DNA from: an uncultured Alphaproteobacteria bacterium
GTDB lineage: Bacteria > Pseudomonadota > Alphaproteobacteria > Methylaequorales > Methylaequoraceae
NCBI GenBank assembly: GCA_902595755.1
Contig: CACJRF010000012.1
Coordinates: 1-32,010, forward strand
Length of the DNA stretch: 32,010 nucleotides
Reading direction: 5' to 3'
Shown: positions 1 through 32,010 of the stretch, in pieces
Position numbering within the stretch: the first letter of the stretch is position 1
How the letters are laid out: the number at the start of each line of letters is the position of its first letter
Made by a program: the position numbers and the translations under genes
The notes under the pieces: generated by a model
What the model saw: the letters and a program-made list of their open reading frames with translations, nothing else
What the model was told of the DNA's origin: nothing
Database searches by the model: none

Positions 1-1
1 T

Positions 2-1357
2 TATGACATAAGAGGAATCTATAATAAAACACTTTTTGATTTAGATGCAAAAATAATTGGTAACCTTTTTGGCTTAAAAATTGGTGTAAATAAAAATGTA
101 AACATAGCCTGCGATGGAAGAATATCATCGGAAAGTTTAAAAAATAATCTTATAGAGGGTTTGTTGGAAGTTGGTGCCAATGTTACTGATATTGGTCTAG
201 GCCCAACTCCACTTTTATATTTTTCTTGTGTAAAAAATAATGCTTCTGGAGGTATTATGATAACAGGATCTCATAATCCTAAAGATCATAATGGTTTCAA
301 ATTTGTTTTAAATAATATGCCATTTTATGGTGATGATCTCATAGAACTATCAGAAAATTCAAAAAAATTTTCTTTTAAGAGTGCAAATGGAAAAAGAACT
401 TATGAATGTTTTAAGAATGATTATATGAATAGAATTTTTGAAGGAACAGATTTAAAAAAAAAACTTAAGATTGCTTGGGATGCAGGAAATGGAGTTGCTG
501 GAGAATTAATGTCACAAATTGCAAAAAAAATTAATACTCAAAACTTTCTTCTTTTTGAAAATGTTGACGGTAATTTTCCTAATCATCATCCAGATCCATC
601 TGATCCAAAAAACTTAGAAGATTGTATCAATTTAATCAAACAAAAAAAACTTGATTGCGGAATTGCGTTTGATGGGGATGGAGATAGGATTGGAGTAATA
701 GATGATAAAGGTAGAGTTTTATCTGGAGATCAATTGTTATTATTATTCTCCTATGAAATTTTAAAAAAAAAAAAAGGTGCCAAAATTATAGGCGATGTAA
801 AATGTAGCCAAGTTCTCTTTAATGAAATAAAAAAAAAACATGGGATACCAATTATATCTCAAACAGGACATAGTCACGTTAAAACAAATATTAAAAAAAA
901 TAAAGCTGATTTAGCTGGTGAAATGAGTGGGCATATATTCTTTAATTTAGATTATTATGGTTTTGATGATGCATTATATTCATCAGTAAAACTTGTTGAG
1001 TTACTTGATAAACAAGCAGAAAAATTATCAGATATTGTTGATAAGTTTCCAAAGGTATTTAATACACCTGAAATAAGAGTTGAATGTGATGATTTAAAGA
1101 AATTTGACATTATAAGTAAAGTAATTGCAAACCAGAAAACCAAAAATCAAAAAGTTATTGATATTGACGGAATACGAGTTTCTTCTGAAAATGGATGGTG
1201 GTTATTGAGAGCATCTAATACTCAAGCTGAATTAGTCCTTAGATGTGAAGCAAATTCAAAAGAAAACCTAAAAAATGAACTATTACTTGTTAAAGACGCT
1301 ATTTTTGAAGTTGATTCAGAACTTTCCAAAAAAATATTAGTTGAAAATTATGTTTAA
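2..1357 (+). CDS. Phosphomannomutase/phosphoglucomutase family protein, 5' end cut by window edge
   Basis: This is an alpha-D-phosphohexomutase, which interconverts hexose 1- and 6-phosphates for sugar-nucleotide and envelope polysaccharide synthesis in the cytoplasm. The frame is open from base 2 and starts with YDIRGIY, the conserved N-terminal motif of the AlgC/ManB group, so the true start lies a little left of the window. A Met codon at 161 would delete that motif and is not the start. Signature elements appear in order: the catalytic phosphoserine loop TGSHNP (Ser codon 269-271), the metal-binding loop DGDGDR (671-688), the sugar-specificity loop GEMSGH (917-934) and the phosphate-binding loop RASNT (1208-1222). 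About 451 residues are visible, close to the full family length. A run of 13 A (763-775) encodes Lys residues. Family is clear; whether it prefers mannose or glucose cannot be read from sequence alone. Confidence 0.93.
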   Translation, partial: YDIRGIYNKTLFDLDAKIIGNLFGLKIGVNKNVNIACDGRISSESLKNNLIEGLLEVGANVTDIGLGPTPLLYFSCVKNNASGGIMITGSHNPKDHNGFKFVLNNMPFYGDDLIELSENSKKFSFKSANGKRTYECFKNDYMNRIFEGTDLKKKLKIAWDAGNGVAGELMSQIAKKINTQNFLLFENVDGNFPNHHPDPSDPKNLEDCINLIKQKKLDCGIAFDGDGDRIGVIDDKGRVLSGDQLLLLFSYEILKKKKGAKIIGDVKCSQVLFNEIKKKHGIPIISQTGHSHVKTNIKKNKADLAGEMSGHIFFNLDYYGFDDALYSSVKLVELLDKQAEKLSDIVDKFPKVFNTPEIRVECDDLKKFDIISKVIANQKTKNQKVIDIDGIRVSSENGWWLLRASNTQAELVLRCEANSKENLKNELLLVKDAIFEVDSELSKKILVENYV

Positions 1358-1390
1358 TTTTTCTACTTTATTATAAAGACATTTATTTGT

Positions 1391-1705
1391 ATGGCAGATA
1401 ATTATAAGCAAATATCCTCAGAAACTTTAACCAAAACTAGACAAAAATTAGAAAAACCAAAGTTATATAAGGTTATTTTATTAAATGATGACTATACACC
1501 AATGGAATATGTTGTAAAATTGTTAAAAATGGTTTTTAGTCGAAATGAAGAGGATGCTGTAAATATTATGTTAATGGTCCATAAAAAAGGTTCTGGTGTA
1601 TGTGGAGTTTATACTAAGGAGATTGCTGAAACCAAGGTATTTACAGTTGAAAAGATGGCCAAAAATGATCAACATCCTTTAAAATGTATAATGGAGCCAG
1701 AATAA
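1391..1705 (+). CDS. clpS: ClpS, adaptor of the ClpA unfoldase for N-degron substrates
   Basis: ClpS binds proteins with a bulky hydrophobic N-terminal residue (Leu, Phe, Tyr, Trp) and hands them to ClpA for degradation by ClpP. The 104-residue product has the family length. It shows the substrate-pocket segment LLNDDYTPMEYVV and the helix IMLMVHKKGSGVCGVY, which carries the conserved His and Met that line the pocket in characterised ClpS proteins. The N-terminal tail of about 20 residues is polar, as expected for the part that enters ClpA. Its stop codon shares one base with the clpA start (TAATG at 1703-1707), so the two are almost certainly cotranscribed and translationally coupled. Confidence 0.96.
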   Translation: MADNYKQISSETLTKTRQKLEKPKLYKVILLNDDYTPMEYVVKLLKMVFSRNEEDAVNIMLMVHKKGSGVCGVYTKEIAETKVFTVEKMAKNDQHPLKCIMEPE

Positions 1706-3978
1706 TGATCTCTGATGAATTCGAAAAAACCTTACAAAGAACCCAAAGTTATGCAAAAAAATTTGGTCATTTTTATATGACTCTAGAGCATTTGTTGTTA
1801 TCTTTAATAGATGACCAAGATGTTAAGAAGATTTTATTAGCTTGTTCAATTGATGATAAAGCTTTAAAGAAAGAACTTGAAAATTTTATTAAAAAAAATC
1901 TTAAAGAGCTTCAAAAATCAAATGAAGATGAAATTAAACCAACATTAGGCTTTCAAAGAGTAATTCAAAGAGCAGTAATTCATGTTCAGTCATCTGGGAA
2001 TGTAGAGGCTAATGGAGCGAACGTCTTGGTTGCACTTTTTAGTGAGAGAGAATCACATGCCGTTTATTTTTTACAGCAGCAAAATCTTACTAGACTTGAT
2101 GTAGTTGATTATATTTCTCATGGAATCAGAAAAGAAGAAACTAGTGGTATAGTCCAAGATGAAAAATCTGATGAGAGTGTTGAATCTTCAACTGATAGTA
2201 TGAATAATTTTTTAGAAAAATACTGTGTAAATTTAAATAAACAAGTTATTCAAAAAAAGATTGATCCTATTATAGGAAGGGTAAAAGAAATTGAAAGAAC
2301 GATCCATATCTTATCTCGACGAAATAAGAATAACCCTATATTTGTTGGTGATCCAGGAGTTGGTAAAACAGCTTTAGCCGAGGGTTTAGCTTTTAAAATT
2401 GTAAATGGCGAGGTCCCCAAATCTATTTTACACACTACTATTTACTCTCTTGATTTAGGAGGAATGCTTGCGGGTACAAAATTTAGAGGAGATTTTGAGG
2501 ATAGATTAAAAAAATTAATAAATTTTTTTGAGAAAAATAGTAATTTTATTCTATTTATTGATGAAATTCACACTTTAATCGGAGCAGGTGGGACTACATC
2601 CGGATCAATGGATGCTTCCAATATATTGAAACCAGCGCTATCCAAGGGAAGTTTAAGATGTATGGGATCTACTACTTATAGTGAATATCGGAATTATTTT
2701 GAAAAAGATAGAGCTTTATGTAGGCGTTTCCAAAAAATTGACATAGATGAACCTTCTAGAGAAAACTCAATTAAAATTTTGGCTGGTATTAAAGAGTTTT
2801 ATGAGGAATTTCATAATGTTGAGTTTGAAAAAGATTGTTTTGAAGAAGCCGTGGATTTATCAAAAAAATATTTAGTTAATCAAAAATTACCAGATAAAGC
2901 TATTGATATTCTCGATGAAACTGCGGCTTCAGTCAAGATTAATAGTAAGCGTAAAAATAAGTTAGTTTCAAAACAAGATATACAAAATACAATATCAAAG
3001 ATTGCAAATATTCCTGAAAATACCGTTAAATCAAATGATAAGATTAAATTAAAGAATCTAGAAAGAGATCTTAAGACTCTTATTTTTGGTCAAGATGAGG
3101 CCATAAGTGTCCTATCTTCAGCAATAAAATTGTCTAAAATTGGTTTAAGAAATAAAGATAAACCTATTGGATCATTCTTATTTTCTGGTCCCACTGGAGT
3201 AGGTAAAACTGAATTAACAAAACAGCTTGCTAATATAATGAAGATGAATTTTATAAGATTTGATATGTCCGAATACATGGAAAGACATAGTGTTTCAAAA
3301 TTAATTGGGGCACCACCAGGATATGTTGGTTTTGATCAGGGAGGTTTACTCACCGATTCTGTTGATAAAACTCCACACTCGGTCATATTATTAGATGAAA
3401 TTGAGAAAGCACATCCCGATCTTTTTAATCTTCTTTTACAAATAATGGATTATGGTAAACTAACAGACCATCTTGGTAAAAAAGTTGATTTTACCAACTC
3501 TATAATCGTAATGACAAGTAATGTTGGAGCTGTTGATATTGTTAGGGATAAAATTGGATTTTTAAACGAAAAATCAATTCAAGATAACGAAAAGGCTATC
3601 AAAAATTTCTTTAGTCCGGAATTTAGGAACAGACTTGATGCTATTGTAAACTTTAAAATGCTTAATAAAGCTCATTCTTTGAAAATTGTTGATAAATTCT
3701 TAATGGAATTAGAGAACTTACTCTTCGAAAAGGAACTATCTTTATCGGTTACAAAAGAAGCTAAATTAGTGTTACTTGAAAAAGGTTTTGATCCAATAAA
3801 TGGAGCGCGACCAATGGCAAAAGTTATTCAAGATAAAATTAAAGTTCCTTTAGCCGACTTACTTTTAAAAACTCTTAAAAAGAAAAAACAAGTATTAATA
3901 GATTTTTGTACCAAAAAAAATGAATTCCTCATATCTCTAAAAGATGACTTTCAAAAAGCAGGTTCTATTTATCATTAA
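1705..3978 (+). CDS. clpA: ClpA, AAA+ unfoldase of the ClpAP protease
   Basis: This hexameric ATPase unfolds substrates and threads them into ClpP. An upstream in-frame ATG at 1684 lies inside clpS; the ATG at 1705, overlapping the clpS stop, gives 757 residues, about the size of E. coli ClpA. The N-domain (about 1-145) is followed by AAA module 1 with Walker A GDPGVGKT (215-222) and Walker B LFIDEIH (Asp286-Glu287), then module 2 with Walker A GPTGVGKT (495-502) and Walker B LLDEIEKAHPD (Asp564). There is no long middle coiled-coil domain, which separates it from ClpB. A KIGFL segment sits where ClpA and ClpX carry the IGL/IGF loop that docks ClpP. The 3' end overlaps the convergent COG3146 gene by 14 bases. 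ClpP is not in the window. Confidence 0.97.
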   Translation: MISDEFEKTLQRTQSYAKKFGHFYMTLEHLLLSLIDDQDVKKILLACSIDDKALKKELENFIKKNLKELQKSNEDEIKPTLGFQRVIQRAVIHVQSSGNVEANGANVLVALFSERESHAVYFLQQQNLTRLDVVDYISHGIRKEETSGIVQDEKSDESVESSTDSMNNFLEKYCVNLNKQVIQKKIDPIIGRVKEIERTIHILSRRNKNNPIFVGDPGVGKTALAEGLAFKIVNGEVPKSILHTTIYSLDLGGMLAGTKFRGDFEDRLKKLINFFEKNSNFILFIDEIHTLIGAGGTTSGSMDASNILKPALSKGSLRCMGSTTYSEYRNYFEKDRALCRRFQKIDIDEPSRENSIKILAGIKEFYEEFHNVEFEKDCFEEAVDLSKKYLVNQKLPDKAIDILDETAASVKINSKRKNKLVSKQDIQNTISKIANIPENTVKSNDKIKLKNLERDLKTLIFGQDEAISVLSSAIKLSKIGLRNKDKPIGSFLFSGPTGVGKTELTKQLANIMKMNFIRFDMSEYMERHSVSKLIGAPPGYVGFDQGGLLTDSVDKTPHSVILLDEIEKAHPDLFNLLLQIMDYGKLTDHLGKKVDFTNSIIVMTSNVGAVDIVRDKIGFLNEKSIQDNEKAIKNFFSPEFRNRLDAIVNFKMLNKAHSLKIVDKFLMELENLLFEKELSLSVTKEAKLVLLEKGFDPINGARPMAKVIQDKIKVPLADLLLKTLKKKKQVLIDFCTKKNEFLISLKDDFQKAGSIYH

Positions 3979-5089
3979 AAGGTGATAGATTTTTTTTAAG
4001 ATAATTTAAAGTATTTGTAACCCTTCGTTCTTCCTCCATAAGAAAGTCGTTTATAGGCTTCTCTAAAGCTTCATCATTAAACCAATGACAACTAAACGTT
4101 TTTACAGGTAAGTAGCCTCTTGATATTTTGTGCTCACCCTGAGCACCTGCCTCTACTAGTTCTAAATTATTTAGAATGGCGTACTCAATCGCCTGATAAT
4201 AACAAAGTTCAAAATGTAAGTTTGGTACTTCATACAATGCTCCCCAGTAGCGCCCGTATAAGTTTTTATTCTTTTTAAAATGTACGGAGCACCCAGCAAA
4301 TTTCCCCCCTAAAGAGGCAGAAATTAAAACAGTGTTTTCAATTAAATTTGAATTTAGAAGTTGTAAAAAAAAACTCTTTGTAAGATACTCTTGAGACCAT
4401 TTTTTATTTACTGTGTGAGAATAGCATTGATATAAATTTAGTAAATCAACCTCGCCAATATCTTTCCCTACTTTTACCGTAAAGTTTATATTTTTATCTT
4501 TAATAAATTTTCTTTCCTTTAGAATATTTTTTTTTTTTCTACTTTTTAAATGTGTTAAGAAATGATCAAATGATTTATATTTATTATTCTTCCAATGATA
4601 TTGTATTCCAACTCTTTGATGAAAATATTTTTTCAACTTAGTTGAAATAATTTCGTCAATAAAATTTATATGGAATGATGAAATTTTTTTTTTTTTCAAG
4701 AATACTTTAAGCTCATTAAATAATTGATCATCATCTACTTTATCAGAATAGTATAAAAAATTATTTCTAGTTACTGGAGTAAAAGGTATTGCTGATAGAA
4801 ATTTTGGAAAATAATTCTTACCAATTTGATAAAAAGCATTTTCAAAAATTTGATCAAAAACAAATTCACCGTAAGAATTTAATTTTCTAAAATTTGGAAT
4901 TAAACCTACAAGTTTATTTTTATCTTTAATGATTATATGTTCTGGAATCCAACCTTTAACATTTACAGTACAATGAGTTTTTTCTAATAATTCAAAGAAA
5001 TCGTAGCTGATAAATGGATTATTATCTGTAAAATTCTCACAACAGAATTTTTTTATTTGATTTATTGAATCAACAGTATTAATTTGCAT
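3965..5089 (-). CDS. COG3146/DUF482 family protein (GNAT/FemAB-like fold)
   Basis: Recognised from conserved segments of the COG3146 (DUF482) family, annotated as putative acyltransferases or peptidoglycan-related proteins without a proven reaction. Visible family features are NPFISYDFF near the N-terminus, GWIPEH, a basic stretch KSRKKKNILKERK, the core GRYWGA with LHFELCYYQAIEYA, and EAGAQGEHKISRGYLP near the C-terminus. The open frame extends to 5185, but that part runs inside the upstream ridA-like gene; the ATG at 5089 (MQINTVDS) leaves a 7-base gap and gives 374 residues, near family size. It is the last gene of a three-gene minus-strand unit, and its end overlaps clpA by 14 bases. A 13-T run (4684-4696) lies in the gene. 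Family is confident, function unknown. Confidence 0.85.
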   Translation of the reverse strand: MQINTVDSINQIKKFCCENFTDNNPFISYDFFELLEKTHCTVNVKGWIPEHIIIKDKNKLVGLIPNFRKLNSYGEFVFDQIFENAFYQIGKNYFPKFLSAIPFTPVTRNNFLYYSDKVDDDQLFNELKVFLKKKKISSFHINFIDEIISTKLKKYFHQRVGIQYHWKNNKYKSFDHFLTHLKSRKKKNILKERKFIKDKNINFTVKVGKDIGEVDLLNLYQCYSHTVNKKWSQEYLTKSFFLQLLNSNLIENTVLISASLGGKFAGCSVHFKKNKNLYGRYWGALYEVPNLHFELCYYQAIEYAILNNLELVEAGAQGEHKISRGYLPVKTFSCHWFNDEALEKPINDFLMEEERRVTNTLNYLKKNLSPFNDK

Positions 5090-5096
5090 ATCTAAC

Positions 5097-5585
5097 TTAT
5101 AATATTGAAAATATGGCTTCAATTTCAACTGGAGAATTTTTAGGAAGAGATGCGCAACCAATGGCAAGTCTGGAATGGCTTCCATGATCTGGTCCTAACA
5201 CCTCAACAACCAATTTTGAAGCCTTATCAAGCAGTTTCGAATGTTCTTCATAAGAACTAATGGCATTAAAATATCCTTTTAAATTCAAACATCCAACATG
5301 GGTTACCTTTTTGTTTGTATTTTCTAAAAAATAACAAATATTCCAAAGTATATTCGATACACAAATCAAAATACAATCCTCTGAATCCTTTTCATTTATA
5401 TCTTTACCAATTTGTCCACAATATTTTAATTTTCCATTAACTACAGGTAATTGACCTGAAATATATAAAACATTATTGAAATATTTGTAAGGACTGTAAT
5501 TAGCAACTGAAATAGGTTTAAAATTATATCTATTTACCCCTTTATTGATTAAGATTTCTTTAAAAAAGCTATTCACTATACTCAT
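5097..5585 (-). CDS. RidA/YjgF/YER057c/UK114 family protein
   Basis: A member of the Rid family, small trimeric cytoplasmic proteins. RidA itself deaminates reactive enamine/imine intermediates made by PLP enzymes; other subfamilies have varied or unknown roles. The 162-residue length and motifs match the longer COG0251 subgroup common in alphaproteobacteria rather than the ~128-residue archetype: [21 protein letters not shown] near the N-terminus is the hallmark ([11 protein letters not shown]), followed by [21 protein letters not shown] with the conserved Arg, and the terminal VEIEAIFS. Its start overlaps the end of the nrdJb-like gene by 17 bases, so the two are probably coupled. The substrate of this subgroup cannot be deduced here. 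Confidence 0.87.
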
Positions 5586-6390
5586 GGTTGCAAGTAAGGC
5601 ACTTTATTTTGAGTTTTTCCTTGTAAAGAGTGAAATTACCACACTTGTCGCAAGCATCACCTTCAAATTTATAACTCTCTTTTACTTTTTTAAGTTGATC
5701 CTTCTCATTACTTATTAAAGTTAACTTACTATCAAGAATCTTTTTTCGAATATAACCAATGCTTGTAAATTCTTTTAATACAGTTTCGGCATTTTTTTTT
5801 GACTCGTAAATATCAGTCGGGTTTAGGTCAGTCTTATCAGAACTATTTTGGTTACTGAAATCATCTCTTCCTAAATATGATATTGCTAACTCCTTAAAAA
5901 TATAGTCAAGTATAGAGGTTGCTGATTTAATTTCTGTATTTCCTTTAACAATTCCTGAAGGTTCAAATTTTGTGAATGTAAAGGCTTCGACAAATTCATC
6001 TAGAGGAACCCCATATTGCAATCCAATTGAGACAGATATGGCAAAATTATTCATTAGGCTTCTAAATGCTGCTCCCTCTTTATGCATATCAATAAATATT
6101 TCACCAAGTCGTCCATCCATATATTCACCAGTTCTCAAATATACTTTATGTTTGTCTATCATTGCTTTTTGGGTATAGCCTTTTCTTCTATCTGGTAATT
6201 TAGCTCTCTTATTTTTGAAAACAGTTTTTTGTTTGTCAAATATTTTTAATGAGTTGATTTGTTTTTCAATCTCAATAATTAAATCGCTATTCTGGATTTT
6301 TGGATCAGATTTTTTCAAAGAAGAAATACTTTTTTCAAAATTATCAACAAAGTTGTCGATAAAGTTTTTTAAATCGTTATATTTATTCAT
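5569..6390 (-). CDS. Stand-alone C-terminal module of adenosylcobalamin-dependent ribonucleotide reductase (NrdJb-like)
   Basis: The 273-residue protein matches only the C-terminal part of class II ribonucleotide reductase NrdJ as normally fused in alphaproteobacteria, with no catalytic barrel. Residues 62-175 hold the near-invariant block: [57 protein letters not shown] and [18 protein letters not shown]. The C-terminus has a Cys-x2-Cys pair (247/250) and a second pair (264/267), resembling the Cys-rich tail of NrdJ. Residues 1-60 are charged, probably helical and unlike NrdJ. In Pseudomonas aeruginosa a split class II enzyme is encoded by adjacent nrdJa and nrdJb; here no nrdJa is next to it, and the neighbours are a RidA-family and a COG3146 gene. 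It is probably a reductase subunit or regulatory/redox module. It is divergent from the NDUFA12 gene with only 23 bases between. Confidence 0.82.
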
Positions 6391-6413
6391 ATAGAATCGT
6401 TTTAGGTTATTTT

Positions 6414-6779
6414 ATGAGTTTATCATATAATTCAATTTTTTTTAAAATATATTGTAAATTTTTTACAAAATTTGTTGGTGAGGATGACTATGGTAACACT
6501 TATTATACAAAAAAAAATAATAGCATTAAAAATAATTCAAGAGAGAGAAGATTTATTATATATAGAGGTATAGTTGAGGCTAGTAAAGTTCCTCAGGAGT
6601 GGAATGCATGGTTGCATCATGTCTCAAATGATTTGCCAAAAAAAACTTCTAAAAAATCATGGATGAAAGATCATTTGCCAAATATGACTGGAACTCCGTA
6701 TGCATATGAGTATAAAGATCAAAAAAAATCAGATAAAGTAAAAAATATATATTCAATATGGAAGCCAGATGAAAACTAA
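6414..6779 (+). CDS. NDUFA12-family accessory subunit of respiratory complex I
   Basis: This is the bacterial homologue of the mitochondrial 17.2-kDa (B17.2/NDUFA12) subunit of NADH:ubiquinone oxidoreductase, found mainly in alphaproteobacteria. The motifs are distinctive: VGEDDYGNTYY near residue 25, RRFIIYRG, EASKVPQEWNAWLHH in the middle, and LPNMTGTPYAY toward the end, closing with IWKPDEN. The 121-residue length fits. It is the first gene of a plus-strand run that continues into two mlaD genes; its last 11 bases overlap the first of them. This NDUFA12-mlaD-DUF2155 order is common in alphaproteobacteria and need not mean a shared function. The core nuo genes are elsewhere. Confidence 0.94.
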   Translation: MSLSYNSIFFKIYCKFFTKFVGEDDYGNTYYTKKNNSIKNNSRERRFIIYRGIVEASKVPQEWNAWLHHVSNDLPKKTSKKSWMKDHLPNMTGTPYAYEYKDQKKSDKVKNIYSIWKPDEN

Positions 6780-7212
6780 GTATACAAAATTCATTTTAGG
6801 TCTACTTCTTTTTGTTGCTATTTTTTCAGTACTATTCTCAGAAAAAGAATCTTCAAAAGATTCTTTCAAAAGCTATAATATAACTTTTAACAAGATTGAT
6901 GGGGTTCAAGTTGGTACAGACGTATTAATTTCTGGTGTTAAAGTTGGTTTTGTAAATAAAGTATCATTAGAAAAAAACTATCCTTTAGTTTCAGTATTGA
7001 TAGACAAAAATATAGTCCTACCCAATGATTCATCAATATCGATACAAACAGATGGTTTGTTTGGAGCAAAATTTATGTTAATAGAGACGGGAGGTAGCGA
7101 AGAATCAATGAATGAATACGATTTTTTTTCATTTTATGAGGATTCAATTCTAGTTGAAGATCTTCTTAAGAAAATTATAGAGTTAGGGGAGATAAATAAA
7201 AATGAAAGCTAA
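6769..7212 (+). CDS. MlaD-family (MCE-domain) phospholipid transport protein, copy 1
   Basis: MlaD proteins are inner-membrane-anchored hexameric rings of the Mla ABC transporter that moves phospholipids between inner and outer membranes. The 147-residue protein has one N-terminal membrane segment (about residues 8-24, FILGLLLFVAIFSVLF) and a single MCE domain with the signature DGVQVGTDVLISGVKVG, followed by LPNDSSISIQTDGLFGAKF. A short acidic tail follows. It starts 11 bases inside the NDUFA12 gene and ends 11 bases inside the second mlaD copy. The partner permease and ATPase are not in the window. It is more divergent from the usual family N-terminus (MKxNxxETxxG) than copy 2. Confidence 0.9.
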   Translation: MKTKYTKFILGLLLFVAIFSVLFSEKESSKDSFKSYNITFNKIDGVQVGTDVLISGVKVGFVNKVSLEKNYPLVSVLIDKNIVLPNDSSISIQTDGLFGAKFMLIETGGSEESMNEYDFFSFYEDSILVEDLLKKIIELGEINKNES

Positions 7213-7651
7213 TTATTTTGAAACAATCCTTGGTTTTTTAACAATACTAATTTCATTTATATTTTTGATAAAATTAATTTCGGTAAACTCTAATGATTCT
7301 AGCGAAAAATATTATGACTTAAATGCCAAGTTTTTAAAGGTAGGTGGTTTAATTGTAGGTAATGATGTAAAGATGAGTGGTGTAAAAATCGGAGTGGTTA
7401 ACAGAGTATATCTCGATGACGATTTCTTAGCAAACGTTGAGTTTAAAGTTTTCTCAAATATTAAAATACCGCAAGAAAGTGTTGTTGCTATAAGCAGTGA
7501 CGGTATTCTTGGTAACAAGTATCTGTCAGTCATCCCTAATAATAGAGATTCCAAGGATTTTTTTAAACAAGGTGACAATTTTGTAAATGTAATTGATTTT
7601 GAATCAATAGAAGACCAAGTTAGTAAAATAATTTTTTTGGCAACTCAGTAA
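7202..7651 (+). CDS. mlaD: MlaD-family (MCE-domain) phospholipid transport protein, copy 2
   Basis: This is a second single-MCE protein, 149 residues, directly after the first. It keeps the usual family start (MKANYFETILGF), a membrane anchor (about residues 9-27) and the MCE signature VGGLIVGNDVKMSGVKIG, followed by IPQESVVAISSDGILGNKYL. The two copies share the same plan, length and motif spacing but differ at many positions, so a duplication would be old. Their junctions are alike: each gene starts with ATGAAA-(A/G)CTAA 11 bases before the end of the preceding gene. It may form a mixed ring with copy 1 or a separate one; the sequence does not say. It is followed one base later by the 71-residue gene. 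Confidence 0.92.
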   Translation: MKANYFETILGFLTILISFIFLIKLISVNSNDSSEKYYDLNAKFLKVGGLIVGNDVKMSGVKIGVVNRVYLDDDFLANVEFKVFSNIKIPQESVVAISSDGILGNKYLSVIPNNRDSKDFFKQGDNFVNVIDFESIEDQVSKIIFLATQ

Positions 7652-7652
7652 A

Positions 7653-7868
7653 ATGAAAAAGTTTGAAGAGCAACTTTGGATAGATAAAGATAAGAAGATA
7701 ATATCCTGTGTAGAGACTAATAAAGTTTTAAATGAGAATTTTCTTGAAGTTTACAATGCACTTCAAAATGCATTAGACGATGGGATTTTAATGGGTTGTG
7801 ATGAAAATGATTTTAAAAAAAAATTAAAGAAACTTGTTAATGATTTATCATTTTCAATAGGAAAATGA
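7653..7868 (+). CDS. Small conserved-looking protein of unknown function, 71 residues
   Basis: I do not assign a function. The gene starts one base after the mlaD copy 2 stop and its stop overlaps the start of the DUF2155 gene by four bases (ATGA at 7865-7868), so it is embedded in a coupled operon and is very likely real. The product is soluble, with no signal peptide or membrane segment. It has a central sequence SCVETNKVLNENFLEVYNAL and a segment DDGILMGCDENDFKKKLKKL that looks mostly helical, with two Cys residues (about 19 and 49). My recollection is that similar short proteins occur in other alphaproteobacteria, but I cannot name a family. It ends in TGA, confirming that UGA acts as a stop codon here. 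Confidence 0.75.
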   Translation: MKKFEEQLWIDKDKKIISCVETNKVLNENFLEVYNALQNALDDGILMGCDENDFKKKLKKLVNDLSFSIGK

Positions 7869-8260
7869 ACAATAGCTTTTTTTTTATTATTTTCGCATTT
7901 TTATTCAATGTCGAGGTTTTTGGTCAGACTTTAGAATATCAAGGTGCTAAAATAAGAATATTAAATAAAGATACTACTGAAAAATTTTTTTTTGACCTTC
8001 CTTTATCTCAAACACTTGAAATAAATAATTCCACAATTATCGTTCATAGGTGTGTTAAGCTGAGTACCAAAGAACGACAAGATGATATTGCTTTAATAAG
8101 TCATAAGTCTTTTAACGAGAACAAATTAAAAAATAATTTTTTTGGTTGGATCTTTAAATCGTCACATTATATGAATTCACCTCATAACTCTTCACTTGAT
8201 ATAAGGTTACATAGTTGTTTAGAAAAAGATCCAATATTTTTAAAAAAAAGTGAAGACTAG
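7865..8260 (+). CDS. DUF2155 family exported protein
   Basis: This is a 131-residue protein with a hydrophobic N-terminal signal sequence (about residues 1-20, ending near VFGQ), so it is probably periplasmic. The rest matches DUF2155, a family of alphaproteobacteria with no established role: GAKIRILNKDTTEKFFFDLP, a HRC segment, NNFFGWIFKSS (family: xFxGWMFASSP) and the closing LRLHSC-like segment DIRLHSCLE. Two Cys residues, at the conserved HRC and LHSC positions, may form a disulfide. It is the last gene of the plus-strand run starting with NDUFA12, and its stop shares the palindrome CTAG with the stop of the convergent aat gene. Confidence 0.88.
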   Translation: MNNSFFFIIFAFLFNVEVFGQTLEYQGAKIRILNKDTTEKFFFDLPLSQTLEINNSTIIVHRCVKLSTKERQDDIALISHKSFNENKLKNNFFGWIFKSSHYMNSPHNSSLDIRLHSCLEKDPIFLKKSED

Positions 8261-8880
8261 AAGTATTCTAAAATATTTTTCTTTAAGTTCTTATTAATTG
8301 ATAAGTCATCTTTTAAGTTATTTTCATTTAAAATATTTAAATATTCTTTTTGGGGAATCTCAATGGTGCCGAATTGACTTAAATGATCAGAATAAAACTG
8401 AGTGTCAATAATTTTAAACCCACTATCAATAAGATGTGCGGCAAGATAGGCAATACAAATTTTACTAGCATTCTTTTTTAAACTAAACATACTTTCACCA
8501 CAGAAAATCTCACCTAAAATCACACCATATAAACCTCCAAGCATTTTTTTTTCTTCAAAGTATTCTATTGATATTGCTTTGCCTGTATTGGATAGTTTAG
8601 TATAACTATCAATTATTTGATTATTTATCCAAGTGCTGTTTCTGTATTTATTCCTAGCACAAAGTTTGATAACGTCTGAAAAATTTTCATTTAACTTTAT
8701 TGAGTAATCATATTTTCTTATAAATTTTTTAAGACTTTTAGAAATTTTAAAATTATTTAGATGAATAATTCCCCTTTGTTCAGGATTTACCCAAAAAATA
8801 TAAGGATCTTCATGAGAATCTGACATTGGAAACAACCCTTTTTTATAAGCCTGAAGTACTATTTCTTTAGATAAGAACAT
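8257..8880 (-). CDS. aat: Leucyl/phenylalanyl-tRNA-protein transferase
   Basis: Aat adds Leu or Phe from charged tRNA to the N-terminus of proteins starting with Arg or Lys, making N-degrons that ClpS recognises. The chosen ATG at 8880 (MFLSKEIVLQAYKKGLFPM) lies one base after the accC stop and gives 207 residues; an in-frame start at 8907 would add nine residues inside accC and lose the usual beginning. Family motifs are YKKGLFPMS, FWVNPEQRGII, TWINNQIIDSYTKL, GLYGVILGEIFCGESMFS and IDTQFYSDHLSQFG. It is the last gene of the bepA-aroQ-accB-accC-aat unit. Together with clpS and clpA, 5 kb away, this gives both ends of the Leu/N-degron pathway. Confidence 0.95.
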   Translation of the reverse strand: MFLSKEIVLQAYKKGLFPMSDSHEDPYIFWVNPEQRGIIHLNNFKISKSLKKFIRKYDYSIKLNENFSDVIKLCARNKYRNSTWINNQIIDSYTKLSNTGKAISIEYFEEKKMLGGLYGVILGEIFCGESMFSLKKNASKICIAYLAAHLIDSGFKIIDTQFYSDHLSQFGTIEIPQKEYLNILNENNLKDDLSINKNLKKNILEYF

Positions 8881-8881
8881 T

Positions 8882-10222
8882 TTAATTATTCTCAATTTGT
8901 TTATCAAACCAACTTATGTCGAAATCACAGCTTATAAAGTTTTTATGATTTACAATCTTCTTTAATGAACTAATATTTGTTTCTATACCTTCAATAACAT
9001 ATTCATCCAGTGCACGATTAAGTCTCATTATACATTCATTTCTTGTATTACCTTTAACTATAATTTTTGAAACTAACCCATCGTAAAATGCTGTAACACT
9101 ACATCCCGAGTATAGTAGAGAGTCCACCCTAATTCCTGGACCACCAGGTGGATGATAAGTAGTGACCATACCAGTTGAAGGTAATAAGGTTATAGGGTTC
9201 TCAGCATTAATTCTACACTCTATCGAATGACATATTTTTTTTACATCATTTTGATTGATAGAAATTTTTTCTCCCGAGGCAATAAATATTTGTTCTTTTA
9301 CAATATCTAAGTTGTAAACTTCCTCCGTAATAGTGTGTTCAACCTGCAATCTAGTATTCATTTCTATGAAATAAAACTCTCCATTGCTATATAAATATTC
9401 AACTGTTCCTAAACTTTTATAACCAACTTTCTTAAAAGCTTTAATTGTTAAGTCACAAATTTTCCCTCTTTCTTCTTCAGAAATTGCTGGACTAGGACAT
9501 TCCTCAATTATTTTCTGACTTCTTCTTTGTATGGAGCACTCTCTCTCACCTACATGAATAATATTTCCAAAACTATCTCCAATAATTTGAACTTCGATAT
9601 GTCTAGGATTTTCAATTAATTTTTCAATATAAACCTCGTCATTGCCAAAACTTTGTATTGCTTCTTTTCTAGCTAAAGAGAGATTTTCTTTCAGTTCTTT
9701 TTCTTTATAAACCTTTTTTATTCCTCTACCCCCACCACCATTTGTAGCTTTAATTAAAATGGGATAACCTATTTCACTAGCCACTATTTTTGCTTCGGCT
9801 AAATCTTTAATATTTGTTTTACTACCTGGAACAATTGGTAACCCAATTCTTAAAGCAAAATCTTTAGCTTTAATTTTATTTGACATATTTTCTATGTGAA
9901 CAAAGTCTGGGCCAATGAAAGTAAATCCATGATCTTGAACAATTTTTGCAAAATTTGCATTCTCAGATAACATTCCTATACCAGGGTGGATTGCATCTAC
10001 ATTCCCTATAGTAGCTGCAGATATTATTGATGGAATATTTAGATAGGAGCCTTTGACTTGGGGAGGGCCAATACAAACACTTTCATCTGCAAGTCTAACA
10101 AACATTTCTTTTTCATCTGCTGTAGAATGGACAACTATAGTTTGTATTCCAAGCTCTTTGCAAGCTCTTAGAATTCTAAGGGCTATTTCACCTCTATTAG
10201 CTACAAGAATTTTTTTTAACAT
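8882..10222 (-). CDS. accC: Biotin carboxylase subunit of acetyl-CoA carboxylase
   Basis: AccC carboxylates biotin on AccB using ATP and bicarbonate, the first half-reaction of fatty acid synthesis. The 446-residue length is standard. The N-terminal domain opens with KILVANRGEIALRILRACKE; the ATP-grasp domain has the glycine-rich loop KATNGGGGRGIK, the EKLIENPRHIEVQ and ECSIQRRSQKIIEE segments and the metal-binding end FIEMNTRLQVEH; the C-terminal domain includes ECRINAENP and the terminal FDISWFDKQ. Its ATG shares one base with the accB stop (TAATG on the minus strand), so the two are coupled and made together, as in most bacteria. Confidence 0.97.
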   Translation of the reverse strand: MLKKILVANRGEIALRILRACKELGIQTIVVHSTADEKEMFVRLADESVCIGPPQVKGSYLNIPSIISAATIGNVDAIHPGIGMLSENANFAKIVQDHGFTFIGPDFVHIENMSNKIKAKDFALRIGLPIVPGSKTNIKDLAEAKIVASEIGYPILIKATNGGGGRGIKKVYKEKELKENLSLARKEAIQSFGNDEVYIEKLIENPRHIEVQIIGDSFGNIIHVGERECSIQRRSQKIIEECPSPAISEEERGKICDLTIKAFKKVGYKSLGTVEYLYSNGEFYFIEMNTRLQVEHTITEEVYNLDIVKEQIFIASGEKISINQNDVKKICHSIECRINAENPITLLPSTGMVTTYHPPGGPGIRVDSLLYSGCSVTAFYDGLVSKIIVKGNTRNECIMRLNRALDEYVIEGIETNISSLKKIVNHKNFISCDFDISWFDKQIENN

Positions 10223-10656
10223 TACTCAATTAAAACAAGTGGTTCACCAAATTCTACTGGGGTTTCGTTTTTTACAAAAATTTTTTTCACTACTCCGTTT
10301 CTGTCAGCAGTGATTTCATTCATTGTTTTCATTGCTTCGATTATTAGAATTACTTGACCTATTTTGACTGTTTGACCAACCTCAATAAATGCTTTTGAGC
10401 CTGGTTCAGGACAAAGATAAGCTGTTCCAACTAGTGGGGATTTTAAAGAAGAGTCCTTTGTGTCAGGTTTATCCTTTTTTAAAGATTGCTGAGAGGTTTC
10501 ATCTTTAAAGTTATTAATAGTATTACTTTGGTAGGATATTTTTTTCAGCCTGTATGAGTTTTTACCGTCTGAAATGTCAATTTCTAAAAGATTATTCTTA
10601 TCCATAATTTTAGATAATTCTAAGATATTGTCTGAAATTTTTTTATCGATTTTCAT
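10222..10656 (-). CDS. accB: Biotin carboxyl carrier protein of acetyl-CoA carboxylase
   Basis: AccB carries the biotin that shuttles CO2 from AccC to the carboxyltransferase AccA/AccD. The 144-residue protein has an N-terminal helical domain (about 1-40), a flexible charged linker (about 41-70; Lys/Asp/Ser rich instead of the usual Ala/Pro) and a C-terminal biotinyl domain starting at SPLVGTAYLCPEPG. Biotin would attach to Lys110 in IEAMKTMNEI; the AMKT variant of AMKM is known in the family. The usual thumb is present (PEPGSKAFIEVG). Its start overlaps the end of aroQ by 14 bases. Confidence 0.96.
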   Translation of the reverse strand: MKIDKKISDNILELSKIMDKNNLLEIDISDGKNSYRLKKISYQSNTINNFKDETSQQSLKKDKPDTKDSSLKSPLVGTAYLCPEPGSKAFIEVGQTVKIGQVILIIEAMKTMNEITADRNGVVKKIFVKNETPVEFGEPLVLIE

Positions 10657-11089
10657 GATTGACTAGAAGGTAATTAATAGACTGTATTGAAATTTTATAA
10701 ACATCCGTTCCGAACCCAGCTATAATACCATTAACTGAGCTACTAATAAACGAATTTTTTCTAAACTCTTCTCTATTATATATATTAGAGATATGAACTT
10801 CGATCTTTGGTATTTTTAGAACTTTTAGAGCATCGTGTATTGCTATTGATGTATGAGTGTATGCTCCAGCATTGATTATTAATCCATCAAAATTATTTGA
10901 ATTTTGAATATTTTCTATTATTTCTGATTCAGAATTACTCTGGTAGAAACTTAATTTAATGTTTAAATCATTGGCAATCTTTTGACATTCACTAATTATC
11001 TCGTCAAGACTTTTTTTACCATATAGTTCTGTTTCTCTTTTACCTAATAAATTTAAATTTGGTCCATTAATAATATTTATTTTTTTCAT
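10643..11089 (-). CDS. aroQ: Type II 3-dehydroquinate dehydratase
   Basis: AroQ converts 3-dehydroquinate to 3-dehydroshikimate in the shikimate pathway. The 148-residue length is typical of the dodecameric type II enzyme. Landmarks are NGPNLNLLGKRE, the catalytic Tyr of ELYG (Tyr23), FYQSNSES, the INAGAYTHTSIAI segment (Asn74) and EVHISNIYNREEFRKNS with the general-acid His (His99) and an active-site Arg (Arg110). It sits between bepA (4-base ATGA overlap) and accB (14-base overlap). The aroQ-accB-accC order is conserved across many proteobacteria. Confidence 0.96.
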   Translation of the reverse strand: MKKINIINGPNLNLLGKRETELYGKKSLDEIISECQKIANDLNIKLSFYQSNSESEIIENIQNSNNFDGLIINAGAYTHTSIAIHDALKVLKIPKIEVHISNIYNREEFRKNSFISSSVNGIIAGFGTDVYKISIQSINYLLVNHENR

Positions 11090-12390
11090 TTACTTTTTTT
11101 TTTATCGATTTGATATTCTAAGTCATTTAATTTGTTCAACAAAACAGTATCATTCGATAACTTTTTTGCGCGATTTACGTGTATTCTAGCGTTATCAAGT
11201 TGATTTACCAGCAAATACTTTTCAGCAAATGCATATGATGAAAGGTCTAATTTTTTTAATTTTCCATAATTTAACCCTAAATAATGCCATGCATCAATTG
11301 GAAAATCATCATTTTTAATATATTTATCTAAAAGGTTTATAGATTTTTTATAATTTAAATTAGTTTTACTATGATAAAGAGACTTTGCCAGAAATAATTC
11401 AAAACTTTTTTCATTGGGATTAAGTTTAATAGCTTTTGTGAAAGATTTTATGGCATTATTAAAGTCTCCTTGTTCAAAATAAATTTGTCCCATTATTTCA
11501 TAAAAATATGGGTTATTATTGTTAAACCCTATACATTTTTTTATTTGTTTTATTGATTGTTTTACTTTTCCTTTTCTATAATTATTAAAAACAAGGGCAT
11601 AATATTTTTGTATATTATTGTCTGGATAAATAGCATATATCTGTTCTTCACTTAGAAAATATCCATTAAATTTTGCCTTAATTAAACTAAACCTTCTGTT
11701 AAACAGACTTAAATCCCTTAGCTTTTGATTCTTTTTTATATTTAATTTTATATTTTTTATTCTTTCGGAAGATAATGGATGTGTTAAAAAATAAGGATTA
11801 ATTTTTTTTAATCTCTCGTTATTTTGAAGTTTTTCAAATACATTTATTAAACCTTTAAGAGAAAATCCATTTTTGTTCATTAATCTAATGGCAGTTTGAT
11901 CTGCCAAGTGCTCTTGAGATCTAGAAAAAGCTAATGTTCTAGTAGCAGACAAATGTTGTCCACCCATTAAAAGTGCTGATCCTGCAGCTGGTGCTCCACC
12001 TGCAATAGCTCCAACTGCTAGGATAGACGATAAAATACTCATCATTGCTGATTTTTTTGTCATTTTTTCTCTATTTATAAAATGTCCACCTACTAGGTGA
12101 CCTATTTCATGAGATAATACACCTGCTATATCATCTATCATTTCACTTTTTAATAATAATTCCTTAGTGAAAAAAAAATTTTTTTCATGCGTTACAAAGG
12201 CATTAATGTAGTCTTTGTTATCAATATAAAATTTTAAATTTTCTCCCTCTAAATATGTATCTTTAGTTAATATTTTACTTAAATCAGCAAATAAGTTTTC
12301 TGTTTCCGCATCCCTTATAATTTTTAAACCCTGACTGTTTAAATCTTTAAAAAAAAAAGTAGCTATTAAAAAAGTAATTAGTAATCTCAT
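11086..12390 (-). CDS. M48-family metalloprotease with TPR repeats, BepA-like
   Basis: This is a periplasmic zinc protease of the BepA/YfgC type, which in E. coli helps assemble or degrade outer-membrane proteins such as LptD. It has a signal peptide (about residues 1-19), the zinc motif HEIGHLVGGHF (His94, Glu95, His98) and the third ligand Glu160 in SRSQEHLADQTA. A Gly/Ala-rich hydrophobic stretch (about 115-145) lies between them, where the family has an amphipathic loop. The C-terminal half (about 245-420) contains TPR-like helices, for example YFEQGDFNNAIKSFTKAIKL. The 434 residues are close to family size. It heads a minus-strand unit running through aroQ, accB, accC and aat. A -10-like TAGAAT lies six bases before the start. 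Confidence 0.9.
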   Translation of the reverse strand: MRLLITFLIATFFFKDLNSQGLKIIRDAETENLFADLSKILTKDTYLEGENLKFYIDNKDYINAFVTHEKNFFFTKELLLKSEMIDDIAGVLSHEIGHLVGGHFINREKMTKKSAMMSILSSILAVGAIAGGAPAAGSALLMGGQHLSATRTLAFSRSQEHLADQTAIRLMNKNGFSLKGLINVFEKLQNNERLKKINPYFLTHPLSSERIKNIKLNIKKNQKLRDLSLFNRRFSLIKAKFNGYFLSEEQIYAIYPDNNIQKYYALVFNNYRKGKVKQSIKQIKKCIGFNNNNPYFYEIMGQIYFEQGDFNNAIKSFTKAIKLNPNEKSFELFLAKSLYHSKTNLNYKKSINLLDKYIKNDDFPIDAWHYLGLNYGKLKKLDLSSYAFAEKYLLVNQLDNARIHVNRAKKLSNDTVLLNKLNDLEYQIDKKKSK

Positions 12391-12419
12391 ATTTATATTC
12401 TAAACTCTATTTGGAAACT

Positions 12420-13580
12420 ATGAAAAGAAAAATTTACAAACCATCAGCAAGATCTAATATTTCACCTTTCTATGTAATGAATTTATTAGAAAAAGCTAAG
12501 CAAATGGAGTTGGAAGATAAAAAAGTTTATCATTTAGAGTTAGGAGAACCTCAGATGAAAACTCCAGATTTGATAAAAGAAGAGGTTCAGCGGCTTGTAA
12601 AAAAAGGAATGCCAGGCTATACACCTTCAAATGGGATATACCCTTTAAGAAAAAAAATTTCTGATTATTATAAATTCAATTACCAAGTTGAGGTTTCTGA
12701 GGATAGAATTTTCATAACAACTGGGTCCTCAGGAGCATTTTTGCTATCATTTTTATTAAATTTTGATATAGGAGATAGAGTAGCAATTTTCAATCCAGTT
12801 TATCCAGCATATAGAAATATTTTAAGAAGTTTGAATATTGAGGTTGTTGAAATATATCCTGAAATCAATGAGAGAACTATCAATTTAAAATCTATAGAGA
12901 AATATAAAGAATTGGATGGTGTAATAATATCAAATCCTAACAACCCCAATGGTCAGGTATTTAACGATATAGAGATTGAATATATTTACAATTTTTGTAA
13001 GAAAAATAAAATAAAACTTATTTCTGATGAAATTTATCATGGGATAACTTATGATTATCAACCCAAGACTTGCTTAAACTTTGGTGATGAAATAATAGTA
13101 ATAAACAGTTTCTCAAAATATTTTTGTATGCCAGGTTGGAGATTGGGATGGGTTATTGTTCCTAAATCTTTAACAAAAAATTTGTTAAAGTTATCACAAA
13201 ATCTTTTTATCTCTTCTGGAAATATCGCACAATTCGCGGCTATTAAAGCTTTCGACTGTATTAAAAGTTTTGATAGTGTTGTTAAAAATTATAAAGAAAA
13301 TAGAGATAAGTCATCAAAAATTTTAGAAAAAATGTCACTTCTTGAATATTCAATGCCATCTGGTGCTTTTTATTTTTATGTAAATATTGAAAAATTAAAA
13401 ATTGATTCATCAGATCTTGTTAAAAAATTGTTAAAGGACACAGGAGTAGCTTTAACTCCAGGTGTTGATTTTGATACTGTAAACGGAAATAAAACAATTA
13501 GAATTTCTTTTTCATCCGATCAAAAGAGCTTACTTTCTGCACTTAAGCTCTTCTATAAATGGTATAAAGCCAACTATTGA
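12420..13580 (+). CDS. PLP-dependent class I/II aminotransferase
   Basis: A fold-type I aminotransferase of the AspC-like Ib group. The frame can open at a TTG (12411), but the ATG at 12420 starts with MKRKIYKPSARSNISPFYVM, which matches the usual N-terminus and gives 386 residues. Features are LGEPQMKTP (family GEP), GYTPSNGIYPLR, TTGSSGAFLL, ISNPNNPNGQ, SDEIYHGITY and the PLP-binding Lys233 in NSFSKYFCMPGWRLGW; the terminal segment has TIRISFS with the substrate Arg. The substrate cannot be fixed; aspartate, alanine and aromatic aminotransferases are all possible. It is a single gene between the divergent bepA (29 bases away) and rne, whose 3' end it overlaps by 7 bases. It stops with TGA. 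Confidence 0.93.
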   Translation: MKRKIYKPSARSNISPFYVMNLLEKAKQMELEDKKVYHLELGEPQMKTPDLIKEEVQRLVKKGMPGYTPSNGIYPLRKKISDYYKFNYQVEVSEDRIFITTGSSGAFLLSFLLNFDIGDRVAIFNPVYPAYRNILRSLNIEVVEIYPEINERTINLKSIEKYKELDGVIISNPNNPNGQVFNDIEIEYIYNFCKKNKIKLISDEIYHGITYDYQPKTCLNFGDEIIVINSFSKYFCMPGWRLGWVIVPKSLTKNLLKLSQNLFISSGNIAQFAAIKAFDCIKSFDSVVKNYKENRDKSSKILEKMSLLEYSMPSGAFYFYVNIEKLKIDSSDLVKKLLKDTGVALTPGVDFDTVNGNKTIRISFSSDQKSLLSALKLFYKWYKANY

Positions 13581-15652
13581 GACCACCACCCTTGTCTTTT
13601 TTGATCATCCTTTTTCTTTGTTAAAATTGCTACCTTTTGCTTTGGCTTTTTTGAACTTTTTTTAATTTTTGTATCCGATGAATTAAATTCCTTTGCTTTC
13701 TCTCTAAAGCTTTTTCTTTTTAAAGAAACTTCACTATTTTCAGAATTATATTTATCTTCAACGTTTTTCATTCCTTTAATTGGCTTTTTATTGTTTTCAT
13801 TTTTTTTTAGTAAATTTGAATTAACTTCAGAATCAAGTCTATTTTCATCAGATCTCTTTCCACTATTTTTAATCATTTCTTGTAAGCTATCAATTTCTAA
13901 ATTTTCATGACAATTTTTATGATAAATTTCTTCTCTACTACAGATTACATACTCATGATCACTTAACTTTTCAAAGTTCAGGATTTTTAACTTTTTAATT
14001 GCTACTTTTTTTAAATTTAAATTCTTTAACATAGTATCTAACATATTTTTATTCAAAACTAGATATAACTTGCTAATTTTTTTATGATTTAAATACTCGT
14101 TACAAACTCTAATTAATTGCTCAATTAAAAAATCCTTAGAAATTATACTTCCATACCCATTACAGAACCTACATGTACTTGACATCATTGTATCAGTCGT
14201 AACTTTTAGTCTTTGTCTTGAGATTTCCATCAAACCAAAGTTACTTATACGACCAACTTGAACTCTCGCTCTATCATTTTTTATATGTTCTCTTAACCTT
14301 CTTTCAACTTTTATGTTATGATTTCTTTCTAGCATGTCTATGAAGTCAATAACGATTAGTCCAGCAAGATCCCTGATTCTAAGTTGTTTCGTAATCTCTT
14401 CAGCAGCCTCAAGATTTGTTTTAAATGCTGTATCCTCAATATTTCTTTGTTTAGTGTACCTTCCTGAATTTATATCAATTGCTACTAAAGCTTCAGTTTG
14501 ATTAATAACTAAATACCCCCCAGATTTTAGATGAACAATTGGATTGTTGATATCCATTATTTTACTTTCAATTTTATGAGTAATAAAAAGTGGTTTTTTT
14601 TCTTTATATAATTTTAAGGATTTAATTGAACTTGGCATGAACTGTTTAACAAACTCTTTAGATTTTTTGAGTGTTTCTTTATCATTTATTATAATTTCAT
14701 CAAAAGATGAATCGAAGTAATCTCTTAATGATCTTTTAATGATATTATCTTCTTCATGTATTAAGCATGGTGCATTAGACTTAATAGTTTTAGAGGTAAT
14801 TTCATTCCAAAGTTTAATTAAAGAACCATAGTCTCGTTTGATTTCTTTTAAACCCATGACTTGCCCTGCAGTTCTTACTATTACACCCATACCACTTTTA
14901 ATATTTAATTTATCTACAATATCTTTAAGTTTTTTTCTTAATTTTACATCCATGATTTTTCTTGAAATTCCTCCACCTTTATTTGTATTAGGCATTAAAA
15001 CACAATATTTTCCTGCTAGCGAAAGTCTTGTAGTAACTGCAGCCCCCTTATTACCTCTTTCCTCCTTTACAACTTGTATTAGAATAACTTGATTACTTTT
15101 GATAACTTCTTGGATGCTATATTTTCTATGAAAGATTACATGTTTGGGTTTTTCTTTGTTTTTAAATCTTCTATTTTTTTTTCTGATTTTTGGTGAGTTA
15201 AAATCCTCTATTGGCTTATAATTAAAAAAATCAAAAACTTTATCCAGAAAACCTTTTCCGTTAGTATTTTTTTTTAATGTTTCTTCACTGAAATCCTGTA
15301 AAGGTTCTGAAAGTTCATTCTCACTATCATCATCATCATCATCATCGTCAATTTGAAGATTTTTGGTATTCTCAAGTTCTTGTTCTAATAACTTTTTCTT
15401 GTCAGCTGTTGGAATCTTAAAATAATCAGGATGTATTTCATTATAGGCTAGAAAGCCATGCCTATTTCCTCCATAATCAACGAATGCTGCTTGGAGTGAT
15501 GGTTCTACCCTCACGATTTTTGCCAGGTATATATTACCTTTTATTCTTTCATTTATAATTTTTTCTGATTCATAATCTATTAAGCTACTGTCTTTAGTGA
15601 TTGCGACCCTAACAGATTCCCTTTCAGCCGCATCTATTAACATTTTTTTCAT
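13574..15652 (-). CDS. rne: Ribonuclease E/G family endoribonuclease
   Basis: RNase E makes the main initiating cuts in mRNA decay and processes rRNA and tRNA. The 692-residue protein keeps the catalytic half and a short tail. The S1 domain (from about 35) is interrupted by an acidic/basic insertion (about 85-180) containing eight Asp in a row (102-109), followed by the RNase H-like and DNase I-like parts. Catalytic Asp393 (AIDINSGR) and Asp436 (VIDFIDM) are present, and the zinc-link reads TCRFCNGYG (Cys494/Cys497), with the common Pro after the first Cys replaced by Arg. The tail (about 600-692) is Lys/Ser-rich and ends QGWWSQ, resembling the Gly-Trp-Trp terminus of alphaproteobacterial RNase E. 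RNase G lacks the insertion and tail, so rne is preferred. Confidence 0.95.
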   Translation of the reverse strand: MKKMLIDAAERESVRVAITKDSSLIDYESEKIINERIKGNIYLAKIVRVEPSLQAAFVDYGGNRHGFLAYNEIHPDYFKIPTADKKKLLEQELENTKNLQIDDDDDDDDSENELSEPLQDFSEETLKKNTNGKGFLDKVFDFFNYKPIEDFNSPKIRKKNRRFKNKEKPKHVIFHRKYSIQEVIKSNQVILIQVVKEERGNKGAAVTTRLSLAGKYCVLMPNTNKGGGISRKIMDVKLRKKLKDIVDKLNIKSGMGVIVRTAGQVMGLKEIKRDYGSLIKLWNEITSKTIKSNAPCLIHEEDNIIKRSLRDYFDSSFDEIIINDKETLKKSKEFVKQFMPSSIKSLKLYKEKKPLFITHKIESKIMDINNPIVHLKSGGYLVINQTEALVAIDINSGRYTKQRNIEDTAFKTNLEAAEEITKQLRIRDLAGLIVIDFIDMLERNHNIKVERRLREHIKNDRARVQVGRISNFGLMEISRQRLKVTTDTMMSSTCRFCNGYGSIISKDFLIEQLIRVCNEYLNHKKISKLYLVLNKNMLDTMLKNLNLKKVAIKKLKILNFEKLSDHEYVICSREEIYHKNCHENLEIDSLQEMIKNSGKRSDENRLDSEVNSNLLKKNENNKKPIKGMKNVEDKYNSENSEVSLKRKSFREKAKEFNSSDTKIKKSSKKPKQKVAILTKKKDDQKRQGWWSQ
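15326..15346. repeat. Trinucleotide repeat (ATC)7 inside rne
   Basis: Seven perfect ATC units (GAT on the coding strand) followed by one GTC encode the eight-Asp run in the S1 insertion of RNase E. Copy-number change would alter the acidic run without shifting the frame. Confidence 0.9.
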
Positions 15653-15773
15653 AAACTAAATTCCTTACATAATTCTTACACTATTAATTAAACACAAAAT
15701 ATTTTATCGAACATATTGATTTTTTTTTAAAAAGAACACTATATATAGTATAACTATTTTTTTTGTTTCACAA
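15653..15773. promoter_or_regulatory. Divergent promoter region between rne and the amidase gene
   Basis: This 121-base gap is the longest in the window and must hold the promoters of both rne (-) and the amidase-PBP1A-prfB run (+). On the plus strand a TTGATT (15716-15721) is followed 18 bases later by TATATA (15740-15745), and the overlapping TATAGT at 15744 is an alternative; this is a plausible sigma-70-type promoter, but the region is so AT-rich that chance matches are common. No hairpin or known operator was seen. Confidence 0.35.
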
Positions 15774-16835
15774 TTGATTAATTTTATAAAATTCATATTA
15801 CTTTTTTTTATTTATTTCAATCAATCATTTTCTGATGAACTTGTAAACCTAAGATATGGTGCTAATGATGATAAAAAAAGAATTGTACTTGATTTAAAAA
15901 AAGATTTGATATTTGATTCTAGAATTTTTTCAAAAAAAATTGAAATCACATTTAAAAAAAAAATAAAAATAATCGGTAATTTTAAATTTCAGAATAATTT
16001 GAAGGAAATCCTTTTTGATGATTCAAACAATACATTAAACTTAATTTTTGACAGATTAATTTATAAACCAAATATTTATCTTTTAAAAAAAAAAAATAAT
16101 AAGTTTTCAAGAATTGTTATTGATTATTCGTTAAAAAAAATAAAAAAGAAAACAGTTGTTATTGACCCAGGACATGGTGGTAAGGATTCAGGAGCAGTTG
16201 GAATACATAAAAATCTTGAAAAAAATATAACACTTAAGATTGGTATTTTGTTAAAAAATAAATTTCTAAAAAAAACAAATTATGAGGTTTTTCTTACTAG
16301 AGCAGATGACAGATACTTGAAATTGAGGGATAGAACTAAGATAGCTAAAAAAAATAATGCTGATATATTTATATCATTACATGCCGACTATAATAAAAAT
16401 CCCAGAACACGTGGATTATCTTTTTACACACTCTCAGAAAAAGCTTCTGATAAAGAGGCGGAAGCATTGGCAAGGAGAGAAAATAAGTCTGATTTAATTG
16501 ATGGTGTAGATTTATCAAACGAATCCTCTGAAGTAACTAATATTTTGTTAGATCTTACCAAACGCGAAACCCTTAACCAATCAAGTTCTCTAGTAAACTT
16601 TCTAATTAACTCTTTTGAGGGAAAAATTAATTTATTACATAGAACCCATAGATATGCAGGTTTTGTTGTGTTAAAATCTTTGGATATACCTTCGGTTTTG
16701 ATTGAAATGGGATATCTATCAAATAAAAAAGATTCTAAGCTATTACTTACGAAAGATTATCAAAATAAAATTGCTGATAAAATTTCTGATGCTGTTATTG
16801 AATATTTTGTGTGGAAAGAGAAAAATATAAATTAA
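15774..16835 (+). CDS. N-acetylmuramoyl-L-alanine amidase (AmiC-like, AMIN plus Amidase_3)
   Basis: A periplasmic zinc amidase that cleaves the peptide stem from peptidoglycan, mainly during daughter-cell separation. The only start that keeps the signal peptide is a TTG at 15774 (residues 1-20, INFIKFILLFFIYF); no ATG or GTG is available there. An AMIN-like targeting domain (about 25-120) precedes the Amidase_3 domain (about 127-350). The zinc ligands and catalytic residue are His134 (DPGHGGKDSG), Glu149, His203 (SLHAD) and Glu311 (LIEMGYLSN). The segment around 220-280, including SEKASDKEAEALARREN, corresponds to the regulatory helix region of AmiB/AmiC. The gene is followed 8 bases later by PBP1A. 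Confidence 0.93.
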   Translation: MINFIKFILLFFIYFNQSFSDELVNLRYGANDDKKRIVLDLKKDLIFDSRIFSKKIEITFKKKIKIIGNFKFQNNLKEILFDDSNNTLNLIFDRLIYKPNIYLLKKKNNKFSRIVIDYSLKKIKKKTVVIDPGHGGKDSGAVGIHKNLEKNITLKIGILLKNKFLKKTNYEVFLTRADDRYLKLRDRTKIAKKNNADIFISLHADYNKNPRTRGLSFYTLSEKASDKEAEALARRENKSDLIDGVDLSNESSEVTNILLDLTKRETLNQSSSLVNFLINSFEGKINLLHRTHRYAGFVVLKSLDIPSVLIEMGYLSNKKDSKLLLTKDYQNKIADKISDAVIEYFVWKEKNIN

Positions 16836-16843
16836 TTATTACT

Positions 16844-19201
16844 ATGTTTAAATTTTTAAAAAGATTATTTTTACTTTGTATTACTGGTGTTTTGACTAGT
16901 ATTTTTGCAGTAGTTTTTGCTTTTTTTATTTATGGGAAAGATCTACCTAATTTTGATAAGTTATCATATTATCAACCCCGACTTGTTTCTAAAATTTTTA
17001 CTACAAATGGAAATTTTCTTGAAGATTATTCTAATGAAAATAGAATTTTTATTAACTATAATCAAATACCAAGAGAGCTAATTAACTGCTTTCTAGTTTC
17101 AGAAGATGTGAACTTCTACAATCATTTTGGCGTAGATTTTAAAGGTATTGCAAGAGCTTTTTTTAAAAATATGTCTAATATTTTTAGTGATAAAAGGCCA
17201 GAAGGCGCTTCAACAATTACACAACAAGTTGCTAAAAACCTACTCTTAACTAACGAGCTTTCATATTCTAGAAAAATTAAAGAAATGATATTAGCTTTAA
17301 GGATGGAGAATCTTTTAACTAAAAAAAGAATAATGGAGCTTTATTTAAATGAAATTTATTTAGGAAATGGTTCTTATGGTGTTGCATCTGCATCATTAAA
17401 TTACTTTAACAAATCTTTAACTGATTTAGAAATTGATGAGATGGCGCTTTTAGCAGCACTGCCTAAAGCTCCATCAAGTTACAACCCATATAAAAGTCCA
17501 ATTAGAGCATTGAAAAGAAGGAATTGGGTTTTAAAAAGACTTCTCGATGAAAAATTTATAGACGTTGAAGCATATATGGATTTATTAAATAAACCTATAA
17601 ATCTGAAAAGGACTGAAAAGATTCTAAATGATAATGCTTCATTTTTTAAAGAAGAAGTTAGAAGAAGTTTAATAAATAAGTTTAGTGAGAAAAAACTTTA
17701 TGAGGGCGGTATGACAATAATGACTACTTTGGATGAAAAAATTCAACTTCAAGCTGAAGAATCATTTCGTAAAGGTCTTAAAGATTTTACCAAAAGGAAA
17801 AAATGGTTAGGACCAATTGAAAACTTAAAAAATGAAGAGAAAATGTATGAAGCTTTTTTTGAATTAAAAAAACCAATTGGACTTTATAATGATGAACTTG
17901 TGTTAGTAACAAAAGTAAAAAATGACAGAATTGAGGTTTTATTTAAAAATAAACAAAAAATTTTACTTTATCGTTCAAATTTAAAAATAATTAAGGATAA
18001 AGAATTTAATTTTAAAAATAAATTCAAAATTGGTGATGTGTTAGTTTTGGAATTTGATGAAATAAACAATAACTTTAATTTATCGCAAATCCCTGAAGTT
18101 AATGGTGGAATGGTAGTTATGGATAATCGAACAGGTCGAGTTTTAGCTATGGTTGGAGGTTATGATTCAAGTTCATCTTTTAATCGTTCAACCCAAGCAA
18201 AAAGACAATTAGGTTCATCTTTTAAACCCATTGTTTACCTAACAGCTTTGGAAAATGGATACACTCCAATTAGTAAGGTTTTAGATGCACCATTTGTTGT
18301 TGATGATTATTCTGATAAAGGAGTGTGGCGACCAACAAATTATGGCAACAAGTTTTACGGTCTTAGTACTTTAAGATTAGGTATTGAAAAATCTAGAAAT
18401 CTTATGACGGTAAGACTTTCCGATCAATTAGGGTTAGATAAAATATCAAAAGTTTCAATAGAATTAGGTGTATACGAAAAATTTCCCAATTTAATCTCAA
18501 GTTCATTGGGTTCATTGGAAAGTACTCTCCAAAAAATTACAGCTGCATATGCAACAATTGCAAATGGAGGTTATAAGGTTGAGGCAAATTTAATAGATGT
18601 TATTTATGATAGTAATGGAGAAATACTTTATAAAGCTGACAACAGGCAATGTATTGATTGCATGGTTGAAAGTAGTTTAATAAATAATCCATCAGAGTTA
18701 AAAAGAGTCCCAATACCTGAGATTAAAAATAACTCCTTGAAAATTTTCTCAGAGGAATCAGCTTATCAAATGACTTCCTTTTTAATGGGTGTGATCGAAA
18801 GAGGCACAGCAAAAAATATAAATAATTTTAATTTTCAAATAGCCGGTAAAACTGGTACGACTAACAATAATCAAGATGCATGGTTCATAGGATATAATTC
18901 CGAGCTAACAGTAGGAGTTTTTGTCGGATATGATGTACCTAGGTCACTTGGAAGATTTGAGACAGGTTCAAAAGTTGCAGCACCTATATTTAATGATTTT
19001 ATGAAAAAAATTTATTCAAAAAAGAATCCAAGGCCTTTTATAATACCTAAAAAAATAAAATTTATGAATATTGATCTTTTTACTGGTGAACCCACTAATG
19101 ATAAATATATTACTGAAGCATTTAAATCAGGTTTTAGTTTTGATAGTATTGAAAAAGGTTATAATCAAAATAAAAATTTAGAATTTAGAGGTTTTTATTA
19201 A
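16844..19201 (+). CDS. mrcA: Penicillin-binding protein 1A, bifunctional peptidoglycan synthase
   Basis: A class A PBP that polymerises glycan strands and cross-links them. The ATG at 16844 (MFKFLKRLFLLC) puts a membrane anchor at about residues 8-32; a GTG at 16811 would lie inside the amidase gene. The product is 785 residues. The glycosyltransferase domain has Glu87 in SEDVNFYNHFGVD, EGASTITQQVAKNL, RKIKEMILALRME and ELYLNEIYLGNGSYG. A PBP1A-type OB-like domain lies between (about 300-420). The transpeptidase has Ser458 in SSFK (458-461), SRN (517-519) and KTG (669-671, in KTGTTNN). It is cotranscribed with the amidase upstream and prfB, which starts two bases after its stop. Confidence 0.95.
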   Translation: MFKFLKRLFLLCITGVLTSIFAVVFAFFIYGKDLPNFDKLSYYQPRLVSKIFTTNGNFLEDYSNENRIFINYNQIPRELINCFLVSEDVNFYNHFGVDFKGIARAFFKNMSNIFSDKRPEGASTITQQVAKNLLLTNELSYSRKIKEMILALRMENLLTKKRIMELYLNEIYLGNGSYGVASASLNYFNKSLTDLEIDEMALLAALPKAPSSYNPYKSPIRALKRRNWVLKRLLDEKFIDVEAYMDLLNKPINLKRTEKILNDNASFFKEEVRRSLINKFSEKKLYEGGMTIMTTLDEKIQLQAEESFRKGLKDFTKRKKWLGPIENLKNEEKMYEAFFELKKPIGLYNDELVLVTKVKNDRIEVLFKNKQKILLYRSNLKIIKDKEFNFKNKFKIGDVLVLEFDEINNNFNLSQIPEVNGGMVVMDNRTGRVLAMVGGYDSSSSFNRSTQAKRQLGSSFKPIVYLTALENGYTPISKVLDAPFVVDDYSDKGVWRPTNYGNKFYGLSTLRLGIEKSRNLMTVRLSDQLGLDKISKVSIELGVYEKFPNLISSSLGSLESTLQKITAAYATIANGGYKVEANLIDVIYDSNGEILYKADNRQCIDCMVESSLINNPSELKRVPIPEIKNNSLKIFSEESAYQMTSFLMGVIERGTAKNINNFNFQIAGKTGTTNNNQDAWFIGYNSELTVGVFVGYDVPRSLGRFETGSKVAAPIFNDFMKKIYSKKNPRPFIIPKKIKFMNIDLFTGEPTNDKYITEAFKSGFSFDSIEKGYNQNKNLEFRGFY

Positions 19202-19202
19202 T

Positions 19203-20298
19203 ATGAATTTAGGATTTGAAGATTTGTTGTCTCAAGTAGAGGTTTTAATTAAAAACCTAAGGGGGTATGTTTGAAAAAAAAGGAATTAGAGAAGAACTGA
19301 ATTCAATCGATTTGTCTCTAGAGAAGAATGATAATTGGGAAAATTATTCTGAAACAAATAATATTTTAAAAAAAAAAAATAACCTACAAAACTTCCTGGA
19401 TTTATTTGAAAAAAATTGTAGAAGCTTTAATGATGTTGCTGAGCTGATAAAACTCTCCAATGATGATAAAAACGAGAATCTTTTAAAAGATTTGAAAGAT
19501 GAACTTATTGATTTAAAGAACTCACTTAATAAATTGTATTTAGAAACATTAATGAATGGTAAAGCTGATTCAAAAAATGTCATTTTAGAAATTAATTCTG
19601 GCGCGGGAGGGGTGGAATCTCAAGATTGGGTTGCAATGCTTTTTAGAATGTATTCAAGATGGTCAGAGTCGAATGGATTTAAATGTGAAATATTAGATGA
19701 GAACATAGGCGAAGAGGCTGGCTATAAATCTATTTCAATTAAAATTAAAGGTGACAATTGCTATGGTTGGCTTAAACTTGAAAATGGTGTGCATCGATTA
19801 GTTAGAATTTCTCCATTTGATTCGCAATCAAGAAGACATACTAGTTTTGCATCTGTCTATTGTTACCCAGAAGTAGATAATACTATTAAAATTGATGTAA
19901 ATGAAAAAGAACTAAAAGTTGACACATTTAGAGCATCAGGAGCAGGTGGACAACATGTTAATAAAACAGATAGTGCTGTAAGAATAACTCATACACCTAG
20001 TAAAATCGTTGTTCAATGTCAAAGCAGTAGGTCACAACATAGGAACAAATCTATTGCTATGGAATTATTAAAATCTAAACTTTTTGAAATGGAATTAGCC
20101 AAAGAAGAGGAAGAGGGTAGAAAAAATAGATCAGAAAAGAGTGACATTAGTTGGGGCAATCAGATTCGGTCATATATAATGCAACCCTATACAATGGTAA
20201 AGGACCATAGAACAAAATTTGAGATATCCGATGTGAACGGGTTTTTAGACGGGAAAATCAAAGTGATTTTAGAGAATCAATTGATAAAGTTAACCTAA
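19203..20298 (+). CDS. prfB: Peptide chain release factor 2, made by programmed +1 frameshifting
   Basis: RF2 ends translation at UGA and UAA. The gene is in two frames. Frame 1 runs from ATG 19203 through 23 codons to the in-frame TGA at 19272-19274; frame 2 continues from GAA at 19273 to the stop at 20298, that is join(19203..19271,19273..20298), giving 364 residues (E. coli 365). The first part ends LIKNLRGYV, matching the E. coli VLRGYL segment. The UGA-recognition motif SPF is at 203-205 and the catalytic GGQ at 248-250. Other family blocks are EINSGAGGVESQDW, GVHRLVRISPFD, QSSRSQHRNKS and WGNQIRSY. A start at ATG 19267 would lack the first helix and ignore the frameshift. The 3' end overlaps bcp by 9 bases. 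Confidence 0.95.
19260..19274 (+). promoter_or_regulatory. prfB programmed +1 frameshift signal
   Basis: The sequence AGGGGG TAT GTT TGA matches the bacterial prfB autoregulatory site (E. coli AGGGGG TAT CTT TGA C): an internal Shine-Dalgarno element three bases before the slip codon, then an in-frame UGA. When RF2 is scarce the ribosome shifts +1 and makes RF2. Two deviations are visible: the slip codon is GTT, not CTT, and the base after TGA is A, not C. The protein matches family sequence on both sides of the shift, so the site is functional by inference. Confidence 0.92.
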
Positions 20299-20748
20299 AT
20301 TTTCTAAAAAATTATAAACTTCTTCAACATGCCCTTTAACCTTAACATTTCTCCAAACACTTATGATTTTCAGGTCTTTATCTACTACAAAGGTTGAACG
20401 CTGTATACCCATGTACTTTTTACCATACATAGACTTTTCCACCCAAACATTGAAAAGATTACAAAGAGTTCCATCATCTGAGGCCAAATCAAATTTTATA
20501 TTGTATTTGTTCTTGAACTTTTTATGTTTTTCAATAGGATCTTTCGATACTCCAATAATTTTAACTCCAAGTTTTTTAAGATTTTCATAATGATTGCCAA
20601 ACTCTATTGCTTCTTTTGTGCAACCAGGAGTATCATCTTTTGGATAAAAATATATTATGGTAGTGTTATCTTTAAGATCACCATCGTTAATTTCTTTATT
20701 TTCTTCAACTTGGAAAGATAAATTTTTTAATTTGTCATTTAGTTTCAT
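20290..20748 (-). CDS. bcp: Peroxiredoxin of the Bcp/PrxQ family
   Basis: A thiol peroxidase that reduces hydrogen peroxide and organic hydroperoxides, usually with thioredoxin. The peroxidatic site is DDTPGCTKEA with Cys43. The resolving Cys five residues later in many Bcp proteins is Ile48 here, so this is not the classic intrahelical two-Cys type; a Cys at 96 (DGTLCNLFNVW) could resolve instead, or the enzyme could act as a one-Cys type. Further family marks are GVSKDPIEKHKKF and EKSMYGKKYMGIQRSTFVVD. The 152-residue length is typical. Its end overlaps prfB by 9 bases and it diverges from the YhdP-like gene with 57 bases between. Confidence 0.94.
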   Translation of the reverse strand: MKLNDKLKNLSFQVEENKEINDGDLKDNTTIIYFYPKDDTPGCTKEAIEFGNHYENLKKLGVKIIGVSKDPIEKHKKFKNKYNIKFDLASDDGTLCNLFNVWVEKSMYGKKYMGIQRSTFVVDKDLKIISVWRNVKVKGHVEEVYNFLENLG

Positions 20749-20805
20749 ACTAACCTTTTTAAACTTTATAATTACATAACTATAAATTAGTGTATTTATA
20801 TAAAT
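20749..20805. promoter_or_regulatory. Divergent intergenic region between bcp and the YhdP-like gene
   Basis: This 57-base, almost purely A/T gap must carry both promoters. A perfect TATAAT (20767-20772, plus strand) is present but no good -35 element precedes it, so it is a weak prediction only. Confidence 0.25.
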
Positions 20806-23688
20806 ATGAAAAATAAATATTTAATCAAGCTATCATTAATATTTTCGTTTTTTTTTCTGTTAGTTTTAACTTCTTTATTTTCCTTTTTATATGTCATTTC
20901 TCTAAAACCAGTAAAAATTAATCTTTTAGATTACTTTGACAGAAAAAGTGAAATTTACAAAAAATATGATATCAGAGAGGTAGGAAGCGTCTATATAAGT
21001 TTTAATAAAATTTCAAAGAATTTTGAAATCTTAGCTGAGGATATTATTGTAGGGAATAATCATCTTGATAATATACTTGTAGGAATTGATATCACATTAT
21101 CTGAAAACTTATTTGACACAACATTAAAAATATTTGACAGTAAGTTTGATTTATCTCAAGATAAAACCTTTTTAAATCAAAATACTGAAGAGAAAATAGA
21201 GTATGATCAATACTTAAATTTTTTATATTATTTTAAAAATATTGAGATTGTTAATAGTACAATTGAATTAAATTTAAATAGCGGCGATAAATTAAAATAT
21301 ATTTTTGATTTAGTTCTTAAAGCAAAAAATGACTTAAGAATTCTAGTAAATGAAAGAACTAACAAATTGGATAATTACCTTTTAGTTGAAAATGGAGGTA
21401 ATGAAAATCTTTATAATCTTAAGCTTAAAAACTTCTCGTTTAAATTTTTAAATAATTTTTTTAAACATGAAAGTATTAATTTTGATAAATTAGAGATTTC
21501 CGGTAAATCTAACTTTTACACTAGTAATAATAATTTTCTTGAAAATTTAAAAGATTTTAATTTTGCAATTAATTCAGAAATTTCTTTTGAAACAAATAAA
21601 GGTTTTCAGAAAATATTTCTAAAGGATTCAAAATTAATTGGAGGAAAAAATAATGATTCATTTGAAATTGATTTTGAATTAAGTGATAGAGGAATAAATT
21701 CCAAGTTTAATTCAATATTAAGTATTAATAAACAAAAATCATCATCATTGAAAGTTACATCTGACAAAATAAACACTTTCCAACTTCTAGAACTATGGCC
21801 AAAAAATTTTCAAATGTCAGTTTACGAATGGATGTTAAAAAATTCTTCTGGAAATATTAATAATTTTATATTGGATATTGAGTTCAGTATATATAACCAA
21901 TTTGAACTTGAATCTCTTGAAGGAAACTTTGAATTTTCTGATACTGAAATTAGATATATGGAAAATATGCCTGTTGTTAAAAATTTATACGGAAAAGCAG
22001 ATATTTTAAATAGCAGTATAGTTTTTAACATAAATGGTGGAGATTCAGAAAATCTTGATTTAATGAATGGAACGGTAAACTTATTTGACTTAAATACCGA
22101 TGTTGAAAAAGCTGAAATATCTTTAAAAATTAAAGGAGGGAATTTAGAAATTATAGATTATTTAGATAAGTCAATAATTGAAAAAAATACATACTCAGAA
22201 TTACGTAATGTTTCTGGAAATAATATTGTTAACTTAGATCTTTCATTCCCATTATTAATAAATCTAAAAGCAGAGCAAATTATTTATGAATCTGATATTA
22301 ATATACAAGAGGGCGTTTATAAAAATTTTTTTAGTAATGAAGATATTCAGGATTTTAATTTAGATATTCTTGTTAATAATAGTAAAACGGAATTTGATGG
22401 TAATGGAAAATTATTGGGTTCGAGCTTTACTTTTAATGGGAACCAAATTTCTAAAAATGGTGATTTAGTAAATTTCATAACTGGAAATTATATTATTAGT
22501 GCAGAGTCTTTACCAGAAATTTTTTTCAATATTGAAGTTGAGGATGCTGGTTTCATTCCGATTGACTTTAATATAGAACTTTTATCTAATAATATCTTTA
22601 AATTTGAGGGTATAGGAAATCTAGATAAATATGGAATAACATCAAAATTTTTAGGTGAAAACTTAATTACTAAAGGTGGAAGAGTTAGATTTATAATTAG
22701 TCCGTTTGGAGATTTGAACTCTATTTTTTTTGATTTAGATACTGAAAATTTTAAAGTAGAAATTAATGCTAATTTTGATGAGGATACTCTTTTAAATGCT
22801 GAGATAACAAAGCTAACAAGTCCAAATCAAGATTTTAAATTAAGTTATAATAAAAAAGAAAATTTACTAAAAATATATGGAAATAAATTAAGCTTAATTT
22901 TTGAAGAAATACCTAAGAATAAAACCAATGACATTAAAAAATTATTTTTCGAGTCTGACTTGCGTGAGATAAAAATTAATCAATTAAGTTTTAATAATCC
23001 AAAAATTAATTTCTCTTTGAATAATAATATTTTTGACACTCTTGATATAAACTTAGTTTCAAATGAGGTTCATCATAAAATTTATATAGGAGATTATGAA
23101 TCCAATAAGAAATTTATTTTAGAAAGTAATTATTTACCTGACTTAATAAATATAGTTGGAAAAGATTTAGGAGTTTCTAGAGGAAGTTTAAAAATCGAGG
23201 GGCAAAAAAATGATACGAATAATAATTTTGAAGGTATGATTGCTGGTAATGATATAGTTTTTTCTGATGCCCCTTTTTTTGCTGATTTTTTTAGTTTGTT
23301 TTCTTTACAAGGACTTGCACAAAAAATTAAAGATGGGGGAATAATATTCGATAAATTAAATGCAAAATATGAATTAAGTGATAAAAAGTTAAGAGTAGTA
23401 GATAGTCTTCTTAGAGGAAGTGAATTAGGAATTCAATTTGATTCTGTTATTGGTTTAGATAGTGATTATTTTTTGACTAACGGTGCTATAATTCCTGCTT
23501 ATACACTTAATACTCTTATTACTAAGTTCCCAATTGTAGGTGATATTATAACTGCAGGCTCACCTGAGGATGGCTTGATTGGTGCAAATTTTAAGATAGA
23601 AAATAATAAATCTGGTGAGTTAGAAGTATCTTATAATCCTATTTCTGTATTTGTTCCAAATATTATTAAAAATTTCCTAACTGACTAA
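20806..23688 (+). CDS. YhdP/AsmA-like (DUF3971-type) envelope protein
   Basis: This 960-residue protein has an N-terminal membrane anchor (about residues 8-32) and then a long beta-strand-rich periplasmic region with many Asn, Asp, Lys and Ile repeats. The C-terminus matches the AsmA-like domain of the YhdP group: DAPFFADFFSLFSLQGLAQ, GGIIFDKLNAKYEL, GAIIPAYTLNTLITKFPIVG and NPISVFVPNIIKNF. The middle includes LWPKNFQMSVYEWMLKN, resembling the DUF3971 segment. In E. coli, YhdP, TamB and YdbH are bridge-like proteins needed for phospholipid delivery to the outer membrane; that role is inferred by family here. It is a single gene between divergent bcp and convergent tyrS, with a 12-base 3' overlap with the latter. 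Confidence 0.85.
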   Translation: MKNKYLIKLSLIFSFFFLLVLTSLFSFLYVISLKPVKINLLDYFDRKSEIYKKYDIREVGSVYISFNKISKNFEILAEDIIVGNNHLDNILVGIDITLSENLFDTTLKIFDSKFDLSQDKTFLNQNTEEKIEYDQYLNFLYYFKNIEIVNSTIELNLNSGDKLKYIFDLVLKAKNDLRILVNERTNKLDNYLLVENGGNENLYNLKLKNFSFKFLNNFFKHESINFDKLEISGKSNFYTSNNNFLENLKDFNFAINSEISFETNKGFQKIFLKDSKLIGGKNNDSFEIDFELSDRGINSKFNSILSINKQKSSSLKVTSDKINTFQLLELWPKNFQMSVYEWMLKNSSGNINNFILDIEFSIYNQFELESLEGNFEFSDTEIRYMENMPVVKNLYGKADILNSSIVFNINGGDSENLDLMNGTVNLFDLNTDVEKAEISLKIKGGNLEIIDYLDKSIIEKNTYSELRNVSGNNIVNLDLSFPLLINLKAEQIIYESDINIQEGVYKNFFSNEDIQDFNLDILVNNSKTEFDGNGKLLGSSFTFNGNQISKNGDLVNFITGNYIISAESLPEIFFNIEVEDAGFIPIDFNIELLSNNIFKFEGIGNLDKYGITSKFLGENLITKGGRVRFIISPFGDLNSIFFDLDTENFKVEINANFDEDTLLNAEITKLTSPNQDFKLSYNKKENLLKIYGNKLSLIFEEIPKNKTNDIKKLFFESDLREIKINQLSFNNPKINFSLNNNIFDTLDINLVSNEVHHKIYIGDYESNKKFILESNYLPDLINIVGKDLGVSRGSLKIEGQKNDTNNNFEGMIAGNDIVFSDAPFFADFFSLFSLQGLAQKIKDGGIIFDKLNAKYELSDKKLRVVDSLLRGSELGIQFDSVIGLDSDYFLTNGAIIPAYTLNTLITKFPIVGDIITAGSPEDGLIGANFKIENNKSGELEVSYNPISVFVPNIIKNFLTD

Positions 23689-24957
23689 TTCAATAATCCC
23701 ATATTTTTTTTTTCCTACATAAATAATTAAAAACTTTTTATTATTTTCCTTGGAGACTAATTTAAACGTATCAGCTCTTATTAACTCTTCTTTATTTGTA
23801 ATAACTTTTTCATTTAGCTTTACTGCACCCTGAGAGATTAATCTTTTCGATTCACTATTTGAACTTGAAAGCTGTAATTTCATTAAAGCTTCTTTTAAAT
23901 AATAACTTTTTGTTATCGTTTTCTCATCAATCGATATTTTTTTTTCACAATTTTCAATAGTAGAAAGGCCAACATTACCCTCAGTTAATAAAATATTAGC
24001 TTCTTTTTCTGCATTTTTTGAATCTTTTTCACTATGACAAATTTTAGTAACTTCATTAGCTAAAATAATTTTTAATTCATTAATATCTTTATCAGAATTC
24101 TTTAATTCATTTATATCTTTAGAATTAAGATCAGTAAAATAATTTAAAAATTGAAAAACATCAGAATCTGAAGTGTTTCTCCAAAATTGCCAAAAATCTG
24201 TAACCTTAAGCTTATCCCTAGAAAGCCAAATTGCTCCATTTGCAGTTTTACCCATCTTTTGACCTGCAGAAGTTGTTATTAATGGTGTTGTAAGACCAAA
24301 TAAGGTTGTGTCTATCATTTTTTTCGCTAACTCAATACCAGAAATAATATTTCCCCATTGATCAGACCCTCCAAATTGTATTTTACATCTAAATTTTTTA
24401 AATAATTCTACAAAATCATAGGCCTGTAAAACTGAATAATTAAATTCTAGGAAACTTAAATGTTGTTCTCTTTCTAATCTGATTTTAGATGATTCAAGGT
24501 TTATCATTTTGTTAACAGAAAATTTACTTCCAACCTCTCTAAGAAATGGGATTAATTTTAGTTGCATCAACCAATCATAGTTATCAACTATTTCTGCACA
24601 GTTAAATTGATTTTTATCAAAACTAACAAATTTCTCAAAAATTATCCTTAGTTTCTTTTTATTGTTATCAATTTCTTCTTTAGTTAAAATTTTTCTTGTT
24701 TCATCTTTTCCAGATGGGTCACCTATTAGAGTTGTACCTCCACCTAACAAAATAATTGGCTTATGTCCAAACTTTTGAAAGTTTCTTAGAATCATAAGTG
24801 GTAATAAGGATCCAACATGAAGACTATCAGAGGTACAGTCAAAACCAATATATCCTGTGCAAACATCATCTTTAAACAATTTTTTTATTGATTCTTTATC
24901 TGTAGATTGATGAATAAATCCCCTTGATTCTAAAAAGTCAAAAAAATTATTTTTCAT
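23677..24957 (-). CDS. tyrS: Tyrosyl-tRNA synthetase
   Basis: A class I synthetase that charges tRNA-Tyr. The 426-residue protein has the TyrRS-specific block TGYIGFDCTSDSLHVGS, with the HIGH-equivalent motif LHVG (46-49), then GGGTTLIGDPSGK, QAYDFVELFKKF, GGSDQWGNIISGIEL and the KMSKS-equivalent KMGKT (234-238). The C-terminal region (about 350-420) is an S4-type RNA-binding domain (SKRLISQGAVKLNEKV). It diverges from anmK with 27 bases between, and its end overlaps the YhdP-like gene by 12 bases. Confidence 0.97.
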   Translation of the reverse strand: MKNNFFDFLESRGFIHQSTDKESIKKLFKDDVCTGYIGFDCTSDSLHVGSLLPLMILRNFQKFGHKPIILLGGGTTLIGDPSGKDETRKILTKEEIDNNKKKLRIIFEKFVSFDKNQFNCAEIVDNYDWLMQLKLIPFLREVGSKFSVNKMINLESSKIRLEREQHLSFLEFNYSVLQAYDFVELFKKFRCKIQFGGSDQWGNIISGIELAKKMIDTTLFGLTTPLITTSAGQKMGKTANGAIWLSRDKLKVTDFWQFWRNTSDSDVFQFLNYFTDLNSKDINELKNSDKDINELKIILANEVTKICHSEKDSKNAEKEANILLTEGNVGLSTIENCEKKISIDEKTITKSYYLKEALMKLQLSSSNSESKRLISQGAVKLNEKVITNKEELIRADTFKLVSKENNKKFLIIYVGKKKYGIIELVS

Positions 24958-24984
24958 AATATTGCAGAGGTTATACTATATATT

Positions 24985-26106
24985 ATGAAAAAAAAAGAAT
25001 ATTATTCAATTGGAATAATGAGCGGCACTTCAATGGATGGGTTTGATTTTTCTTTAATTAAATCCGACGGAGTTTCGCAGGTAAAAGTATTAAAAAATCA
25101 ATTTTTCAAGTTAGAGAAAAAATTGACATATAATATAAGTGTCTTGATAAATAAATTAAATACTGATTTTGATAAAACTATTAGATCAAAATTTTTTTTT
25201 TCTACTCAAAAAGAGTTTAGCGAGCTAGTAATCGTAAATACAAAAAAGTTTATCAAAACTAATCATATTAATCTGAATATCATTGACGTTGTAGGTATTC
25301 ATGGTGTTACCTTAATTCATTCACCAAAAAAACATGTGTCAATTCAAATTGGAGATGCACAATATATTTCCAATAAATTGTTAAGAAAAGTTGTCGCAGA
25401 TTTTAGAGTTAATGATATAAAGAATGGTGGTCAAGGAGCTCCTTTAGTACCAATATACCATAATGCAATCTTCCCATCTAGTAATAAAAATATTTTAGTA
25501 ATCAATATTGGTGGAATTTCAAACTACACTTTATTAAGTAAAAATAAAATTTTTTCTTCAGATATTGGCCCAGGCAATGTGTTGATAGACAGTTTATGTA
25601 AGAGATTCTTTAAAAAAAACTTTGATAACAAAGGACAATTAGCTAAAAATGGGGAAGTGAACTTAGATTTAGTTAAAAATTGGAAAAAAAAAACCTTTTT
25701 AAAAAAAAAGCATCCTATTTCCTTTGATAATTATTACTTTAAATTAAATGATTTTATGTCTTCAGGGGTAAGCGTTTATGACAATCTAAGGTCATTAACG
25801 TTCTATACTGCATTTATAATATCAAACTTAGAGCGTAGACTTGACTGTAGGATTGATGAATGGATTGTCTCAGGTGGTGGAATAAAAAATATTATTTTAA
25901 TGAATCACCTAAAAGATTTAATCTCAACTGGAAAGGTTAGTAATACAGATGAGTTTGGTTATGATGGCGATTTTATAGAATCACAAGCATTTGCTTTTAT
26001 ATCTATAAGAACAATTAAAAGTCTAAGTTCAGCCTTTCCTGAGACAACTGGTTGTAAAAAAAGTAATATATGCGGTAAAATATATAACCCTAATAATATC
26101 AATTAA
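24985..26106 (+). CDS. anmK: Anhydro-N-acetylmuramic acid kinase
   Basis: AnmK opens the 1,6-anhydro ring of anhMurNAc released in cell-wall turnover and phosphorylates it, giving MurNAc-6-phosphate for recycling. The 373-residue protein shows IGIMSGTSMDGFDFSL at the N-terminus (GTSMDG 14-19), GIHGVTLIHSP, DFRVNDIKNGGQGAPLVPIYH, VINIGGISNYTL, DIGPGNVLID and WIVSGGGIKN, all typical. It diverges from tyrS, an arrangement seen in many proteobacteria. A TATACT sits at 24972-24977, only seven bases before the ATG, so the mRNA may be leaderless. The stop shares TTAA with the stop of the convergent hydrolase gene. Confidence 0.96.
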   Translation: MKKKEYYSIGIMSGTSMDGFDFSLIKSDGVSQVKVLKNQFFKLEKKLTYNISVLINKLNTDFDKTIRSKFFFSTQKEFSELVIVNTKKFIKTNHINLNIIDVVGIHGVTLIHSPKKHVSIQIGDAQYISNKLLRKVVADFRVNDIKNGGQGAPLVPIYHNAIFPSSNKNILVINIGGISNYTLLSKNKIFSSDIGPGNVLIDSLCKRFFKKNFDNKGQLAKNGEVNLDLVKNWKKKTFLKKKHPISFDNYYFKLNDFMSSGVSVYDNLRSLTFYTAFIISNLERRLDCRIDEWIVSGGGIKNIILMNHLKDLISTGKVSNTDEFGYDGDFIESQAFAFISIRTIKSLSSAFPETTGCKKSNICGKIYNPNNIN

Positions 26107-26732
26107 TTTGACATATATTTCTTTATTTTTTCTATAACTCTTTTCTCTTGATTACTAAAAAAATGGTCCGCTGATTTAACTGATTCATATTTAACTGAAA
26201 TTGACTTTTGTTTATTTAATTTTGTGGCAACATCCTTTACCATATCTCTATTTATCAACCCGTCTTTTTCTCCAGAAATAATAATACCAGATGCAGGGCA
26301 GGGTGCCAAAAAATTGAAATCATATTTTCCAACGGGTGGACTTAAAAGAATAAATTTTGGTATTTCAGGTCTTCTCATCAAAAGTTGCATACCAACCCAA
26401 GCTCCAAATGAAATGCCACACACCCAATATTCTTTAGACTCTGGATTCTGATTTTGAAGCCAATCCAGTGCTATTGCTGAATCAGCTAGCTCTCCCTCAC
26501 TTCCATCGTGCTCTCCATCTGACTTTCCTACACCTCTAAAATTAAACCTGAGACTTGAGAATCCGTTGTCTGAGAAGAATTTGTGAAGCATTAAAGACAA
26601 GTTATTATTCATATTTCCACCATGACCAGGATGAGCATGAAGAATTAAAATGGAAGGACTGTTGAGATTGTTATTATGAGTATACCTTGCTTCGAGTCTT
26701 CCGACTGGTCCGTTAAGTAGAATTTCTGGCAT
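26103..26732 (-). CDS. Alpha/beta hydrolase of the COG2945 type
   Basis: A small cytoplasmic alpha/beta hydrolase. The likely triad is Ser108 in the nucleophile elbow GISFGAW, Asp157 in SGEKDG and His190 in SADHFF. HAHPGHGGNMNN forms the oxyanion region and FNFRGVGKSDG the following strand and turn, as in COG2945 proteins. The 209-residue length and lack of a signal or lid domain match that family, which has no assigned natural substrate; esterase activity is a guess from the fold. It diverges from cysE with 65 bases between, and it shares a TTAA stop overlap with anmK. Confidence 0.88.
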   Translation of the reverse strand: MPEILLNGPVGRLEARYTHNNNLNSPSILILHAHPGHGGNMNNNLSLMLHKFFSDNGFSSLRFNFRGVGKSDGEHDGSEGELADSAIALDWLQNQNPESKEYWVCGISFGAWVGMQLLMRRPEIPKFILLSPPVGKYDFNFLAPCPASGIIISGEKDGLINRDMVKDVATKLNKQKSISVKYESVKSADHFFSNQEKRVIEKIKKYMSN

Positions 26733-26773
26733 ATTTAAACTTGACTAATTTGGTAAGATATAATATTTATATT

Positions 26774-26792
26774 GATATATATTATATATATC
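26774..26792. promoter_or_regulatory. 19-base perfect palindrome before the cysE-isc operon
   Basis: GATATATATTATATATATC has two 9-base arms around a single central base and ends 5 bases before the cysE start codon. Its place at the head of the cysE-isc operon, where an IscR-type regulator would bind, makes it an operator candidate. Its core is all A/T in a very AT-rich genome, so chance is a real alternative, and it does not resemble the GC-containing IscR boxes known from other bacteria. Confidence 0.3.
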
Positions 26793-26797
26793 GGATT

Positions 26798-27559
26798 ATG
26801 TCAAAAAATTTGTTTACACTAATATTTACTGATTTGAAAGCGGCAAAATTAAGAGATCCTGCGGCAAGGAATTATTTTGAAATTTTTTTTACATACCCAG
26901 GCTTTCACGCAATTCTTTTTCATAGGTTTTCAAATCTGTTGTGGAGACTGGGGTTAAAGTTTCTAGCTAGGTTTTTGAGCAATTTTATAAGATTGTTGAC
27001 TTCCATAGAAATACATCCAGCAGCCACTGTCGGACACAGTTTCTTTATTGATCACGGAGCAGGACTTGTTATTGGTGAAACATCTACAATTGGTAATAAT
27101 GTTACAATGTATCAACAAACTACGCTTGGCGGCTTGTCTCCTTCAATTGATTCAAGTCTTCAGAGAAATACGAAACGTCATCCAACGCTTAAAAATAACG
27201 TCATTGTTGGTTCAGGTGCCCAAGTATTGGGTCCTGTTGTAATCGGTGAGAATTCTAGAATTGGTGCAAATGCTGTAGTCCTTAATGACGTACCCTCAGA
27301 TATGACATTTGTTGGTATTCCAGCAAGAAAGATTCAGTCTGATTATAAAAAAGACGTAGAACTTTTTGAGGCATACGGAATCTCAAAGGGAAAGATTGAT
27401 GATCCCAACAAAAAAAGTATAAATGCTCTATTCAAAGAAATTCATATTCTAAATGAAAAGATATTAGAACTTCAAAATTCTATACAAAATCAAAAAAATT
27501 CTTTTGGGTTTCAATTAAAACAGAACGTAAAAAGGAAAAGAAAAGTTAAACGAGGATAA
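26798..27559 (+). CDS. cysE: Serine O-acetyltransferase
   Basis: CysE makes O-acetylserine from serine and acetyl-CoA, the committed step of cysteine synthesis. The frame is open from 26741, but the ATG at 26798 (MSKNLFTLIFTDLKAAKLRDP) is the family-like start and gives 254 residues, the short type lacking the long N-terminal domain of E. coli CysE. Features are RDPAARNYFEI with Asp20, the IEIHPAATVG block, FIDHGAGLVIGET with catalytic-type Asp85-His86, and left-handed beta-helix repeats through VTMYQQTTLGG, RIGANAVVLNDVP and FVGIPARKI. After the fold comes a helical, then strongly basic tail (KRKRKVKRG), instead of the Ile-ending tail that binds CysK. It is the first gene of the isc operon; iscR follows one base after its stop. 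Confidence 0.93.
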   Translation: MSKNLFTLIFTDLKAAKLRDPAARNYFEIFFTYPGFHAILFHRFSNLLWRLGLKFLARFLSNFIRLLTSIEIHPAATVGHSFFIDHGAGLVIGETSTIGNNVTMYQQTTLGGLSPSIDSSLQRNTKRHPTLKNNVIVGSGAQVLGPVVIGENSRIGANAVVLNDVPSDMTFVGIPARKIQSDYKKDVELFEAYGISKGKIDDPNKKSINALFKEIHILNEKILELQNSIQNQKNSFGFQLKQNVKRKRKVKRG

Positions 27560-27560
27560 T

Positions 27561-28007
27561 ATGAAACTTACATCAAAAGGAAGAGCTGCAGTTACATCGT
27601 TAGTTGATATGTCATTGAATATTAATGATGGCAATCCTGTAAAACTTTCTGATATATCAAATAGACAAAATATATCTGTAAACTTTTTAGAACAGATATT
27701 TTCATCTTTGAAAAAGAAAAAAATAGTTAAAAGTATAAGAGGTCCTCTTGGAGGATATATGTTTGAAAAAAACCCAGAGTCTATTTCTATTTATGAGGTT
27801 ATAAGAGCTATAGATGAGGATTTTAAAATTAATAGATGCAATGGTCAGGGAATTGGTTGCTACTCGAAAGGTCATAACTCTAAATGCTTGACACATAATT
27901 TGTGGCATGAACTAACCAATCATATATCAATTTTTCTTCATTCAATATCAATTGAGGATGTGAAATATAACAGGGTAGATTTTAAAAACAAATTATTTAA
28001 TGGATAA
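27561..28007 (+). CDS. iscR: IscR, Rrf2-family iron-sulfur-sensing regulator
   Basis: A winged-helix repressor that senses Fe-S status and controls the isc genes. The 148-residue protein has the Rrf2 DNA-binding half (KLTSKGRAAVTSLVDMS, ISVNFLEQIFSSLKK, VKSIRGPLGGYMF) and three Cys plus one His in the sensor loop: Cys93, Cys100, Cys109 and His112 (CLTHNLW). E. coli IscR has the same residues spaced Cys-x5-Cys-x5-Cys-x2-His to bind [2Fe-2S]; here the gaps are x6 and x8, so the loop is longer but all ligands are kept. It lies between cysE and iscS, 28 bases before the latter. A second possible Rrf2 identity (RirA) is less likely given the isc context. Confidence 0.93.
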   Translation: MKLTSKGRAAVTSLVDMSLNINDGNPVKLSDISNRQNISVNFLEQIFSSLKKKKIVKSIRGPLGGYMFEKNPESISIYEVIRAIDEDFKINRCNGQGIGCYSKGHNSKCLTHNLWHELTNHISIFLHSISIEDVKYNRVDFKNKLFNG

Positions 28008-28035
28008 TTTAAACTAAATTACTAAATATGAATAG

Positions 28036-29253
28036 ATGAATAATATTAATAACATATACCTCGATTATCAAGCAACGACACCAGTTGATAAGAGAGTAAT
28101 CGATAAAATGCTTCCGTATTTCGGTGAAATTTATGGTAACCCACACTCTAGAAACCACTCCTTTGGATGGGAAGCGGAGCAAGCAGTAGAAGTTGCAAGG
28201 GAAAATGTTGCAAATATAATAGGTGCAAACCCTAAAGAAATTATATTCACCTCAGGCGCTACAGAATCGAATAATTTAGCAATTAAGGGTTTGGCTGATT
28301 TTTATGGAGATAAGAAAAATCATATCATAACGTGTGTTACCGAGCATAAATGCGTTCTTGAATCTTGTAGACTTCTCTCTGAAAGGGGTTTTGAAGTTAC
28401 TTACCTACAAGTAAACAAAGATGGCCTTATTGATTTAAAGGATCTTGAGTCGAAAATAAATGACAAAACTCTTTTAGTTTCAATAATGGGTGTACACAAC
28501 GAAATAGGAGTAATACAACCGCTAAAAGAAATTGGTGATATCTGCAGGAAAAATAGTGTTTTTTTTCACACCGACTGTGCACAAGCAATAGGTAAAATCA
28601 AGATAAATGTTGATGAAATGAATATCGATCTATTAAGTATATCCGGTCACAAAATATACGCTCCAAAGGGTGTCGGTGCTTTATATGTAAGGCGTAAACC
28701 GAGAGTCAGAATTTCAGCTATGATGAGTGGGGGAGGGCAAGAGAGAGGAATGAGATCTGGCACACTTTCACCTGCATTATGTGTAGGCTTGGGTGAGGCT
28801 TGTAGAATTTGTGCTGACGAAATTGATGAAGAATCCAAAAGAATAACAAAGCTGAAAAATATCCTTCTAGAGGGTATTCATGGTGAATGTGATGATATTT
28901 TTATTAATGGCTCCGAAACGGATAGAGTTCCTGGAAATATCAACCTAAGCTTTGCCTATGTTGAGGGAGAATCTCTAATGATGGGAATTAAAAATCTTGC
29001 TGTATCTTCTGGTTCGGCTTGTACGTCAGCCTCTTTAGAGCCATCATATGTTTTAAAGGCACTTGGTGTCTCAGAGGAATTAGCACACACAAGTTTGAGG
29101 ATAGGTATAGGAAGATATACATCCGAGAAAGATGTTCGTGACGCTGTGAAAGTAATTGTTAATGAAGTTAAAAGATTAAGATCACTCAGTCCACTCTGGG
29201 AAATGGCCCAAGAAGGTGTGGATATTAGTAAAATAAAATGGGCATCGCACTAA
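28036..29253 (+). CDS. iscS: Cysteine desulfurase IscS
   Basis: IscS takes sulfur from cysteine as a persulfide and passes it to IscU and other acceptors. The 405-residue protein is near E. coli size (404). It has [11 protein letters not shown] at the start, [10 protein letters not shown], the PLP Lys206 in [32 protein letters not shown], and the persulfide Cys329 in [10 protein letters not shown]. The C-terminus [21 protein letters not shown]-type ending (quoted part: [10 protein letters not shown]) matches the IscU-docking tail of E. coli IscS. It is preceded by iscR and followed 24 bases later by iscU, which has its own strong ribosome binding site. Confidence 0.98.
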
Positions 29254-29265
29254 ACATTATTTTAT

Positions 29266-29272
29266 AAAGGAG
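29266..29272 (+). promoter_or_regulatory. Strong Shine-Dalgarno site of iscU
   Basis: AAAGGAG lies five bases before the iscU ATG at 29278. Few starts in this window have so clear a site, which suits high expression of the scaffold protein. Confidence 0.75.
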
Positions 29273-29277
29273 AAAAT

Positions 29278-29661
29278 ATGGCATATAGTAAAGAACTTTT
29301 AGATCACTACGAAAACCCAAAAAATGTTGGATCTCTCGATAAAGCATCCGAAGACGTGGGCACTGGTCTAGTTGGAGCCCCTGCATGTGGTGATGTAATG
29401 AAGCTTCAAATTAAGGTTAACGACGCAGGAATAATAGAAGATGCAAAATTTAAAACATTTGGTTGTGGGTCAGCTATCGCATCAAGTTCATTGGTTACTG
29501 AATGGGTAAAAGGAAAAAAAATTGACGAGGCTAATTCTATTAAAAACACTGAAATAGCCACACACCTTGCACTTCCTCCTGTTAAAATTCATTGCTCTGT
29601 CTTAGCAGAAGATGCAATTAAAGCTGCGATTGAAGACTATAAGAAAAAAAATAAAAAATGA
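29278..29661 (+). CDS. iscU: IscU, iron-sulfur cluster assembly scaffold
   Basis: The scaffold on which [2Fe-2S] clusters are built with sulfur from IscS. The 127-residue product has the three ligand Cys in standard positions: Cys37 (APACGDV, with Asp39), Cys63 (FGCGSA) and Cys106, plus His105. The HscA-recognition motif LPPVK is at 99-103. Its TGA stop overlaps the iscA start by four bases (ATGA at 29658-29661), so iscU and iscA are translationally coupled. Nothing departs from the family. Confidence 0.98.
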   Translation: MAYSKELLDHYENPKNVGSLDKASEDVGTGLVGAPACGDVMKLQIKVNDAGIIEDAKFKTFGCGSAIASSSLVTEWVKGKKIDEANSIKNTEIATHLALPPVKIHCSVLAEDAIKAAIEDYKKKNKK

Positions 29662-29981
29662 TAACCCTTACTGATAATGCAATTCATCAAATAAGGAAAC
29701 TAGTTTTATCTAGGAAAAACAAACCTCTTGGAATCAAGCTAGATATTGAAACAAAAGGTTGCTCAGGTCTTACCTACAAACTTGAATACGTCGATAATCC
29801 ATCAAAAGATGATGAAGTTGTAAATATTGAGGATCTTAAAATCTATGTAAACCCGAAGGCCTCATTATTTTTAATCGGAACACAGATGGATTATCAAGAG
29901 GGTGAGCTAGAGTCAGGTTTTAAGTTTATAAATCCTAATGAAAAAGGCAGATGTGGTTGCGGTGAATCTTTCCATGTTTAA
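29658..29981 (+). CDS. iscA: IscA, A-type Fe-S cluster carrier
   Basis: A carrier that takes clusters from IscU and delivers them to apo-proteins, or handles iron for [4Fe-4S] assembly. The 107-residue protein has the three conserved Cys: Cys35 (KGCSGLTY) and Cys99/Cys101 in the C-terminal CGCGESF. Other family features are LTDNAIHQIRKL and GIKLDIETKGC. It overlaps iscU by four bases and precedes hscB by eight. ErpA or SufA could look alike, but the operon position supports IscA. Confidence 0.97.
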   Translation: MITLTDNAIHQIRKLVLSRKNKPLGIKLDIETKGCSGLTYKLEYVDNPSKDDEVVNIEDLKIYVNPKASLFLIGTQMDYQEGELESGFKFINPNEKGRCGCGESFHV

Positions 29982-29989
29982 TTAAATAA

Positions 29990-30547
29990 ATGGGGAAAAA
30001 ATGCTGGAATTGTAAAGCAGAGGTATTGCCCAAAGATTTTTTTTGTAAATTTTGTAAAAAAATTCAAGAAAATGTTGAGATCGACGAGTTCGAAATCTTT
30101 TCAATGGATAAAAGTGTTTTTATAAATCTAGATTTATTAGAAAAAAAACATTTAGAACTTCAAATGACTTTTCATCCTAACAAATTTATTAGTTTATCAA
30201 AGAGAGAGATAGAAATATCCAATAAGTACTCTTCAAAAATAAATGAAGCTTATAATACACTAAAAAATTATGTTAACAGAATAAACTTAATTCTTATCAA
30301 ATCAGGAGTTTCTATTACTAATCATAATGAAACATATAAAAATAGTGAGTTGCTTGAAGATATTATGGAAATTCAAGAGGAATTTATGTTTGCCGAAATT
30401 GATAATAAAAAAAAAATCAAAAAAAGAATAAAAAAATTAATTGATGAAATCTTGCTTGATACCGAAGAATTATATAAAAAAGGTGATTATAACCAAATGT
30501 TAAACAATAGTATTAGATTATCTTATTTAAGTAAAATCTTAAACTAA
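29990..30547 (+). CDS. hscB: HscB, J-domain cochaperone, with HPN in place of HPD
   Basis: HscB binds IscU and stimulates the ATPase of HscA. The 185-residue protein starts with a zinc ribbon (Cys5, Cys8, Cys19, Cys22), a feature shared with human HSC20 and many alphaproteobacterial HscB proteins. The J-domain (about 33-100) includes FEIFSMDKSVFINLDLLEK, then FHPNKF, and INEAYNTLKN. The signature His-Pro-Asp reads His62-Pro63-Asn64 (codons cat cct aac), a change that in other J-proteins usually destroys Hsp70 stimulation. The C-terminal part (about 115-185) is three-helical, as expected for the IscU-binding domain. It lies between iscA and hscA, 17 bases before the latter. Its identity is secure; its J-activity is uncertain. 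Confidence 0.92.
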   Translation: MGKKCWNCKAEVLPKDFFCKFCKKIQENVEIDEFEIFSMDKSVFINLDLLEKKHLELQMTFHPNKFISLSKREIEISNKYSSKINEAYNTLKNYVNRINLILIKSGVSITNHNETYKNSELLEDIMEIQEEFMFAEIDNKKKIKKRIKKLIDEILLDTEELYKKGDYNQMLNNSIRLSYLSKILN

Positions 30548-30564
30548 CAAAATAGAGTAGCTGA

Positions 30565-32010
30565 ATGAATTTATTAACAATACAAGAACCTAAAAATAGT
30601 AAAGTAAAAAATGTTTGTTTGGGAATAGACTTTGGAACAACCAACTCTGTTTGTTCTGTAATAATAAATGAAAAAGTTAGTTTTATTAAAGATGAAAATA
30701 GTAAAAAACTTATACCAACAATAGTCTATTATAAAAATGGAATTAAAAAATTTGGTAACAATATTACTGAAAAGGAAGTTGTAAATTCAATTAGATCCGT
30801 TAAGAGAAACTTTCTAAAGAATCCAAATAACCAAATTTTTTTTGATGAGAATGAAAAAAAAATAAGTGCTATTGATGTAGCAAAAGATTTTTTTATTTAT
30901 CTTAAATCACTTTGTGATTCATATCTTGAATTAAAGGGGTATGATTGTGTTTTAACGGTTCCCGCTTACTATGATGAAAAAGCTAGATCGGAAATAATGC
31001 GCTCTGCATTTATGGCCGGATTTAATATTAAAAGATTAATAAATGAACCTACATCTGCAGCTTTTGCCTACGGAATTGAAAAAAATAAAACTGGTACCTT
31101 TTTTGTATATGACCTAGGAGGTGGTACATTTGATATATCTATTCTTAAATTATCAGATGGAGTGTTCAAAGTGCTAGGCACAAGTGGTGATCCAATTCTT
31201 GGTGGGGATGATTTTGACTTGTCATATGCAAATTATTTAGTAAAAAAAAATTTTCATACGGAACTTGAAAAAATTAATATTCAAGAACAGAAAAGATTTA
31301 TAGGTTATGTGAAAAAAATAAAAGAAAATTTTGATTTAAAAAATAATTTTGAAGAAAATGTAACATTCAATTCAATCTCAAAAAGAATTAAATTTAAAAG
31401 AGATGAATTTAACGAAAGTATTTATAGGCTACTTGAAAAAACAATAAAAATCTCTAAAAGTTTATGCGAAGAACTTGAGATAACTGATGATAAAGTTGAT
31501 GGTATAATTCTTGTTGGTGGATCAACTAGATGCAAACTTGTTAAAGAAATGTTAAAGGAGTATTTTAATACAAAAATTTATGACGATACAAATCCTGATT
31601 TAGTAGTATCTAAAGGCGCATCATTGCATGGTAATGATTTGATTAATGGTTCAAAGAATTTATTACTGGATGTAACTCCTTTATCTTTAGGTATAGAAAC
31701 TATGGGAGGATTAATGGAAAAAATTATATCAAGAAACACTCCTATTCCAGTAATAAAGGAACAGACTTTTACTACATCTGAAAATGGCCAGACAAGTATA
31801 AAAATTAAAATATTTCAGGGTGAAAGAGAAATATCTGAAAATAATACACATTTGGGTGAATTTATTTTAGCTGGTCTAGAGCCTAAGCCAGCTGGCATTC
31901 CAAGGGTAATTGTCAGGTTTTCAGTAGATGTGGATGGAATCTTAGTTATAACTGCTATAGATGAATCAAGTGGTATTAAAAAGGATCTGGTAATAAAAAC
32001 AGATAACGAG
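30565..32010 (+). CDS. hscA: HscA, Hsp70-type chaperone for Fe-S assembly, 3' end cut by window edge
   Basis: HscA is the specialised Hsp70 that acts on the IscU LPPVK motif to release clusters. The frame is open from ATG 30565 to the last base, 482 codons with no stop, so about 130 residues are missing on the right. The N-terminus MNLLTIQEPK resembles the HscA-specific leader (MALLQISEP in E. coli). The nucleotide-binding domain has LGIDFGTTNSV, RSVKRNF, LTVPAYYDEKARSE, LINEPTSAAFAYG, DLGGGTFDISIL, GGDDFD and ILVGGSTR. The interdomain linker and substrate domain follow (LLLDVTPLSLGIETMGG). HscA-like traits and the isc context separate it from DnaK. Ferredoxin (fdx) would be expected just beyond the window. 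Confidence 0.95.
   Translation, partial: MNLLTIQEPKNSKVKNVCLGIDFGTTNSVCSVIINEKVSFIKDENSKKLIPTIVYYKNGIKKFGNNITEKEVVNSIRSVKRNFLKNPNNQIFFDENEKKISAIDVAKDFFIYLKSLCDSYLELKGYDCVLTVPAYYDEKARSEIMRSAFMAGFNIKRLINEPTSAAFAYGIEKNKTGTFFVYDLGGGTFDISILKLSDGVFKVLGTSGDPILGGDDFDLSYANYLVKKNFHTELEKINIQEQKRFIGYVKKIKENFDLKNNFEENVTFNSISKRIKFKRDEFNESIYRLLEKTIKISKSLCEELEITDDKVDGIILVGGSTRCKLVKEMLKEYFNTKIYDDTNPDLVVSKGASLHGNDLINGSKNLLLDVTPLSLGIETMGGLMEKIISRNTPIPVIKEQTFTTSENGQTSIKIKIFQGEREISENNTHLGEFILAGLEPKPAGIPRVIVRFSVDVDGILVITAIDESSGIKKDLVIKTDNE

Follow-up and report, generated by a model that had tools for sequence, protein, structure and literature searches.

The window, as the whole stretch of DNA analysed is called here, comprises 32,010 bases and is an entire contig (G000:C12) of a genome of 1.30 Mb, 87.5% complete and divided over 36 contigs. 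At its right end the genes iscR, iscS, iscU, iscA, hscB and hscA were found in this order (Table 1), which includes the iscU-iscA-hscB-hscA succession used to recognise an HscB orthologue. The operon analysis covered the window and 20 regions of relatives, chosen from 30 loci supplied for the relatives and the window: one from the sister species, two from other families and 17 from family members with an HPD motif in HscB, the set also used for column analysis. The LPPVK motif recognised earlier in the iscU product is present, and the rest of the HscB frame is intact with its IscU-binding residues kept. HscA had likewise been taken for intact; this holds for its first 482 residues, the remainder lying beyond the contig end at 32,010 (the HscA frame of the sister species measures 594 aa). 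In IscA, residue 65 is Asn, while Asp is found there in 17 of 17 HPD family members; this is a further genus-only Asp-to-Asn difference in the operon.

Table 1. Coordinates of the isc genes and of the segments of HscB in the window.
Feature	Position	Strand	Remarks
iscR-type regulator	27561-28007	+	
iscS	28036-29253	+	
iscU, HscB client	29278-29661	+	with LPPVK motif
iscA	29658-29981	+	
hscB	29990-30547	+	185 aa; N-terminal tetracysteine, HPN J-domain, HSCB_C domain
HscB N-terminal segment, residues 1-31	29990-30082	+	Cys5, Cys8, Cys19, Cys22; human-HSCB-like putative metal site
HscB J-domain region, residues 32-105	30083-30304	+	placed by comparison with E. coli HscB and human HSCB
HPN codons CAT CCT AAC	30173-30181	+	equivalent to E. 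coli HscB 32-34
HSCB_C domain, IscU-binding by homology	30341-30544	+	Leu122, Met126 and Tyr179 align with E. coli L92, L96 and F153
hscA, first 482 codons, ended by contig end	30565-32010	+	Arg167-equivalent kept

The HscB orthologue and its motif

The hscB product matched the HSCB_C family (PF07743) with 32.1 bits, above the cut-off of 22.1, and its best match among solved structures was human HSCB (3bvo, E value 1.9e-15). The NCBIfam model TIGR00714 was narrowly missed (44.3 bits against a curated cut-off of 46.75), so that orthologue status rests on descent and synteny and not on this model. Its ancestry, its place in the operon and its C-terminal domain mark the protein as an HscB orthologue. 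In E. coli, the three hydrophobic residues L92, L96 and F153 are reported to contribute most to the binding of IscU (PMC3040723); these positions are Leu, Met and Tyr here and in 17 of 17 family members. No second HscB was found in the 87.5% of the genome that is present, which gave a single HSCB_C match. An AlphaFold model built from two sequences (mean pLDDT 56.8) was too weak for use.

At its N-terminus HscB carries a tetracysteine motif (CWNC...CKFC) like that of human mitochondrial HSCB (3bvo). None of the four cysteines is lost in the window, in the sister species or in any of the 17 family members aligned. The motif, noted also at loci L022 and L030, extends to HscBs of two other alphaproteobacterial families; it may have a bearing on the origin of the domain in mitochondrial HSCB. 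The HscB match of one further genome (L029, G017:C23) has an in-frame TAG and a frame without the first Cys pair, possibly through decay or assembly error.

Reading of the sequence and its translation confirmed that residues 62-64 are His62-Pro63-Asn64, HPN replacing HPD, with the residue numbers as in the original prediction. Its base range, 30176-30184, was off by three and spans Pro-Asn-Lys; the codons lie upstream, with CAT at 30173-30175, CCT at 30176-30178 and AAC at 30179-30181. HPD had also been called invariant, which is true of most J-proteins and not of E. coli DjlB and DjlC, which have HPE (PMC13254874). HscB scored 13.8 bits with the DnaJ model PF00226, below the cut-off of 27.8, but an HPD relative (G003) also missed it with 24.1 bits, and the model therefore detects this family poorly. 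Carrying HPN in place of the HPD tripeptide that defines a canonical J-domain, the protein is best called an HscB orthologue whose J motif is non-canonical, and not a canonical J-domain protein.

Distribution of the motif and selection on hscB

HscB loci were extracted and aligned from a scan of 60 relatives' genomes. In the family sample of 32 genomes, the window's own included, HscB was recovered from 28, with HPN in two and HPD in 26; the four genomes without a recovered HscB (G013, G024, G028 and G029) are 54-79% complete. HscB loci from two other families of the class (G032 and G057) have HPD. Seven further genomes outside the family (G036, G037, G040, G043, G049, G050 and G055) also gave HscB matches; the motif count covers the loci named before. 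The two HPN proteins come from both sampled species of the window's genus, and Asp occupies the position in 17 of 17 HPD family members of the column analysis. The sister species, Pelagibacteraceae bacterium TMED13 (NHBS01000038.1), has an HscB 76% identical to that of the window, with Asn and not Asp at the motif.

A sequencing error, aac for gac, had been proposed as one explanation. The sister record is metagenome-assembled, with an ambiguous base in the adjacent Pro codon that leaves Asn unaffected, and the window's genome is split over many contigs; these features would favour error. Against it, Asn is encoded by AAC in the window and by AAT in the sister, in two species and on two contigs. 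The same first-base error in two separate species is not credible, sequencing or assembly error can in practice be dismissed, and Asn was most likely fixed in the common ancestor of both species.

A pattern for HPN in an HscB context had matches in nine of 385 genomes of the class and in 12 of 398 of the phylum; when the matched loci were scanned with profiles, an HscB was recognised in the window alone. As a control confined to the class, the same pattern with HPD gave unscreened matches in 58 of the 385 genomes. Since the pattern detected only seven of 13 class-sample genomes with an HscB match (G000 excluded) and so misses many HscBs, the result speaks for rarity and not uniqueness, and HPN HscBs elsewhere may have been missed. 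A loose family pattern matched 32 of 32 genomes and is uninformative beyond the size of the family. The scan of genome contigs returned, besides the sister (L032), a J-domain protein that is unrelated (L033), that of viral contigs no match and that of plasmids distant HscB-like matches only. In the available portions of the open-licence literature no report of a natural HPN HscB was found. DnaJ and a second J-protein of 156 aa in the window's genome keep HPD; among the J-proteins found there the change is, to judge from their sequences, confined to HscB.

Selection was assessed between window and sister with a Nei-Gojobori script. The dN/dS ratio was 0.143 for HscB and 0.117 for HscA (481 codons), next to 0.076 for IscA, 0.041 for IscR, 0.030 for IscU and 0.010 for IscS; HscB is under purifying selection. 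The identity within the genus pair, 76% for HscB and 81% for HscA, matches that of pairs in an HPD genus (g8), one of which has 76% and 81%. A tree was made of 17 taxa, namely the window, the sister and 15 of the 17 HPD members, leaving out L036 (contig-truncated) and L040. The stem of the genus accounted for 8.2% of the tree for HscB, comparable to 6.8% for HscA and 8.9% for IscS, thus giving no sign of HscB-specific decay. In HscB only two of 48 conserved columns (at least 80% conserved among the 17 HPD family members) had genus-unique changes, that of the motif Asp (D34N in E. coli HscB numbering) and Phe to Tyr162. Decay of hscB to a pseudogene was rejected on the intact frame, the dN/dS ratio and the lack of branch acceleration.

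The J face is 75% identical within the genus pair and the C domain 78%. HPD genus g8 has a J face more conserved than its C domain (84-89% against 69-80%), but a second HPD genus, g9, resembles the HPN genus with 51-74% against 54-69%, which makes any hint of J-face relaxation in the HPN genus weak at most.

The partner surface of HscA

In the DnaJ-DnaK pair, Asp35 of DnaJ is reported to form hydrogen bonds with Arg167 and Gln378 of DnaK (PMC8215388), and DnaK R167H to suppress DnaJ D35N (PMC5519331, PMC7289447). The HscA of the window keeps Arg167, Asn170, Thr173, Leu391, Asp393 and Pro419 (DnaK numbering), as does that of the sister. The suppressor R167H is absent from HscA in both, and suppression of this type was rejected since the Arg167-equivalent is kept. 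At the Gln378 position, His was found in the HscAs of the window, the sister and all 16 HPD family members whose sequences reach this far; DnaK, the HscA and HscC of E. coli and two HscAs of other families have Gln. With His378 also in HPD members, the family changed the second Asp contact before the motif, and this is not a matching change; to judge by its distribution, Gln378-to-His could be permissive for HPN.

The original prediction had allowed for an HscA that compensates for HPN, and in its strongest form this explanation has a change in HscA rendering the motif fully active. Six genus-only changes among 222 conserved columns of HscA, and a His in place of one of the two residues touching the HPD Asp, would fit. 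However, none of the six lies at R167, N170, T173, Q378, L391, D393 or P419, no matching change was found among the contact positions compared, and His378, being family-wide, does not track the motif. The rate of change is similar to that of IscS (nine of 310 columns), so there was no sign of a compensatory burst. Such compensation is very unlikely.

Explanations for the retained HPN motif

The reading tentatively preferred, at a little under even chances, is that an HPN J-domain at the level of the genus is tolerated by a dedicated HscB-HscA pair, with a coupling that is probably weakened. The D-to-N substitution would have been fixed in the marine alphaproteobacterial ancestor of the genus and then kept. 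HscB would bind IscU through its C-terminal domain, present it to HscA and so position the J-domain on HscA, where Asn64 may retain a hydrogen bond, without the charge, to the Arg167-equivalent and His378. Stimulation of the HscA ATPase would then be weakened and not lost, a residual stimulation presumably persisting. With HscB and HscA devoted to each other and to a single client, client-driven synergy and tethering may offset the weaker J signal and make HPN tolerable. The different Asn codons, the purifying selection, the kept IscU-binding and HscA contact residues and the operon context favour weakened coupling. A possible precedent, by analogy, is yeast Jac1, reported to have gained robustness to mutation on specialising with Ssq1, a dedicated Hsp70, with interface expansion proposed as an offset for HPD substitutions (PMC6006194). 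Against this reading, none of the systems tested retained Hsp70 stimulation after D-to-N, according to PMC8215388 and PMC13254874, and Jac1 with HPD changed to AAA is reported not to rescue a JAC1 deletion (PMC6006194). The known suppressor is also absent, and the J face is no better conserved than the C domain. It is somewhat doubtful, yet well conceivable, that the HPN J-domain is a working one in nature, with an HscA of normal Arg167 driven by an Asp-less co-chaperone; the charge contact between Asp and Arg would then be dispensable in a dedicated pair, perhaps after the permissive Gln378-to-His change in the family.

Another possibility foreseen in the original prediction is that HscB has no J activity and is only a tether or protector of IscU, HscA cycling on its basal and IscU-stimulated ATPase. 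Published texts describe D-to-N as a standard loss-of-function change (PMC8215388, PMC13254874) and Jac1 as protecting Isu1 from degradation, not necessarily with its J-domain (PMC13254874). The kept IscU-binding residues point the same way, as does a J face that in the genus pair does not surpass the C domain in conservation. HscA is, however, conserved at the residues facing the HPD loop, both species retain His, Pro and the flanking LQ...HP.KF, and no HscB-specific acceleration was seen. A role as tether only is for these reasons not favoured and is the less probable reading, while ranking, as far as the sequences can tell, not far behind weakened coupling. It is unlikely that HscA receives its J signal from another J-protein, with HscB merely delivering IscU: DnaJ and the 156-aa protein do keep HPD, but the same two kinds of J-protein occur in HPD relative G003, hence are nothing new here, and PMC13254874 and PMC9596805 present HscB with HscA, and Jac1 with Ssq1, as exclusive partners. 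Asn might finally be reverted to Asp, by deamidation or by A-to-I editing at the first base of AAC or AAU, a single event sufficing for either codon to be read as Asp. Known bacterial mRNA editing prefers a UACG context, compared with UAAC here, and Asn-Lys deamidates slowly, both of which count against a reversion that is in any case highly improbable.

With the HscB/Hsc20/Jac1 co-chaperones, such as E. coli HscB and human HSCB, the protein of the window shares the isc operon setting, the HSCB_C domain and the IscU-binding hot spots, and with human HSCB the N-terminal tetracysteine; it differs in having HPN where these have HPD. E. coli DjlB and DjlC, which work with the divergent Hsp70 HscC, are likewise natural deviations at the HPD Asp, and HscC also keeps Arg167, but their HPE retains the charge that HPN loses, and HscC keeps Gln378 where the window's HscA has His. 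The type IV J-like proteins (Pam16, DNAJB13 and the P. falciparum type IV JDPs) have an altered HPD as well, and are defined by a recognisable J-domain with a non-conservative HPD change (PMC13254874). In HscB the HPD is altered too, but by a single conservative substitution, D-to-N, and the gene of its partner, hscA, lies directly downstream. Laboratory DnaJ D35N is this very substitution at the equivalent position (PMC5519331, PMC7289447); unlike the D35N/R167H combination, the change in the window is natural and shared by the genus, and the Arg partner is unchanged.

Whether HPD deviations reflect accident or selection is called 'enigmatic' in a 2026 review (PMC13254874). The Asp of HPD is regarded as required, and D-to-N is the usual route to a dead J-protein. 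A genus that retains this substitution in a single-copy hscB beside hscA offers a natural test of the requirement: either a dedicated pair can do without the Asp, or HscB has a role worth retaining that is independent of ATPase stimulation.
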